From Alloalcanivorax xenomutans (GTDB taxonomy: Bacteria; Pseudomonadota; Gammaproteobacteria; Pseudomonadales; Alcanivoracaceae), in NCBI RefSeq assembly GCF_900217905.1, contig NZ_OBMO01000007.1:62001-126000 (forward strand): a DNA stretch of 64,000 bases, given 5' to 3'. Of the stretch, positions 1-64,000 are shown piece by piece (the stretch's first letter is position 1; every line of letters starts with the position of its first letter). The notes under the pieces are model-generated. The model had not been told where the DNA came from. It saw nothing but the letters and a program-made list of their open reading frames with translations, and made no database searches. A program made the translations under genes and the position numbers.

Positions 1-1476
1 CGCGGTATGCGTCTGGTGGAAAGCACGGACACTTTTCTGGAGGCATTGGCCAGCGCCCGTTCGGAGGCGCAAAGCGCTTTTGGCGATCCGGAAGTGATTC
101 TGGAAAAAGCCATCGTCGAACCGAGGCATGTGGAAATCCAGGTAGTGGCGGATCGTCACGGCAAGGCGCTGCATTTCGGTGAGCGGGATTGTTCGGTGCA
201 GCGCCGTCATCAGAAAGTGGTGGAAGAAGCGCCATCTCCGGCCGTGGATCAGGCGCTGCGTGAGCAGATGGGCGAGACCGCCGTGCGGGCGGTGCGGGCC
301 ATCGGCTATGAAGGCGCCGGCACCCTGGAATTCCTGCTGGATGGCGAGGGCCGCTTCTACTTCATGGAAATGAACACGCGCCTGCAGGTGGAACACCCGG
401 TTACCGAGGCGATCACTGGTGTGGACCTGGTGGCCCTGCAATTGCGGGTGGCCGCCGGGGAGGCCCTGGCTTTGGAACAGGATGACATCCGCTTCCGGGG
501 GCACGCGATCGAAGTACGTCTCTGCGCGGAAAGTCCGCGCCAGGGCTTCATGCCGCAAAGCGGCACTCTGGTGCGCTGGCGCGCGCCGCGAACTCTGCGG
601 GTGGACAGTGCCTTGCGGGACGGCGCCGAGGTGCCGCCGTTCTATGACTCCATGGTGGCCAAGTTGATCGCCTGGGGCGAGAACCGCGACGAAGCCCGCC
701 GCCGTCTGGCCACGGGGCTGGAAGAACTGGTGGCGCTGGGGGTCGAAACCAACCAGGGCTTTCTGGCGCGCTGCCTGCGCGACCCGGTGTTCGCCGCCGG
801 CGAAGCGACTACCGCTTTCGTGGAACAGCGGCAGGCCGACTTGCTGCACCAGGATGAGGAACACGGGCAGCAACTGCGGGCGCTGGCCGCCGCTTTGTTG
901 TATCTCACCGACAGTGGGGCCGGCAGCGCCAGATCCGGTTTGTCTTCCCGGTTGCCGCTGATCGTGCGCTATCAACTGCGTGATGAAGACGGCGCCGCGA
1001 CCTTGACCCGCTTGCGGGCGGATCGTTTGCAAGTGGTCATCGAGGATGTCGCCACGGAGTTCGGGCTGCTCGGTTTCACCGCTGACGGGGTGCGACTGGA
1101 GCGCGGCGGCGTGGTGGAGACGGTGCCGCTGGCGCGGCGCGGTGACGTGCTGCACTTCCTCCATGGCGGCGAAGGTTATTCGGTTACGGACCGCACCTAT
1201 GCCGCCGCCGCCCAGGGTGCCGCCGATGGTGGCGACGGCCGGGTACGGGCGTCCATGAACGGCCGCCTGGTATCGGTGGCGGTTAGCGAAGGTCAGCGGG
1301 TGGAAGCCGGCGAAGCGGTCCTCACCTTGGAAGCGATGAAGATGGAGCACGTGCACCGGGCCGGTGTCGGCGGTGTGGTCTCGGTGATCAGCGCCGCCGA
1401 AGGAGATCAGGTGGCCGCCGGCCGGGTGCTGGTGGAAATCGAAGCGGATGCCAGTGAGGAGAACAAACCGGAATGA
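1..1476 (+). CDS. Acyl-CoA carboxylase, biotin-carboxylase/biotin-carrier subunit (5' end missing)
   Basis: The frame is open to the window edge, so the N-terminal part of the biotin carboxylase domain is missing; the ATG at 7 is internal. The visible part starts inside the ATP-grasp region and carries the carboxylase signature MNTRLQVEHPVTE (about 367-405). It ends in a biotinyl domain with EAMKMEH, whose biotin-accepting lysine codon is 1339-1341. This single-chain BC plus BCCP architecture is typical of alpha subunits of methylcrotonyl-CoA, geranyl-CoA or propionyl-CoA carboxylases. The stop overlaps the next start by 4 bp, so it is co-translated with a crotonase-family hydratase. That pairing suits leucine (Liu) or acyclic terpene (Atu) degradation. 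The sequence alone does not decide the substrate. Confidence 0.9.
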   Translation, partial: RGMRLVESTDTFLEALASARSEAQSAFGDPEVILEKAIVEPRHVEIQVVADRHGKALHFGERDCSVQRRHQKVVEEAPSPAVDQALREQMGETAVRAVRAIGYEGAGTLEFLLDGEGRFYFMEMNTRLQVEHPVTEAITGVDLVALQLRVAAGEALALEQDDIRFRGHAIEVRLCAESPRQGFMPQSGTLVRWRAPRTLRVDSALRDGAEVPPFYDSMVAKLIAWGENRDEARRRLATGLEELVALGVETNQGFLARCLRDPVFAAGEATTAFVEQRQADLLHQDEEHGQQLRALAAALLYLTDSGAGSARSGLSSRLPLIVRYQLRDEDGAATLTRLRADRLQVVIEDVATEFGLLGFTADGVRLERGGVVETVPLARRGDVLHFLHGGEGYSVTDRTYAAAAQGAADGGDGRVRASMNGRLVSVAVSEGQRVEAGEAVLTLEAMKMEHVHRAGVGGVVSVISAAEGDQVAAGRVLVEIEADASEENKPE

Positions 1477-2252
1477 GTACGGAACAAGCGGTACTACTGG
1501 AAAAACGCGGCCGGGCGCTGTGGATCACGGTGAACCGGCCGGACAAACGCAACGCCATCAATCAGGCGGTGATCGACGGTATCCGCCAGGGTTATGAGCA
1601 GGCCCAGGCGGATCCGCAAGTGCGTGTGATCGTGCTCACCGGCAGTGGTGACAAGGCCTTTTGCGCCGGCGCCGATCTGCGTCCCGGAGAGGGGTTTGTC
1701 TTCGATTACGCCAAACCCAATGCCGACTACGCCGATCTGATGCGTCTCGCCAGCAACAGTACGGTGCCGAGTATCGCCCGGGTGAACGGGGTCTGCATGG
1801 CTGGAGGCATGGGACTGTTGTGCATGACCGATATGGCGGTGGCGGTGGATACAGTGCGCTTCGGCTTGCCGGAAGTGAAGGTCGGGGTCTTCCCGATGCA
1901 GGTGTTGAGTTTGTTGCAACGGCTGGTGCCGCAGCGGGTGCTGCGTGAATGGTGCTTCACCGGTGAGCCTTTCACCGCCGACGAAGCGCTGCAGGCGGGG
2001 CTGGTCAATCATTTGGCGCCAGCGGCGGAATTGGACGCCAAGGTCGAGTGGTTGATTGACCGCCTGGTGGACAAATCCCCCACCGCTATTCGCCGGGGCA
2101 AGTACGCGTTACGTGCCATCGAGGCAATGTCCTTCGATCAGGCCATCGCCTACACCGAAACCCAGATCGCCACCCTGGCGCTTACCGAGGATGCCAAGGA
2201 GGGCCTGGCCGCGTTCAATGAGAAGCGCGCGCCGGATTGGCCCGGGCGGTAG
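1473..2252 (+). CDS. Enoyl-CoA hydratase/isomerase family protein
   Basis: A 259-residue crotonase-fold protein. Motifs seen are CAGADL (oxyanion-hole region), GVCMAGGMGL and FGLPEVKVGVFP. The second catalytic glutamate of true hydratases is kept in LPEVKVG. The position of the first (usually GG-x-E) is glycine in GGMGL, which occurs in family members with altered chemistry. The start overlaps the carboxylase stop in an ATGA junction. Next to a biotin-dependent acyl-CoA carboxylase, a methylglutaconyl-CoA or isohexenyl-glutaconyl-CoA hydratase (LiuC/AtuE role) is the natural guess. That is inferred from context. The stop codon lies inside a long palindrome. Confidence 0.88.
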   Translation: MSTEQAVLLEKRGRALWITVNRPDKRNAINQAVIDGIRQGYEQAQADPQVRVIVLTGSGDKAFCAGADLRPGEGFVFDYAKPNADYADLMRLASNSTVPSIARVNGVCMAGGMGLLCMTDMAVAVDTVRFGLPEVKVGVFPMQVLSLLQRLVPQRVLREWCFTGEPFTADEALQAGLVNHLAPAAELDAKVEWLIDRLVDKSPTAIRRGKYALRAIEAMSFDQAIAYTETQIATLALTEDAKEGLAAFNEKRAPDWPGR

Positions 2253-2288
2253 CCCGGATATCCCACCAACTGGTGAGATATCCGGGCT
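2251..2288. repeat. Long intercistronic palindrome spanning a stop codon
   Basis: AGCCCGGATATC (2251-2262) pairs perfectly with GATATCCGGGCT (2277-2288). Inside it, after one mismatch, CACCA pairs with TGGTG around a 2-base loop. The hairpin starts on the last two bases of the hydratase stop codon. It lies between two genes of the same operon with no U-tract, so an RNA-processing or stability element is more likely than a full terminator. Confidence 0.75.
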
Positions 2289-2329
2289 GGCCGCCCTTCC
2301 CATAAGCACAACAACAGGAGAGCCGTATC

Positions 2330-3931
2330 ATGACAGTGAATCTCGACGAAGAAGCTTTCGGCCGGCATATGGTGGACCGGGTCTGTGTCGGTGACATGAG
2401 CACCCGGGCCGCGGACTTGTTTCCTGACAGAGTGGCGCTGGTTTGTGGCGAGCAAAGCCTTACTTACGGTGAACTGGATCGGCGCGCGAACCGTCTGGGC
2501 AGTGCCTTGCTCGGCCTGGGTTTGAAGCATCAGGACGTGGTCGGGGTGATGGCCGGCAACTGCCTGGAAATCCTGATCACTTATCTGGCCTGTGCCAAGG
2601 CCGGGTTGATCTGCGCGCCGGCCAATCTGGGGCTGCGTCCCTCGGAAATCGCCTATTGCTTCCAGGATTCCGCGGCGAAGGTGCTGATCGTGCAGGACCA
2701 ATTGCTGGCGGTGGCGAAGGAACTGGTGCCGTCGTTGCCTGAGCTTCAGGGTGTTTATTGGACCGGCGCGCGGGCGCCGGAGGCCCTGCCCAAGGACGCC
2801 GGTTCGTTCGACGGGTTGCTGGAGCAGGGCGACGATGCCGAACTGCAGGTGCCGGTGTTTGATCGTGACGCGGTGCAATTGCTCTACACCAGCGGCACCA
2901 CCGCTTTGCCCAAGGGCGTGCTCACCAGCCATCTGGCGGTGACCATGGCCGGGTTGTCCGGGGCGCTTGCCCATCAAGCCGATCACAATACCAAGGCACT
3001 GGTGGTGCTGCCGCTGTTCCATTGCGCCATGCTCAATTCCATGACCGTGCCCATGTTCACGGTGGGGGCTCGGGTGATTCTGGCGCCAGGGTTCGATACA
3101 CCGGAAAACATGCTGGCTCTGATCGAAAAGCACCAGGCCAATGTGATCATGTTTCTGCCGATGATGTACGGGCAGCTGCTGGACGCCGCGGCGCGCGGCA
3201 ACCATGACCTTACCTCGGTAACACGGGCGGTCTATGCCATGGCGCCGATGCCGGATGAACGGCTGCGCGCTCTGCACGAGCTGTTTCCCAATGCCGATGT
3301 GGTGCTCGGTTCCGGCCAGACCGAATTCACTCCGGCCACCTGCATGCAGCGCCCGGAGCATCAATGGAGCAAGGCCGCCACCTGGGGCACCGCCACCGCC
3401 ATGACGCGGGTGGCGATCATGGATGATCATGGCCGCCTGTTGCCCCGTGGCGAGCCGGGGGAAATCGTCTATCGCGGCCCGCAGACCATGAACGGCTATC
3501 TGAATCAGCCGGACAAGACCCGCGAGAGCTTTCAGCACGGCTGGTTTCACAGTGGCGACATTGCCTGGATGGACGAAGACGGCGCCATCTGGTTCACCGA
3601 TCGCAAGAAGGACGTGATCAAGACCGGTGGTGAAAACGTGGCGTCGATCGAAGTGGAACGCTGCCTGATGGAGCATGAAACCGTGGCGGAAGCCGCGGTG
3701 GTGGGGCTGCCCCATGAACACTGGGGAGAGGCGATTACCGCGATGGTGATCCTCAAACCCGGCGCGCGCGCGGACGAAGAAGGAGTGCTGGAGCACTGCC
3801 GGGAACGGCTGGCGGGCTTCAAGGTGCCCAAGGCGGTGCTGTTCACGGAAGAATTTCCACGCACTGGAACCGGCAAAGTGCAAAAGCACATGATTCGCTC
3901 CGAGCACGAGGCCTATTACCAGCAGGGTTAA
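2330..3931 (+). CDS. AMP-binding acyl-CoA synthetase
   Basis: A 533-residue member of the ANL (acyl-CoA synthetase) superfamily, which activates a carboxylic acid to an acyl-AMP and then an acyl-CoA. The P-loop YTSGTTALPKG, the GQTEFTPATC motif, the hinge region FTDRKKDVIKTGGENV and the catalytic C-terminal lysine in TGTGKVQK are all present. AGGAG lies a suitable distance before the ATG. It is the last gene of the carboxylase-hydratase operon and probably feeds a branched or unsaturated acid into the pathway. The substrate cannot be read from the sequence. Confidence 0.9.
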   Translation: MTVNLDEEAFGRHMVDRVCVGDMSTRAADLFPDRVALVCGEQSLTYGELDRRANRLGSALLGLGLKHQDVVGVMAGNCLEILITYLACAKAGLICAPANLGLRPSEIAYCFQDSAAKVLIVQDQLLAVAKELVPSLPELQGVYWTGARAPEALPKDAGSFDGLLEQGDDAELQVPVFDRDAVQLLYTSGTTALPKGVLTSHLAVTMAGLSGALAHQADHNTKALVVLPLFHCAMLNSMTVPMFTVGARVILAPGFDTPENMLALIEKHQANVIMFLPMMYGQLLDAAARGNHDLTSVTRAVYAMAPMPDERLRALHELFPNADVVLGSGQTEFTPATCMQRPEHQWSKAATWGTATAMTRVAIMDDHGRLLPRGEPGEIVYRGPQTMNGYLNQPDKTRESFQHGWFHSGDIAWMDEDGAIWFTDRKKDVIKTGGENVASIEVERCLMEHETVAEAAVVGLPHEHWGEAITAMVILKPGARADEEGVLEHCRERLAGFKVPKAVLFTEEFPRTGTGKVQKHMIRSEHEAYYQQG

Positions 3932-3964
3932 GGATGCCGTGTGGCCGCTTTCCCTCAAATCGGA

Positions 3965-4056
3965 CTACGAAGCCGCTGTGGGAGCTTGCTTGCAAGCGAA
4001 TTTGGGGGCCGAAAGCTCCATTCGCTTGCAGGCAAGCTCCCACAGTGGCTTCGTGG
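3965..4056. repeat. REP-like inverted repeat pair, copy 1
   Basis: A 37-base arm at 3965-4001 contains GTGGGAGCTTGCTTGCAAGC. The opposite arm at 4020-4056 pairs with it apart from a few mismatches; the spacer is 18 bases. The same core recurs at 17499, 25347, 39696 and 44859. This is the form of a REP/BIME element, here after the end of the acyl-CoA synthetase operon. Confidence 0.85.
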
Positions 4057-4208
4057 CCATCTTTGAATTCATGTCTCCAAGGCTCGCGATTGGCGGTGGA
4101 GCACTCTGATTCATGCCCCCTCTTGTGCTTACGCGTCGCCCACTACCCCCTTTTCCTGCCAAATGCTTGTTATTGCACGACATTGACACGGTTTTCCGCG
4201 CCAGGGTT

Positions 4209-4236
4209 TTGACAGCCGTTTCGCCACGGGCAGAAT
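4209..4236 (+). promoter_or_regulatory. Possible sigma-70 promoter for the FKBP gene
   Basis: TTGACA at 4209-4214 is followed after 16 bases by CAGAAT at 4231-4236. It would leave a leader of roughly 245 bases before the gene at 4490. The rest of the 558-base gap (3932-4489) holds the REP-like repeat and no convincing gene on either strand. Prediction by eye only. Confidence 0.3.
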
Positions 4237-4489
4237 GAAGGCTGACTGGAACTCTTGGGGGAAATGCCGGTCAGCTTCAGACGTTACATCTTTGTTTCTC
4301 CTGTTGGTCGGGGTGTTTTCGGTTCCGTTGGACCATGGCGACCCCCGACCCTTGTCGGCGTTCACGGTTTAGCGCTGGCGCGAGGGGGCGGGAAACTGGC
4401 AGTATGGCCAGATTCCGCCGCCGGGTGCTGGGGCGCGGCCGTTACTTCGGCGGGCGAGCGGGAAATAACCACAGGCCAATGGAGGCAGA

Positions 4490-5260
4490 ATGAAAAAGTT
4501 GGGAATCGTGCTGGCCGGTACCGTCCTGGTGGCGGCTTGCGGTCAACAGGACGGCGGTGAGGATGCCGCCAAGGTGGAGATCAAAACGGACGACCAGAAA
4601 GCGTCCTACGCGCTGGGTTATCGCAGCGCCGAGCAGATGAGTGCCATGGAGGGACTGGATACCGAAGCGATGATTGCCGGTATCCGCGACGGTCACACTG
4701 GCACGGATTCCCGCCTTGGGGATGAGGACCTGAACCAGCTGATCCAGGACTTCCAGATGCGTCTGGTGGAAAAGCGCCAGGCCAAACTGGAACAGGAAGC
4801 CGAGGACAACCTGAAGAAAGGCGAGGAATTCCTGGCCGAGAACGGTAAGCGCGATGGTGTTACCACCACCGACAGCGGGCTGCAGTACGAAGTGCTGAAG
4901 TCCGGCGAGGAAGGCGCGCCGTCCCCCACCGTGGAGGACACCGTTACTGTCCATTACGAAGGCAGCACCACCGATGGTGAAGTATTCGACAGCTCCATCG
5001 AGCGGGACCAGCCGGCCACGTTCGGTCTGGCCCACATTATCCCGGGTTGGCAGGAAGCGCTGCCGATGATGAAAGTCGGTGATAAGTGGAAGCTCTATCT
5101 GCCGGCGGAACTGGGCTACGGCAAGCAGGGCGCCGGTGGTGATATCGGCCCCAATGAAGTGCTGATCTTCGAAGTGGAGTTGCTGGGCATTCAGGGTCAG
5201 GGCGATGACGCCGCCGATGACCAGGCCGCGGAAGAATCCGCAGCGGACGATGCCGAATAA
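4490..5260 (+). CDS. FKBP-type peptidyl-prolyl cis-trans isomerase, lipoprotein (FkpA/Mip family)
   Basis: A 256-residue envelope chaperone that isomerises X-Pro bonds. A lipobox, VAAC with Cys17, follows a short hydrophobic segment, so it should be a lipoprotein. Residues about 33-125 are a helical, charged FKBP N-terminal dimerisation region (ALGYRSAEQM onward). Residues about 140-235 form the FKBP fold, with VHYEGSTTDGEVFDSS, FGLAHIIPGWQEAL and LPAELGYG. The tail is rich in Asp, Glu and Ala. It lies next to rsd/algQ, as does an FKBP-type isomerase gene in Pseudomonas. The ATG at 4490 has GGAGG upstream. Confidence 0.93.
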   Translation: MKKLGIVLAGTVLVAACGQQDGGEDAAKVEIKTDDQKASYALGYRSAEQMSAMEGLDTEAMIAGIRDGHTGTDSRLGDEDLNQLIQDFQMRLVEKRQAKLEQEAEDNLKKGEEFLAENGKRDGVTTTDSGLQYEVLKSGEEGAPSPTVEDTVTVHYEGSTTDGEVFDSSIERDQPATFGLAHIIPGWQEALPMMKVGDKWKLYLPAELGYGKQGAGGDIGPNEVLIFEVELLGIQGQGDDAADDQAAEESAADDAE

Positions 5261-5268
5261 TACCGCCG

Positions 5269-5298
5269 TTCCGGCCGGCCCCGATGGGCCGGCCGGAA
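5269..5298. terminator. Hairpin between convergent genes
   Basis: A perfect 13-bp stem, TTCCGGCCGGCCC (5269-5281) with GGGCCGGCCGGAA (5286-5298), closes a CGAT loop. It sits between the convergent FKBP and rsd genes. There is no clear U-tract on either side, so termination is inferred from position and stem strength. Confidence 0.55.
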
Positions 5299-5302
5299 AC
5301 CG

Positions 5303-5800
5303 CTACCTTTGCTCGGCTCGCGCCGCCGGCGCCGGTTCCTGGTAAAGACTCACTATCAACTGATCTTCCAGCGCGAACCGCTCCTCCAGCGCCACCATCA
5401 AGCGCGCCACCCGTTCCGGTAATTCCGTCAGCCGCGTCATGCAGTGGGTCGGGCTGTCGTAATCCTCGTTGAATGCCAGTGCTTCCTCGGTGGAGGCATC
5501 CAGCCTCTGGATCAATTGTTCCGCCCACTGTGGTGGCCCGCTGCCGTAATGGCGCGCCGCTCGCACCAGGGCGTTGTACACCTCGAAATAACCCGCGCTG
5601 AGATAGTCCATCAATACCTGACAGAGGTCCTGGATGCGTTGATGGACGGGGGTGTCCGGTTCTTCCCGCGACGGCGTGTGGTCGATGCCTTGTACCTGGC
5701 AAAGGAGCACGATCAATTGCCGCCGCTCCTCCAGCCAGGCTTGTACCAGTGCCTCAATATGCTGCCATTGGGCCAATGCTGTGGAACTGGAACTTGCCAT
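5303..5800 (-). CDS. rsd: Rsd/AlgQ family anti-sigma-70 regulator
   Basis: A 165-residue helical protein of the Rsd/AlgQ family, which binds sigma-70 and frees core polymerase for alternative sigma factors. The hallmark DLCQVLMDYLSAGYFEVYN closely matches the family block DFCQxLVDYLSAGHFxIY. RFALEDQLI near the C-terminus matches the conserved RFxLEDxLI. The start is set at the ATG at 5800, preceded by AAGGAGAG; the frame stays open further upstream without a better site. Length is normal for the family. The neighbouring FKBP gene supports the AlgQ-type assignment, since the two adjoin in Pseudomonas. Confidence 0.9.
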   Translation of the reverse strand: MASSSSTALAQWQHIEALVQAWLEERRQLIVLLCQVQGIDHTPSREEPDTPVHQRIQDLCQVLMDYLSAGYFEVYNALVRAARHYGSGPPQWAEQLIQRLDASTEEALAFNEDYDSPTHCMTRLTELPERVARLMVALEERFALEDQLIVSLYQEPAPAARAEQR

Positions 5801-6118
5801 TGTTCGCTCTCCTTTTTCGGGCATGGCTGACAGATTTTTTTCCTTGGGGGAAGTCGAGACTAGAGCCGGCGAGCGGCCACTGGCAACGGGTGAGAATGGG
5901 ACACGATCGGGGTGGAGGGGAAAAAGCACGCGCCATCAGTGAGTTGCCGCAAAAGATGATTTCTTCATAACCCTCCCGCTCTCTTATAAGTCCCACGGAG
6001 AGCCCTGGCTATGGCATTGAAATACCAGAGGTTATTGGCTCCGGGTCATTAAAGTGTCACGGCCACCTTCTAGGGTCTGCAGGGTTTTCCCACCCTCGAA
6101 TCCGGATAAGGAGGTCTC
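5801..6118. other. Divergent intergenic region, no gene seen
   Basis: This 318-base gap separates rsd (leftward) from the secreted protein at 6119 (rightward) and must hold both promoters. I see no repeat, RNA gene or convincing operator. The strong Shine-Dalgarno TAAGGAGG for the rightward gene is near its right end. Confidence 0.5.
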
Positions 6119-6985
6119 GTGCGACGATTGCTGATCGCGGTGTTGGGTTCGCTGGCCTTGCAGGCGCAAGCCAACCCCGATGTTATTTCCCGGGAATACA
6201 AATTGATTCTGGATGCCAGCCGGTTTCAATCGCAAACCGAATCGGGTGATGTGCTGGCCCTGATGCAAGCGGTGAAACCGGCCATCGAGAATGCCATTGG
6301 CCGCGATGTCAGCGGGGCCATCAGCCTGGATCACGACCGCCAGGTGCGTTTTTATGACACCGCCTCGACGTGCCGGCTTAGGGAATTGGGCTACAGCTTT
6401 CGTGAGCGAGTGGAAAACGGCGAGTCCGAGGTCACTCTGAAATTCCGCGGTCCGGACCGGTACATCGCGGACTTCGAGGATGTGTCGTCCTCCACCAATG
6501 GCGCGGAGAGCAAGCTGGAAGCGGATGTCGGCGCCACCAGAGCGATTCCTTTCAAGGTGGTTTATAGCCACTCCACCAAGGCGCCCAATACTCGCACGCT
6601 CAATCGCATGGACGATATTCATGCCCATTTTCCCGGTTTCCAGTCCGACTACGGCCTGGATGACAACCTCACTCTGTCCCTGGTCGGGGGGCTGACCATA
6701 CGGGAGAGAGCGTACCGGAACGTGGATATTGATCTGGGCCAGCACGACGCCGAAATCAGCGTCACGCTCTGGTATCAGGGCACACCTTCGGGCAGCCAGT
6801 CACCGGTAGTGGCGGAGCTGTCCTTCAAATACGAAGACCCGTCCGCGGACTACACACGCAAAGTGGTGAACCGGGCCCGCCAGGCCTTTGATGCCCTGCG
6901 CGGCCTGGAGCAATGGGTGGAAGCGGACGGGCAGACCAAGACCGGTTTCGTCTACCAGTACGACAGCGCTTTTTGTCAGCCCTGA
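6119..6985 (+). CDS. Secreted protein of unknown function, CYTH-like pattern
   Basis: A 288-residue protein starting with GTG behind a strong TAAGGAGG. Residues 1-18 form a short signal peptide ending QAQA. The mature protein opens with EYKLILDASRF and later shows alternating charged strands (EVTLKFRG, ESKLEADVG, ISVTLWYQ, AELSFKYED). This resembles the CYTH/triphosphate-tunnel layout, but I cannot confirm the catalytic set and a secreted CYTH enzyme would be odd. Two cysteines remain (Cys-Arg-Leu in the middle and one near the C-terminus). It lies 24 bp before the lipoprotein gene at 7010 and is probably co-transcribed. Function unknown. Confidence 0.7.
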   Translation: MRRLLIAVLGSLALQAQANPDVISREYKLILDASRFQSQTESGDVLALMQAVKPAIENAIGRDVSGAISLDHDRQVRFYDTASTCRLRELGYSFRERVENGESEVTLKFRGPDRYIADFEDVSSSTNGAESKLEADVGATRAIPFKVVYSHSTKAPNTRTLNRMDDIHAHFPGFQSDYGLDDNLTLSLVGGLTIRERAYRNVDIDLGQHDAEISVTLWYQGTPSGSQSPVVAELSFKYEDPSADYTRKVVNRARQAFDALRGLEQWVEADGQTKTGFVYQYDSAFCQP

Positions 6986-7009
6986 AACAACAACACCAAG
7001 GATCTTCCC

Positions 7010-8440
7010 ATGTTCAAAAAAACTTTGCTTGCCACTCTGGTGGCGTCCTCGTTACTGGCGGGATGCGGTAGCGACTCCGACAATGACCCGGCGCCCGCCA
7101 ATCCGTCCTCCCTGGCGGACATCGTGCCGGCGGAGGGCGCGTTACTGCCATACTCGGTGCTGCGCTCCGATCTGATCGACGCCAGCGACCAGCAACCTTT
7201 CGAAGTACGTAACGGGGGGTTTGGTTCCGCCATGACCGCGGATCCGGAAGCGGACCGGCGTTTCTATGCGCTGACCGACCGTGGTCCCAACGCCACCTAT
7301 ACCGGCAATTATGGCAAGGGCAAGAAATTCCCCACGCCGGAATACACCCCGCGTATCGGCCATTTCGAAGTCACCGACGACGGTGAAGTGGTATTGCTGA
7401 ACGAAATTCTGTTGAAACGTCCGGACGGAACCCTGATCACAGGCTTGCCCAACAGCGACGGTCTCGGCGGCACTGGTGAAACACCTTATAACGCCGACGG
7501 TTCGCCAATTCTGGTTGACCCCAGCTCGCCCTATGACGAAGAGAGCAACCCCCTGCGCCTGGATGATTATGGTCTGGACGGTGAAGGGCTGGTGGCGCTC
7601 AGTGACGGCACTTTCTGGGTCAGCGACGAGTATGGCCCGCACATGGTGCACTTCGATGCTGACGGCAAGGAGATTGAACGCATCAATCCGTTTGTCGCGG
7701 ACTCACGCAACACCCATACGCTGCCGGCGGAGTTTGACCACCGGCGCGCCAATCGCGGCATGGAAGGGCTGACGATTACTCCGGATGAGAAGACTCTGGT
7801 GGGTATCATGCAGTCCACCATGGATCTGCCCAGCAAGGATGTGCGGGCGCTGGATATCACCCGTATCGTTACCGTTGATCTGGAAAGCGGCCGGGTCGGC
7901 CAGTATCTCTACAAGCAGCAGAAAGCGCAGAACTCCAATTCGGAGTTGGCGGCGCTGAGCGAGAACCAGTTTCTGGTGCTGGAACGGGACGGCAAGTTTC
8001 TCTACGGCGGCCCCGACGGCGTTGACGCCGCGACTCCGGATGCCCAGAAGCATGTCTACCGTATCGATCTGACTACCGGCACCAACCTGGAAGAGCTGGC
8101 GGTGGGCGGCGATCTGGTCCAGGACGACGCCTTGGGGTTGACCATCAACGGTGAGACCCTGGAGCAGGTGGTGATGAACCAGGGCTGGCAGGCATTGGCC
8201 GCGCATAACATCGTGCCGGTGGAAAAGAGCCTGGTGGTGGATATGGTGGCCCAGGTGAGCTATCCCCACGACAAGATGGAAGGGCTGTGGGTGATCGACA
8301 GTGAAACCCTGGGCGTGCTCAACGACGATGATTTCGCCACCTGGTCCGTTGATGGCGAGCTGGTCCAGAAGCGCTTGGACAGCAACACCATCGACGGCAA
8401 CCGGCTCTACGTAGTGCCGGCGGATCTGTCGGTGCAATAA
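7010..8440 (+). CDS. Lipoprotein of the 'esterase-like activity of phytase' family
   Basis: A 476-residue lipoprotein with lipobox LAGC (Cys19) and a Ser/Asp-rich linker (GSDSDNDPAP). The mature part is a beta-propeller-like phytase-like domain: GGFGSAMTADP, YALTDRGPN, GLDGEGLVALSDGTFWVSDE, MEGLTITPDEKTLVG and FLVLERDGKF are typical of this family. It should be anchored in the outer membrane or periplasm. Substrates are poorly defined in the family; phosphoester or ester hydrolysis is the general expectation. AAGGAT lies before the ATG. The following gene converges on it. Confidence 0.82.
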   Translation: MFKKTLLATLVASSLLAGCGSDSDNDPAPANPSSLADIVPAEGALLPYSVLRSDLIDASDQQPFEVRNGGFGSAMTADPEADRRFYALTDRGPNATYTGNYGKGKKFPTPEYTPRIGHFEVTDDGEVVLLNEILLKRPDGTLITGLPNSDGLGGTGETPYNADGSPILVDPSSPYDEESNPLRLDDYGLDGEGLVALSDGTFWVSDEYGPHMVHFDADGKEIERINPFVADSRNTHTLPAEFDHRRANRGMEGLTITPDEKTLVGIMQSTMDLPSKDVRALDITRIVTVDLESGRVGQYLYKQQKAQNSNSELAALSENQFLVLERDGKFLYGGPDGVDAATPDAQKHVYRIDLTTGTNLEELAVGGDLVQDDALGLTINGETLEQVVMNQGWQALAAHNIVPVEKSLVVDMVAQVSYPHDKMEGLWVIDSETLGVLNDDDFATWSVDGELVQKRLDSNTIDGNRLYVVPADLSVQ

Positions 8441-8492
8441 CCCTCCAGGCTTCCCCGCTTGTCGCGGCCCTTGCACCGGAGGGCCGCGATGC

Positions 8493-9227
8493 TCATCCCA
8501 TCAACGAGGAAACCCACGGCCAGATCCAGGGCAGGGCCAGGGCGGTCAGCAGGCCGGTCAGGCCCAGCGCCAGACCACCGAAGGCACCCGCCTTTTCGCT
8601 GAACTCGAAGGCGCGGGCGGTGCCGATGGCGTGGGCCACCAAGCCGAGGGCGAAGCCGCGGATGCGGTCATCCTCCACCCGCAACAGCCGGAATACCGGG
8701 CCGGCGGCCAGGGCGCCGACGATGCCAGTGATCGCCACCGCGCCGGCGGCCAGGGAAACATCCCCATTGGTGACCCTCGCCACCTCGATGGCGATAGGCG
8801 TGGTGATGGATTTGGGCGCCAGGGAGCCGACCACGGTTTCCGGCGCGCCCAGCCACCAGGCCAGGCCCACCGCCAGCCCGGAGGCCAGAGCCGCGCCGAT
8901 CACCACGGTGATCAGCAATGGCCGCCAGACGCTGCGCACGGTATGCAGCTGACGATACAGTGGCCAGGCCAGGGCCACGGTGGCGGGACCGAGCAGGAAG
9001 GAAATCAGAGCGGTCTGCTCACGGTATTCCTCGTAAGGCACGCCCACCAGCGGCAGCACGATAATGACCGGAATGGCGGCGACGATGAACGGGTGAAACA
9101 GCGCCAGGCTGTTGGATTTGGCGTAGGCCCATTGGGCGAAACGGTAGCTGGCCAGCGTCAGCAGTAATCCGAACAAAGGGGTGTGCAGCAGCTCACCGAG
9201 CAGAGGAGTGTGCATCAACTCAGCCAT
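8493..9227 (-). CDS. lrgB: LrgB/CidB family membrane protein
   Basis: A 244-residue integral membrane protein with multiple hydrophobic segments. The family signature, LAPKSITTPIAIEVA followed by GDVSLAAGAVAITGI, is clear. LrgB works with LrgA in holin/antiholin-like control of murein hydrolysis; in other lineages related pairs transport small acids such as glycolate or pyruvate. The start is set at the ATG at 9227 because GGAGGAG stands just upstream; this makes it overlap the lrgA stop by 8 bp. A longer frame to 9254 is possible but lacks a good ribosome site. Confidence 0.88.
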   Translation of the reverse strand: MAELMHTPLLGELLHTPLFGLLLTLASYRFAQWAYAKSNSLALFHPFIVAAIPVIIVLPLVGVPYEEYREQTALISFLLGPATVALAWPLYRQLHTVRSVWRPLLITVVIGAALASGLAVGLAWWLGAPETVVGSLAPKSITTPIAIEVARVTNGDVSLAAGAVAITGIVGALAAGPVFRLLRVEDDRIRGFALGLVAHAIGTARAFEFSEKAGAFGGLALGLTGLLTALALPWIWPWVSSLMG

Positions 9228-9594
9228 GGTGCGAGTCTCCTCCACCGCTGCCATGGGAAGAGCGCCGCAGCAGCACCTTCAGCAGCAGAGTCACCAGTAC
9301 CAGGGCGATCAGAGTGCCGAACACCACCGACACCGCCAGGGCCAGGGCATTGTCCTGGTAGCGGTGCCATTGCAGCACGATGCCGACGCCGAGAGGAAAG
9401 ATCAGCAAGGTGATATGGCGAATCAGGGCCCCGGCGGCCTCGGAGACTTTATCCATCCCCGGTGCGCCCAGCATCAGCGCGAACAGCAGCAGGATCATGC
9501 CCACCACCGGTGCCGGCAGGGGCAGGCCGGTGAGGTGGATCAGCACCTCGCCAAGAAATTGAAACAACAACAGAATCAGCAGGCCATCAATCAT
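9220..9594 (-). CDS. lrgA: LrgA/CidA family holin-like protein
   Basis: A 124-residue protein with four hydrophobic segments and the family motif LPLPAPVVGMILLLFAL, then GMDKVSEAAGALI and a loop leading to FPLGVGI. The tail is hydrophilic and rich in Ser, Gly and His. The ATG at 9594 follows GGGAG; an upstream TTG at 9627 is less convincing. It overlaps lrgB by 8 bp, so the two are translationally coupled, as usual for this pair. Confidence 0.86.
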   Translation of the reverse strand: MIDGLLILLLFQFLGEVLIHLTGLPLPAPVVGMILLLFALMLGAPGMDKVSEAAGALIRHITLLIFPLGVGIVLQWHRYQDNALALAVSVVFGTLIALVLVTLLLKVLLRRSSHGSGGGDSHHG

Positions 9595-9760
9595 CAGGAT
9601 CTCCCGGAAGTCCCTACCTCTGGACAAAGCCCGGAATCACGGCGCTGCGGACCTGAAGTGGTGGAATGGGGGAATCGGCGGAACGGCCTGAATCAGGCCC
9701 GAAAGGCCCGCGTCGAGTGCCTCCCTGCAGCGTCGTGGCGCCTGGCCCGGAGGCATGAAG

Positions 9761-9787
9761 CCGGCGGCCAGTGAAAAGGGCCGCCGG
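9761..9787 (-). terminator. Hairpin downstream of dsbB
   Basis: CCGGCGGCC at 9761-9769 and GGCCGCCGG at 9779-9787 form a 9-bp stem 11 bases beyond the dsbB stop. There is no strong U-run after it on the minus strand, so termination is only likely. Confidence 0.4.
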
Positions 9788-9797
9788 CGACAACCGG

Positions 9798-10301
9798 TCA
9801 GGCGCGTAACGGACGGAACAATTGTACCAGGGCGAACAGCAACAGTCCGGTAAACACCACCAGCGACCAGCCGGGGATACTCAGGCCAAGAAAGGTCCAA
9901 CTGATCTCGGCGCACTCGCCGGAGCCGGACAGCACCTGCGCCAGGACGTCATGGAGCGGGAACACGTCGAGCATGTAATCCAGGCCGGGACCGCAGCCGG
10001 GCACCTGATCCGGCGGCAGGCTTTGCAGCCATAGATGGCGGATGGCGATGCCGCCTCCCACCAGGGCGGCGAGAGCGGTGAGCACGGCATAGATACGCAC
10101 GCCGATACCGCGCGGACCGTGCAGGAACGCCACCAGCAGAATGGCCATCGCCGCGAACACGGCGATGCGTTGGAAGATACACAGCGGGCAGGGCTCCAGG
10201 CCATCCACGTGCTGCAAATACAGGGCGCTGGCCATGGCGATAACGCAGGCCAGCAGGGCGAGCCCGTTAAGGGCCCGGGGCGAAGGCAGTTTGGACCACA
10301 T
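9798..10301 (-). CDS. dsbB: Disulfide bond formation protein B
   Basis: A 167-residue inner-membrane protein with four hydrophobic segments. It carries both DsbB redox pairs: CPLC in the first periplasmic loop ([10 protein letters not shown]) and the second pair in VPGCGPGLD and SGECAEISW. It reoxidises periplasmic DsbA and passes electrons to quinone. AAAGGA lies before the ATG at 10301. It is likely monocistronic; the upstream gap to gshA holds a GC-rich palindromic repeat. In this window the cysteine-rich amine dehydrogenase light chain would depend on periplasmic disulfide chemistry, though it has its own MauD. Confidence 0.93.
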
Positions 10302-10333
10302 CGATTTGATTCCTTTCCGGCCTGTTTATTGTT

Positions 10334-10428
10334 CACCCTCTCCCTCGGCCCCTCTCCCGGAGAGGGGAGACAAGACAACCCATCTATTCGGTCCCCTCTC
10401 CCTTGAGGGGAGAGGGACAGGGAGGGTG
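10334..10428. repeat. Nested GC-rich inverted repeat (CCCTCTCCC type)
   Basis: Two hairpins, CCCCTCT/AGAGGGG (10349-10367) and CCCTCTCCC/GGGAGAGGG (about 10393-10416), lie inside outer arms near CACCCTC and GGAGGGTG. Such elements are common intergenic repeats in many gammaproteobacteria. It fills most of the 182-base gap between gshA and dsbB. Confidence 0.7.
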
Positions 10429-10483
10429 AGAAGGACATGATGGTATGGAGTGCAGGGGAGACACAATGGTTCCCGCGCCGTCG

Positions 10484-12052
10484 TCAGTCCTTGAAATAGG
10501 TGTCCAGATAACTTTCGAAATCCATGTCGTCCGCCGCTTCCCAGGCGGCCTGTTCGGTCAGGCTGTGGCGAGCCAGCGTGGCCAGTTGCGCCTCGCGGTC
10601 GGCGTCCAGCGGCCGGGAGCGGAAGTGGTCCCTGTGGGCCAGAGCCTGGTTCATGGCGAACTGGAAGAAGGTCTGGTCGCGGCTTTCCAGCTTGTCCATG
10701 ATCTGCCCGGATGGCGTGGCGTCCGGTTCTTCCACCTTCAAGCGTTGACGCTTCAAGGCGTCGCAATAGTTGTTGCCGCCGTGACAGCGGTCGAACAATT
10801 CGGCGATCGGCACCATCTGGTCCAGCTTCTCCAGCGCCCACTGTTTCAGTGTCACGCTCTCACCCCAGTTATTCAGGGCCACGGAGGTGTCCCGGCCGTT
10901 GTAGACCACCTGGCGCAGGTTGTCCTTGCTGGCGTTCAGATCGCAGCTTTCCAATTGCGGCGAGGTACGCAGCAGGCAATAGGTGGCGAACAGGTCGAGG
11001 AAGCGGATTTCCTGCTGATTGATGCCCACCGGTTCGAACGGATTGAGATCCAGAGCGCGGATCTCGATGTACTCGACGCCGCGCCGCTTGAGCGCCAGGG
11101 TGGGGCGCTCTCCTTTGTTGATGGTCCGTTTGGGCCGGATCGAGGAGTAGTACTCGTTTTCGATTTGCAGGATGTTGGCGTTGAGCTGTTGATAGTCGCC
11201 TTTGGCATCCAGTACGCCGATGGCGTCGTAGGCCGGTTCCGGTGTTTTGATGGCGTGGGTCAGCGTCTCCACGTATTCGTCGAGGTTGTTGTAGCTGATC
11301 GCCAGGGACGACTGGGCATTGTTCTGGTAGCCCAGATCGCTCATCCGCAGGCTGGTGGCATGGGGCCGGTAGAGACTGTGGTCGAAGCGCTCCAGCAGGT
11401 GGTGCTCGCGGCCGGCCAGGAACGACGCGCACAATGCCGGCGAAGCGCCGAACAGGTACACCAGCAGCCAGGAATAACGCTGGAAGTTACGGGTCAGATC
11501 GAAGTAGCGCCGGGAAATGAAATCCTGCAGCGGCTCCTCGCTGCCCTCCTGGGCCTGATGCAGTTGCCAGAATGATTCCGGGAAGGAAAAGTTGTAGTGA
11601 ATGCCGGCGATGGTCTGCATTTTGCGGCCGTAGCGGTGGCCCAGACCGATGCGGTAGATGTGCTTCATGCGGCCCACATTGGAGCTGCCGTAGCGGGCCA
11701 CCGGCACTTCGCTGTCCTCTTTCACCCGGCAGGGCATGGAATTGACCCACAGCAACTCGTCACCGATGTGGCGGTAGGTGTAGCGGTGCAGTTGATCGAG
11801 AAATTCCAGCGGGCTGTGCAGATCGCTGCTGGCGGGCGTGATGAACTCCAGCAACGCTTCGGAGTAGTCGGTGGTGATGTAGGGATGGGTCAGGGCTGAG
11901 CCGAGCGCCTCGGGGTGGCCGGTTTGCGCCAGGTTGCCATCGGTGCTGATACGCAGGCTTTCTTTTTCGATGCCCCGGCGAATTCCCACCAGGGTGCTGG
12001 CGGCGTCGGAGTCCAGGAGGGCCTGAATGCGTTGACTGAGCAAGTCGGTCAT
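10484..12052 (-). CDS. gshA: Glutamate-cysteine ligase
   Basis: A 522-residue enzyme that makes gamma-glutamylcysteine from Glu, Cys and ATP, the first step of glutathione synthesis. The gammaproteobacterial GshA type is clear from GIRRGIEKESLR near the N-terminus, HPYITTDYSEALLEFIT, RIGLGHRYGR and the IEIRALDLNPF block. Length is normal. A weak GGGA lies before the ATG at 12052. It follows tex on the same strand with a 125-base gap; the gshA-tex-ompR-envZ neighbourhood is also known from Pseudomonas. Confidence 0.95.
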   Translation of the reverse strand: MTDLLSQRIQALLDSDAASTLVGIRRGIEKESLRISTDGNLAQTGHPEALGSALTHPYITTDYSEALLEFITPASSDLHSPLEFLDQLHRYTYRHIGDELLWVNSMPCRVKEDSEVPVARYGSSNVGRMKHIYRIGLGHRYGRKMQTIAGIHYNFSFPESFWQLHQAQEGSEEPLQDFISRRYFDLTRNFQRYSWLLVYLFGASPALCASFLAGREHHLLERFDHSLYRPHATSLRMSDLGYQNNAQSSLAISYNNLDEYVETLTHAIKTPEPAYDAIGVLDAKGDYQQLNANILQIENEYYSSIRPKRTINKGERPTLALKRRGVEYIEIRALDLNPFEPVGINQQEIRFLDLFATYCLLRTSPQLESCDLNASKDNLRQVVYNGRDTSVALNNWGESVTLKQWALEKLDQMVPIAELFDRCHGGNNYCDALKRQRLKVEEPDATPSGQIMDKLESRDQTFFQFAMNQALAHRDHFRSRPLDADREAQLATLARHSLTEQAAWEAADDMDFESYLDTYFKD

Positions 12053-12177
12053 GGGGCTGTCCCATTCTTGGGCGGTGATCGGGGCGGTGTCGGTCCGCCG
12101 CCCGTGTTGATGATCCTTTACCGGCGGCGTGCCGCCGCTTTGGCCGGCACGCTGCCCGCTGGCTGCTTGGCGGAAGG

Positions 12178-14523
<2,346 letters not shown>

Positions 14524-14584
14524 GGGTATTCCTGGATTGCACGCTGATCCGCATCACGCCGGCGTTTCCGGCACGTATATAAGA

Positions 14585-14619
14585 AACGACCGGAATCATA
14601 GGGAATGACTCCGGCCGTT
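14585..14619 (-). terminator. Terminator of the pilH-like gene
   Basis: AACGACCGGA (14585-14594) and TCCGGCCGTT (14610-14619) form a 10-bp stem with one wobble. On the minus strand it is followed by TTCTTATA. It lies 42 bases past the response-regulator stop. Confidence 0.5.
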
Positions 14620-14661
14620 CATAGATTGACTTGCCAGGATGGCTGTGGTTATCGCCGCGGA

Positions 14662-15024
14662 TCAGCGCAGAACCCGGTCGATTTCCGCCAGTAGCTCCGC
14701 TTCCCTGGGAGGCTTGACGATGTAGCCGGAGGCGCCCTGGCGCTCGCCCCAGACTTTGTCGGTCTCCTGATCCTTGGTGGTCACCAGGATCACCGGAATG
14801 CCCCCCAGCTCCGCGTCCCGGGTAATCTTGCGGGTGGCCTGGAAACCATTCAGTTCCGGCATCACCACGTCCATCAGAATCAGGTCCGGGCGTTCGCTGC
14901 GCGCCCGTTCAATGCCCTCCACGCCGTTCACCGCGGTGATCACCTGATGCCCCTGCCCCTCAACGATCTTCGCCAGATTGGTGAGCTGGGTGGGTGAATC
15001 GTCCACCACCAGTATCTTGGCCAT
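14662..15024 (-). CDS. PilH-like single-domain response regulator
   Basis: A 120-residue CheY-like receiver with no output domain. The acidic pair follows ILVV (VDDSPTQ), the phosphoacceptor is Asp52 in LILMDVVMPELNGFQATR, and the conserved Lys lies in YIVKPP. VTTKDQETDKVWGERQGA closely matches PilH of Pseudomonas type IV pilus chemotaxis. The rest of the pil-chp cluster is not adjacent, so it is a stand-alone copy. The start is placed at the ATG at 15024 after a GGGGGG run; longer starts lack a site. It is divergent from ompR. Confidence 0.85.
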   Translation of the reverse strand: MAKILVVDDSPTQLTNLAKIVEGQGHQVITAVNGVEGIERARSERPDLILMDVVMPELNGFQATRKITRDAELGGIPVILVTTKDQETDKVWGERQGASGYIVKPPREAELLAEIDRVLR

Positions 15025-15260
15025 GCGTATTATCCCCCCTGAAAACGGCATTTTGGCAAAATGATAGCAGCCCGTCCGGCAAAGGTAAGCTGATGAAAAA
15101 CGTCAGCCGGGTGCCGTTTCCGGTCAGGCCGGAGGTCGGGATACCAGGTACCGACAGTAATCTTTATATACAATCTTAATCATCGTAAAACTTGCCCGCC
15201 GTCACAGTGACGGGTATGAGACGGGGGCATCTGGCAGTTAAAAACGATTCGGGAAGCCTC

Positions 15261-15971
15261 ATGAGCGAACAAGTGGACAAGATTCTGGTGGTGGACGACG
15301 ACGCCCGCCTGCGCGGCCTGCTGCAACGGTTCCTCGAGGAGCAGGGCTACGCGGTGAAAGCGGTGGCGGACGCCGAGCAGATGGATCGGGCCTTGTCCCG
15401 GGAGATCTACTCGCTGATGGTGCTGGATCTGATGCTGCCCGGTGAGGACGGCTTGTCGATCTGCCGGCGTCTGCGCGAGAGCGAGAACGACCTGCCGATC
15501 ATCATGCTCACCGCCAAGGGCGATGACGCCGAACGCATCGAAGGGTTGGATGCAGGTGCCGACGATTATCTGCCCAAGCCGTTCAATCCGAAGGAACTGA
15601 GCGCCCGCATCCGCGCGGTGTTGCGCCGTCACGTGCGTGAAGTGCCGGGGGCGCCGAGCAAGGCGGAGGGCAGCGTGGACTTCGGGCCCTGGACGCTGGA
15701 CCTGTCCAGCCGCACGCTGAGCCGTGACGGTGAGCCGCAGGCGCTGACCACCGGTGAGTTCGCCGTGCTCAAGGCGCTGATCCAGCATCAGCGGGAGCCG
15801 CTGACCCGGGACAAGCTGATGAGCCTGGCCCGGGGGCGGGAATGGTCCGCCATGGAGCGTTCCATTGACGTGCAGGTGTCGCGGTTGCGCCGCCTGTTGG
15901 AGGAGGATCCCTCCAAGCCCCGCTATATCCAGACCGTATGGGGCGTGGGTTATGTGTTCGTGCCGGACTGA
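15261..15971 (+). CDS. ompR: Response regulator OmpR
   Basis: A 236-residue OmpR/PhoB-type regulator. The receiver domain has DDD near residue 12, phosphoacceptor Asp56 in VLDLMLPGEDG and Lys in YLPKPFNP. The C-terminal winged helix ends with IDVQVSRLRRLLEEDP and YIQTVWGVGYVF. A longer in-frame extension to 15192 is open, but ATG 15261 gives the family N-terminus. It is followed by envZ after 101 bases containing a REP-like fragment. The pair corresponds to OmpR-EnvZ of enterics and AmgR-AmgS of Pseudomonas, which sense envelope stress or osmolarity. Confidence 0.93.
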   Translation: MSEQVDKILVVDDDARLRGLLQRFLEEQGYAVKAVADAEQMDRALSREIYSLMVLDLMLPGEDGLSICRRLRESENDLPIIMLTAKGDDAERIEGLDAGADDYLPKPFNPKELSARIRAVLRRHVREVPGAPSKAEGSVDFGPWTLDLSSRTLSRDGEPQALTTGEFAVLKALIQHQREPLTRDKLMSLARGREWSAMERSIDVQVSRLRRLLEEDPSKPRYIQTVWGVGYVFVPD

Positions 15972-15975
15972 AATA

Positions 15976-16028
15976 ATTCGCTTGCAGCGGCCCGCCGCCC
16001 GGACCAAGCGCCTGCAGCGGCTTCGTGG
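15976..16028. repeat. REP-like fragment inside the ompR-envZ gap (copy 2)
   Basis: It begins ATTCGCTTGCAG, like a REP arm, continues GCGGCCCGCCGCCCGGACCAAG and ends with the outer REP end CGGCTTCGTGG. The middle block recurs at 25400-25430. It is a composite, and its place between two operon genes could affect envZ expression. Confidence 0.6.
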
Positions 16029-16072
16029 CCCTTCGTGAACACCGCCCTGGCAGCGCGCTGGAATGAGAACCT

Positions 16073-17392
16073 ATGCCCAAACTTTACCCCCGTACCGCCT
16101 TTTTCCGCGCTGCCCTGATCGTCGGGCTGGTGATCGGCTTGAGCCAGGCCATCACCCTGTGGTTTTTCGCCCGTAACGCCTATCTTCCGGGTATCCGCGA
16201 GTACGCCCGGCTTACCGCCCTGCAAGCGGAATTGATCTTCGAGGAGGGCGCCGACAGCGACTTTCTGGAAGAACGTCTGGGAGCCACCACCGGTATTGGC
16301 GTGGGGGCGCCGCCGAGCTTGCGAGAGCCGGACAGCCTGTTGCTGACGCGGCCAGTGGTGAATCAATTCGGTGATGAACTGGCGGAACTGCTGGACGAGC
16401 CGGTGACGGTCCGTCTGGAGGACGCCCGCCAACCGGTGCTGTGGGTCAACGCGCCGTCGTTCGAGGGCACCTGGCTGCGCGTGCCGATGGTGTTCTTCCG
16501 CGACTATGATCGTTACCTGCTGCTGGGCTGGGGGGTCACCGTGCCGCTATTGGCGGTGATCGGCGGCTTGCTGATCGCCCGCAGCCTGAACCGGCCGCTG
16601 CGCCGGCTGGCGCGGGTCGCTCTTAAAGTCGGCCGGGGGGAAGCGGTGCCGGTGCTGGACGACACCATCGGTCCCACCGAGATCCAGGCGGTGAACCGCG
16701 CCTTCAATCGCATGACCCGGGATCTGCAACAAGCGCAGCGCGACCGGGCGTTGCTGCTGGCGGGGGTCTCCCACGATTTGCGCACGCCGCTGACCCGGCT
16801 GCGGCTGTCCGCTGAATTCCTCGATGACGAGGAGCTGTCCCAGGGCATCATCGCCGATATCGAGGACATGGACGCGATCCTCGAACAGTTCATTGCCTTC
16901 ATCCGCGACGGCGCCGACGAGCAGCCTTCCTATGAAAGCCTCAACGCGCTGATCGAGGAAGTGTGCGGCAAATACCCGGCGGAGCAGCTCCGTGTCGCTC
17001 TGGCTGAGGTGCCGCGCCTGATGCTCAAGCGGCTCACCGCCAAGCGCATGCTCACCAATCTGATCACCAATGCGCTCAAATACGGCGCCGCGCCGGTGGA
17101 GATCCACACCATGGTGGATGACAACGCGGTGTTGCTGATTGTCCGCGACCATGGCCGGGGCGTGCGCGAGGAGGACATTCCCATGCTGTTGCAGCCATTC
17201 TCTCGCGGGGAGAAAGCACGCACGCTCAGCGGCAGTGGCCTGGGCCTGGCCATCGTCAAGCGCATCGTCGACATGCACCATGGCCAGATGGCGCTGGACA
17301 ACCACCCGGATGGCGGCTTGCAAGTGCGCATCCGCTTCCCGGTCACCGGCCAATTGGTACAGCCGGAGACCCTCTCCGCCGGGGTGCGGTGA
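16073..17392 (+). CDS. envZ: Sensor histidine kinase EnvZ
   Basis: A 439-residue inner-membrane kinase. A first membrane segment (residues about 12-32) precedes a periplasmic domain of about 115 residues; a second segment is at about 150-170. A HAMP linker (SLNRPLRRLARVALKVGRG) follows, then the dimerisation/phosphoacceptor helix with His234 in GVSHDLRTPLTRLRLS. The ATPase domain has the N box (NLITNALKYG), DHGRGV and GSGLGLAIV. It phosphorylates OmpR. EnvZ here is convergent with the MFS gene. Confidence 0.93.
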   Translation: MPKLYPRTAFFRAALIVGLVIGLSQAITLWFFARNAYLPGIREYARLTALQAELIFEEGADSDFLEERLGATTGIGVGAPPSLREPDSLLLTRPVVNQFGDELAELLDEPVTVRLEDARQPVLWVNAPSFEGTWLRVPMVFFRDYDRYLLLGWGVTVPLLAVIGGLLIARSLNRPLRRLARVALKVGRGEAVPVLDDTIGPTEIQAVNRAFNRMTRDLQQAQRDRALLLAGVSHDLRTPLTRLRLSAEFLDDEELSQGIIADIEDMDAILEQFIAFIRDGADEQPSYESLNALIEEVCGKYPAEQLRVALAEVPRLMLKRLTAKRMLTNLITNALKYGAAPVEIHTMVDDNAVLLIVRDHGRGVREEDIPMLLQPFSRGEKARTLSGSGLGLAIVKRIVDMHHGQMALDNHPDGGLQVRIRFPVTGQLVQPETLSAGVR

Positions 17393-17498
17393 ACCGGAGC
17401 TGGTGACGTCAAGCGCCATCCATGGGCCTCCGCCGTTGAAGAGCCGGCTTGCACGCAACACGACTACTGCCAAGGCAACTGGCTTCCCACGGATTGGG

Positions 17499-17592
17499 CT
17501 ACGAAGCCGCTGTGGGAAGCTTGCTTGCAAGCGAATGGTCAACGGCCCGAAGGCATTCGCGGCCAAGGCCGCTTCCCACAGCGGCTTCGTGG
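17499..17592. repeat. REP-like inverted repeat pair, copy 3
   Basis: The left arm (17499-17536) has ACGAAGCCGCTGTGGGAAGC. The right arm (17555-17592) ends in CCCACAGCGGCTTCGTGG, but its inner part has diverged (GCGGCCAAGGCCGC). It lies in the 227-base gap between convergent envZ and the MFS gene, at the point where a long segment separates envZ from pckA. Confidence 0.8.
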
Positions 17593-17619
17593 TTCGGTCT
17601 GTGTGAAGCGGTTGGGCGG

Positions 17620-18807
17620 TTAATGGTCGGTGGCCCGCTCCACCGCCCGGCCGGCGAAGAACACCAGCAGGCCACCCAGGGCCAGAGCGGTGCCCACCAG
17701 CCCGGTGGTGGACCAGGGCAGGTCGCCGCGGGTGGCGACGCCGGCCAGCCAGGCGCCGAGGGCGTTGGCCAGGTTGAAGGCGGCATGATTGAGAGACGCG
17801 GCCATGGTCTGGCCGTCGCCGGCCACATCCATCAGCCGCGTCTGCAGCGCCGGACCGAGCGCCATGCTGGTGCCCACCAGGCCCACGAACAGCAATCCCC
17901 ACCACATGGAATTGGCGGCAACGAAGAACAGGCCCTGGATCACCGCGCACCAGATCAGAATGCCGGGGATGGCCTTCATCAGATTGCCGTCGGCGGCACG
18001 GGCGCCGGCCAGGGTGCCGAGAATGGTGCCGATACCGAAGATGGCCAGCACCAGCGGGCCCAGGGATTCGTCCATACCGGCCTGTTCGGTGAGCGTGGGC
18101 ATCACATAGCTGAACACCGCGAACATGCCGCCGAAGCCGATGCTGGCGATGCCCAGGGTGAACAACACCCGGTGCTTGAGCAGCGCGGACAGTTCACGCA
18201 GCGGGCTGGCGTGGGGATCCACCGGTTGCATCGGCACGAAAATCCGCACCATCAGCGCGGTGAGCAGAGCGATGGCGCCGACCCCGGCGAACGCCACCGG
18301 CCAGCCGAACTGATTGCCGGCCCAGGTGCCCAGAGGGGCGCCCAACAGGATCGCCACGGTCAGGCCGGTCATCACCCGGGCTACTGCTCTGGCCCGTTGA
18401 TGAAACGGCACCGCCGAGGCGGCGACCAGAGCGGCGACGCCGAAATAGGCCCCGTGTGGCAGACCGGCGATGAACCGTAACGCCACGAAGGACCAGAAGC
18501 CGGGAGCCAGGGCGCTGGCCAGATTACCCACTGCGAACACCAGCATAAGTACGATCAACAAGGCGCGGCGTGGTACCCGGGCCGCCAGGGTGGAGATGAT
18601 CGGCGCGCCCACCACCACCCCCATGGCATAGCTGCTGATGGCATAGCCCACATCCTGCGGATCCACCTGAAGATCCAGCGCGACCCGGTTGAGCAGGCCC
18701 ATGATCACGAATTCCCCGGTGCCGATCCCAAAGCCCCCCAGCGCCAGGGCCAGTTCGGCGATACGGGGGTGTCGGGCCATGGCGGCCTTGGGTTGCTGGA
18801 CGGACAT
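17620..18807 (-). CDS. MFS transporter, drug/arabinose-efflux type
   Basis: A 395-residue, 12-segment major facilitator. The N-terminus GIGTGEFVIMGLLNRVA and the repeat-A loop VPRRALL are typical of the DHA1/AraJ-YdhP group; RFIAGLPHGAYFGV is also characteristic. It probably exports a drug or sugar-like compound; the substrate is unknown. The start is set at the ATG at 18807, preceded by GAGGAG. The leader is unusual: an intrinsic-terminator-like hairpin ends 22 bases before the start codon, and an 11-bp palindrome lies further upstream. This suggests attenuation or repression control. Confidence 0.87.
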   Translation of the reverse strand: MSVQQPKAAMARHPRIAELALALGGFGIGTGEFVIMGLLNRVALDLQVDPQDVGYAISSYAMGVVVGAPIISTLAARVPRRALLIVLMLVFAVGNLASALAPGFWSFVALRFIAGLPHGAYFGVAALVAASAVPFHQRARAVARVMTGLTVAILLGAPLGTWAGNQFGWPVAFAGVGAIALLTALMVRIFVPMQPVDPHASPLRELSALLKHRVLFTLGIASIGFGGMFAVFSYVMPTLTEQAGMDESLGPLVLAIFGIGTILGTLAGARAADGNLMKAIPGILIWCAVIQGLFFVAANSMWWGLLFVGLVGTSMALGPALQTRLMDVAGDGQTMAASLNHAAFNLANALGAWLAGVATRGDLPWSTTGLVGTALALGGLLVFFAGRAVERATDH

Positions 18808-18829
18808 GCGCGCTCCTCGCTGCCGCGGC

Positions 18830-18859
18830 AAACAAAAAGCCGCCGGAGAAGCCGGCGGC
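18830..18859 (-). terminator. Terminator-like hairpin in the leader of the MFS gene
   Basis: On the minus strand GCCGCCGG, a short loop and CCGGCGGC are followed directly by TTTTTGTTTG (18839-18859 stem, 18830-18838 tract). No leftward gene ends upstream of it, since ilvD points the other way. It is therefore inside the mRNA leader of the MFS gene and could act as an attenuator. Confidence 0.6.
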
Positions 18860-18902
18860 CGGGAATGAGGTATGGGAAGACGCCTATTTTGACAGATTGG
18901 TT

Positions 18903-18931
18903 CCTAAACAAAAGAAAAGATTTTGTTTAGG
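18903..18931. promoter_or_regulatory. Palindromic operator candidate upstream of the MFS gene
   Basis: CCTAAACAAAA (18903-18913) and TTTTGTTTAGG (18921-18931) form a perfect 11-bp inverted repeat with a 7-base spacer. It is AT-rich in GC-rich surroundings and lies between the divergent MFS and ilvD genes. A regulator-binding site is the simplest reading; the cognate protein is unknown. Confidence 0.55.
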
Positions 18932-19035
18932 ACGCTGATGGGCGGCGGGCGCCACTTCTTTCCGATTGTTTACGGCTCTGTGACGTGGCGGTAAAAGCGT
19001 TATGCTGGAACCTGCCCGTGATCAGGAGAACAACG

Positions 19036-20712
<1,677 letters not shown>

Positions 20713-20782
20713 CGTTCCGACATGCCCGCGAATGGTGGACACCGGTGGTCCTTGCCATGAAGGGAAGGGCCACGTTGTTTTC

Positions 20783-21223
20783 TCAATCCGGCGCGCGCCG
20801 GAACCCCACGCCGAAGCGGTTGAGCATGTTGATCACGCCGATCACATAAGTGAGATCGGTGCATTCCTTCTCGGTGAACTGATTCGCCAGCGCCTGGTAA
20901 AGCGCCTCGTCGTCGTGGCCGGCGTCGCTGAGGCGGGTCAGGTGATCGGTCCAGGCCAGGGCGGCCCTTTCCCGCTGGCTGAACCAGGGCGCTTCGTGCC
21001 AGCCTGGCAGAGTATCCAGCACTTCGTCGGGAATGCCCCGGTTACGGGCATCCGCCGCGTGCATGGACATACAGAACAGGCAGCCGTTGATCTGCGAAGC
21101 GCGCAGTTTCACCAGCTCCACCAGGCGCTGTTCCAGACCGGTGGCATCGATGACTTTTTGCGTGGCGAACACCGCCTTCATGGTGTCCGGTGAGGCGCTG
21201 TAGAAATCGAAGCGGGCTTTCAT
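20783..21223 (-). CDS. Carboxymuconolactone decarboxylase/AhpD-like protein, copy A
   Basis: A 146-residue alkylhydroperoxidase D-like protein. The AhpD core motif is present as NGCLFCMSMHAADAR, a CxxCxxxH arrangement that in the family acts as a peroxidase or redox thiol pair. ERAALAWTDHLTRL is also typical. It follows a very similar paralogue (21247-21687) by 23 bp on the same strand, with AAGGAGAT as its own ribosome site. The two copies share most residues and look like a tandem duplication. The exact substrate is unknown. Confidence 0.88.
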   Translation of the reverse strand: MKARFDFYSASPDTMKAVFATQKVIDATGLEQRLVELVKLRASQINGCLFCMSMHAADARNRGIPDEVLDTLPGWHEAPWFSQRERAALAWTDHLTRLSDAGHDDEALYQALANQFTEKECTDLTYVIGVINMLNRFGVGFRRAPD

Positions 21224-21246
21224 CTTTATCTCCTTCAACAAGAAAG

Positions 21247-21687
21247 TTATTCCGGCTCGTGACGGAAGCCAACGTTGAACCGGTTCCACATGTTGATGAC
21301 GCCGATGGCGTAGGTCAGATCGGTGCGTTCTTTTTCGCTGAAGTGGGCGGCCAACTGGTCGTATTCCGCCTCGTCGTCACGATGGCCTTCGCCGAGGCGA
21401 GTGAGGCATTCGGTCCAGGCCAGAGCGGCCCGTTCCCGTTCACTGAACCAGGGGGCTTCACGCCAGCCGGACACGGTATCGAGGACTTCATTGGGCACGC
21501 CGGCGGCGCGGGCATCCCGGGCATGCATGTGGAGACAGAAGGCACAGCCGTTGATCTGCGACGCTCGTATCTTGATCAGTTCCAACAGACGGTGATCCAG
21601 GCCGGTGTTCTCGATCACTTCCGAGGTACCGAGCATGGCTTTCATGGTGTCCGGCGAAGCGGTGAAGAAGTTGATACGGGCTTTCAT
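21247..21687 (-). CDS. Carboxymuconolactone decarboxylase/AhpD-like protein, copy B
   Basis: A 146-residue protein of the same length as its downstream paralogue, with the core NGCAFCLHMHARDAR and ERAALAWTECLTRLG. Both start MKAR and share ASPDTMKA and GVINM-NRF-VGFR. AGGAG precedes the ATG at 21687. It is the first gene of a two-gene operon divergent from a MocR-type regulator, whose intergenic region holds two palindromes. Control of the pair by that regulator is likely but inferred. Confidence 0.88.
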   Translation of the reverse strand: MKARINFFTASPDTMKAMLGTSEVIENTGLDHRLLELIKIRASQINGCAFCLHMHARDARAAGVPNEVLDTVSGWREAPWFSERERAALAWTECLTRLGEGHRDDEAEYDQLAAHFSEKERTDLTYAIGVINMWNRFNVGFRHEPE

Positions 21688-21711
21688 GGTTGCTCCTGTT
21701 AAACAAGCGGG

Positions 21712-21724
21712 CCTGTTGAACAGG
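21712..21724. promoter_or_regulatory. Palindrome CCTGTT-G-AACAGG upstream of the AhpD-like pair
   Basis: A perfect 6-bp inverted repeat around one base, 25 bases upstream of the copy B start. A related half, CCTGTTAAACA, lies closer to the gene. Possible regulator site in the divergent gap. Confidence 0.4.
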
Positions 21725-21766
21725 CCAGGTGGCAAAGAGGTTGAAAAGCCGGTTCAGATTAGGGCT

Positions 21767-21794
21767 GAATTGGAAGGCCTGGCAGATCCAATTC
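21767..21794. promoter_or_regulatory. Inverted repeat upstream of the MocR regulator
   Basis: GAATTGGA (21767-21774) and TCCAATTC (21787-21794) are perfect 8-bp arms with a 12-base spacer. The site ends 21 bases before the regulator start, a position that suits autoregulation. Confidence 0.4.
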
Positions 21795-21815
21795 GAATGA
21801 TTTTGGGAGACCAAT

Positions 21816-23216
21816 TTGCAAATCCATCTACCGCTGAATGGCACCGGCACGGTACCCCAGCGGCTCTACCGCGACCTGCGTTCGGCTCTGGCGGAGGGGC
21901 GTCTGACCCCCGGCGAGCGGTTGCCGCCCAGCCGCGCGCTGGCGGCGGAGCTGGGTATCGCCCGGCAGGCGGTGGTGGATACCTATGAGCGTTTGGTCGC
22001 CGAGGGCTTCTTTGAAGCGCGCCGGGGGGCCGGAACCTTTGTCCGCCGGCTGCCGCCGGTGGTGGACGGCGAATCGGCGGAACCGGGAGTAGGTCCGGGC
22101 CGCCACTGGCGTCCGTTATCCGTGTGGGGGGACCGGGAGGCGCCGAGGCGCTATAACTTCGCTGGGGGCGTGACTGATCGGCGCCTGCTGCCAATGACGG
22201 ATTGGCGCCGGGCGGTGATGCGTGCACTACGTGAGGAAGCCCAGGACCGCACTCTGCAGGGTGAGTGCCAGGGGTACATCGGTTTGCGCGAAGGTATCTC
22301 CCATTATCTGGGCTACAGCCGCGGTTTACCGTGCGCGGCGGGCGAGGTGATGGTCACTCAGGGCGCCATGCAGGGGATGGATTTGCTGTCCCGGGTGCGC
22401 ATCGAGCCGGGAGCGGTGGTGGCGGTGGAGGAGCCGGGCTATCCACCGGCGCGCTGGGTGTTTGAGTCCCATGGCGCGCGCGTGGTGGGAGTACCGGTGG
22501 ATGAGCAGGGGCTGTGCGTGGATCAGGTGCCGGAGTCGGCCTCGATGATCTATGTGACGCCATCCCACCAGTTTCCCCTGGGTATGCCGATGACCCTGGA
22601 ACGGCGGCTGCAACTGCTGGACTTCGTTCACGGTCGTGACGTGTTGATCGTGGAGGACGATTACGATGGTGAGTTCCGCTTCGATGGCCGATCCCTGGAA
22701 GCGCTCAAGAGTCTGGACCGGCACCAGCAGGTAGCGTATCTCGGCTCGTTCTCCAAAGTGCTGCACGCGGATCTGAGACTCGGCTATATGATCATGCCGA
22801 AGGGGCTGCAACCGGCGCTGCGCCAGGCCAAGAGCCTGACCGACGGGCGTGCCCCCAATCTGATGCAAAAAGCCCTGGCCAATCTGATCCAGGAGGGCGC
22901 TTTCGCCCGGCACTTGCGCCGCATGCAGAGGCTCTATCAGCGGCGCAGGCAACGGCTGCTGGCGGCGCTGGCGCAGCGGCCGGATCTGTGGGAGTGTCTG
23001 CCGCAGGTGGCCGGCATTCATCTGGCGCTGGCATTCCGGCAATCGGTGGACAAGCTGGAAGCCCGATTGCTAGGGGCCGGCATCAACGCGGAAGATCTGA
23101 GCGACTTTCACGCTTCGTCCGAAGGGACGAAGGGACTGCTGATCGGCTTCGGTATGATTGATGATGAGGACATTGAGGTCGGTGTACGCGCGCTGGCGCG
23201 GGCCTTATCGGCGTAG
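21816..23216 (+). CDS. MocR/PdxR-type regulator (GntR HTH fused to aminotransferase fold)
   Basis: A 466-residue fusion. Residues about 1-75 are a GntR winged helix (GERLPPSRALAAELGIARQAVVDTYERLVAEGF, read in parts). The rest is a PLP-dependent aminotransferase-like domain with VEEPGYPPARW, IVEDDYDGEFRFDG and the PLP-lysine region LGSFSKVLHADLRLGYM. The only plausible start is a TTG at 21816, preceded by GGGAGA; an in-frame stop lies just upstream at 21798. It is divergent from the AhpD-like pair and probably senses PLP or an amino compound. Confidence 0.85.
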   Translation: MQIHLPLNGTGTVPQRLYRDLRSALAEGRLTPGERLPPSRALAAELGIARQAVVDTYERLVAEGFFEARRGAGTFVRRLPPVVDGESAEPGVGPGRHWRPLSVWGDREAPRRYNFAGGVTDRRLLPMTDWRRAVMRALREEAQDRTLQGECQGYIGLREGISHYLGYSRGLPCAAGEVMVTQGAMQGMDLLSRVRIEPGAVVAVEEPGYPPARWVFESHGARVVGVPVDEQGLCVDQVPESASMIYVTPSHQFPLGMPMTLERRLQLLDFVHGRDVLIVEDDYDGEFRFDGRSLEALKSLDRHQQVAYLGSFSKVLHADLRLGYMIMPKGLQPALRQAKSLTDGRAPNLMQKALANLIQEGAFARHLRRMQRLYQRRRQRLLAALAQRPDLWECLPQVAGIHLALAFRQSVDKLEARLLGAGINAEDLSDFHASSEGTKGLLIGFGMIDDEDIEVGVRALARALSA

Positions 23217-23278
23217 AGATCCTCAACAGGCTCTCAGGCTTTGGGGCGCCGTAGCCCGCGGATCAAGGAGAATAATGA

Positions 23279-24073
23279 ATGACCTATCTTCGCTTCCGTC
23301 AGTTGTGTTTGGTGGCCCGCCAGTTGGAACCGGTGGTGGAGGATCTGGCCGAGGTTTTCGGCATCCAGGTTTGTCATCGGGATCCGGCGGTGCGGGCGTT
23401 CGGTCTGCACAATGCGCTGCTGCCGGTGGGCAATACCTTCATCGAGGTGGTGGCGCCGGTTCGCGAGGACACCACCGCCGGCCGCTTCCTGCAACGCCGG
23501 GGCGGTGACAGCGGTTACATGGTGATTCTCGATACCGATGATGTGGACCGCTGGGGCCCCCATGTGGATGCGCAGGGCGTGCGGGTGGCGGCTTTTCTCG
23601 GCCACGGTGACTATCGGGGCATGCAGCTGCACCCCAAGGATCTTGGTGGCACTTTGCTGGAAATCAATCACACCCGTTACGGTGAATCTCTGGACGGTCC
23701 CTATAACCCGGCGGGGCCGGACTGGCAGAGTTTCGTTAACACCGACCGGGTGGAACGCATGGTCGGTGTGGAGTTGCAGGGCGAAGAGCCGGAGGCCATG
23801 GCGAGCCGTTGGGGAAGCCTGTTGCGCCGCCCCCTGGAGAATAGTGGAGAAAGCGGTGGCGGCGGTCATCAGGTGACGCTGGATAACGCCTATCTGCATT
23901 TCGTCGCCGATCGGGATGGACGTGGTGAAGGGCTGAGTGGCGTGGATATTCTGGTGAATGACCTGGAGGCGATCAAGGAGCGTGCTCTTGAACGGGGCCT
24001 GCCGGTGGATCAAAGCCAGGTCAGCATTGGTGGCGTCCGTTTCCACCTGGTCCATTCCGAAGCCTTGAACTGA
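23279..24073 (+). CDS. VOC (glyoxalase/dioxygenase superfamily) protein
   Basis: A 264-residue protein with two betaalphabeta modules of the vicinal-oxygen-chelate fold. Visible elements are FRQLCLVARQLEPVVEDL at the start, NTFIEVVAPV, GYMVILDTDDVD, GGTLLEINHTRYG and, in the second half, YLHFVADRDGRGEGLSGVDI. Candidate metal ligands are spread as in glyoxalase-like proteins, but I cannot assign them. AAGGAG lies upstream of the ATG. It follows the MocR gene after 62 bp on the same strand and may be co-transcribed. Substrate unknown. Confidence 0.8.
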   Translation: MTYLRFRQLCLVARQLEPVVEDLAEVFGIQVCHRDPAVRAFGLHNALLPVGNTFIEVVAPVREDTTAGRFLQRRGGDSGYMVILDTDDVDRWGPHVDAQGVRVAAFLGHGDYRGMQLHPKDLGGTLLEINHTRYGESLDGPYNPAGPDWQSFVNTDRVERMVGVELQGEEPEAMASRWGSLLRRPLENSGESGGGGHQVTLDNAYLHFVADRDGRGEGLSGVDILVNDLEAIKERALERGLPVDQSQVSIGGVRFHLVHSEALN

Positions 24074-24107
24074 CCGGCTGGCGCAAGGCCGGGATCCAGG
24101 GCGGCGT

Positions 24108-25223
24108 TCAATCCGGCTCCACCCGCAGCAGTTGCCCGTCATTGCTGTCGGTGAGCAAATACAGGTAACCCTCCGGGCCCTGGCGCACATCGCGGATACG
24201 TTGCTCGCGCTGCCGCAGATAACGCACTTCCTGCTTCGGTGTCTCACCCTCGAATCGCACCCGGTTCAGATGCGTCAGTTTAAGCGCGCCGGATAACGCA
24301 TCGCCCCGCCATTGCGGATATCGATCGCCCCCGACGAAAGCGAAACCGGAAGGGGCAATGGAGGGTACCCAATAATGCAGTGGTTGGGCCAAGCCTTCCT
24401 GGTGGGTCTCGCCGATGGCGGGGCCGTAATATTCGCGGCCGTAGGTGATTTCCGGCCAGCCGTAGTTCGCTCCCGGTTTCACCGCGTTGATTTCATCGCC
24501 GCCGCGCGGGCCATGCTCGTTGAGCCAGGGCTGGCGGGTGTCGGGGTGTAACGCCAGGCCCTGGGGGTTTCGATGCCCCCAACTCCAGATTTCCGCGCGG
24601 CCGTTGCCGCCGTTGGCGAACGGATTACCGCTGGCGGCGGCGCCGTCCTGATCCAGACGCAACACACTGCCCGCGTGATCGCCGGTGTCCTGGGCTCGCT
24701 GCCGTTGTCCCCGGTCGCCGATGGTGAGAAACAGATGGCCGTCGTCATCGAACAGCAGCCGCCCGCCAAAGTGCTGGCCGGTATCACTGCAGGCGTCGGC
24801 CACCAACACATCGCGGAAGCCATGTAGCTCGCCGTCACGATATTCACCGTGGCCCACCGCGGTGGTGGCGCCGCCGTCACAGGCTTTGGCGTAGCTCAGA
24901 TACAGCCGCCGGTTATCCTCGAAGAGGGGGTGAGGCAGCACATCGAACAGGCCGCCCTGGCCCCGGGCCACCACGGCGGGAACACCGGGAACCGGTTCTT
25001 CCACCAGTACACCATCATGGAAACGGCGCAGGGTACCGCCCCTTTCGGTAATCAGAACCTCGCCTCCGGGCAGAAAGGCCAGGGACCAGGGATGCTCAAG
25101 CCCTTCAGCGAGAACGGTGACGGTGAGTGGTGGCCCGTTTTCCGGGGTAATGGGGGAGGTGGCGTCGGCGCAGCCGCTCAACAGAGCAACGAGGGGAAGC
25201 GCCAAGCAAGAGCGGAGCCGCAT
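24108..25223 (-). CDS. PQQ-dependent soluble-type sugar dehydrogenase, lipoprotein
   Basis: A 371-residue lipoprotein (lipobox LLSGC, Cys18) of the YliI/soluble glucose dehydrogenase beta-propeller family. Family blocks seen are LEHPWSLAFLPGGEVLITER, GRLLFDDDGHLFLTIGDRG, IWSWGHRNPQGLALHP and WLNEHGPRGGDEIN. The conserved histidine of GHRNPQG and the arginine of HGPRGGDE fit the PQQ pocket. It would oxidise aldoses in the periplasm. The window also has a membrane glucose dehydrogenase (34944), but no PQQ biosynthesis genes. It is convergent with the VOC gene. Confidence 0.9.
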   Translation of the reverse strand: MRLRSCLALPLVALLSGCADATSPITPENGPPLTVTVLAEGLEHPWSLAFLPGGEVLITERGGTLRRFHDGVLVEEPVPGVPAVVARGQGGLFDVLPHPLFEDNRRLYLSYAKACDGGATTAVGHGEYRDGELHGFRDVLVADACSDTGQHFGGRLLFDDDGHLFLTIGDRGQRQRAQDTGDHAGSVLRLDQDGAAASGNPFANGGNGRAEIWSWGHRNPQGLALHPDTRQPWLNEHGPRGGDEINAVKPGANYGWPEITYGREYYGPAIGETHQEGLAQPLHYWVPSIAPSGFAFVGGDRYPQWRGDALSGALKLTHLNRVRFEGETPKQEVRYLRQREQRIRDVRQGPEGYLYLLTDSNDGQLLRVEPD

Positions 25224-25346
25224 GACGGAGAGTCCTGGCTGAAAGGCCCGGTCAGCTTAGCGGGATGGAGGGCGGCAAAAAAGTGCCGGTGTCGCGGTCC
25301 GTGAACCGCTGCCGCCCTGGAGTTTCGGACATGAATTCAGAGATCG

Positions 25347-25440
25347 CTACAAGGACGCCGTGGGAGCTTGTCCTGCAAGCGAATCCTTGGGAAACGAGCC
25401 GCTTGCGGCGGCCCGCCGCCCTGACCAAGTTCTTACAACG
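25347..25440. repeat. REP-like composite repeat, copy 4
   Basis: CTACAAGGACGCC and GTGGGAGCTTGTCCTGCAAG (25347-25384) match a REP left arm. Instead of the usual inverted arm, GCTTGCGGCGGCCCGCCGCC and CTGACCAAG follow (about 25400-25430), the same block seen at 15980-16008. It fills most of the gap between the sugar dehydrogenase and GST genes. Confidence 0.6.
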
Positions 25441-25442
25441 CC

Positions 25443-26102
25443 TTACTTGCCGCCGCGCACATGAGCCATAAACTCGGCCATGCCGGCTTTGCGTTCCTCG
25501 TCCACCTGGCGCGCGCTGTCTCTTTGGTTGAGTTGATCAAGCAGCGCCTTGCTGCCGGGGATCTCCGCCAGCAGGTCCAGATCAAACAGCTTGCCGGCGA
25601 TACCGGCGGCCAGATCCAGACTGTAGAGCAGGACGGCGTCGGCGGCGGTAAGTTGGGCGCCGGCCACGAACGGATCGAACTTCGCCACCCGCTTCAGGGC
25701 GGCGGCGCCTTTGATCAGCGCGTCCCGTGTCTGTTGCTTGGTTTCGTCGCTGACCTTGCCGCCGAAGAACACCTCCGGATAGCAGCGGCGGGCCGGCAGT
25801 TCGATATACAACTCGATCAGCTTGGCCAACTCCTTGACCTGGGCGCGCTGGAACGGATCGGCGGGATACAGCGCCGGGCCCTCGCCGGTTTCATCGATGT
25901 ATTCCAGGATCACGTTGGTTTCGGCGAGAAAGCCCTGGTCGGTTTCCAGCACCGGCACCTTGCCCATGGGGCTGATGTCGAGAAAGGAGGCTTCCTGGGA
26001 CGGGTAGTCGTTGACCTGCTCGAAGGCCATGCCTTTTTCCAGCAGCGCGAACTTCACCATGTTGACGTAGTTGCTGGCACTGAAGCCATGCAGTTTGAGC
26101 AT
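25443..26102 (-). CDS. Glutathione S-transferase family protein
   Basis: A 219-residue GST. The thioredoxin-like N-terminal domain opens MLKLHGFSASNYVNMVKFAL and has the cis-proline MGKVPVLETDQG, followed by the glutathione-contact ETNVILEYID. The helical C-terminal domain has FVAGAQLTAADAVL, the N-capping motif region. It probably conjugates or reduces electrophiles; no specific class is claimed. It lies 24 bp downstream of the SDR gene on the same strand, likely one operon. Confidence 0.9.
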   Translation of the reverse strand: MLKLHGFSASNYVNMVKFALLEKGMAFEQVNDYPSQEASFLDISPMGKVPVLETDQGFLAETNVILEYIDETGEGPALYPADPFQRAQVKELAKLIELYIELPARRCYPEVFFGGKVSDETKQQTRDALIKGAAALKRVAKFDPFVAGAQLTAADAVLLYSLDLAAGIAGKLFDLDLLAEIPGSKALLDQLNQRDSARQVDEERKAGMAEFMAHVRGGK

Positions 26103-26126
26103 TGTTGTTCTCCTGAACAGTCCGTT

Positions 26127-26918
26127 TTATAGCGCGGTCAGGCCACCGTCCACCGACAGTTGATGACCGGTGACGAAAGAGGACGCGTCCGACAGCAACC
26201 ACTGAACCGCCTGCGCCACTTCCGTTGCTTCACCGACACGGCCCATGGGATGCAGCGCCGCGTGCAGGCGCCGTTGCTGTTCGGCGTCGATGCCGTCGTC
26301 GCGCTCCACCTGAGAGATGGCACGCTCCATCATGGCGGTACGGATGATGCCTGGACAGACCGCGTTGACGCGAATGTTCTGACGGGCGTATTCCGCCGCC
26401 ACGCTCTTGGTCAATCCCACCACCGCGTGTTTGCTGGCGGCGTAGGCGGCGCGCTTGGGAGCGCCCACCAGGCCGGCGATGGACGCGGTATTGACGATGC
26501 TGCCACCGTCACCCTGTTTGGCCATGGCAGCGATCTGGTATTTCATGCACAGCCACACGCCTTTGACATTGATATCGATGATGCGGTCGAACAGGCTCTC
26601 TTCCACGGCCACGATCTTGGCGTTTTCTTCCTCCACGCCGGCGTTGTTGAAAGCGCCATCCAGACGTTCATAGGCCTCCAGCGTGGCCTGCACCAGGGCG
26701 GACACCTGATCCGCGCGGGTGACATCCACAGCCATGGCTCTGGCGGTGCCGCCGGCTTCGCGGATGGCGGCGGCGGTGGACTCCACGGCGTGTGCGTCGA
26801 TATCGGACAGCATCAATCGTGCTCCCGCCGCGCCCAGGCTTTCCGCCGTGACCCGGCCGATGCCGCCGCCGGCACCGGTGATCAGAATGACCTTGCCGGC
26901 CAGTTGTTCATCCCGCAT
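26127..26918 (-). CDS. Short-chain dehydrogenase/reductase
   Basis: A 263-residue classical SDR. The cofactor motif is TGAGGGIG near residue 13, and NNAG follows in the fourth strand region (GAFNNAGVEEEN). The catalytic Ser-Tyr-Lys set is visible in VNTASIAGL and YAASKHAVVGLT. VTGHQLSVDGGL ends the protein. The Asp in LMLSDIDAHAV suggests NAD(H) preference. The start is set at the ATG at 26918, after GGAG, rather than the longer frame to 26993. Substrate unknown; the GST gene follows in the same operon. Confidence 0.9.
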   Translation of the reverse strand: MRDEQLAGKVILITGAGGGIGRVTAESLGAAGARLMLSDIDAHAVESTAAAIREAGGTARAMAVDVTRADQVSALVQATLEAYERLDGAFNNAGVEEENAKIVAVEESLFDRIIDINVKGVWLCMKYQIAAMAKQGDGGSIVNTASIAGLVGAPKRAAYAASKHAVVGLTKSVAAEYARQNIRVNAVCPGIIRTAMMERAISQVERDDGIDAEQQRRLHAALHPMGRVGEATEVAQAVQWLLSDASSFVTGHQLSVDGGLTAL

Positions 26919-27037
26919 CTGTCGTGTCTCCGTTGAGGTTCGCTCTCTACTGTAGCGGATTCCAGTGGAAAACCCGCATGTCGAAAGCGGCACGAAGGCG
27001 GCGACAGGCGACCCGTGAGCCTGAACAGGCTCTTGGG

Positions 27038-27454
27038 TCAGGACGGGATGGGTACCATCAAGGCCTCGCCGACCGCGAACGGTGTTTCATCGGTGTCGGC
27101 CAGATCCCCCAACTCGGCATTCACGAATACCTGCCGACGGCCGGCCTTGAGCACCCGGGCACGTACCACGAAAGTCTCCGCCACCGCCGGTCTCAGGCAG
27201 CGCACGGAAAATTGTGAAGCGGTGACGTTGCCGACTTGTGACGCGGCGGCGAAGCCGCAGGCGGTATCGATCAGACCGCCAATCAGAGCGGCATGCAAAA
27301 AACCACTGTATTGGGCGAACTCGTCGCGCCATCTCAAGTGCAGCTCCGCCTCACCGGATTCGATTCGGTGTACCTCGAGATTGAGCCAGTTATTGAAGGG
27401 CGCCAGACGGGAAAGGTCGCGGATGCGTTCCAGTATCTCTGGGGTGTCGCTCAT
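27038..27454 (-). CDS. Hotdog-fold thioesterase (PaaI family), second of a pair
   Basis: A 138-residue hotdog protein. The central helix segment FAQYSGFLHAALIGGLIDTACGFAA matches the PaaI/YbgC-type pattern, where HGG-like residues and an acidic residue line the acyl-CoA site; here the H is in FLHAAL and the acid in LIDTACG. Its ATG (27454) overlaps the stop of the preceding thioesterase by 4 bp. It is therefore translated in tandem with a second hotdog protein, perhaps as a heteromer. Substrate unknown. Confidence 0.85.
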   Translation of the reverse strand: MSDTPEILERIRDLSRLAPFNNWLNLEVHRIESGEAELHLRWRDEFAQYSGFLHAALIGGLIDTACGFAAASQVGNVTASQFSVRCLRPAVAETFVVRARVLKAGRRQVFVNAELGDLADTDETPFAVGEALMVPIPS

Positions 27455-27888
27455 GCTGAGGTCTCCGCTGAAGGGCGCGGTGCCAACGCCTTGAAGACGG
27501 CGGTGGCGCGGGCGCACAGGGTATCGTCCGCCCATACCTGGGCGGCGGCGAAGTTCAGGGAAGGTCCGGTCCGGGTGGCCTCGGCGCGGATTTCCACCCA
27601 CTGGCCGAGGCGGGCGCTGCCCAGGAAATCCAGCGTCATGCTCACCGTGACGAGGCCGGAAATACCTCCCAGCCGGTCGGCGCAACTGAGCCCCATGGCG
27701 TTGTCCGCCAGTGCTGAGATCAGGCCGCCATGAACAAAGCCCCGGCTGTTGGCATGGGGCTGGTCGGCGCGGATGGCGAGGCTGAGCCCGTGATCATGAT
27801 GGCGGATGAAAATCGGCTCCCAGGGCGCGGTGAGCCCGCTGGCGCGGCGGTGCCGCTGATAACCAGCGGGAACGGCGAGGTCGGACAT
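27451..27888 (-). CDS. Hotdog-fold thioesterase (PaaI family), first of a pair
   Basis: A 145-residue hotdog protein with the canonical FVHGGLISALADNAMGLS, the HGG-x-x-x-x-x-x-D motif of acyl-CoA thioesterases. VTVSMTLDFLGSARLG and AQVWADDTLCARATAVF complete the fold. GGAGA lies before the ATG at 27888. It is the first gene of a coupled pair. A TetR-type operator centred about 30 bases upstream matches the one before the neighbouring TetR gene. Physiological substrate unknown; acyl-CoA hydrolysis is the family role. Confidence 0.88.
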   Translation of the reverse strand: MSDLAVPAGYQRHRRASGLTAPWEPIFIRHHDHGLSLAIRADQPHANSRGFVHGGLISALADNAMGLSCADRLGGISGLVTVSMTLDFLGSARLGQWVEIRAEATRTGPSLNFAAAQVWADDTLCARATAVFKALAPRPSAETSA

Positions 27889-27912
27889 GACAGGTCTCCA
27901 ATTATTTTTAAT

Positions 27913-27924
27913 TAGACCAGTCTA
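27913..27924. promoter_or_regulatory. TetR operator candidate before the thioesterase operon
   Basis: TAGACCAGTCTA is a palindrome (TAGAC-CA-GTCTA) 24 bases upstream of the thioesterase start. The identical 12-mer occurs at 28578-28589 before the TetR gene. Flanks are AT-rich, as expected of a promoter. Confidence 0.8.
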
Positions 27925-27973
27925 TATAATTTTGAGGCAACGACAAGCCTTGCATGAACATCGAAGGGGGGCA

Positions 27974-28552
27974 TCAGGGGCGCAGGGCGTTGATCTGGTC
28001 CGCCAGGCTGGCGCAGGCGTCGGCGATGGCCTGGCCGTGGCATTCCACCCGGGCCTGGACCAGGGCGCCTTCCAGAGCGGAGAGGATCAACGATGCCAGG
28101 GGGCGGGCCCGGTCGGCCTGGATACCATCGTCGATCAACAGGGCTTCCCATTCCCGGCGCCAGTTTTGTATGGCTTCGCGGCCGGCGTCGGTGATCAGGC
28201 GGGAAGCAGGGGTGGTTTCCAGCAGGGTGGTGGCCAGCGGACAGCCATCAGCGAAACCGGACTGCGCCATCCAGCCGGCCAGCAGCTCACCATAGGCACG
28301 TAAAGCGTCGGCGCTATTGCCATGCTGACGGCGCAGGTCACGCAATGTATCCAGTACCCGCTCCCCGGCGTGGCGCACGGCGGCTTCGCCAAGCTGCTCC
28401 TTGCCGTTGGGAAAGTAATGGTAAAACGAGCCTTTGGGGGCGCCGGCGGCGGCCAGTATGTCGTTGATGCCGGTGGCGGCGTAACCCTGTTTGCGGAACA
28501 GGGCCACGGCGCTGTGGATCAGGCGGTCGCGATGTTTGGGGCGGGCAGCCAT
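27974..28552 (-). CDS. TetR family transcriptional repressor
   Basis: A 192-residue TetR regulator. The N-terminal HTH is clear: LIHSAVALFRKQGYAATGIN, then DILAAAGAPKGSFYHYFPNG. The ligand domain resembles the LmrA/YxaF/NemR-like group (GCPLATTLLETTP), whose members often bind TAGAC-nn-GTCTA-type operators. Such a site precedes both this gene and the thioesterase operon, so autoregulation plus repression of the thioesterases is the likely circuit. The inducer is unknown; one cysteine lies in the conserved DGCPLA. Confidence 0.9.
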   Translation of the reverse strand: MAARPKHRDRLIHSAVALFRKQGYAATGINDILAAAGAPKGSFYHYFPNGKEQLGEAAVRHAGERVLDTLRDLRRQHGNSADALRAYGELLAGWMAQSGFADGCPLATTLLETTPASRLITDAGREAIQNWRREWEALLIDDGIQADRARPLASLILSALEGALVQARVECHGQAIADACASLADQINALRP

Positions 28553-28577
28553 GGCGTGGGTCCGTCAACGAATAATC

Positions 28578-28589
28578 TAGACCAGTCTA
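28578..28589. promoter_or_regulatory. TetR operator candidate before the tetR gene
   Basis: TAGACCAGTCTA, identical to the site at 27913-27924, lies 25 bases upstream of the TetR start at 28552. Confidence 0.8.
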
Positions 28590-28615
28590 TACAGTGGGCA
28601 AGGCACTGTCATGAT

Positions 28616-28951
28616 TCAGCCCAGGCCGCCCACCGCCAGGCCGCCGGCAACCAGCGGCAGCGCCCAGGCCAGATGGCGTGCCAGCGCTGGCCGGTAGGGC
28701 AACAGAAAGATCAGCGGCAGCCCCACCAGGGTCACCAGAATGGGCACCATGGACAAAGCCAGCCCCAGCGGCCAAAGCATCAGGCAGGCAGCCGTGGTGG
28801 CCAGGAGCAACAGCCAGCCGATGGCCTTGAACAACCGCAGCCGTGCTTCGGTGGGTTTGCGTCCAAGCAGTTCCTGGTGGTGACGCTTCATGCCCAGCGC
28901 AAGACAGGTGAGGCCGGTATAACCGAGAGCGAGAGCCAGCAGGACCGTCAT
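28616..28951 (-). CDS. DUF3325-type small membrane protein
   Basis: A 111-residue protein with three or four hydrophobic segments. YTGLTCLALGMKRHHQELLG at the start is typical of DUF3325 proteins, which accompany PepSY-domain proteins near siderophore receptors. Its start overlaps the PepSY stop by 4 bp, so it is the third gene of the operon. Function unknown; a role in iron or haem/siderophore handling is inferred only from context. Confidence 0.78.
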   Translation of the reverse strand: MTVLLALALGYTGLTCLALGMKRHHQELLGRKPTEARLRLFKAIGWLLLLATTAACLMLWPLGLALSMVPILVTLVGLPLIFLLPYRPALARHLAWALPLVAGGLAVGGLG

Positions 28952-30555
28952 GTGTTGCCCTCCGCCAGAGCCGGTTGGCGGGCACGCGCTGGTTTCCGTT
29001 TATCCGGTTTGGGCCGCGCCACCCGCCAAAGCGTGTAGCCCCACAGGGCGCCGAGCAACAGGCAGATCAGATCGAAGCCGGCCAGAGCGCCCAGGCGCCA
29101 GGCGGCGGCACTGAACAGGTGGCTGTCGGTGGTGGCCATATCCACGAACGGCAGGGCCAGCCACAACACCGTGATGACCGCCAGTTGCTCGATCCAGCCG
29201 CGACGATGCGGGCGCAGCAGGCCATGCACCAGACTCACCAGCCAGACCAGGAAAAACACCCGGATCTCCCAGGAGGAGCGCTCAGCCAGGGCCGTCGGTA
29301 GCAGCCGGTTGGCGGCGAAGTAGGCGCCGATGGCAGCCAGAAGGCCGGTGATCGACGCCATGTTGAGACCGTTCACCAGTTTCAGCGCGGCGCCCGGCTG
29401 TTGCCGGCGCAGTTGCTGGGTGCGTTTCGATACCCAGAGCAACATGCCGGTGGCCACCATGGCCGAGCCGGCCAGCCCGGAGAAGAAGAACAACAGCCGC
29501 ACCACCGGGTCGGCGAAACGCACCAGGTGAAGGTTGGTCATAACATTGTAGACCTTGCCCATCAGCGGAGCCGGCGCTTGCGATGGCTCGATGGTTTCCA
29601 GCAGATCGCCGCTGGAGCCCTGGAATACCTGGGTGGGCGAGCCGCCGCGCCGCCGTCCGCTAATGGCCACGTCCTGCTCGACGCTGATGCGAATCCGCGC
29701 GTTTTCGCGGTTGGGGTGCTGCACCTCGATACGGCTCACCGGGCGTTCGAAGCGGGCGGCGGTGGCCTCGGCCAGCGGTCCGATAGCAACCATGTCCGCC
29801 GGTTCGCCGGCCGGCCCGGGCGCCTCGGTGGAACGCGGAAACGCCTCATCGAAGAAGGCGCGGCGGTCGCCATCGTAGGCGGCGTCGATACCCCACGGCA
29901 TCAGCATCACCATGAACAGCAGCAGCCCCGAGTAGGTGATCATGAAGTGAAACGGCAGCGCCAGAACGGCGCTGGCGTTATGGGCGTCGAGCCAGGATCG
30001 CTGTCCCTTGCCCGGGCGGAAGGTGAAGAAATCCTTGAAGATCTTCTTGTGGGTGATCACCCCGCTGATGATCGCCACCAGCATGAACATGGTGGCGACG
30101 CAGATCAGCCAACGCGCCCACAAACGCGGCACGCCGTACAGCTCGAAGTGGAAGCGGTAGAGGAAATGGCCGCCACGGGTTTCCCGTGGCGTGAGCACCT
30201 CGCCACTGCCCGCGTCCATCCACGCCTGCTCACCACGGTTACGGCCTCCGCCCTGACGCGGCTGCTCCTCTCCGGCGGGCTGCCATCGCAGTTGTACCGC
30301 CGGATTGCGGGCATCCGGCAGGGATATATCCCAGGAGCGGGCCTCAGGGGCGATCCGCCCCAGTGTTTGCCAGGCCAGATCCATGGTGTCATCGGAGGCG
30401 GTGGACTGATGCAGTTCCGGCTCCATCCACAGGGAAATCTCCTCGCGGTAGTAGGCGCTGGTGCCGGTCACGAACACGGCCACCAACAGCCACCCCAGCA
30501 ATAGCCCGCTCCAGGTATGCAGCCAGGCCATGGACTGCCGCAGGGAGCCGTTCAT
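28948..30555 (-). CDS. PepSY-domain membrane protein (PiuB-like)
   Basis: A 535-residue membrane protein. The N-terminal helix MAWLHTWSGLLLGWLLV is the PepSY-TM signature; further segments surround a periplasmic domain and a WLDAHNASAVLALPFHFMITYSGL block. Such proteins (PiuB, FoxB-like) are thought to reduce or process ferric siderophores at the inner membrane; histidines within the helices could hold haem. The start is the ATG at 30555; it overlaps the upstream gene by 4 bp. Three genes (DUF3649, PepSY, DUF3325) form one coupled operon, divergent from a FecIR-receptor set. Confidence 0.85.
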   Translation of the reverse strand: MNGSLRQSMAWLHTWSGLLLGWLLVAVFVTGTSAYYREEISLWMEPELHQSTASDDTMDLAWQTLGRIAPEARSWDISLPDARNPAVQLRWQPAGEEQPRQGGGRNRGEQAWMDAGSGEVLTPRETRGGHFLYRFHFELYGVPRLWARWLICVATMFMLVAIISGVITHKKIFKDFFTFRPGKGQRSWLDAHNASAVLALPFHFMITYSGLLLFMVMLMPWGIDAAYDGDRRAFFDEAFPRSTEAPGPAGEPADMVAIGPLAEATAARFERPVSRIEVQHPNRENARIRISVEQDVAISGRRRGGSPTQVFQGSSGDLLETIEPSQAPAPLMGKVYNVMTNLHLVRFADPVVRLLFFFSGLAGSAMVATGMLLWVSKRTQQLRRQQPGAALKLVNGLNMASITGLLAAIGAYFAANRLLPTALAERSSWEIRVFFLVWLVSLVHGLLRPHRRGWIEQLAVITVLWLALPFVDMATTDSHLFSAAAWRLGALAGFDLICLLLGALWGYTLWRVARPKPDKRKPARARQPALAEGNT

Positions 30556-30839
30556 GATGCCGGCCCCAGCAGCCAGACCAGAGCACCGCACAGCAGGGTG
30601 GGGATGGCGATGCCGGCCCAGGCGCGGGCGGTGGTGGCGCAGGCGAAGGCCCAGATCACCGCCACGCTGTAGATGAGAAACGACAGCACCGAGGCGGTGA
30701 TCACCGCGTCCATGCGGGACATCGGCAACCCCACACTGAGGGCGGCGGTGGCGGTGGCGCTCAGTGCGTATCCCCCCAGCACCGCGGCGATTGCACGCGA
30801 CGCCACCGACAGCCGGGTGGCGTTCTTTAATTGTGACAT
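30552..30839 (-). CDS. DUF3649-type small membrane protein
   Basis: A 95-residue protein with three hydrophobic segments. The arrangement, with ASRAIAAVLGGYALSATATAAL at the start and a TTARAWAGI loop, matches the DUF3649 proteins found first in PepSY/DUF3325 operons. An ATGA junction couples it to the PepSY gene. Fur-box-like sequence lies 47 bases upstream, so iron control is likely. Molecular function unknown. Confidence 0.78.
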   Translation of the reverse strand: MSQLKNATRLSVASRAIAAVLGGYALSATATAALSVGLPMSRMDAVITASVLSFLIYSVAVIWAFACATTARAWAGIAIPTLLCGALVWLLGPAS

Positions 30840-30885
30840 GGTGTTTCTCTAGTCGGATCGGCGGAGAGTGGTGCCATTATGGGCA

Positions 30886-30904
30886 GTGAATGATAATTGT
30901 TGCT
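30886..30904. promoter_or_regulatory. Fur-box-like site, PepSY-operon side
   Basis: GTGAATGATAATTGTTGCT matches the 19-bp Fur consensus (GATAATGATAATCATTATC) at 12 positions, including the full TGATAAT core. It lies 47 bases upstream of the DUF3649 start. Confidence 0.6.
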
Positions 30905-30987
30905 ATCGGCAAATCAATATCGAAAATGTGTAAGAAATGTGCAGGGCAGGGCTTGCCCCTGTGAGAATCGATCCCTAGACTTCATTT

Positions 30988-31006
30988 CTTATTGATAATT
31001 ATTACT
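30988..31006. promoter_or_regulatory. Fur-box-like site, fecI side
   Basis: CTTATTGATAATTATTACT matches the Fur consensus at 13 of 19 positions with the TGATAAT core intact. It lies about 50 bases before the sigma factor start. Iron-replete repression is the expected effect. Confidence 0.65.
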
Positions 31007-31055
31007 AACCGCTATTCGTTTTTATTTGCTGCCATGTCCGGACGATAGCCCGCTG

Positions 31056-31574
31056 ATGATGACGAACGCCACGCAAACCGACATCGGTTCGCTGTACCGC
31101 GATCATGCCCATTGGTTACTGGGCTGGCTGCGCCGGCGCCTGGGCGGAGACGGCGCTGATGCCGCCGATCTGGTCCAGGACACTTATGTCCGGTTGATGG
31201 TCTCCGGCCGCTTTCCGGCGCCGGAGCAGTCCCGGGCATTCCTGGCCCGCATCGCCAAGGGGCTGATGGTCGATATGCACCGCCGGCGCCGGTTGGAGCT
31301 TGCCTACCGGGAAGCCCTGGCGGCACTGCCGGAAGACAGCGCGCCTTCCGCTGAGCAGCGTGCGCTGACCCTGGAGACTCTGGCCCGTATTGACCAGGCG
31401 CTGGACGAACTGCCCTCCAAGGTGCGCGAGGCCTTCCTGTGTTCCCGTTTCGAGGGTTTGACCTATAGCCGTATCGCCGAGCGTTTGGGTGTGTCCCATG
31501 GATCGGTTCGCAAGTACATGCTGCGGGCCGCCCAGTCCTGTCTGTTGGCGCTGAGCGAATTCGAACCGGTATGA
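31056..31574 (+). CDS. fecI: ECF sigma factor, FecI type
   Basis: A 172-residue ECF sigma factor. Region 2 reads ADLVQDTYVRLMV; region 4 reads LTYSRIAERLGVSHGSVRKYM. It lies directly before fecR and a receptor, the classic surface-signalling set in which the liganded receptor relieves FecR and activates FecI. The start is uncertain: an ATG-ATG at 31056 gives the family N-terminus but no good Shine-Dalgarno sequence is seen, and a TTG at 31026 is also open. The symbol is used in the family sense; citrate as ligand is not implied. Confidence 0.87.
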   Translation: MMTNATQTDIGSLYRDHAHWLLGWLRRRLGGDGADAADLVQDTYVRLMVSGRFPAPEQSRAFLARIAKGLMVDMHRRRRLELAYREALAALPEDSAPSAEQRALTLETLARIDQALDELPSKVREAFLCSRFEGLTYSRIAERLGVSHGSVRKYMLRAAQSCLLALSEFEPV

Positions 31575-32572
31575 GTGACGCTTTGCCCGGCCCTCTGCGC
31601 CAGTACGCCGACCGTCATGGTCTGGACAGCGCCAGCCTGCAAGCTGCTCTGGACTGGCAGGTGCTGTTCTGGTCCGGGGAACAGCAAGCCGCCGACCGGG
31701 AGCGTTGGCGCCGCTGGCTCAACGCCGACGCGGAGCATCGCCAGGCCTGGGACGTGGTGGCGAGGATGGCGGGCACACTGGGTACTCTGAGTCCGCAAGT
31801 GGCGCGGCGCACCCTGGAGCGGCCATCGTCAGTGGGCCGGCGCCGGGCGCTCGGTGCTCTGGCGGCGGTGGGGGTGGGATCGATGCTGATGCTTGCCGGA
31901 GCGCGTGGCGGGTTCTGGCAAAAAGCGATGGCGGATTATCGCTGTGCCCGTGGCGAACAGCAGCGGTTCCGGTTGGAAGATGGCTCGTCGTTGATACTGA
32001 ACACCGCCAGTGCCGTGTCGGTGGACTTCGGCCAAGACCGCCGCCGAATCTCCCTGGCGCCGGAAAGTGAAGTCGCCCTGGATACGCGATCCTCCACCCT
32101 GAAGAAGGCCGGCCCATTATCGCTGGCCCTGCCGGCGGCATTGTTGAATGTGCAAGGCGCCTGGCTGACCGCGCGTGACCTGGGGCATGGGGCCGGCACG
32201 GTGGGTGTGCTGGCCGGCGGGGCGCAACTGGTTACCGCCTATCCCCGCCAGGCCGCCGTCACCCTGAATGCCGGCCAGCAGGTTCATTTTGACCCGGACG
32301 GGCTGTCGGTAACGCCATTGTCCAGGCAGCGGGCGCTGGCCTGGACCCGCGGCGTATTGCAGGCGGACCGTTGGCGGCTGGCGGATTTTCTCGATGAGCT
32401 GAGCCGTTATCGCGACGGCCTGCTCTATTGCGACGACGAGGTGGCGGACCTGATCGTGTCCGGTGCCTATCCGCTCAAGGATACCGACTATGTGTTGGAA
32501 TCCCTGGCCCGGGCGCTGCCGGTGGCGATTCATTACCGCACCCCCTGGCTGGTGCGCGTGGCGGCGGTCTAG
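31571..32572 (+). CDS. fecR: FecR-type anti-sigma/transmembrane regulator
   Basis: A 333-residue protein overlapping the sigma gene by 4 bp. The cytoplasmic N-terminal DUF4880 region has LDWQVLFWSG and RWRRWLNADAEHRQAWD. A membrane segment follows at about residues 93-115 (RALGALAAVGVGSMLMLAG). The periplasmic FecR domain includes RLEDGSSLILNTASAVSVDF and ends in a C-terminal STN-like signalling part (FLDELSRYRDGLLYCDDEVA). It would relay the state of the neighbouring receptor to the sigma factor. Confidence 0.88.
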   Translation: MSDALPGPLRQYADRHGLDSASLQAALDWQVLFWSGEQQAADRERWRRWLNADAEHRQAWDVVARMAGTLGTLSPQVARRTLERPSSVGRRRALGALAAVGVGSMLMLAGARGGFWQKAMADYRCARGEQQRFRLEDGSSLILNTASAVSVDFGQDRRRISLAPESEVALDTRSSTLKKAGPLSLALPAALLNVQGAWLTARDLGHGAGTVGVLAGGAQLVTAYPRQAAVTLNAGQQVHFDPDGLSVTPLSRQRALAWTRGVLQADRWRLADFLDELSRYRDGLLYCDDEVADLIVSGAYPLKDTDYVLESLARALPVAIHYRTPWLVRVAAV

Positions 32573-32659
32573 CGTTTTGGTTTCCCCCAATGGGGTGCAA
32601 GAATCGGGATCCGAAAAAAATCCAATTCGGGGTAGCACTTTTCCGGCGCCCGTTCGGGA

Positions 32660-32681
32660 TAACAGGTAATACACCCTGTTA
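32660..32681 (+). promoter_or_regulatory. Hairpin in the receptor leader
   Basis: TAACAGG (32660-32666) and CCTGTTA (32675-32681) form a stem whose right arm touches the AAGGA ribosome site of the receptor gene at 32693. It could tune translation or be a protein-binding site. Confidence 0.35.
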
Positions 32682-32692
32682 AGGATCGGAAC

Positions 32693-34936
32693 ATGATGTG
32701 TTTTTCCCGTTTTCGGCATCTGCCATTGACGTTGTCGTTGTGTGGAGTGATGGCCGGGGCCGCCGTGGTCAGCGGGCCGGCGGTGGCCCAGGAGAGTGCC
32801 GGCACCCGCCTCTACCAGGTGGCTGCCGGGCCGTTGGACGGTGCCCTGGCTGAATTCGCTGGTGCCGCCGGTCTGACTCTGGTGATTGATGGCCGTCTTA
32901 CCGAGGGCAAGCGCAGCGCCGGATTGAGCGGCGAATACTCACCGCTGGAAGGGTTGGGCGTGCTGCTGGCCGGTTCCGGGCTGGAGGCGGTGGCCCAGGG
33001 TAACGGCAGCTACCGTCTGCGCGCGCGCCCGGTGCGGTCCGGCTCTCCTCATACTCTGGAAAAAGTCACTGTCACGTCCGCCTCGGCGTCCGGGCAGGCG
33101 GTGGATGTGACCAATGCCCCGGCCAGCATTTCCGTGATTACCCGCGAGGAGTTGGAAGGCAAGGCGTATCGCGACATTACCGAGGCGCTGCAGGCGGTAC
33201 CCGGTGTGTACGTGGACGACGGCCCGTCCGGCAAGGGCGGCACCGAGGAAATTTCCATCCGTGGCATGGATTCCAAGTACACCCTGATTCTGGTGGACGG
33301 CAAACCGCAGGGATCCGGGCAGGGTTATTACAACGGTTTTGGCGCCGGTGCCGAGTACGGCTGGTTGCCGCCGGTGTCCGCCATCGAGCGGATCGAAGTG
33401 ATTCGCGGGCCCATGTCCTCGCTGTACGGTTCCGACGCCTTGGGGGGCGTCATCAACGTCATCACCAAAAAAACGCCGGACCAGTGGAGCGGTTCGGTGA
33501 CGCTGGACCGGGTCATGCAGGAAAGCCACGATGCCGGCGATTACCATCAGAACCGCTACTATCTGAGCGGGCCGCTGGTTCCGGACCGGTTATCGTTCAC
33601 CATGTTCGGTTCCCGCTATGTGCGTGACGAAGACGATATCCCCAGCGGCTACCGCGATCTGGACCGTGACAACACCACGGCGCGGCTGGGCTGGACCCCG
33701 AGCGAGCGCCAGTCCCTGCAACTGGAAGCAGGGTATGCCACCCAGGATATCGTTGGCACCGCGGCGCGCACCGGCAGCGACAGCGAATTGGAAACGGTGC
33801 GGCGCCATCAGGCGCTGTCCTACGATCTCACCTGGGGCAACGGCTTCACCACCAAGAGCTATGTGCAGCATGAGGAAATGCTGAACCGTACTCAGAGCGC
33901 GTTGTACGAGCGCACCACCGCCAACACTTCCACGGTGCTGCCGTTCGACAGCCATGTGATGACGGTGGGGGCTCAGTATCGGTTGCAGAAAACCGAGAAC
34001 CCGGCGCGCGCCATCAACAAAGCGAATCTGGAACGTTGGGATGCGGCGTTGTTCGCCGAGGACCAGTGGTTCATTAGTGACCCGCTGTCTCTCACCGGCG
34101 GCCTGCGTTGGGTCAAGGACGAGAACTACGGCAGCGAAGTGGTGCCACGGGCCTATGCGGTCCATGCGCTGTCGCCGGCCTTCACTCTGAAAGGCGGCGT
34201 CAGCGCCGGCTATCGCACGCCGGATCTTAAACAGGGTGATTCCAACTGGGTGGAAGGCGGCGGTGGCCCGTCCACCGACGGTGGCGACATCGGCAATTCC
34301 GATCTGAAACCGGAAAAAAGTGTCACCTATGAGCTGGCGGGGTTGTGGCAGGGCCGTAACGGCATCGAAACCAGCGTCACCGTGTTTCACACCGACTACA
34401 AGGACAAAATCGAGAAACCGTTGATCTGTGATCGCGTCAGCGGAACCGACACCGACTGTATTTATCAGGGCTACGACTACGAAAAACTGTATCAGTACAC
34501 CAACGTGGACGAGGCCAGGGTACGGGGAGTGGAAGTGACGTTCGGTTTTCCGATACGTCACGATATGCGCGTGCACACCAACTACACCTTCACCGACAGC
34601 GAGCAGCTTTCCGGCGACAACAAAGGCAACCCGCTCAACGATCAGCCCCGTCATCGCGCCAATATCGCTTTCGACTGGCAAGCCACCGACAAAGCCCGGA
34701 TCTGGTCCAAGGCCCGGTTCAAGGGCCGTGCCGAACAAGTGGCCGGACGCGGCGGCCTGACCGAGCGTTACCCGAGCTATACGCTGGTGGATACGGGTAT
34801 GCAGTATCAGCTTTCCGAGTTGGTGAGCGTGTACGGCGGCGTCTATAACTTGCTCGACAAGGAAGTGGACAGCGATACCTATGGCCGGGTGCTGGATGGC
34901 CGGCGTTATAACGCCGGCATCACCGTGCGGTTCTGA
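32693..34936 (+). CDS. TonB-dependent receptor with N-terminal signalling domain
   Basis: A 747-residue outer-membrane receptor. After a signal peptide ending near VAQE there is an STN signalling domain (about 38-90; LYQVAAGPLDGALAEFAGAA), the mark of FecI/FecR-coupled receptors. A probable TonB box EKVTVT follows near residue 122, then the plug (ISIRGMDSKYTLILVDG, RGPMSSLYGSDALGGVINV) and a 22-strand barrel ending in NAGITVRF with terminal Phe. The plug and barrel resemble catecholate/FepA-CirA-like receptors; the ligand is unproven. AAGGA precedes the ATG. Confidence 0.92.
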   Translation: MMCFSRFRHLPLTLSLCGVMAGAAVVSGPAVAQESAGTRLYQVAAGPLDGALAEFAGAAGLTLVIDGRLTEGKRSAGLSGEYSPLEGLGVLLAGSGLEAVAQGNGSYRLRARPVRSGSPHTLEKVTVTSASASGQAVDVTNAPASISVITREELEGKAYRDITEALQAVPGVYVDDGPSGKGGTEEISIRGMDSKYTLILVDGKPQGSGQGYYNGFGAGAEYGWLPPVSAIERIEVIRGPMSSLYGSDALGGVINVITKKTPDQWSGSVTLDRVMQESHDAGDYHQNRYYLSGPLVPDRLSFTMFGSRYVRDEDDIPSGYRDLDRDNTTARLGWTPSERQSLQLEAGYATQDIVGTAARTGSDSELETVRRHQALSYDLTWGNGFTTKSYVQHEEMLNRTQSALYERTTANTSTVLPFDSHVMTVGAQYRLQKTENPARAINKANLERWDAALFAEDQWFISDPLSLTGGLRWVKDENYGSEVVPRAYAVHALSPAFTLKGGVSAGYRTPDLKQGDSNWVEGGGGPSTDGGDIGNSDLKPEKSVTYELAGLWQGRNGIETSVTVFHTDYKDKIEKPLICDRVSGTDTDCIYQGYDYEKLYQYTNVDEARVRGVEVTFGFPIRHDMRVHTNYTFTDSEQLSGDNKGNPLNDQPRHRANIAFDWQATDKARIWSKARFKGRAEQVAGRGGLTERYPSYTLVDTGMQYQLSELVSVYGGVYNLLDKEVDSDTYGRVLDGRRYNAGITVRF

Positions 34937-34943
34937 CGCTCGT

Positions 34944-37349
34944 TCAGCGAACCTGATCGACGTCCTTTTCCGCCGCCGCGTCATCCAGCACATAAGCGAT
35001 CACGGCATCGCGGCTCGGGCCCCGGGTGCCGATGGCGCTGTGGCCGCCGGCCACCACCAGCAGGATCTGCCGGCCGGTGTCGTCCAGATAGGTCATCGGT
35101 GTGGCGTGACCGCCAATGGGCAGATGGTCTTCCCATAGCGTGCGCCCGCTGGTGATGTCGTAGGCGCGCACCTTGTTATCCAGGCCGCCGCTCATGAACG
35201 CCACGCCGCCGGCGGTGATGATCGGTCCGCCGATATCCGGCACGCCGATGGTCACCGGCAACGCGATCGGTGACGGGTAGCCGATGGTGCCGTTGCGATG
35301 ACGCCATACCACTTCGCCGGTACGCAGATCGGCGCCGGCCACGTAACCCCAGGGCGGTTGCTGGCAGGGCAGGCCCAGTGGCGACAGGAACGGTTTCATC
35401 TCCACCGCATAGGGGGCGCCATAGTTTTCGTTGGCGCCGGGCCCCCGTGAGGAAACATGGCGGCTATGGTCGTCTTTTCTGGGAACCAGAGTGGAGACGT
35501 AGGCGAGATAGGAGGGCGAGGTGAATGCCACCTGGCGGACCGGATCCACCGCCAGGGCGCCCCAATTGAATACGCCGAAGTTTCCCGGGTAAATCAGGCT
35601 TCCTTGTTCCGAAGGCGGTGTATAACGGCCCTGGTACTGAAGCTGGCGAAAGCGGATGCGGCAAAATAATTGATCCACCGGCGTGGCGCCCCACATGTCC
35701 CGCTCACGCAATGGCGGTGGATTGAAGTTGAGGGCGGAGCTGGGCTGGCTGGTGGCCACGGTCTGATAACCGAGACTGGCCGGCGCCGGTTGTTCACGTA
35801 CCGGCAACACCGGATCGCCGGTGCGGCGGTCGAGCACATAGATGTCGCCCTGTTTGGTCGGTTGCACCAGCACCGGCACGCGGCCCTGGGGGGTATCCAG
35901 GTCCAGCAGGCTGGGCTGTGCCGGTACATCCATGTCCCAGAGATCGTGACGCACGGTCTGAAACACCCAGCGCACCTTGCCGGTGGCCAGATCCAGCGCC
36001 ACCACCGAGGAACTGAAACGTTCGGCATCGGGGTCGCGCTGTTCCCCCCATTGATCCGGAGTGTGATTGCCCATGGGCAGATAGACCATGCCCAGAGCTT
36101 CGTCGACGCTGGCCACCGACCAACTGTTGGGACTGCTGGCGCTGTAGGTTTCGCCCTCCGGTAGCGGTTCGGTCCGTTCCGGGTTGCCGGGGTCCCAGTT
36201 CCACACCAGCCGGCCGTCGTCCACATCGTAGGCGCGGATGACACCGGAGGGCTGGGCGACGGAAACGTTGTCGCTGATCAGGCCGCCGATGATCACCAAC
36301 TGGTCAGTGACCGCCGGTGGTGAGGATGGATAGTAGAGCGGCGGCTCGGGATTGGGCATGCCGTTCCAAAGGTTTACTTCGCCGTTGTCGCCAAACCGGG
36401 CGCACCGTTCACCGGTGTCCGCGTCGAGCGCGATGAGGCGGGCGTCGGCGGTGGGCAGGAACAGCCGTTGTTCACAATGCAGATCTTCCGGATCGATCAG
36501 GCTGTCCCGTTCGCTGCCGGTGGCGGCGAGCATTTCCTCTGGCTGTGGATTGGTGCGTTCCACCGTGGCCAGCGGCGGCTGACGATGACCGGGGAAATAA
36601 GCCACGCCGCGACAGATCTGGCGCCGGCGATTGAGCTCCGGTTCGATGTCGGGATCGAAACGCCAGCGTTCCACGCCGGTGGTGGCGTCCAGCGCGATCA
36701 GCTCATGGCGCGGCGTGCACAGGTACAGGGTGTCGCCCACTTTCAGCGGCGTGGCCTCGAACGTGGTGGCGTCGGTATCGCCGGTATGGAACACCCAGGC
36801 CCGGCGCAACCGGGTCACGTTGTCGGGGGTGATTTGCGTCAATGGCGAATACCGCTGGCCCAAGGCGGTACGTCCGTAGGCGTGCCAGTCTCCTTTGGGT
36901 ACCAACTCGGAGTGGCCGGCGTCCGGGCTGACCGGGCCGGGCAGCTCTCCGTTCAGATTATGGGGGTCCTGATAGTAGCCGACAGCGGCAACCGCCGTGC
37001 TCAGCAAGACCGCCAGCAGCAAGGGCGCGCGCCCGCCCCGGATCGGGGACGTCACGCCGGGAATCACCAGCAGCAAACCAAACAGCACCAGCAATGCGCC
37101 GCGTGGCGCCAGGGCCCACCAGTCCAGTCCTGCCTCCCACAGGCTCCAACCGAGGGTGCCGATCAACAGTAGAGCGTAAAGACTCAGGGCGCTGCGCCGC
37201 TTCATCAGCAGCAGCAATGCGCAAAGTACCAGCACCGCGCCAGCCACCAGGTAATAGGGGCTGCCATTCAGGGATACCAGCCAGCCGCCGCCGGCGGCCA
37301 TGGCCAGACCCAGCAATAGCATCAGTAGGGCGATGACGACACGAATCAC
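34944..37349 (-). CDS. gcd: Membrane-bound PQQ-dependent glucose dehydrogenase
   Basis: An 801-residue quinoprotein. The first ~130 residues have five hydrophobic segments; the periplasmic part is an eight-bladed PQQ propeller with GDWHAYGRTALGQRYSPLTQI, AWVFHTGDTD, GQRYSP, WDMDVPAQPSLLDL and the C-terminal LPIGGHATPMTY. It oxidises aldoses to lactones with ubiquinone as acceptor. The start is a GTG at 37349 after TAGGAG, just 10 bases past the transglycosylase stop; the open frame to 37493 overlaps that gene and is unlikely. The length fits E. coli Gcd. No PQQ synthesis genes are in view. Confidence 0.92.
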   Translation of the reverse strand: MIRVVIALLMLLLGLAMAAGGGWLVSLNGSPYYLVAGAVLVLCALLLLMKRRSALSLYALLLIGTLGWSLWEAGLDWWALAPRGALLVLFGLLLVIPGVTSPIRGGRAPLLLAVLLSTAVAAVGYYQDPHNLNGELPGPVSPDAGHSELVPKGDWHAYGRTALGQRYSPLTQITPDNVTRLRRAWVFHTGDTDATTFEATPLKVGDTLYLCTPRHELIALDATTGVERWRFDPDIEPELNRRRQICRGVAYFPGHRQPPLATVERTNPQPEEMLAATGSERDSLIDPEDLHCEQRLFLPTADARLIALDADTGERCARFGDNGEVNLWNGMPNPEPPLYYPSSPPAVTDQLVIIGGLISDNVSVAQPSGVIRAYDVDDGRLVWNWDPGNPERTEPLPEGETYSASSPNSWSVASVDEALGMVYLPMGNHTPDQWGEQRDPDAERFSSSVVALDLATGKVRWVFQTVRHDLWDMDVPAQPSLLDLDTPQGRVPVLVQPTKQGDIYVLDRRTGDPVLPVREQPAPASLGYQTVATSQPSSALNFNPPPLRERDMWGATPVDQLFCRIRFRQLQYQGRYTPPSEQGSLIYPGNFGVFNWGALAVDPVRQVAFTSPSYLAYVSTLVPRKDDHSRHVSSRGPGANENYGAPYAVEMKPFLSPLGLPCQQPPWGYVAGADLRTGEVVWRHRNGTIGYPSPIALPVTIGVPDIGGPIITAGGVAFMSGGLDNKVRAYDITSGRTLWEDHLPIGGHATPMTYLDDTGRQILLVVAGGHSAIGTRGPSRDAVIAYVLDDAAAEKDVDQVR

Positions 37350-37359
37350 GGTACAGCTC

Positions 37360-38604
37360 CTATTCCTGCGGCGTCCGTGGCGATCCGCCGGGTTTGGCTT
37401 CCGCCTCTTCCTTGAGAATGCCCAATGCCTTGAGACTGGCTTCGTCCGGGAAACCGTCGGCCGGCAGCCCCTGTTGTTGCTGGAAGCGCCCAAGCGCGGC
37501 GCGAGTGCCCGGACCGAGCAGCCCGTCTTCGGAGCCGGCCTTGAAGCCGTCGGCGTTCAGGCGCGCTTGCAACGCCTTGACCTGGTCCCGGTGCAGACGC
37601 GGCGCCGGGACCGGTGCCCGGCTGAGTTCGCCGGCGCCATTGATCCGGTCCGCCAGACGGCCCACCGCCAGCGCGTAGGCTTCGGAGCGATTCCAGCCCA
37701 TGATCACGCGGAAGTTCTCGTACACCAGAAAGGCGGGGCCATGGGCGCCGGAGGGCACCAACAGCGACGCGTTCATCGGTGCCTCCGGCAGTGGCTGGCC
37801 GTTGGGAAGTCGCACGTTGCGTTCGCGCCAGTAACTCAGCGGCCAGGATTCACCGAGGCCGGCCAGGCCATAGTCGAACTGGTCCGGTAACGAGACTTCG
37901 CGGCCCCAGCGCTCGCCGGTCCGCCAGCCCAGGGCGTTGAGGAAATTGGCGGCGGAAGAGAGTGCGTCCGGCAGGCTGTGCCAGAGATCCCGGCGGCCGT
38001 CACCGTCGCCGTCCACGGCGTAACGGAGAAAGGTGGAGGGCATGAATTGCACATGGCCCATGGCGCCGGCCCAGGAGCCTTCCATTTGTGGCACGGCAAT
38101 GGCGCCTTCCTCGACGATGCGCAGAGCGTTCATCAACTCGGCGGTGAAGAAAGCGCCGCGACGGCCTTCACAGGCCAGTGTGGCGAGCGCGTCGAGTACC
38201 GGCGTGTTGCCGTAAAAACCGCCATAGTTGGTCTCCAGCCCCCAGAACGCCAGCAAGTAGGCGGTGGGGACACCGTACTCGGCTTCCACCTTGGCCAGCA
38301 GATCGGCGTGTTGGCGGCGCAGCTCCCGGCCTTGTTTTATCCGCTGCGACGTTACCCGGCGCCCATAATAGTCGGCGAAGCTGCTGGTGAATTCCGGTTG
38401 TTTGCGATCCAGCTCGACCACCTTGGTCTGCAGGGTCAGAGCGGGGATCCGCTGGCGGGCCAGCTCCGGATCGATGCCGTCCTCGATGGCTTTTTGTTCC
38501 AGCTCACCCAGGCACGCCCGGAAATCTTCCTGTTCCAAGGCATGGGCGCCGGTAATCAGACCGAACAACAAAACCGGCATGGTGATGAAAAAGGGGCGGG
38601 GCAT
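37360..38604 (-). CDS. Lytic murein transglycosylase (MltB-like) with peptidoglycan-binding domain
   Basis: A 414-residue periplasmic enzyme with a signal peptide (cleavage near AHA-LE) and no lipobox. The SLT/MltB2 domain has catalytic Glu124 in FWGLETNYG, then GAMGHVQFMPSTFLRYAVDGDGDG and NGLGW-like ALGWRTGERWG. The C-terminal ~60 residues are a PG_binding_1 domain (VKALQARLNADGFKAG, LGPGTRAALGRFQ). It cleaves the glycan with 1,6-anhydro ends. Its stop supplies part of the ribosome site of gcd, and the BrkB gene lies 39 bp upstream, so the three may form one operon. Confidence 0.9.
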   Translation of the reverse strand: MPRPFFITMPVLLFGLITGAHALEQEDFRACLGELEQKAIEDGIDPELARQRIPALTLQTKVVELDRKQPEFTSSFADYYGRRVTSQRIKQGRELRRQHADLLAKVEAEYGVPTAYLLAFWGLETNYGGFYGNTPVLDALATLACEGRRGAFFTAELMNALRIVEEGAIAVPQMEGSWAGAMGHVQFMPSTFLRYAVDGDGDGRRDLWHSLPDALSSAANFLNALGWRTGERWGREVSLPDQFDYGLAGLGESWPLSYWRERNVRLPNGQPLPEAPMNASLLVPSGAHGPAFLVYENFRVIMGWNRSEAYALAVGRLADRINGAGELSRAPVPAPRLHRDQVKALQARLNADGFKAGSEDGLLGPGTRAALGRFQQQQGLPADGFPDEASLKALGILKEEAEAKPGGSPRTPQE

Positions 38605-38643
38605 AATCTCTCCATGACATCAGGGGGCGGGCCGGGGCCCGGG

Positions 38644-39555
38644 TTATTGATCTTCCAGTACGCGTCGTACCCGTACCGCCGTGGCGCGCGGGCGGACGGT
38701 GCTGTTGCGGGCTTCCGCGCGGGCGCGGGTGACGGCGGCGCCGAACAGCAGGATCAACGACGAGTAGTACACCCACAACAACAGCAACACCAGGGAGCCG
38801 GCGGCGCCGTAGGTGGAGGCGGTGGCGGTATGGGAAAGATACAACGCGATCAGGAAGCGGCCGAGGATGAACAGCAAGGCGGTGACCAGTGCGCCGAGCA
38901 GCACGTCGCGCCAGCTCAGGATGGCGTCCGGCAGGACCTTGAAGATGGTGGCGAACAGCAATGTGATCACCGTCACCGATACCAGTGTTTCCACTACCAC
39001 CATGAACATGCCGGGTACCGGCAGCCAGTCCTGAGCGAACACCATCAGCGCTTGGGTGATCACACTGAGCAGCAACGACACCATCATCACGAAACCGATG
39101 GAGAGCACCACGGTAAGCGACAACAGCCGGTTCTTGATCAGCGCGAAAAGAGTATTGCGCGACGGGCGGGGGGCGATATCCCAGATGTTGTTGAGTGAAC
39201 GCTGCATCTGGGCAAAAACCGTGGTGGCACCGAGCAACATGGCGCCGACACCGATGATGGTGGGCAACAGGCCGCCGTCGGTGATGCGGGTACGCGCCAC
39301 CGCTTCCGCCACCGCCTGGGCGGCTTCGGCGCCGACGTTGTCTTCCAGCAGACTCATGATCTGTTGCATGGCGGCATCGGTGCTCATCACCAGACCGATC
39401 ACCTGGACCGCCAGAATCACCACTGGCGCGATGGAGAACAGCGTGAAGAACGCCAGCGCGCCGGCGTGGATCAGGGCATCACCTCTTAACCAATAGCCGA
39501 TGGACGCTTTGAGAATACCGAACCAATAGAGGACGATGTCCTTGATTTTCTGCAT
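38644..39555 (-). CDS. YihY/BrkB family membrane protein
   Basis: A 303-residue inner-membrane protein with about six hydrophobic segments. Family features are the opening with HAGALAFFTLFSIAPVVIL, the ATTVFAQMQRSLNNIWDI block and GRFLIALYLSHTATASTYGAAGSLVLLLLWVYYSS. The family was once misnamed RNase BN; its function is unknown. AGGA lies before the ATG. It may head an operon with the transglycosylase and gcd. Confidence 0.9.
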   Translation of the reverse strand: MQKIKDIVLYWFGILKASIGYWLRGDALIHAGALAFFTLFSIAPVVILAVQVIGLVMSTDAAMQQIMSLLEDNVGAEAAQAVAEAVARTRITDGGLLPTIIGVGAMLLGATTVFAQMQRSLNNIWDIAPRPSRNTLFALIKNRLLSLTVVLSIGFVMMVSLLLSVITQALMVFAQDWLPVPGMFMVVVETLVSVTVITLLFATIFKVLPDAILSWRDVLLGALVTALLFILGRFLIALYLSHTATASTYGAAGSLVLLLLWVYYSSLILLFGAAVTRARAEARNSTVRPRATAVRVRRVLEDQ

Positions 39556-39695
39556 GCCGTGTCGTCCTGGCGGCGATTAATGATGGGACTATTGTTCCGC
39601 TATGCGCGCCGAGAAGAAAGTCCACTTTTCTTCGTAGAAGGACAACCGGATCTGGTGCATCGGGTGCCGAGCGTTAAAGACAGATGTTCAGAATT

Positions 39696-39720
39696 GCCAC
39701 GAAGCCGCGGTGGGAGCCCG
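39696..39720. repeat. REP-like fragment, copy 5
   Basis: GCCACGAAGCCGCGGTGGGAGCCCG keeps the outer half of the REP arm only. It lies just past the NDH-2 stop, in the 171-base gap to the BrkB gene, and looks like a decayed element. Confidence 0.5.
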
Positions 39721-39726
39721 TTGTCG

Positions 39727-41019
39727 TCAATGCAGCTTCAAACGCGGTCGCACCAAACGGCTGAAACGGCCCGCTGTGAGCAGCATGATCGTTCGTGGCC
39801 AGCCATACAACGCGGCCTGGTGCATGCGATACAACGCCACGTACATGATCCGCGCCAGCCAGCCTTCGACGAAGAAGTTGCCGCCTTTCAGGTTGCCCAT
39901 CAGCATGCCCACGGAACTGTAGTTGGACAGCGACACCAGCGAACCGTGGTCCTTGTACTCGAACGGCTTCAGCTCCTGACTGTTGAGCAAGCGAACCAGA
40001 TTCCGGGCGGTGTGATGGGCCATTTGCTGCGCCGATTGCGCGCGCGGCGGAATCGGCCGCTCCGCCCCTTCCGGTTTAAGGAAAGCGCTGTCGCCGATAA
40101 TGAAGACATTGTCGTGGCCCTTGGCCAGCAGATTCGGTTCCACCTCGATCTGGTTGACGCGAGTGACGGCGAATCCCTCCAGCTGTCCGAAAACATCCGG
40201 GCCTTTTACCCCCGCGGCCCACACCATCAGGTCGGCCTTGATCTCCTCGCCGTCCTTGGTGACCAGCGCCTGCTCGGTGGCCTCCGCCACCATCACGCCG
40301 GTGCGGACTGATACACCGAGCGCCTGCAACCGTTCGGTGGCGGCGGCGGATACCCGCTCACTGAGAGCGGGCAGAATCCGTGGCAGTGCCTCGACCACGG
40401 TGACGCGCAGTTGCTTGCGGTCCAGATGTTCGTGGCCGTAGAGCTTGAGCATGGCCACCGCATGATGGATTTCCGCCGCCAGCTCCACACCGGTGGCGCC
40501 GCCGCCGACAATTGCCACGGACACCGGATCATTGCGGTAGTTGGCGTGCAGACAGGTGTTCAGGAAGCGCTCGCGAAAGCGTTCCGCCTGGGTGCGGGTA
40601 TCCATGAACAGGCAATGCTGGCGCACGCCGGGAGTGCCGAAATCATTGCTCTGGCTGCCGATGGCAAGCACCAGGTAGTCGTAGTCGAGCTGGCGTTCGG
40701 GCAGTACCTCTTCGCCGTCCGGGCCGTTCATCGCCGCCAGGGTGACGGTCCGCGCGGCGGCATCCACGTGGGTCAGGGTGCCCGGCTCGAACCGGTAGTG
40801 ATTGAGTCGGGCATGGGCGCGGTAGTCCACGGCATCCAGGTCAGCGTCGATGGCGCCGGTGGCCACTTCGTGATAGCGCGGTTTCCACACGTGAATGTTG
40901 CTGGTATCCACCAGGGTGATGTCGGCGCGACCGCGCTTGCCCAGCTTCCGTCCGAGTTGGGTGACCAGCGGCAGGCCGCCGGCACCGCCTCCTACTACCA
41001 GGATTTTGGGTTTGCTCAT
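39727..41019 (-). CDS. ndh: Type II NADH dehydrogenase (NDH-2)
   Basis: A 430-residue two-dinucleotide-fold flavoprotein that passes electrons from NADH to quinone without pumping. The FAD motif is VVGGGAGGLPLVTQL at the N-terminus; the NADH motif is AIVGGGATGVELAAEI (about 170-185). The third block VFIIGDSAFL is the FAD-ribityl contact, and QSAQQMAHHTARNL follows. The C-terminal hydrophobic region (MYVALYRMHQAALYGWPR) is typical of the membrane anchor. The start is set at the ATG at 41019 after GGAG. It is divergent from the acyl-CoA synthetase at 41276. Confidence 0.92.
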   Translation of the reverse strand: MSKPKILVVGGGAGGLPLVTQLGRKLGKRGRADITLVDTSNIHVWKPRYHEVATGAIDADLDAVDYRAHARLNHYRFEPGTLTHVDAAARTVTLAAMNGPDGEEVLPERQLDYDYLVLAIGSQSNDFGTPGVRQHCLFMDTRTQAERFRERFLNTCLHANYRNDPVSVAIVGGGATGVELAAEIHHAVAMLKLYGHEHLDRKQLRVTVVEALPRILPALSERVSAAATERLQALGVSVRTGVMVAEATEQALVTKDGEEIKADLMVWAAGVKGPDVFGQLEGFAVTRVNQIEVEPNLLAKGHDNVFIIGDSAFLKPEGAERPIPPRAQSAQQMAHHTARNLVRLLNSQELKPFEYKDHGSLVSLSNYSSVGMLMGNLKGGNFFVEGWLARIMYVALYRMHQAALYGWPRTIMLLTAGRFSRLVRPRLKLH

Positions 41020-41196
41020 GCAGGGGCTCCGTCCTTCAAAGCAGGGCCGCCCCGGTCCCGGGAAGGGAAGGGGGCGGCGAAAAGAACAGTTTACCGGCAT
41101 CTCCGGACGAACGGAAAAGCCCAAGCTAGTGCTTAGGAACTAAAAGCGTGGACAGCCAGTCACGACTTAAGTATAAGTGACGTCGTGCAAGTTTAC

Positions 41197-41214
41197 CTTT
41201 ACGTTAACGTAAAG
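41197..41214 (+). promoter_or_regulatory. LiuR-like (MerR family) operator/promoter candidate
   Basis: CTTTACGTTAACGTAAAG is a perfect 18-bp palindrome, resembling the motif described for LiuR-type MerR regulators of branched-chain amino acid and fatty acid catabolism. It sits between a -35-like TTTACC (41192-41197) and a -10-like TAAAGC (41218-41223), a long spacer of 20 bases as MerR-type promoters have. A 6-bp inverted repeat (CACGAC/GTCGTG, 41161-41187) lies just upstream. The acyl-CoA synthetase at 41276 is the likely target. Confidence 0.6.
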
Positions 41215-41275
41215 GCGTAAAGCGGGGCTGGACGGGCCCCTCATACCGACAACAATGAACGACAAGGAGCCTGCC

Positions 41276-42958
<1,683 letters not shown>

Positions 42959-43033
42959 TGTTCCCGAGCCTGTGACGACAGGGCCCGGCTGGCCGCCGGG
43001 CCGCGAGATACAAAAAAAGAAGGAGAGCGACCC

Positions 43034-44689
43034 ATGCGCCAGTACAACGAGGCGGTGGACCAATTCGATATTCAACAGGTGGCGAAAGCCACTCTGGGCG
43101 GCTCCCTTGAGAGCCTGAATGCCTGCGTGGAATGCTGTGACCGCCATGCCCTGCCGGGGCGGATCGCCCTGTTCTGGGAAGGCGCCGACGGTGACAGCGC
43201 CACCTACACATTCAGCGAGTTGCGCGACCAGGCCTCCCGTTTCGCTGCCTTTCTCGCCAATCAGGGTGTGGGCGCGGGCGACTGCGTGGCGGGGCTGTTA
43301 CCACGCCGGGTGGAGCTGCTGATCACGGTGCTGGCCACCTGGCGGCTTGGCGCGGTGTATCAACCGTTGTTCACCGCCTTCGGTCCGAAGGCCATCGACC
43401 ACCGGCTGCAAACCGCCGGTACCCGGGTTGTGGTCACCGACGGTGACAATCGCGGCAAACTGGACGGTCTGGAAAGCGATCCATTGGTGGTCACCGTGGG
43501 TGGAGATAAAGGCCGGGGTATCCGCCGTGGTGACTTCAGTTTCTGGGCGGAACTGGAGAGCCAGCAGGACGGCGCCGAGCCGGTAATGCGCAGTGCCGAT
43601 GACCCCTTTCTGATGATGTTCACCTCCGGCACCACCGGCTTGCCCAAGGCGGTACCGGTACCGCTCAAGGCCATCGTCGCTTTCGCCGGTTACATGCAAC
43701 ACGCGGTTGGATTGCGTGAAGACGATGCATTCTGGAATCTGGCCGATCCCGGCTGGGCTTACGGGCTTTACTATGCGGTGACCGGGCCGCTGTCCCTTGG
43801 TCACCCCACCACCTTCTATGACGGCGGCTTCACCGTGGAAAGCACCTGCCGGGTGATCAACAAATACGGTATTACCAACCTGGCCGGCTCGCCCACCGCT
43901 TACCGATTGTTGATGGCCGGCGGGGACACCGTGGTAAAGGCGTTGCGCGGCAAATTACGGGCGGTGAGCAGTGCCGGTGAACCGCTGACGCCGGAGGTGA
44001 TCCGCTGGTTCGCCAAGGAACTGGGCACCACCATCCACGATCACTACGGCCAGACCGAGCTGGGCATGGTGCTGTGTAACCATCACGAACTGGAGCATCC
44101 GGTGCGGATCGGTGCCGCCGGCTTCGCCGTGCCCGGGCATCGGGTGGTGGTGGTCAACGAAGAGGGCGAGGAATTGCCGGCGGGACAGCCGGGAATTCTT
44201 GCCGTGGATCGCAATCAATCGCCGTTATTCTGGTTCCCGGGGTATCCCGCGGATCCGCAAAAGTCGATGCTGAAACACTATTATATGAGCGGCGATACGG
44301 TGGAGCTGAACGACGACGGCAGCATCAGCTTTGTTGGCCGTTCCGATGATGTGATCACCACTTCCGGTTACCGGGTTGGCCCGTTCGATGTGGAAAGCGC
44401 CCTGATCGAACACCCATCAGTGGTGGAAGCGGCGGTGATCGGCAAACCCGACGAAGAGCGTACCGAATTGGTAAAAGCGTTCGTGGTGTTGGGGGCGGGC
44501 TATCGAGGGGATGACGACCTGGCGAAGGAACTGCAGCAAGCGGTTCGCCAGCGGTTGTCCGCTCACGCCTATCCGCGCGAAATTGAGTTCGTGGAGTCGC
44601 TGCCGAAGACACCCAGTGGTAAGATACAGCGATTCCTGCTGCGCAACGAAGAAGTGGCGCGGCAACGCCAGGCGGCCGCCACGGCCTGA
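43034..44689 (+). CDS. Acyl-CoA synthetase, acetyl/medium-chain (ACSM) type
   Basis: A 551-residue ANL enzyme of a different subgroup from its neighbour. Motifs are FTSGTTGLPKAVPVP, WNLADPGWAYGLYYAVTGPL (the ACSM/acetyl-CoA synthetase-like block), HYGQTELGM, YYMSGDTVELNDDG and TPSGKIQRFLLR with the catalytic Lys. It should activate a short or medium carboxylate. AGGAG lies before the ATG. It ends before a strong terminator, so the two synthetase genes form a two-gene operon. Confidence 0.92.
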   Translation: MRQYNEAVDQFDIQQVAKATLGGSLESLNACVECCDRHALPGRIALFWEGADGDSATYTFSELRDQASRFAAFLANQGVGAGDCVAGLLPRRVELLITVLATWRLGAVYQPLFTAFGPKAIDHRLQTAGTRVVVTDGDNRGKLDGLESDPLVVTVGGDKGRGIRRGDFSFWAELESQQDGAEPVMRSADDPFLMMFTSGTTGLPKAVPVPLKAIVAFAGYMQHAVGLREDDAFWNLADPGWAYGLYYAVTGPLSLGHPTTFYDGGFTVESTCRVINKYGITNLAGSPTAYRLLMAGGDTVVKALRGKLRAVSSAGEPLTPEVIRWFAKELGTTIHDHYGQTELGMVLCNHHELEHPVRIGAAGFAVPGHRVVVVNEEGEELPAGQPGILAVDRNQSPLFWFPGYPADPQKSMLKHYYMSGDTVELNDDGSISFVGRSDDVITTSGYRVGPFDVESALIEHPSVVEAAVIGKPDEERTELVKAFVVLGAGYRGDDDLAKELQQAVRQRLSAHAYPREIEFVESLPKTPSGKIQRFLLRNEEVARQRQAAATA

Positions 44690-44715
44690 TCCTGACGTTT
44701 TTTGTTCTGCCTTGC

Positions 44716-44739
44716 GCCGGCCCATTGGGCCGGCTTTTT
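44716..44739 (+). terminator. Intrinsic terminator of the acyl-CoA synthetase operon
   Basis: GCCGGCCC (44716-44723), loop ATT, GGGCCGGC (44727-44734), then TTTTT (44735-44739). It starts 26 bases past the stop codon. Confidence 0.85.
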
Positions 44740-44858
44740 ATTGGGTTGATCGCGGTTTAGCGGCATCCGGCCCTACCCGCCATCGTAGACAGCGGAGCCG
44801 CGTTACGTTAAACCCCAAGCCTGTTGCGGGCCTTGGAGATATAAATTGGCGGGGGGCA

Positions 44859-44950
44859 CTACAACACCACTGTGGGAGCTTGCCTGCAAGCGAATGGGCT
44901 TCCGGGCCCCAAGATTCGCTTGCAGGCAAGCTCCCACAGTGGTGTTGTAG
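44859..44950. repeat. REP-like inverted repeat pair, copy 6 (perfect)
   Basis: A 37-base arm (44859-44895) pairs without mismatch with 44914-44950. The core GTGGGAGCTTGCCTGCAAGC is as in the other copies, but the outer part is CTACAACACCACT instead of CTACGAAGCCGCT, changed in both arms so that pairing is kept. It lies in the 594-base gap between the acyl-CoA synthetase and aldehyde dehydrogenase genes, which holds no gene I can support. Confidence 0.9.
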
Positions 44951-45128
44951 CCCGTTCCGTGCCAGTGGTTGGTCCGGAAGGCCTTCGTACAACCCCGCTT
45001 CGAGTGAACCGCAGCTTCCCTGGCTCCAGAAACGACGAACCTTTCTGGACAGGAGAGATTGCACGTCCTCCCCTTCATGGCGCTTCGGCGGCGATCGGAA
45101 GGATTCCCGCGCTTGCCGCTCACCTCGA

Positions 45129-45238
45129 AGCGGAGCCGCGTTATACCTTTGCGGGACCCTGTCGAACAGGGACGTTCGACCGGGAGCCTACATGGACGTA
45201 TTCACGGCGTTCCCGCAAAGGTATAACGCGGCTCCGCT
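45129..45238. repeat. 110-bp element with 28-bp perfect inverted termini
   Basis: The left terminus (45129-45156, beginning AGCGGAGCCGCGTTATACC) is perfectly inverted at 45211-45238. The 54-base interior has a small hairpin, CCCTG-TCGAA-CAGGG. A related 16-mer, CAGCGGAGCCGCGTTA, occurs alone at 44788-44803. The shape fits a small non-autonomous inverted-repeat element (MITE-like); no target-site duplication is obvious. Confidence 0.7.
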
Positions 45239-45283
45239 GTCCCGAATGGGGAGGTGGAGAGGAACCAAACCGCGATCGTGTCT

Positions 45284-46771
45284 TTAATACCGCACCGTCA
45301 CCGACTTCAGTTCGGTGTAATCCTCGATGAAGGCGCTGCCGAACTCCCGGCCGATGCCGGAGCCCTTGACGCCACCGAACGGCACCGCCGGATCGATGAA
45401 GGTGTGCATGTTCACCCACACCGTGCCCGCTTCAATGCGCGGCACCAGACGCAGGGCCCGGGACAAATCGTTGGTCCAGAGGCTGGCGGTGAGGCCGTAG
45501 GGACTGTCGTTCATGAGGGAGAGCAATTCCTCTTCGTCATCGAAAGGCAGGAAGCACGCCACCGGGCCGAACACTTCCTCTTGCAGCAAAGTGGCATCGC
45601 GACGATCCGCCACCGCCAGGGTTGGTTCGATAAAGAAGCCAGGGCGGTCCAGCGCCCGGCCACCGTGGACGATCTCGCAACCCTGATCGGGGGCACTGGC
45701 GAAGTACTGGCTGACTTTTTCGAAGTGCGGGCGGTTGGAGAGCGGTCCAAAGTCGGTGCTTTCATCCAGCGGCGAGCCGATTTTGAGCTGCTTCAGCTGT
45801 GCCGCCACGCCGTCGACGATTTCATCCAGCCGTGAGCGGTGCACGTAGAACCGTTCCGCCGCCGCGCACACCTGGCCTTGATGCAGATAGGCCGCTTCCA
45901 TGACACCCGCCACTGCTTTTTGGGTGTCGATATCAGCGAGAAAGCCGGCGGCGTTCTTGCCGCCCAGCTCCAGAGTGGCACGGGTCAGGTTGGCTTGCAT
46001 GGCCTGGGCGCCAACCCTACGGCCGGTGCTCATGGAGCCGGTGAACGAGACCTTGTTGATCTTTTCGTGCTCGATCAGCGCCTGGCCGCAGGCGCCGGTG
46101 CCGCAGACCACGTTGAGAACGCCGTCGGGCAGGCCGGCTTCCTTTGCCAACCCGGCCAAACGCAGCAGGGTGAAGGGCGTGAACTCGCTGGGCTTGATCA
46201 CCACGGTACAACCGCAGATCAGTGCCGAGGCAATTTTCCAGATGGCGATCATCAATGAGAAGTTCCACGGCACGATACCGGCCACCACGCCGACCGGTTC
46301 GCGTAACGTGAAGGCGGTGTAGCGTTCGCCCTGCATGGAAGGCAGTGACGGTGTCAGTGTCTCACCGTTGATCTTGCCGGCCCAGCCGGCGTAATAGCGA
46401 AGGAAATGGCTGCTTTGTCCTACTTCGAAGGCCCGGGACAACTGAATGGTCTTGCCGGAGCACAGCGTTTCCAATTGCGCGAGCTCCTCCCCATGCTGAT
46501 CGATCAGATCGGCGAGCCGGTTAAGGATGGCGCCACGCTGGAGTGGCGCCATATCCCGCCAGACGCTGTGAAAGGCGTGGTGGGCGGCGTTCACCGCAGC
46601 GTCTGTTTGCGCCGGTTCCGCCTCCCGTACCTCCGCGAAGGTTTCGCCGGTGCCGGGGTTCACCACCGGATGGGCCGGACCGGTGGCCCGGCCATAGTCG
46701 CCGTTGATGAAACAATCATGGCCTTGCTGCAGGAATGCCCGCACCTCGGGTAATAAAGCGATGTCGCTCAT
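45284..46771 (-). CDS. Aldehyde dehydrogenase, FeaB/phenylacetaldehyde type (aromatic amine cluster)
   Basis: A 495-residue NAD(P)-dependent aldehyde dehydrogenase. Catalytic Cys302 (HQGQVCAAAERF), Glu268 (ATLELGGKNAAG) and Asn170 (IVPWNFSLM) have the expected spacing; Lys193 is in VVIKPSE. VPWNFSLMIAIWK and LELGGKNAA are closest to FeaB/phenylacetaldehyde dehydrogenases in memory. It is the last of seven genes on the minus strand, 18 bp after the porin-like gene. It would oxidise the arylacetaldehyde made by the amine dehydrogenase to an arylacetate. Substrate is inferred from context. Confidence 0.9.
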   Translation of the reverse strand: MSDIALLPEVRAFLQQGHDCFINGDYGRATGPAHPVVNPGTGETFAEVREAEPAQTDAAVNAAHHAFHSVWRDMAPLQRGAILNRLADLIDQHGEELAQLETLCSGKTIQLSRAFEVGQSSHFLRYYAGWAGKINGETLTPSLPSMQGERYTAFTLREPVGVVAGIVPWNFSLMIAIWKIASALICGCTVVIKPSEFTPFTLLRLAGLAKEAGLPDGVLNVVCGTGACGQALIEHEKINKVSFTGSMSTGRRVGAQAMQANLTRATLELGGKNAAGFLADIDTQKAVAGVMEAAYLHQGQVCAAAERFYVHRSRLDEIVDGVAAQLKQLKIGSPLDESTDFGPLSNRPHFEKVSQYFASAPDQGCEIVHGGRALDRPGFFIEPTLAVADRRDATLLQEEVFGPVACFLPFDDEEELLSLMNDSPYGLTASLWTNDLSRALRLVPRIEAGTVWVNMHTFIDPAVPFGGVKGSGIGREFGSAFIEDYTELKSVTVRY

Positions 46772-46789
46772 GGTCCAGTCCTCATTGCA

Positions 46790-48106
46790 TTAAAACGAAA
46801 AGGCGACGATCAATTGGCTGTACAGGTTGCGATCGTCATTACCTAATTGCGTGCCACCATCGGCGGCGGCGCGGTCCGGTTGGTACAGGCCGATGACCGG
46901 AATCAGGGCGAGGTGGTCGTTCACCGCCCATTCCAGATAGAGGTCGTATTCCCGGGCACTGGTGTCCGCTCCGGCGTCCCGGTCCAGAGTGGTGAAGTCG
47001 TAGGCCAGCAAACCGAGCGACAGGTTTTCCTTTGGCGTCACGGTCGCGGCGAGATGATGGACTCGTGAATTGGTGTTGAACGGTCCAGCGTAATTCGCCG
47101 CCACTTCGCCCTGGAACCAGGTGCCTAGAGCGCGGCCATTACCGTAGAGCAGCGGATCGTAGCCGGTGGAGAAACGGCTGAATCGATAATGGATACTGGG
47201 CCGCCAGGGCATCCCGGAGAAGGTCCAGCCCAGTTCCGCGTACCAGGCGTTTTCATCACCCTGGTCCTGATCCTGCCAGGCGTATTCCGCGGCCAGGAAA
47301 AGATTCTCCACGCCAGCGTTGCCCTGAGCGCGCAGGCTGACGGTTTCCATGTCATCCCGTTGCGGATAGAGGAAGGCGAATTCGTCGTCGAGATCGGTGA
47401 CCTTGACGTAGGTGAGGCCCACGGTGCCTTTGTCGTTTACATGCTCCAGCACACCAATGTTGAGCTCCGGTTTGGCCTGGGCCGGGTTATCGGATTGCAG
47501 CCACATGACGTCACCGCGCCAGCCTTGTTCGCCACCCAGGCTGATGATGGCAGTCTTGTCGAAGGCGCTGCGGCCGGCAAGATAGTAAGCACCGCCGCGG
47601 TTCAGCGCGCCGTCGGCGATGCCCTTGCCGAAGTTCAGCGAATCACTGGTGATCAGAAAGCCGTCGCCGACGATCACGCTCTGGCGGCCGGCGGACACCG
47701 CCAAGCCATCGTTGCCGAGGACGGGAAACAGGGCGCCGGAGTGCCAGGTCAGGAAAGCATCCTCCAGTTTGGTGGTGCGCTCGCCGCCATCGGAGAAACC
47801 GGCGGCGTCACCATCACCCCAGGTGCCGGTGGAGGTCCATCTCAGGGCGCCGGTGACACGTTGATCCCGGGCCAGCCGGTGTTCGCCGCTGATGCCATAC
47901 TTCACCGCGCCTTCCTGCCAGGTGACGCTGCCCTCGTCGAGAGTGCCGGCCTGGTCGTAGCTTTCCTGACTGTGCAGCCAGGCGGCGGTGCCGGAAACAT
48001 CGAAATTCAAAGTAGTATGATCGTTGTTGGTCAATTCCAGCGCTTGTGCACTGGTGGCCATTAGCAGGAGAGAGCCCCCGGCAAGGGGGGCGAGCCTGAT
48101 GCGCAT
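46790..48106 (-). CDS. Outer-membrane channel, alginate-export-like family
   Basis: A 438-residue beta-barrel protein with a signal peptide (cleavage after SAQA) and C-terminal phenylalanine (LIVAFSF). Alternating amphipathic strands fill the length, and blocks such as LEDAFLTWHSG, AGRQSVIVGDGFL and AWYAELGWTFSG recall the alginate-export/OprE-like group. No alginate genes are near. Lying 18 bp after the cytochrome gene and 18 bp before the aldehyde dehydrogenase gene in the amine cluster, it may let aromatic amines cross the outer membrane. That role is inferred. AGAGGA lies before the ATG. Confidence 0.8.
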   Translation of the reverse strand: MRIRLAPLAGGSLLLMATSAQALELTNNDHTTLNFDVSGTAAWLHSQESYDQAGTLDEGSVTWQEGAVKYGISGEHRLARDQRVTGALRWTSTGTWGDGDAAGFSDGGERTTKLEDAFLTWHSGALFPVLGNDGLAVSAGRQSVIVGDGFLITSDSLNFGKGIADGALNRGGAYYLAGRSAFDKTAIISLGGEQGWRGDVMWLQSDNPAQAKPELNIGVLEHVNDKGTVGLTYVKVTDLDDEFAFLYPQRDDMETVSLRAQGNAGVENLFLAAEYAWQDQDQGDENAWYAELGWTFSGMPWRPSIHYRFSRFSTGYDPLLYGNGRALGTWFQGEVAANYAGPFNTNSRVHHLAATVTPKENLSLGLLAYDFTTLDRDAGADTSAREYDLYLEWAVNDHLALIPVIGLYQPDRAAADGGTQLGNDDRNLYSQLIVAFSF

Positions 48107-48124
48107 GATGAATGTCCTCTGTTG

Positions 48125-48658
48125 TTATGGCGCTGTGGCGGGCATGCCGTCGTTGATGTCGATACCCTGGTCGCGCATGGCACGGATCAGTCCGGCCCGG
48201 GTGCCGGGAATGTTGTCCATCATCCGGTGTCGAATCGCCGCCACTTCATCGGCGCTATAGGGCTCGGCGCCGGCCGGGGTGCTGTCCCCGGCGATGCCAT
48301 CGCGGCGCAGGATCCAGTTCAGCAGCGCCGCCAGTTGTTCGTCGTTCAGCGCCGCCTGAGCCACGCCAGGTACGCGCACCAGAAATTCCCTTCCCCCCGG
48401 TACGCGCAGAAAGTTGCCGACAAAGCCGATCATGTTGGGTACATCGTTGGCGGGCGCGCCTTGCCCCTGGGGCAGATGGCAGCCCGCGCATTGCAGCTGA
48501 TAGTTCACCTCCGGGCGATAGCCGGCCCGTGACAGTGGCACCTGCGGTTGTTCATTACCGGGTGCTGGTTTCTGCCCGGGGTCGGGAAACGCCCGGGCAT
48601 GCCCGGCAGGGGTGGCCAGACAGGCAACGACCAGCAACAGTGGCGGCAACGGCTTCAT
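48125..48658 (-). CDS. Periplasmic monohaem c-type cytochrome of the amine dehydrogenase cluster
   Basis: A 177-residue secreted protein (signal peptide ending HARA, residues 1-22). One haem site, C57-A-G-C60-H61, follows a proline-rich stretch; no second CxxCH is present. Met76 (VPNMIGF) is a possible sixth ligand. The C-terminal ~50 residues (PYSADEVAAIRHRM onward) extend beyond a minimal cytochrome c. A small monohaem cytochrome also follows the light chain in the known aau cluster of Alcaligenes faecalis. It could accept electrons from the dehydrogenase or assist cofactor formation; it is not a MauG (two haems). It begins 7 bp after the light-chain stop. Confidence 0.85.
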   Translation of the reverse strand: MKPLPPLLLVVACLATPAGHARAFPDPGQKPAPGNEQPQVPLSRAGYRPEVNYQLQCAGCHLPQGQGAPANDVPNMIGFVGNFLRVPGGREFLVRVPGVAQAALNDEQLAALLNWILRRDGIAGDSTPAGAEPYSADEVAAIRHRMMDNIPGTRAGLIRAMRDQGIDINDGMPATAP

Positions 48659-48665
48659 ACCGGGC

Positions 48666-49190
48666 TCAGGCGCTGGCCACGCCGCGAATCACCGCGACGG
48701 TGCAGTTGTAGACGTTGGCCTTGGCGCCCAGGCACCAGTTGATGTCGTTGTTGTTGAACGGCCGGTACATCGGTTCCTCGCTGTCGTTACGGGTGCAGGC
48801 GCACTGACCGCAGCTGTGCTTACCGCAGCAATCGTTGTAGGAGATGATGTAGTCCAGGCCGTCCGCCGGGTTGCGGCAGGTGCCGATCCAGGTGACTTGG
48901 GAGACTTCCGTGCCCGGCGGACAACTGGTCACCGAGCCGCCGCAGCAACTGCACAGAAAGCCGTCCACGGAGCAGTAACGCCAGTAGTCGCAGCTGTTGG
49001 GATCGCCCGGATCACCGGCGGATGGCGACTCCGCGGCCAGCGCCTTGGCGGTGCGGTCGATGGGTAGCAGCACCGGCATGGCGGTGCCCACCACCATCAG
49101 GGAACCAAGTTTGGAAAGAAAATTCCGCCGCGACGTGGTGTTGGCCACGTGCCGGCTGGAGCGTTCGAAAAAACGGTCGAGAAATTTCAT
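48666..49190 (-). CDS. aauA: Aromatic amine dehydrogenase, TTQ-bearing light chain
   Basis: A 174-residue precursor. The leader carries a Tat motif, SRRNFLSK (Arg21-Arg22), normal for this family. The mature part aligns with methylamine dehydrogenase small subunit: TTQ would form from Trp101 (QVTWIGTC) and Trp152 (NDINWCLG), whose 51-residue spacing equals W57-W108. Asp76 (SVDGFLC) and Asp120 (SYNDCCGK) match the maturation/catalytic Asp32 and Asp76. Fourteen cysteines are present instead of twelve: extra Cys83 (CSCCGG) and Cys127 (KHSCGQCAC) are features of aromatic rather than methylamine dehydrogenase. AGGAG lies before the ATG at 49190. Confidence 0.95.
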   Translation of the reverse strand: MKFLDRFFERSSRHVANTTSRRNFLSKLGSLMVVGTAMPVLLPIDRTAKALAAESPSAGDPGDPNSCDYWRYCSVDGFLCSCCGGSVTSCPPGTEVSQVTWIGTCRNPADGLDYIISYNDCCGKHSCGQCACTRNDSEEPMYRPFNNNDINWCLGAKANVYNCTVAVIRGVASA

Positions 49191-49205
49191 GGTCGGACTC
49201 CTGGC

Positions 49206-49811
49206 TCAGGACGGCGTATGCATGGAAGGGGAGGGCTTGTTGAGGTATTCCTGCAGGGTGGCCGCGCCCAGGTGCTCGGTTTCGAACAGGCTGTCCAGGT
49301 GTTCCCGTGAGTTCACCAGCCCTTTGGCCTTGAGCACGCCCTGACCATCGATCATCACCGCGTAGGGCAGCTTGCCGATCTGATAGGTCATGCCCACCTG
49401 CGGGCTGACCACGTAGCGAGTGCCTTCCAGCCCGAATTCCTTGATCAGTTTTCGTTGCTGTTCCGGCTCACCGTCGCTGATGTACACCACTTCCAGATCG
49501 TCGCGGGCCTTATCGATGGCACGCAACGCCGGCAACAGGGATTTGCAGATCGGGCAAGTCGGTGACAGGAAGAACAGCAGTTGAGTGCGATCGGCGGCGT
49601 AGCCGAAGTTCACCGGACGCCCCAACAGATCCTCGGCGGTAACCTGGGGCGCGGGCTGATTCACCGCCACGCCTTTGTCCACCATAAGAGCGCCGGCGGG
49701 GGCGATACGAGCGTGCAGAACACCGATCTGACGGATCAGGCCAAACACCACCAGAGCCAGGGCGATCAGTAAGCACCAGAGCAGAATGTTGGAAATCAAT
49801 AGAGCAGTCAT
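49206..49811 (-). CDS. aauD: MauD-like thiol:disulfide protein for light-chain maturation
   Basis: A 201-residue thioredoxin-like protein. An N-terminal membrane anchor (residues about 2-27) precedes a periplasmic domain with the redox pair Cys86-Pro-Ile-Cys89 (LSPTCPICKSLLPAL). MauD proteins help form the many disulfides of the light chain; without them the light chain is degraded. The gene is 15 bp upstream of aauA and 6 bp downstream of aauE. Length is normal for MauD. Confidence 0.9.
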   Translation of the reverse strand: MTALLISNILLWCLLIALALVVFGLIRQIGVLHARIAPAGALMVDKGVAVNQPAPQVTAEDLLGRPVNFGYAADRTQLLFFLSPTCPICKSLLPALRAIDKARDDLEVVYISDGEPEQQRKLIKEFGLEGTRYVVSPQVGMTYQIGKLPYAVMIDGQGVLKAKGLVNSREHLDSLFETEHLGAATLQEYLNKPSPSMHTPS

Positions 49812-49817
49812 AGCGTA

Positions 49818-50357
49818 TTACCTTCCGGTCAAAGCAAGCAGGCGCGGCCGATTCGCCAAGAGGGCATCGGTCGCGGCGTAAATCAGCAGGGTCGCGGCGC
49901 CGGCGGCCAACACCACGAAACCGTCGAATAAACCCAGGGTGCGTTCGGCCACGGGCAGGCCGGCCGGTATCGCCAGGGCGATCAGCAAGCCATTGCGGAT
50001 CAGCAGCAACGGATGCAGGGGTTGCTGACTGTTGGGGCCGGCGCAGCCGCAATCGAGATCGTGGCGCCCGCGCAGCAGATTGGTGATCATGGCCAGGGCG
50101 TAGAGCGCGAGCAGGCCGGCGGCGAGAACGGCGCTGGTGACGCGGCTGGGCTGGAACAGCAAGCCCAGGGCCAACGCGCCTTCCAGAACCGGCAGTGCGC
50201 GGGCGGTGACCGTGGTCAGACTCGTTGGCAACAGCTGGTAGGCATCCAACTGGCGTTCGAACCAGGCCGGTGCCTGCAATTTATGCAGCGCCGCGCTGGC
50301 CAGGATCACCGCCAGGGCCAGGGCGCCGGCGATGCTGATAATCGGATCCAGCGTCAT
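49818..50357 (-). CDS. aauE: MauE-like membrane protein (DoxX-related)
   Basis: A 179-residue integral membrane protein with four or five hydrophobic segments. ALAVILASAALHKLQAPAWFE and ARALPVLEGALALGLL are typical of the MauE family; a cysteine pair, DLDCGCAGPN, lies in a loop. In mau and aau clusters MauE and MauD act together in folding and transport of the light chain. GGAGGAA precedes the ATG. It sits between the heavy-chain gene and aauD, the same order as in Alcaligenes faecalis. Confidence 0.9.
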   Translation of the reverse strand: MTLDPIISIAGALALAVILASAALHKLQAPAWFERQLDAYQLLPTSLTTVTARALPVLEGALALGLLFQPSRVTSAVLAAGLLALYALAMITNLLRGRHDLDCGCAGPNSQQPLHPLLLIRNGLLIALAIPAGLPVAERTLGLFDGFVVLAAGAATLLIYAATDALLANRPRLLALTGR

Positions 50358-50371
50358 GGTTATTCCTCCAC

Positions 50372-51514
50372 TCAGTGATTGAGGATCAGCGTTGGGGTTT
50401 TGCTGACGCCTTCCATGGTGTGAAGGTGCTTGCCGGTTTTCAGATCAAAGGTCTCCAGGCCGCCCTCGATGTTGGTGCCCAGCAGCAGCGGCGCGTCATC
50501 GTTGGTGGCGTTGAGGCTCCAGATCAGATTAGGAGCCTCCAGCGTGCCGACCTTTTTGTGGGTCTTCAGATCGAACGCCCAGATGATGGTGCTCGGATCT
50601 TCCCACTTGTGCCGCTCATGATCCGGATGCATCAGTACGTAGAGACGATTCAGTCGCGGTGCGATGGCCATCAACTGCCAGCCGCCGGGGGCCCAGCCGT
50701 CTTTCTTTTCTTGTTCGCTGGTCAGGGACCAAGTGGGCAGGACCTTGGGTTTGGCGCCGGAGAAATCGACACCGTGAATGACGCCCTCGGTGGTAACGAA
50801 ATAGAAGGTGTCGCCCAGATGGATGGCCCTTTCCACCAGCTTCTCCTGCTCCGGGTCGAAGAATTGGGTGGTGGTGCGATCACTGACCTTGCCGTTGTCA
50901 TCCAGGGTGGTGACTTGCAGATCACCACTGCCGCACAGGGATGCGAAACGCCGGTCACCAATCGGGTAAGCGAGAATGCAGCCGTTGATGTTGACCTCGC
51001 TGGCCACTTTTTGGGCCTGGGTATCGACCACGGTAATGGTTTGTGACGGCGTGAAGTTGTAAACGTAAACAAAGCGGTCATCGCCGCTCATCGACAGCGC
51101 GTACTTCTCGGTCAGCGTGGAGGCGCGCTTGGCGGGGATTTCCACTTCCCAGGAGGGGGACAGGGTGCGGGTATCCCAGGCGGTCAGCACATCGGTACGG
51201 GTGCCGCGCACATAGCGGCTGAAAAAGATATCGGCGGTGTAGACCGTCTTCTGATCGTGGGCCAGCACCGCCGGCGCGGCGCCGCCGGTACTGAGCATGC
51301 CCAGCACTTTTTGTCGGTCCGGATCCACCACCACCACCCGGGTGGCGACCATGTTGTCGAACTCGAAGTCGATCAGATAACTGCGATGAGGACTGGGAGG
51401 GAAAGGCAGTTCGGCCTGGCCGACGGTTTCGGTCGGCAGCGCCGCGTACAAGGACGGTGGGATCAGTGCGGATCCCAGCGCCAGCAGGCCGGCGGCAAAT
51501 TTGGACAAAGGCAT
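50372..51514 (-). CDS. aauB: Aromatic amine dehydrogenase, heavy chain
   Basis: A 380-residue periplasmic beta-propeller with a signal peptide (cleavage after SLYA). Family blocks include DFEFDNMVATRVVVVDPDRQ, KTVYTADIFFSRYVRGTRTD, FVYVYNFTPSQTITVVD and WQLMAIAPRLNRLYVLMH, all typical of the MauB/AauB heavy chain. It pairs with the TTQ light chain as an alpha2beta2 enzyme that deaminates primary amines and passes electrons to a small periplasmic carrier. The start is the ATG at 51514 (AGGGA upstream). It heads a seven-gene run; two TGCCAA repeats lie upstream. Confidence 0.93.
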   Translation of the reverse strand: MPLSKFAAGLLALGSALIPPSLYAALPTETVGQAELPFPPSPHRSYLIDFEFDNMVATRVVVVDPDRQKVLGMLSTGGAAPAVLAHDQKTVYTADIFFSRYVRGTRTDVLTAWDTRTLSPSWEVEIPAKRASTLTEKYALSMSGDDRFVYVYNFTPSQTITVVDTQAQKVASEVNINGCILAYPIGDRRFASLCGSGDLQVTTLDDNGKVSDRTTTQFFDPEQEKLVERAIHLGDTFYFVTTEGVIHGVDFSGAKPKVLPTWSLTSEQEKKDGWAPGGWQLMAIAPRLNRLYVLMHPDHERHKWEDPSTIIWAFDLKTHKKVGTLEAPNLIWSLNATNDDAPLLLGTNIEGGLETFDLKTGKHLHTMEGVSKTPTLILNH

Positions 51515-51599
51515 GGTGATTCCCTGTTTTTGGTTATCGATGGCATGGAACACTGCCTTCAGTCTGCGCCGGTCAGGGAAGGGGAAGCTTGAGAATGGG

Positions 51600-51626
51600 T
51601 GCCAACCCGTTGGCTATTCTTGCCAA
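51600..51626. promoter_or_regulatory. AraC-type operator candidate upstream of aauB
   Basis: TGCCAA occurs at 51600-51605 and again at 51621-51626, exactly 21 bases apart (two helical turns), with an inverted TTGGC between them at 51610-51614. The site ends 85 bases upstream of the aauB start. Spaced direct repeats like this are usual for AraC-family activators; the FeaR-like gene at 53000 is the candidate binder. Confidence 0.55.
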
Positions 51627-51642
51627 GACTAAGAGCAGGCTC

Positions 51643-52173
51643 TTAGAGGCGGGCGCGTACCCGTTGCTGAATGTCGCGAAGCTGGGGTTCGCTGAGTGTG
51701 GTGAGCGTATGCAGGCGTTCGGGCAGTCCGCTGCTCTTGCGCTGAACGTAGAGATTGAAGCCTTTGCGTCGATCCCCGCGCACCTGAATATCGGCGATAT
51801 CCTCATAGGGTATGAGGGCCAGCCGTGGGCGCAAGGTGGTGCCGAACAGAACCCGGAGGATGTCCCCGAACAGGGCTGGCCGGTCGGGCAGCGGCGCCAG
51901 AGGGACGTAGTGGATCCCGTGATCGTCCAGTCGGCAACGGATAACCCGGCCGGTACACCACAGCAAGGCCAGCCCGATCATCAGAAACGACAGGCTCATG
52001 CCCGCCATGATGACGCCGGGAAAGCTGACCAGCGAGGTCAGATAGAAAAGAATGCTGTCCTTCAGCGATTCACCCGTGCCCAGGCAGATCCAGACCGGCA
52101 GGAACCCCATGAAAGTGAAGATGGTGCCCGAGATGGCGGTGGGATAGCGCTTCAGGTAGTAGGATGTTGCCAT
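51643..52173 (-). CDS. Small membrane protein with PH-like C-terminal domain, function unknown
   Basis: A 176-residue protein (start taken at the ATG at 52173; 52200 and 52230 are also open and no site is strong). Two hydrophobic segments (FTFMGFLPVWICLG and SLVSFPGVIMAGMSLSFLMIGLALLW, read in parts) are followed by a soluble part with HGIHYVPLAP and LIPYEDIADIQVRGDR, which resembles bacterial PH-like domains. It stands between the amine cluster and its likely regulator and is divergent from the gene at 52199. No function is assigned. Confidence 0.65.
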   Translation of the reverse strand: MATSYYLKRYPTAISGTIFTFMGFLPVWICLGTGESLKDSILFYLTSLVSFPGVIMAGMSLSFLMIGLALLWCTGRVIRCRLDDHGIHYVPLAPLPDRPALFGDILRVLFGTTLRPRLALIPYEDIADIQVRGDRRKGFNLYVQRKSSGLPERLHTLTTLSEPQLRDIQQRVRARL

Positions 52174-52198
52174 GTCCGTATTTCGCCGGTAAGCGTCC

Positions 52199-52993
52199 AT
52201 GAACGGATTCAAGCACAAAATGGCGGTCAATACCGCCGATCCTGCCCGCGGCTTTCTCTTTGTGGCGTTGCTGTGGCTATGGCCGGTGGTGCCTTGGGCT
52301 ACGGAGATTGGTCCGCCGGGCGTTTATCTGGATTTTGCCGGCGACCGTCAGGACCGGTACCAGGGGCAACTGACGGCGCCGGAATTCACCGAGCCGCTTT
52401 ATTTTCTGCTATCGGATTGGGTCGCCGCCGATATCGACGTTGCTGGCGCCGAAGGCACGGTGGTGGCCCGGTTGAGCCGGGAGATGGGGGATATCTGGGG
52501 CGGGCCGGGCAGCTATGATCTGGCGGAAGGGCCGGCGCCGGACAGCGGCTCCTGGTTCGCCGGCGTCCTGGCGCCGGGACGCTATGCGCTGTGGGTGGCG
52601 TCACCGCAACGCAAGTCCCTCTCCTACACCGTACTCATGACGGCGCCATCGCGCCGGCCCCCAGAGGTTTGGAGCGTGGCGCTCGGGCGTCTGTCGCGGG
52701 AGCCGATCCTGGTTACCGAACAACTGGAGGCACCGGTACTGACGCATCGTTATCAGGTGAGGATCGACCGTGAGGTGTTGTTGGAAGCGACGCTCGGCGT
52801 GACCGGGCCGATACCTCGGCTGCGGATTCTGTCCGCCGGTGGCCACCACGCCGTGGCACATACCCATGATGGGGAGGATGGCGTGCGCGTCCGGGTGCCG
52901 CCGGGCCGTTATCAAGTGGAGATCAGTGGCGAGCGGCCCGCGCACTATGACCTGACACTCCATGCCACGGGGTTTTCCGCAAGCAGGCCCTGA
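52199..52993 (+). CDS. Exported hypothetical protein
   Basis: A 264-residue protein with a hydrophobic leader (FLFVALLWLWPVVPWATEIG) and a mature part rich in beta strands. The repeats GSWFAGVLAPGRYALWVAS and VRVRVPPGRYQVEISGERP look like two pre-peptidase-C-like or jelly-roll domains, but that is only a resemblance. The start at 52199 or 52220 is uncertain, as no good ribosome site is seen. It is convergent with the AraC gene, with stops 6 bp apart. Function unknown. Confidence 0.65.
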   Translation: MNGFKHKMAVNTADPARGFLFVALLWLWPVVPWATEIGPPGVYLDFAGDRQDRYQGQLTAPEFTEPLYFLLSDWVAADIDVAGAEGTVVARLSREMGDIWGGPGSYDLAEGPAPDSGSWFAGVLAPGRYALWVASPQRKSLSYTVLMTAPSRRPPEVWSVALGRLSREPILVTEQLEAPVLTHRYQVRIDREVLLEATLGVTGPIPRLRILSAGGHHAVAHTHDGEDGVRVRVPPGRYQVEISGERPAHYDLTLHATGFSASRP

Positions 52994-52999
52994 CCGACA

Positions 53000-53953
53000 T
53001 CAGTTGTGACGGCCCCGTGCCTGCAGACGCCAGTCGCTGGGGCTGATGGCGAAGGCCGCCTTGAAGCTGCGGCTAAAGGACGCACTGTCGGTAAAGCCGT
53101 AATCCAGAGCCACTTCAAGAATGCTGCGATGGTCATTGTCGGGCAAGGCGAGAGCGTCGCGCACCGCATCCAGCCGCACCTGGCGGATGAAGCGTCCGGG
53201 GGTGACCTGGTGCTCCTGAAACAGGCGGTACAGGGCGCGCCGGGACACATGCAGCGCCTCGGCCAGTTCGTCCGGGCTCAAATGCGGGTCGTCGATATGG
53301 GCAAGCACATGCTGATGGGCGGTATCCAGCCGAAGGGTAGGCGAGGCCTGACCCGCCGGCCTGACGGAACAATGGATCAGGGCGGACAGCATTAATTGCA
53401 CCGCCTGAAAAATGGTCTGGGCGCTGTCGCCGTCGCCGGGGCGCTCCAGTAAAGCCAGCAGGGCGGCAAGGGCCGCGCGGGCGGTGGTGCGATCACTCAA
53501 CGAACGGCCGCAAAGACGGTCACTAATCTGGTGCCAGCCGGGCACCGCGTGATAGGGCAGGGTCAACACCGTCAATTGCGCCTGGTGATCTTTCTCCAAC
53601 CGATAGGGGCGGCTGGTATCGCACACGGTGATATCGCCGGGGCGCAGCACCGTACGGTGGCCATCCTGCTCCACCAGCATGCGCCCGGCCTGCTGCCACA
53701 TGACCTTGAGGTAGCCGGTTTCCGCCCGTTTGATGGCGTAATCGGTGCGGGTGAGCTGGCACTGGTCGGCACGGATCACCGCCACCGAGCGCTCGCCGAG
53801 GCTGGTCAGGCGCACCCGGGCATGGAAGTCGTCGTCCCGGGGCGAGGCGATCCTGAGCCAGGGGAAGTTGTCGTTGACGAACTGCCGCCACGGCTGAAAT
53901 CCCCGCAGGGTGCGGGTTTCCACAAGATGACTGGTGCTGGCTGCGGGTTCCAT
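53000..53953 (-). CDS. AraC family regulator, FeaR-like
   Basis: A 317-residue AraC-type activator. The N-terminal ~200 residues resemble the AraC_binding_2 domain of FeaR (FHARVRLTSLGERSVAVIRAD, GDITVCDTSRPYRLE). The C-terminal domain has two HTH units: LSPDELAEALHVSRRALYRLFQE and EVALDYGFTDSASFSRSFKAAF. FeaR activates the copper amine oxidase and phenylacetaldehyde dehydrogenase of E. coli in response to phenylethylamine. Here it lies on the same strand 1.5 kb upstream of a TTQ amine dehydrogenase operon, a strong contextual match. GGAGGG precedes the ATG. Confidence 0.85.
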   Translation of the reverse strand: MEPAASTSHLVETRTLRGFQPWRQFVNDNFPWLRIASPRDDDFHARVRLTSLGERSVAVIRADQCQLTRTDYAIKRAETGYLKVMWQQAGRMLVEQDGHRTVLRPGDITVCDTSRPYRLEKDHQAQLTVLTLPYHAVPGWHQISDRLCGRSLSDRTTARAALAALLALLERPGDGDSAQTIFQAVQLMLSALIHCSVRPAGQASPTLRLDTAHQHVLAHIDDPHLSPDELAEALHVSRRALYRLFQEHQVTPGRFIRQVRLDAVRDALALPDNDHRSILEVALDYGFTDSASFSRSFKAAFAISPSDWRLQARGRHN

Positions 53954-54151
53954 CGGGACCCTCCGCGTAGGCGTTGGCGAAAAGAAGAGGACGGCTACCG
54001 CTTTCCGGTAATGCCGCTACCGGAGCAGCAAACGCCGTGCCAATGCTTCCTTTCCGCCTGGGATTGTTGGACTTTTAAGGAAATATAACAAATTAATGAA
54101 TTGGGGCAATCAGGCAGAGGGAGGAGGGGGCCGCCATGGACTGCGGCCCAC

Positions 54152-54179
54152 AAAAAAGCCCGCCTAAGCGGGCTTTTTT
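54152..54179 (-). terminator. Intrinsic terminator of pckA
   Basis: AAAAAA-GCCCGC-CTAA-GCGGGC-TTTTTT: a 6-bp GC stem with A/T tracts on both sides, so it works in both directions. It lies 23 bases past the pckA stop. Confidence 0.9.
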
Positions 54180-54202
54180 ACTACCGGGCGCTGATCAGGA
54201 GA

Positions 54203-55747
54203 TCAGGCCTTGGGGCCGGCGGCGTGGATCTCTTCGGACACATCCGCGTATTTCTCGGCGAAGTTTTTCTCGAACTGCTGCGCCAGGTCACGGGCCTTGG
54301 CGTCGTACTCTTCCGGGTTGGCCCAGGTGTTTTTCGGTTGCAGCAGGTTGTCGTCCACACCGGGCACGGTCTTCGGCACATCCAGATTGATGATGTCCAG
54401 GTGCTCGGTTTCCGCGTCGTCCAGGGCGCCGCTGAGGATGGCATTGACCACGCCACGGGTGGTGGGGATGCTGAAGCGCTCGCCCTGACCGTAGGGGCCG
54501 CCGGTCCAGCCGGTGTTGACCAGGAACACCTTGGAGCCGAATTCTTCCATGCGCTTGATCAGCAGCTCGGCATATTCACCGGCACGGCGCGGGAAGAACG
54601 GGGCGCCGAAGCAGGTGGAGAAGGTGCTCTTGATGCCGGGCTCGGAGCCCATTTCGGTGGAGCCGACCAGGGCGGTGTAGCCGCTCAGGAAGTGGTAGGC
54701 GGCGGCTTCCTTGCTCAGACAGGACACCGGCGGTAGCACGCCGGTCAGGTCGCAGGTCAGGAAGATCACGTGCTTGGGTTCGCCGGCGCGGTTCTGCGGT
54801 ACCCGCTTCTCGATGTTTTCCAGCGGGTAGGCGGCGCGGGTGTTCTGGGTCAGGGACACATCGCTGTAGTCCGGCAGGCGGGTTTCGTCGTTAATGATGA
54901 CGTTTTCCAGCACCGCGCCGAATTTGATCGCGTCCCAGATCACCGGCTCGTTCTTCTGGCTCAGGTCGATGCACTTGGCGTAGCAGCCGCCTTCGATGTT
55001 GAACACCACGCCCTTGCCCCAACCGTGCTCATCGTCGCCGATCAGATAGCGGGCCGGGTCCGCGGACAGGGTGGTCTTGCCGGTGCCGGAGAGGCCGAAG
55101 AACAGGGCCACATCGCCGCTTTCGCCAACGTTGGCGGAGCAGTGCATCGGCAGCACGTCCTTGGCCGGCAGCAGGAAGTTCTGTACCGAGAACATGGCTT
55201 TCTTCATTTCACCGGCGTAGCGCATGCCAGCGATCAGCACTTTGCGCTGGGCGAAGTTGAGGATCACGCAACCGTCGGAGTTGGTGCCGTCGCGTTCCGG
55301 ATCACACTGGAAGTCCACCGCGTGCAGGATCTGCCATTGGTCCTTGCCGGCCGGATTGTAGGTGTCCGGGCGGATGAAAAGGGTGTTGGCGAACAGATTG
55401 TGCCAGGCGGTCTGGGCGGTGACCTTCACCGGCAGGTAGTGCTCTTCGGCGGCGCCAACGTGAAGATGGGAAACAAAGCTGTCACTTTCAGTAACGAAGG
55501 ACGCCACCCGATCCCAGAGGGCGTCGAACTTGTCCACCGGGAACGGGCGGTTCACCGGACCCCAGTGGATCTGCTCACTGGTGGAGGGTTCGTCGACGAT
55601 GAAACGGTCCATCGGGGAGCGGCCGGTACGGTGACCGGTTTCCACCACCAGGGACCCGTTGGCGGCCAGTTGGCCTTCGTTGCGCTGAATCGCCAGCTCC
55701 ACCAGTTGGGCCGGGCTCAAATCGTTGTAAATAATGGGATCGGTCAT
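54203..55747 (-). CDS. pckA: Phosphoenolpyruvate carboxykinase (ATP)
   Basis: A 514-residue gluconeogenic enzyme converting oxaloacetate and ATP to PEP. The P-loop [11 protein letters not shown], preceded by [10 protein letters not shown], the metal/OAA region [15 protein letters not shown], and the C-terminal [12 protein letters not shown] are diagnostic of the ATP-type enzyme. The start is the ATG at 55747 after AGGA; an open frame continues to 56062 but has no conserved sequence. Gluconeogenesis is essential for growth on hydrocarbons or fatty acids. It sits next to hslO, as in E. coli and Pseudomonas. Confidence 0.96.
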
Positions 55748-56066
55748 GGTTTTTCCTGGGCTTGTGGCCGAGCTGCGGGCTTGTACTCGGCGGCCGAAAC
55801 CGCGTTCAAGGTAGCAAAGCCCCCTAGTTCGCATTGCGGGTGACAGTGCCGGTCTCGTGCCCTTTCGGGGCAAGACCTGAACCGGTGGTGTTTCCCACCT
55901 TTCGCCGTTTCCGGACCCGGAAAAACAGGCCAAGGGTAGCCGGACGGCGACTGCACGGGCCCAAGGAAGCAACCGGGTGGATGGCTTCGGGAAGCCCGAC
56001 AGGGGCGCGATTATGCCAGAAAAGCCAAAAGGTGGCGACGCCGCGCCGGGGTCCGTTGCCACGGTT
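55748..56066. other. Gap upstream of pckA, no gene seen
   Basis: These 319 bases between hslO and pckA, both leftward, must hold the pckA promoter and the hslO 3' end. The pckA frame stays open here but lacks conserved sequence and a start context. I see no repeat, hairpin terminator or RNA gene. Confidence 0.5.
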
Positions 56067-56921
56067 TTATGTTTCTTTGTGAATCAGCTCAGCCAAATCC
56101 ACCGCATCGAAGTGTTCCTGGTGGCCGCAGAAGTCGCAGGTCAGGGTGGCTTCCCCCTGTTCGTCCAGGATCGCCTGCAGCTCTTCCTTGCCCAGGGAAA
56201 CCAGTGCCCGCTGGGTGCGTTCCCGGGAGCAGGTGCAGCCGAATGCCAGCGGCTGCGCCGGCGGCAGCTGGGGCGGCGTGTCGTGGAACAGCCGGTGCAG
56301 TACGGTGGCGGTGTCGAGGTCCAGCAACTCCTCGCCACTGAGGGTGCTGGCCAGCGTTTCCAGGTGTTCCCAGGTGATGGCGTTGTGGTCGGCTTCGGCG
56401 ATCTGATTGGGCAGGCGTTGCAGCATCAGACCGGCGGCACGGCCGTTGCCCGCCGCCAGCCACAGGCGGGTGGGCAGTTGCTCGGATTGGCGGAAATAGC
56501 CTTCCAGACAGGTGGCCAGGTCCGGCCCTTCCAGGGGCACGATGCCCTGATACTGGCGGCCCTGCTCCGGGCTGATGGTGATCACCATGGTGCCTTCGCC
56601 CAGCAGCGCCGGCAGGTTGGTGCGATCCGCCGGCAGGGATTCGGCGTGGCGAGCCAGCGCGCGCACCTTGCCGTCGTCGCTGCATTCCGCCATCAGTAGG
56701 GACAGCGGTCCCTTGCCCTGGGCCTGCAGTGCCAGGCGGCCCTTGAATTTGAGGGTGCTGGCGAGCAGGGCCACGGCCACTACTGCTTCGCTGATCAGGC
56801 TCTGCACCACCATTGGGTAGTCGCGGTTGCCGGTGATCGACGCCAGACTGCTTTCCAGGCGGATCAGTTCGCCACGGATGTCGGAGTCCGGGAAGAGAAA
56901 ACGTTGCTTTTGGTCCTGCAT
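56067..56921 (-). CDS. hslO: Redox-regulated chaperone Hsp33
   Basis: A 284-residue holdase chaperone activated by oxidation. The zinc-binding switch cysteines are all present: Cys229 and Cys231 (FGCTCSRE), Cys262 and Cys265 (LTCDFCGH). The N-terminal domain has [20 protein letters not shown] and [17 protein letters not shown]. The start is the ATG at 56921; an upstream open frame to 57191 overlaps hslR and is rejected. It follows hslR by 49 bp in the yrfG-hslR-hslO operon. Confidence 0.95.
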
Positions 56922-56970
56922 TGGTGCCTTTCCTGCTGTTTTTGGGGCCATGACGACTATGAACAGGCGC

Positions 56971-57360
56971 CTAGATGTCGTTGTCGCGCTTGAAACGGGC
57001 CAGGTCGCGCCGTTCCTTCTTGCTGGGGCGGTGATCCGGGCTGGCGTTGGCACTGTGCGCCAGGCGCCGCTGTTCCGACTTGTCCTGCCGTTGCTGGCGG
57101 CTCTCCTCGGTTTCCTGATAGAGCGTCTGAGCGACGCTGGCCGGGCCACGCTTATTGCTGAGGCCTTCGACCCGCACCGTCCACTGCTCATCCCCTTTGC
57201 GGATCACCACTTCGCTGCCGGGCTGCACGGTTTTGCTGGGCTTGGCCTTGGCGCCATCGACCTGGATCTTGCCGCCCTCAACGGCCTGCTTGGCGAGACT
57301 GCGGGTCTTGAAGAAGCGGGCCGCCCACAGCCAGGAATCAATGCGGGTGCCTTCGCTCAT
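56971..57360 (-). CDS. hslR: Heat-shock protein 15 (ribosome-associated, S4 domain)
   Basis: A 129-residue RNA-binding protein. The S4 domain opens with [25 protein letters not shown] and continues [20 protein letters not shown]; the C-terminal half is basic ([13 protein letters not shown]). Hsp15 recycles free 50S subunits carrying nascent chains after heat shock. The ATG at 57360 overlaps the upstream gene's stop by 4 bp. Confidence 0.94.
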
Positions 57361-58016
57361 GGCAGCACCCGCAGGAAATCATCGATGGCCTGGAACGGGC
57401 GGGTGTCGTCGCGCTCCGGCAGGCTGGAGTCGGGGCGGCGGATGGAAACCAGATGGCCAAGGCCGAAACGGCGTCCGGAATGCAGCACCGGCAGCGAATC
57501 GTCCACCAGCAGCGTGCGGGCCGGGTCGAACGGGTGCGCCTCACGCAGATTCCGCCAGAACGGCTGATGCTCCTTGGCGTGGCCATAGTCGTGGCTGGAC
57601 ACCAGGGCATCGAAGTAACGTTCGATGCCGGTGCGTTCCAGTTTCACCTGCAGCGCGTCGCGGTGGGCGTTGGTGACCATGACCACCCGCCGGGAACTGG
57701 CCGCGAGGGCGTCCAGGAAAGCCTCGGCACCGGGGCGGATAGCGATACGGTCCGCCGCCGCCCGCTTCAGTTCGGCGATGTTGAGTCCCAGTTCCGAGGT
57801 CCAGAAGTCCAGGCAATACCAGTTCAGGGTACCCTGGTGGCGGCCGATCCAGTCATGCAGCTTACGCTCCGCCTGATCGGCGGGCAGCCCATGGGCCTTG
57901 GCGTATTGTTCGGGGACGTGCTGCTGCCAGAACCAGTTGTCGAAGCGCAGATCCAGCAGGGTGCCGTCCATGTCCAGCAGCACCGTGTCGATAGCGTTCC
58001 AGTCGATCATTGTCAT
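57357..58016 (-). CDS. yrfG: HAD hydrolase, GMP/IMP nucleotidase YrfG type
   Basis: A 219-residue HAD phosphatase. Motif I is LLDMDGTLLDLRFDN, motif II is in VMVTNAHRD, and motif IV is TLLVDDSLPVLHSG. DNWFWQQHVPEQYA is typical of the YrfG purine nucleotidase group. The position before hslR and hslO is the same as yrfG in E. coli. The start is taken at the ATG at 58016 (the next ATG, 58010, is close). It is divergent from a MocR-type gene. Confidence 0.9.
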   Translation of the reverse strand: MTMIDWNAIDTVLLDMDGTLLDLRFDNWFWQQHVPEQYAKAHGLPADQAERKLHDWIGRHQGTLNWYCLDFWTSELGLNIAELKRAAADRIAIRPGAEAFLDALAASSRRVVMVTNAHRDALQVKLERTGIERYFDALVSSHDYGHAKEHQPFWRNLREAHPFDPARTLLVDDSLPVLHSGRRFGLGHLVSIRRPDSSLPERDDTRPFQAIDDFLRVLP

Positions 58017-58150
58017 GCCTGTCGGGGGAAGTGCCTGTCGCGGTGGCACAGTATGCAGGATCGGCGCCGGCGCCGAAATACACCGGGTGTCCGGTCCTGG
58101 TGCGGCGGTGCATAATCGGGACACATACGACAATAAAATGAGAAGGTTCG

Positions 58151-59599
58151 GTGAACGAAGAAGGGTTCCTCTACGAGCGGATCAGTCGCCGGCTGTTGGA
58201 GCAAATCGGGGCTGGCAGCTATGCCGTGGGGCAGAAGCTGCCCTCGGTGCGGCACTTGAGCCGCCTGTTCCAGGTCAGCGTCAACACGGTGATGCAAAGC
58301 TATCGCCAGCTGGAGGCGGAAGGTTATCTGGAGATTCGTCCCCAGTCCGGCGCCTATGTGCGTCATTGCGATGTCCATGACGTGCCGGAGCCGGATGGCT
58401 CGCGCTACCCGCTGCTGCCGGTGGAAGTGTCGCTGAGCGAGGAGGTGCTGCATTACATGGAATTGCATGTGGTGCCGCACCAGGTGCGGCTCGGTATCGC
58501 CCTGCCGGGCGTCGAGGTGATGCCGGTGGAGCGGGTCACCCAGACGATTCGCGAGGTGGCCCGGCATTACCCCCAGGAAACCTGGGATTACATGCACCCC
58601 CATGGCTTTCCGCAGTTCACCCACCATCTGGCCCGCCGCAGCCTGTCGTACGATGTGCCGGTGGTGCCGGACGATATTATCGTCACCGGCGGCGCCATGG
58701 AGGGGCTGTCCCTGGCGCTGCGCAGCGTCAGCCGGCCCGGCGACGCGGTGGCGGTGGAGTCTCCCACCTATTACGGCACTTTGTTGCTGCTGAAGACACA
58801 CCAGCGCCGGGTGGTGGAAATTCCCACCCATCCGCGCCACGGCATCAGCCTGTCGGCATTGGAGCGGGTGTTCGCCGAGCGCGGGGTGTCCGCTTGCATC
58901 GTGTCCGCCAATGCTCAGAATCCGCTCGGGTTCACCATGAGCCTGGAACGCAAGCAGGCGCTGTCGGCGCTGGCCCGGCGTTATCAGATCCCGCTGATCG
59001 AGAACGATGTTTGGGGCGACACCGTCTACGAAGACGGCGCGCTGCCGGTCAAGGCGTTCGATGAAGACGGCTGGGTGCTGTACTGCAACAGTTTTTCCAA
59101 GACCCTGATGCCCGGCCTGCGCATTGGCTGGGTGGCACCGGGCCGGTTCCAGCGGCGCTTCCTGGAACTCAAACAGCTAAGCACCATCACCTCCACCTCC
59201 CTGTCGCAGATCGTCATGGGGCGGTTGCTGGAAAGTGGTTTCTACGCTCAGCATATCCGGGATTTGCGCGCTACCCTGCAGAGGCAGGTGGAGGCCACGG
59301 CCCGGGAGGTGCGCGCGGCGTTCCCATCGGGTACCCGATTGACCCGCCCCACTGGCGGCTGCGTGCTGTGGGTACGGTTGCCGGGCCGGGTGAATGCCGC
59401 GGCGCTGTTCGAAAAAGCGGCCCGGGAAGGGATCCATGTCTTCCCCGGCGGTGTGTTCTCGCTGGACAACAAGCACTCGGATTACTTGCGCCTGAACGCT
59501 GGTGGCCCGGTCACTGGAGAGGTAGTGCGGGCGTTACGCTGGCTGGGAAAAGCGGCCGCCGAGCTGGCGGCCGTGGCGGGGAACGCTAATCGCGGCTGA
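58151..59599 (+). CDS. MocR-type regulator (GntR HTH plus aminotransferase fold), second copy
   Basis: A 482-residue fusion with a GntR HTH (residues about 10-75; KLPSVRHLSRLFQVSVNTVM) and a class I aminotransferase-like domain (TGGAMEGLSLALRSV, NAQNPLGFTM, ENDVWGDTVYEDG, PLP lysine in YCNSFSKTLMPGLRIGWV). The start is a GTG at 58151 behind AGAAGG. It is divergent from yrfG. Its 3' end overlaps the convergent lipoprotein gene by 14 bp. Unlike the copy at 21816, it has the intact ELKQLSTITSTSLSQ region seen in YdcR-like regulators. Target unknown. Confidence 0.86.
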   Translation: MNEEGFLYERISRRLLEQIGAGSYAVGQKLPSVRHLSRLFQVSVNTVMQSYRQLEAEGYLEIRPQSGAYVRHCDVHDVPEPDGSRYPLLPVEVSLSEEVLHYMELHVVPHQVRLGIALPGVEVMPVERVTQTIREVARHYPQETWDYMHPHGFPQFTHHLARRSLSYDVPVVPDDIIVTGGAMEGLSLALRSVSRPGDAVAVESPTYYGTLLLLKTHQRRVVEIPTHPRHGISLSALERVFAERGVSACIVSANAQNPLGFTMSLERKQALSALARRYQIPLIENDVWGDTVYEDGALPVKAFDEDGWVLYCNSFSKTLMPGLRIGWVAPGRFQRRFLELKQLSTITSTSLSQIVMGRLLESGFYAQHIRDLRATLQRQVEATAREVRAAFPSGTRLTRPTGGCVLWVRLPGRVNAAALFEKAAREGIHVFPGGVFSLDNKHSDYLRLNAGGPVTGEVVRALRWLGKAAAELAAVAGNANRG

Positions 59600-61790
59600 G
59601 GCCGGTGTAGTCGTCCGTGTAGCAGGGCGATTCCCCGCATACATCGATCACCGAACCGAACTGTTCCAGGAACGCTGATTTCTGTTGCCGTGCGCTCACT
59701 GTGTTGCGCGGGGACTCGTGAGGATCCTCGCCGGCGCTTGGGCCGGTATTGGTCAGCGGAGCATAGGGCGTGCCGTGGCCACTGTCCGGGTCATGGGCGC
59801 CGCTGTCCCAGACCATCAGGGCATGGCCGTGATAGGGGTACTGCTGGATGCGCTCAATATCGACATAGGGCACGGTGTCCGGGTGCTCTCCCAATCGGGC
59901 GGTCGGCTCATGCATGGCCGCGCCGATGGTGCGAGCCATGATTTCCGCGCTCCAGGTGGTGACCAGGTGATCACCCAGGGCGGGGTGAAGAAGAACGCGC
60001 TTGCCGGTGGGGGTGCCGGGCAGGGAACGGCCGGCAAGATGGCTGAGGTAGCCGTTGTTTTCCGCTCTGTCCCAGAGCATTTGCATCAATCCCAGCACCA
60101 GGCTGCGATCCAGTTCGTTCGGGTAAGCCTGGTTGAGAATGACGCCGAACCGTTCATTGAAAGGGCCGTACCGGCGCAGTAAAAGGCTGTAGTTGCTGCC
60201 GGGCACGCCCAGGACACCACGATGCAGATTCGGGGCGGTGGCAATGAGGGCGCCGCCCAGGATGCCGCCCTGGCTGTTGCCGTCGTAGAACACCTCGGTG
60301 GGGTCGTAGATCAGGGTGTTGTCCGGGCCATGGTGGAACGCTGGGTCGGAGGCGAAGCCATCGGGATGGCGCAGCAGCTCGGCCAGGAACATGGCATTGA
60401 GCAGGCCCTGTTGGCTACGGTCGAGTTGGCGCGGTAACAGAGAGATGTCAGCGAGGATGTGATGGATCACGCCGGCGATAAAATCCTCTTGAGCCATGCC
60501 TATCCAGTCGGTGGCGCAAAACAGGATGTTGTGCTCCGTTTGCATGGCGCGCACGTTTCCGGAGCGGAACTCACCGCCAGGGCCTTCGCCAAACAGACCA
60601 TGGCCGTAAAGCGCGGGCCGGGCGGGAGTCACCGGGCTGTCCGGATCGGAGAAATCCTGCACCGTGGAGTCCGGGACCTGGCAGCGAAAGCGGGCGGTAA
60701 GGGTGTCATCGCCGTTCCACTGTTCCGGCAGAGCGTCCGGTGCGTTGTTCCCGGAATAGTTGAAGCTGGCACCGGGAACGCCTCCAGTTTTATTCAGAAA
60801 GTTGGGGACTTCGAAGGTGCCGGTGATGCCACGGCTAAGGCCGGAGCGGGGTTTGCCCTCAATATCCGTGCCGACCTGATCAATGGTGAACGCGGGGGCG
60901 CCTCCTCCCAGATTGGCGAAGGCCTGATCGCGGATATGAAGGAGCCGCTCGGTCAGGTTTTTCTGGCTGGCGACGGTAAAGGTCCATGCCTGTATCAGGT
61001 CCCGCCGTGCGATACCGTGGCTTTCCAGGGATGCAAACAGGGTGTTCATGCTTTCCCGGCGGGCTTCCAGCACCGGCTCCCCGGTATCTTGACCATCCCG
61101 GTAGGCTTTGAAGAGCGCGGACGCTTCAAGGGCTTCCCCCTGGTCATCAACCAGGTTGCGCAGGGCCACGATGTAGGTCCGTCCTTCCAGCAAATTCCGG
61201 GCGGGCCGGATGAGCAGGGCGCGGCCTTCCGTGCTGGAGGCATTGGCGTCCATCTCCACCCAGATCAGTTGCCGCTCACCGGTTTCCGCGTCGAGCAGCA
61301 GTACTGGGGCGTCCGTGTCCATCGCCTTGGACAGATCGTCGATAGTGACGGCGCCGCTGGCCTCAAGATCCACGTTTCCGGTCCAGGTCTGGATCATGGC
61401 GCCGGGCGAGAAACCATCGTTCCGGTTCCACTCGGCGGGATCCACTGGCGTGGCCTCGGTGGTATGTACTCCGGTTGGGGCATAGGGGTTGGCGTCGATG
61501 GCGACCGGCTGGGCGATGGGCATCGCCTGCCGCTGGAAATTGACCCGGAGGCCGGTTGGTGTGGCCGCATCGGCTTTGGTGAAGTAGTTGTTCGGAAACG
61601 GGTACAGACAACGAGCGGTGACGGTCAGATCGCAGTATTCGGCGCTGGACAGGTCCAGATCGGACAGGTCGGGGGGCGGCTCCCCGGTGGCGGGACCGGA
61701 CGATGAGCCGGAGCCCCCGCAGGCGGTGAGCAAAAGGAAGGAGCATGCCGCACCGGCAATGGCCAGGCGAGGATGTCGGATACTAAACAT
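59586..61790 (-). CDS. Large lipoprotein with alpha/beta-hydrolase signature
   Basis: A 734-residue lipoprotein: lipobox LTAC (Cys24) is followed by GGSGSSSGP. An N-terminal ~250-residue part with beta-rich repeats (GRALLIRPARNLLEGRTYIVALR) resembles a Big-like/PA domain. The central part has GLFGEGPGGE and the nucleophile elbow YDGNSQGGILGG (G-x-S-x-G), with later Asp and His (GDHLVTT, PYHGHALMVWDSG). It is probably an outer-membrane-linked esterase or lipase; substrate unknown. It is divergent from another large lipoprotein (62252). A terminator-like hairpin at 61964-61987 lies upstream of its start. Confidence 0.75.
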   Translation of the reverse strand: MFSIRHPRLAIAGAACSFLLLTACGGSGSSSGPATGEPPPDLSDLDLSSAEYCDLTVTARCLYPFPNNYFTKADAATPTGLRVNFQRQAMPIAQPVAIDANPYAPTGVHTTEATPVDPAEWNRNDGFSPGAMIQTWTGNVDLEASGAVTIDDLSKAMDTDAPVLLLDAETGERQLIWVEMDANASSTEGRALLIRPARNLLEGRTYIVALRNLVDDQGEALEASALFKAYRDGQDTGEPVLEARRESMNTLFASLESHGIARRDLIQAWTFTVASQKNLTERLLHIRDQAFANLGGGAPAFTIDQVGTDIEGKPRSGLSRGITGTFEVPNFLNKTGGVPGASFNYSGNNAPDALPEQWNGDDTLTARFRCQVPDSTVQDFSDPDSPVTPARPALYGHGLFGEGPGGEFRSGNVRAMQTEHNILFCATDWIGMAQEDFIAGVIHHILADISLLPRQLDRSQQGLLNAMFLAELLRHPDGFASDPAFHHGPDNTLIYDPTEVFYDGNSQGGILGGALIATAPNLHRGVLGVPGSNYSLLLRRYGPFNERFGVILNQAYPNELDRSLVLGLMQMLWDRAENNGYLSHLAGRSLPGTPTGKRVLLHPALGDHLVTTWSAEIMARTIGAAMHEPTARLGEHPDTVPYVDIERIQQYPYHGHALMVWDSGAHDPDSGHGTPYAPLTNTGPSAGEDPHESPRNTVSARQQKSAFLEQFGSVIDVCGESPCYTDDYTGLSRD

Positions 61791-61963
61791 GAATCATTCT
61801 CCAGAACGACATTTTGTTGTTGTTGGCCTTTTTATCTAGCCATCACCGGGGCCTTTGATGAAAGGCACAGTTTGGAAGAAGCGGCTGGAACAGTGGGGAA
61901 AATCCTGGATTTGAAGCCGCCGGGTAGCCGCGGACCGGCTTGGGAAAATAGGGGGGACGCGAT

Positions 61964-61987
61964 AAAAAACGCCGGCTGACGCCGGCG
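61964..61987 (-). terminator. Terminator-like hairpin upstream of a leftward gene
   Basis: On the minus strand CGCCGGC-GTCA-GCCGGCG is followed by TTTTTT (61964-61969). It stops leftward transcripts that start right of 61990, but no leftward gene is apparent there. The 461-base gap (61791-62251) otherwise holds the two divergent promoters and no gene I can support. Confidence 0.6.
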
Positions 61988-62251
61988 TGGTGAGGCAGTG
62001 CAAAAGGTAAGGACGTTAATAGCTCTCCCGAGAGCGCTCACTAATAGCTAACGACCTCGGCGGTTATCTAACCGTCTCGCGCGGCGGCATAACAGATACA
62101 GTTGCCGCCATTTGGCTGAAACAGTTGCATAGCCTGATCCGGCCACTTCCGATGACGATACTGTGTCAGCAACTTTGCCGGAACTGTGTCTGTTTTGGCG
62201 ATGCCGCCATGCCTACCTTCTAAACCGATAACAACAACATCGAGGAGAGAC

Positions 62252-64000
62252 ATGATGTCCGTGACAGGATCGGGCGCGCGCGCGTTGTCGGGCTATAGAC
62301 GGTCGGATTATAGAAGGCCGGGCCGCAAAGGGTCGGACAGTAACGGGTCGGACAACAACGGATGGAAGCAGGGGGTGGCCGGCGCTTTGCTGGTTGGCGC
62401 GGCCCTGGCGCTGAGTGCTTGCGGGGGCAGTTCAAGTTCCCATGACAGCACTCCCGAGGTATCCCTGAGCGTGCTGTCCAGTGACCCGCAGTGGGTTAGC
62501 GGTGGCGATGCGCGGATTCGCATCGAAGGGGCGCCAGAGGGAGCGACCCTGGCCCTGAACGGCGAGCCGGTGACCGCCGATAGCCTGTCAGAGAAAGAAG
62601 AAGGTCTGGAAGGCGTGATCTCCGGCCTGGTTCTGGGCGACAACGCACTGACCGTGAGCGACTCGGAAGGTGGCGTCCTGGCCACGCTCACGCTTACCAA
62701 TTACCCGCAGGAAGGCCCCATGTTTTCCGGGCCGCATCAGTATCCGTTCGTATGCACCACGGTATCCGAGTTCGGCAAGCAGCCGCTGGTGGATACCGAC
62801 GGCGACGAAGGCTTCCCGGTTTATGACGAGGGCGGACAGCAGATTGGCCTGAGCCGGGACTGTGGCCTGGAGCCGTTCGTGGAGTACGTTTACCGCGGCA
62901 CCGACGGCAGCTACAAGCCGATGCCCGAGGACGGTTCCCGGCCGGCGGACATCGCCACCACCACGCTGCTGGACGGTCGCGAGGTGGATTTCGTGGTGCG
63001 TTGGGAACGCGGCACCATTAACCGCTTCCTCTATTCCATCGCGATGCTGGCGGAAGCCGGCGAGGATCCCGATTCGCTGGACACCGGCCTTTGGAACGGA
63101 CGGCTCATGTACCGCTTCCAGGGCGGCGTCGGTATCGGCCACACCCAGGGGCGCATGGACGTTAATCGCCGGGCGTTACAGCCGGACGTTCTGGGCAAGG
63201 GCTACGCCATCATCTATTCCACCGGCACCCGCATGTCCGAACACTACAACGTGCAGGTGGGCGGCGAGACCGCGCTAATGGTCAAGGAACGCTTTGTCGA
63301 GCTGTACGGCAAACCGCTCTATACGGTTGGACTGGGTGCTTCCGGTGGCGCTATCCAGCAGTACGTATACGGTCAGAACCACCCCGGTCTGATCGACGCG
63401 GCGATTCCGGTGCAAAGCTATCCGGACATGGTCACCCAGACCATTCACATCGGCGACTGTGAGTTGCTGGAGTACTTCATGGACGCCACTGACCGGGATA
63501 ACACCAAGTGGCATGCCACCAAGAACCGCACCTGGCTGGTGGGGCTGAACGCCACTGATGAGGTACCCGATCCATTGGCCGGCGCCAAAACGCAACTGGG
63601 GTATGGCACCGCGCCCGGCTCCACCGAGTGCGTGGAATCCTGGCGCGGGCTCACTCCTTTGACCATGAACCCGCATTACGGCCAGGCCCGCAACCAGGAG
63701 CAGATGCAGCCGCCGGGGATCATGGATTCGGTGAACTGGAGCCACTACGACGACCTGCGCAACGTCTACGGCGTGGACGGCGAAGGCTATCCCCGCCGCC
63801 TGTTCGACAATGTCGGTGTGCAGTACGGTCTGCAATCCTTCCTGGACGGCCATATCTCCGCCGAGGAGTTCCTCAAACTGAACGCCACTGTCGGCGGCTG
63901 GAAGCCGCAGAAAGAGATGGTGCAGGAAGGCTTTCCGTTCCTGGGTACCCAGGACGACGTGCTGGCGGACCCAAGCACATTCGACCCCTGGAGCAGCCGC
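62252..64000 (+). CDS. Large secreted lipoprotein, DUF6351-type hydrolase (3' end missing)
   Basis: The frame runs open for 583 codons to the window edge. CGAGGAGAG lies before an ATG-ATG at 62252. A 40-residue hydrophilic leader with pentapeptide repeats precedes a signal segment (GVAGALLVGAALALSAC), giving a lipobox with Cys58; such a long leader is unusual. The mature part has SDPQWVSGGDARIRI, then VYRGTDGSY and the elbow GLGASGGAIQQYVYGQ (G-x-S-x-G), as in DUF6351 proteins of hydrocarbon degraders. It is likely an ester hydrolase; substrate unknown. The divergent neighbour is also a lipoprotein. Confidence 0.8.
   Translation, partial: MMSVTGSGARALSGYRRSDYRRPGRKGSDSNGSDNNGWKQGVAGALLVGAALALSACGGSSSSHDSTPEVSLSVLSSDPQWVSGGDARIRIEGAPEGATLALNGEPVTADSLSEKEEGLEGVISGLVLGDNALTVSDSEGGVLATLTLTNYPQEGPMFSGPHQYPFVCTTVSEFGKQPLVDTDGDEGFPVYDEGGQQIGLSRDCGLEPFVEYVYRGTDGSYKPMPEDGSRPADIATTTLLDGREVDFVVRWERGTINRFLYSIAMLAEAGEDPDSLDTGLWNGRLMYRFQGGVGIGHTQGRMDVNRRALQPDVLGKGYAIIYSTGTRMSEHYNVQVGGETALMVKERFVELYGKPLYTVGLGASGGAIQQYVYGQNHPGLIDAAIPVQSYPDMVTQTIHIGDCELLEYFMDATDRDNTKWHATKNRTWLVGLNATDEVPDPLAGAKTQLGYGTAPGSTECVESWRGLTPLTMNPHYGQARNQEQMQPPGIMDSVNWSHYDDLRNVYGVDGEGYPRRLFDNVGVQYGLQSFLDGHISAEEFLKLNATVGGWKPQKEMVQEGFPFLGTQDDVLADPSTFDPWSSR
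62286..62360 (+). repeat. Five imperfect 15-bp tandem repeats in a lipoprotein leader
   Basis: Units start at 62286, 62301, 62316, 62331 and 62346, the last two being GGTCGGACAGTAACG and GGTCGGACAACAACG. In frame they encode the pentapeptides SGYR-R, SDYRR, PGRKG, SDSNG, SDNNG. The array lies between the start codon and the signal segment of the gene at 62252. Confidence 0.65.

Follow-up and report, generated by a model that had tools for sequence, protein, structure and literature searches.

A candidate single-haem cytochrome for TTQ formation in an aromatic amine dehydrogenase-type operon of Alloalcanivorax xenomutans

Di-haem MauG makes the TTQ cofactor of methylamine dehydrogenase (MADH). 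To our knowledge, the route to TTQ in aromatic amine dehydrogenase (AADH) without MauG is an open question, and no paper on MauG-free TTQ formation in AADH was found, by title or abstract opening, in searches of an open-access library. This question is raised by a 64,000-nucleotide stretch of A. xenomutans (the window; contig NZ_OBMO01000007.1), in which a TTQ light chain is followed by a gene for a small monohaem cytochrome, here termed cyt2.

An AADH-type operon and its surroundings

Seven minus-strand genes make up the operon, separated by 18, 18, 7, 15, 6 and 14 bp from the aldehyde dehydrogenase to the heavy chain; a sequence-only reading of the window had found the run but gave its gaps as 7–19 bp instead of 6–18 bp because coordinate differences had been used. 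Profile and structure matches bear out the gene families that it named, although the channel match is weak. The heavy chain aauB, of the beta-propeller family (50372..51514; PF06433, 2.6e-49), has the AADH heavy chain 2h3x as its best PDB match (1e-45). Its open reading frame opens at a GTG (51553), and the start is likely the ATG at 51514, 13 codons inside, with an AGGGA box ahead of it and a signal-like stretch after it. This gene is followed by aauE, a MauE-like membrane protein (49818..50357; PF07291, 5.6e-26), aauD, a MauD-like thioredoxin-fold protein (49206..49811; TIGR02661, 212.7 bits against a cut-off of 188.6), the light chain aauA (48666..49190), cyt2 (48125..48658), a probable outer-membrane beta-barrel, a weakly AlgE-like channel (46790..48106; PF13372, 20 bits, below the gathering score of 25.2) and a phenylacetaldehyde dehydrogenase-like aldehyde dehydrogenase (45284..46771; PF00171, 1.5e-161). 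The FeaR-like AraC-type gene that had been placed about 1.5 kb from the operon is indeed present (53000..53953, minus strand), and two genes of no known family lie between it and aauB (51643–52230, minus strand; 52199–52993, plus strand). A promoter and terminator pattern scan gave one promoter-like site where 1.8 were expected and 10 terminator-like sites where 7.8 were expected, none of which is worth naming.

The light chain (PF02975, 1.5e-50; PDB AADH 2agl, 1.1e-45) carries W101 (codon 48888..48890) and W152 (48735..48737), which we take to be W57 and W108 of MADH. Both are tryptophan in 120/120 light chains from loci with cyt2 (cytochrome-type) and in 7/7 from loci with MauG (MauG-type); D120 is likewise kept in all of them, and D76 in 119/120 and 7/7. 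All four residues thus fall on conserved alignment columns, in agreement with the TTQ-site positions first assigned to them. Among the six remaining loci, one light chain is truncated and another (L160) lacks D76 and W152. The extra Cys83 and Cys127, which had been taken as a mark of the aromatic type, cannot serve as one: both are present in the A. faecalis AADH light chain and the pair occurs in 114/120 cytochrome-type light chains, but also in 2/7 of the MauG type.

Comparison of both chains with AADH and MADH, which the sequence-only reading had proposed as a check, came out on the AADH side, by nearest PDB entry for both chains and by tree for the light chain. In a 47-row tree, drawn from a 134-row alignment by omitting the very distant L160 and cyt2 rows at least 85% identical to a kept row, the window light chain is placed together with A. 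faecalis AADH on a 35-row side (100/100), and the opposite side of 12 rows (100/100) includes all seven MauG-type rows. The window also falls short of the MADH equivalog models (TIGR02658, 176.6 of 454.45 bits; TIGR02659, 177.4 of 196.85 bits), and no mauF, mauJ or mauG lies within 7 kb of its light chain. We conclude that the operon very probably encodes an AADH-type TTQ enzyme, and a TTQ crosslink is predicted.

The aldehyde dehydrogenase has as its nearest solved structure an enzyme named phenylacetaldehyde dehydrogenase (4o5h, 2.1e-136), and the StyD model NF045735 scored best of 42 families (583.1 bits, below the cut-off of 850). The regulator is nearest to the FeaR family despite a sub-cut-off score (NF007243, 165.5 bits against 199). 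Two PaaA/PaaC-family genes lie side by side in the genome. A pathway from aromatic amine to arylacetate, as originally suggested, is therefore reasonable from the aldehyde dehydrogenase, the FeaR-like regulator and the PaaA/PaaC genes; that channel, aldehyde dehydrogenase and regulator each score below curated specific cut-offs counts against it. The idea that this gene combination is unusual did not hold. Among 80 loci from named genomes, kept from 153 genome-contig stretches (17/31 light-chain plasmid records were fetched), the aauBEDA-cytochrome order occurs in all 80, which rejects an operon unique to one genome. The fetched flanks contain a channel homologue in 35 loci, an aldehyde dehydrogenase with at least 50% identity in 25, a FeaR/AraC homologue in 31 and all three in 18. 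The operon is ordinary in its gene content; its one special trait is that channel and aldehyde dehydrogenase follow on the same strand as the other operon genes, which 2/80 loci show (L016 and L017, each a very close relative).

Fold and distribution of cyt2

The cyt2 protein has 177 residues, a single CxxCH motif and no PF03150 match, and so differs from MauG and the di-haem peroxidases. Its haem-attachment motif CAGCH (residues 57–61; 48476..48490) is invariant at C57, C60 and H61 in both sets aligned (90/90 and 43/43), and it narrowly passes the Cytochrom_C cut-off (PF00034, 22.1 bits against 21.3). A structure model (pLDDT 89.2) matched Thermus thermophilus c552 (1c52) among the structure matches listed (Z 11.0, 2.6 Å over 111 residues, 34% identity); a Foldseek search with the model gave no match at E ≤ 0.001, and its best hit, at 1.6e-3, was again Thermus c552. 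In profile comparisons, the c552-type stretch that carries the axial methionine falls opposite a gap in cyt2, where a short loop, V96-P97-G98, takes its place (48365..48373; [VA]PG in 119/120 proteins and VGG in one). By these comparisons cyt2 is a Thermus c552-type fold with the axial-methionine stretch deleted, and not a standard Met-ligated electron carrier. The N-terminus resembles an export signal.

After the haem motif no column is conserved as Met, His, Lys or Cys, the maxima being 85, 23, 76 and 1 of 120. M76, methionine in 85/120 proteins and in 75/90 of a smaller set, was rejected as a conserved axial ligand on these counts, and the 'MP' dipeptides of 33/120 proteins were rejected because they are situated in the linker past the NW helix. 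One cannot say that every cyt2 lacks a loop methionine: residue 99, directly after VPG, is Met in 58/120 (Val in the window) and some Met occurs within residues 91–104 in 77/120, and part of the family may therefore have kept Met ligation. In the window protein the haem site would be an open one. A second cytochrome, cyt1, lies ahead of cyt2 in 15 loci, including L159, and as a control family it keeps one Met in 13/13 aligned proteins.

Across 133 loci, 120 have cyt2 only, seven MauG only, six neither and none both (an initial tally of 119/7/7/0 changed when L148 was recognized as cyt2-bearing). Three of the six that have neither (L113 and L115 in G120, L147 in G954) are extra heavy/light pairs that also lack aauE and aauD, in genomes whose full set is found at another place. 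The cyt2 gene is on the light-chain strand in 120/120 loci, within 100 bp behind the light chain in 89 and within 700 bp in 119. In one genome (G006) the operon is split, with aauB-E-D on one contig and aauA-cyt2 on another. As four of the seven MauG loci are from Paracoccus and many cyt2 loci from Pseudomonas, the independent cases are fewer than these counts.

Whole genomes gave a similar picture. Strong cyt2 matches (E 9e-51 to 5e-41), obtained with a model built solely from proteins adjoining light chains and with at most 10–13 candidates scored per genome, occur in 10/369 gammaproteobacterial and 10/289 alphaproteobacterial genomes, and all 20 have a light chain. Within the same best 10–13 candidates, none of the 635 genomes without a light chain has a strong match (six weak ones, best 1e-16); for the gammaproteobacterial genomes the association has a one-sided Fisher value of 2.5e-17, relatedness ignored. 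The other three of the 23 light-chain genomes among the 658 are mauF-type, and all have a MauG-family gene (PF03150). The PF03150 search covered 14/31 light-chain genomes. Neither a MauG-like match nor PF03150 was found in 11/28 cyt2 genomes, the window genome among them; the remaining 17 have a MauG-like protein elsewhere, which counts against a maturation role for cyt2. Two of these proteins are 60% (G735) and 53% (G149) identical to P. denitrificans MauG, and were rejected as mau clusters because they are far from the light chains of those genomes. The apparent inner stop of both matches is the gene's own stop codon.

Possible roles of cyt2 and of the operon

We propose that the FeaR-like protein would switch the operon on and that the channel may admit the amine to the periplasm, where the aauA/aauB enzyme, with TTQ from W101 and W152, would deaminate it; the aldehyde would pass to the cytosol and be converted by the aldehyde dehydrogenase into arylacetate for the Paa route. 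Substrate range, uptake and regulation are conjectural here. AauE and aauD would assist export and folding of the disulfide-rich light chain. Cyt2 would not be mainly an electron carrier: having lost its sixth-ligand loop, it could bind O2 or peroxide and supply the oxidising power that turns two tryptophans into TTQ, as the AADH counterpart of di-haem MauG. That cyt2 replaces MauG is a tentative proposal to which we give somewhat less than even chances. The evolutionary form of the idea, in which a single-haem relative of electron carriers became a dedicated modifying enzyme after loss of the axial-methionine loop, is held with the same reserve, as is the explanation taken whole, from AADH operon and arylacetate route to cyt2 as TTQ maker. 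Met99 in 58/120 proteins took the maturation role a step down from only just short of even. MauG is described as forming a two-haem bis-Fe(IV) state (PMC6405878). A single haem cannot form such a state, which also counts against this role, as does the fact that the candidate activity has no assigned catalytic residue; a haem ligand might be supplied by a partner.

In the main alternative, cyt2 would accept the electrons of AADH physiologically, its haem having a sixth ligand that varies among members (Met99 in many, another residue elsewhere) or working as a five-coordinate carrier, and TTQ would arise by autocatalysis or through an unlinked enzyme. Its position in the operon and its c552-type fold would suit a carrier, and the MauG-like proteins elsewhere in most cyt2 genomes could act in trans. 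Moreover, no plastocyanin/azurin/amicyanin-family match was found in the window genome and the operon has no Met-type cytochrome, so that another acceptor is needed, for which cyt2 is the nearest candidate. However, a carrier role does not predict the exclusion of MauG, nor is it favored by the absence of a conserved ligand column, by the retention of cyt2 in the 15 loci where a Met-type cytochrome is encoded as well or by cyt2 accompanying the light chain where the heavy chain is elsewhere. We regard this alternative as a serious but rather doubtful one. A different support task, such as removing peroxide or oxygen near the TTQ enzyme or acting as a sensor for amine, aldehyde or gas, appears improbable; a putatively open haem site would suit peroxide or gas binding and the N-terminus fits export, but the either/or pattern with MauG and the confinement of strong cyt2 matches to light-chain genomes, among the candidates scored, would be left unexplained.

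Independent of the cyt2 question, the enzyme might act on primary amines of a non-aromatic-specific range (histamine, polyamines or long-chain amines, for instance), so that AADH-type would denote a structural class only. Over the core, the window light chain shares 54% identity with A. faecalis AADH and 50% with P. denitrificans MADH, it sits in a subclade of its own, other than that of A. faecalis AADH, and in a relative (L117) the light chain comes after aminotransferase and aldehyde dehydrogenase genes. This reading is nevertheless unlikely, given the phenylacetaldehyde dehydrogenase-like enzyme, the FeaR-like regulator and the PaaA/PaaC-family genes.

Returning to cyt2 as a TTQ maker, the proposal names a specific, small and expressible candidate, with the missing ligand loop as a molecular reason and a clean comparative pattern behind it. 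If it is true, a peptide-derived cofactor would gain a second haem-based route of formation, and none of the 133 loci has the two haem solutions side by side; it would aid deliberate production of recombinant AADH-type enzymes and correct the electron-carrier annotation of cyt2 in Pseudomonas, Marinobacter, Burkholderia, Paracoccus and others.

Comparison with known systems

The aau genes of A. faecalis, reportedly described in Microbiology in 2001 with the BEDA-cytochrome order and a sequenced cluster without MauG, are the closest parallel. AADH of this species (2agl, 2h3x) shares the heavy- and light-chain types, the four TTQ-site residues and the extra Cys pair, whereas the window adds a co-directional channel and aldehyde dehydrogenase and a FeaR-like gene, has no azurin-family match in its genome and places its light chain in another subclade. 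The mau clusters of Paracoccus and Methylobacterium (L155, L156 and L163) have homologous B, E, D and A genes but, in contrast, lack cyt2 and contain mauF, mauJ, amicyanin and di-haem mauG, and the window scores below the curated MADH cut-offs. Cyt2 and MauG are both c-type haem proteins encoded in the cluster of a TTQ enzyme, with the same proposed task; cyt2 differs in its single haem, its length, its lack of a PF03150 match and its cytochrome c552 fold, and was rejected as a MauG fragment on account of the one haem and this fold. With Thermus c552 it shares the fold, including the C-terminal part, although a stretch of about 20 residues around the axial methionine (presumably M69) is absent from it. 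Phenylethylamine pathways with other amine enzymes are known from E. coli (tynA/feaB/feaR) and from Pseudomonas (pea genes). They too lead from amine through aldehyde to arylacetate and combine a regulator with an aldehyde dehydrogenase, but their amine enzymes are a copper amine oxidase or a CTQ quinohaemoprotein, whereas the window uses a TTQ enzyme.

Operon and class of the dehydrogenase

The minus strand carries, in order, aauB (heavy chain, 50372-51514), aauE (MauE-type, 49818-50357), aauD (MauD-type, 49206-49811), aauA (TTQ light chain, 48666-49190), a cytochrome gene (cyt2, 48125-48658), a channel gene (46790-48106) and an aldehyde dehydrogenase (ALDH) gene (45284-46771), separated by 14, 6, 15, 7, 18 and 18 bp; a FeaR-like AraC-type regulator (53000-53953) lies upstream. 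The sequence-only reading had proposed this content with gaps of 7-19 bp, and its tight spacing holds, with a measured range of 6-18 bp. Six of its seven families stand, whereas the channel is a weaker assignment, with a sub-threshold match to Pfam Alginate_exp. Pfam, NCBIfam and PDB comparisons underlie the assignments of aauB, aauE, aauD, aauA, ALDH and the regulator. The interval between aauB and the regulator holds two genes that overlap at their start ends (51643-52230, minus strand, and 52199-52993, plus strand); neither has a Pfam or NCBIfam family, and among 80 named-genome loci they are matched only at the two nearest, L016 and L017. Two perfect inverted repeats (44859-44950 and 45129-45238, arms of 37 and 28 nt), REP-like by eye, lie between the ALDH gene and an acyl-CoA synthetase-like gene that converges on it.

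The nearest named record to the window's light chain is L016 of A. balearicus (99% shared). By score alone, the A. faecalis aromatic amine dehydrogenase (AADH; 158.8 bits) is level with the methylamine dehydrogenase (MADH) 3c75 (159.3 bits), and the P. denitrificans MADH is lower (133 bits). The aromatic type proposed earlier is nonetheless borne out by comparison of both chains with characterised enzymes: heavy and light chain fall below the curated MADH cut-offs, and a tree of 47 light chains places the window with A. faecalis AADH on one side (35 rows, 100/100), in a subclade of its own together with Pseudomonas. The opposite side holds all seven MauG-type light chains, the cyt2-type L148 and L151, and three rows with neither gene. 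Judged from these sequences, the enzyme is very probably of the AADH and not the MADH type, a class label within which the subclade does not fix the exact amine. The light chains of family f370 (L147, L148 and L151) lie on the MADH side with no MauG nearby, and L148 and L151 have cyt2; they are possibly intermediate between the two types of system.

Distribution of the operon

A scan of named genomes, mostly Pseudomonas, Marinobacter and Alloalcanivorax, kept 80 of 153 loci found, and all 80 have the order aauB-E-D-A-cytochrome. In the fetched flanks, which reach 8.5 kb or more in either direction for 65 of the 80 loci, a channel homologue occurs at 35 loci, an ALDH with an identity of 50% or higher at 25, and an AraC/FeaR homologue at 31, a loose count because the AraC family is large. 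The joint set of channel, ALDH and FeaR-type regulator highlighted by the sequence-only reading is indeed present here, but it is not rare, since 18 of 80 loci have all three nearby. The one-strand cytochrome-channel-ALDH run is confined to L016 and L017 (2/80), and in a genome of a different family (G202) a channel (41%) and ALDH (45%) directly precede aauB. The operon looks accessory within the genus, because no light-chain match was found in the same-genus genome G544. A downstream route via phenylacetyl-CoA is plausible, given PaaA/PaaC-family genes in the window's genome.

Cyt2 and MauG at light-chain loci

We compared 133 light-chain loci (the window, 80 named-genome loci, 35 further genome stretches and 17 plasmid records) for cyt2 or MauG within 7 kb. 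Cyt2 alone occurs at 120, MauG alone at seven, neither at six and both at none; a first tally (119, 7, 7 and 0) had overlooked the cyt2 of L148 through a coverage rule. Independent cases are fewer than these counts, because close relatives within Pseudomonas account for many of the cyt2 loci, and Paracoccus for four of the seven MauG loci. Three of the loci with neither, L113 (4772-6535) and L115 (7652-9388) in G120 and L147 (7509-9304) in G954, are additional heavy/light pairs; their genomes hold a full set at another site, and aauE, aauD and cyt2 were not found next to these pairs. L122 and L123 are of the mauF type and come from short contigs; each of their genomes (G333 and G312) has a MauG-family gene elsewhere. 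The last, L160 (Thermomicrobium), is very distant, and its fetched stretch has no heavy-chain, MauG or cyt2 match. Several open frames on this T. roseum plasmid are weakly similar to the light chain. Seven-CxxCH genes lie near the gammaproteobacterial mauF-type clusters L121, L122 and L123 (G070, G333 and G312); they might give a methylamine dehydrogenase an unusual electron sink.

Genome-wide, 13 of 369 gammaproteobacterial and 10 of 289 alphaproteobacterial genomes have a light chain above the Pfam cut-off; an eleventh alphaproteobacterial one (G644) falls below it and is interrupted by stops. Cyt2 is strongly matched in 10/13 and 10/10 of these, and the three without it are mauF-type, all with PF03150 proteins. 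Among the other 635 genomes, matches are weak and limited to six gammaproteobacterial ones (1e-9 to 1e-16), no other genome reaching 1e-8, with a search model trained on TTQ-linked members and a limited number of candidates scored. A relative of P. denitrificans MauG is found elsewhere in 17 of 28 cyt2 genomes and not in the other 11, the window's included; PF03150, run on these 11, gave no match. Genomes that lack a MauG-family protein must complete TTQ another way.

Haem site and candidate role of cyt2

CxxCH is invariant in 90/90 relatives and likewise in 43 diverse members, and in neither set is a Met or His downstream of it invariant. In 119 of 120 sequences the short loop is VPG or APG; the remaining one has VGG. 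Post-haem Met is commonest at residue 76 (85/120) and at residue 99, directly after VPG (58/120); the window's cyt2 has M76 and V99. Read from these alignments, the family has no conserved Met position, and some members may retain a usable Met. At 15 loci (L119, L126, L127, L130, L131, L133, L158, L159, L161, L162, L164, L165, L167, L168 and L169) a second cytochrome, cyt1, stands between light chain and cyt2. Cyt1 is the usual Met type, with one Met invariant in all 13 that were aligned (every locus but L159 and L131, which is nearly identical to L133), whereas cyt2 lacks the Met loop.

According to PMC7876137, MauG makes TTQ in methylamine dehydrogenase from a light chain already bearing the first hydroxyl, which is thought to arise autocatalytically; MauG has two haems, as PMC6405878 states. 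We tentatively favour a comparable task for cyt2, which would carry out TTQ maturation in AADH-type systems, because it regularly accompanies the light chain, is missing wherever MauG occurs and has lost the ligand loop. Searches of an open-access library turned up no report of such a role. Alternatively, cyt2 could be the electron acceptor of AADH, a reading only slightly less likely, which stays alive because the window's genome has no azurin/amicyanin-family match and some cytochrome must accept the electrons. Two arrangements fit a task of cyt2 on the light chain: the operon of G006 (1.7 Mb genome), which is split into aauB-E-D on one contig (L216, 5589-9404) and aauA-cyt2 on another (L117, 4651-9849), and the extra heavy/light pairs, which lack aauE, aauD and cyt2 alike, although a carrier shared in trans would suit these pairs as well. 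In G006, aauA-cyt2 follows class-III aminotransferase, FAD oxidoreductase and ALDH genes, and the other contig reads ALDH-aauB-aauE-aauD; our guess is that these neighbours serve polyamine use, and the TTQ enzyme possibly acts on polyamines.

The predicted cyt2 model (pLDDT 89.2) adopts the fold of c552 (Z 11.0 over 111 residues, 2.6 A), although Foldseek on its own returned nothing at or below E 0.001 (best hit 1.6e-3). The model contains no haem; an open haem site in the protein is our inference. Profile alignment with cyt1 sets a gap in cyt2 against a Met-bearing stretch of about 20 residues, and the same holds for Thermus c552, which shares the cyt2 fold but retains this stretch.
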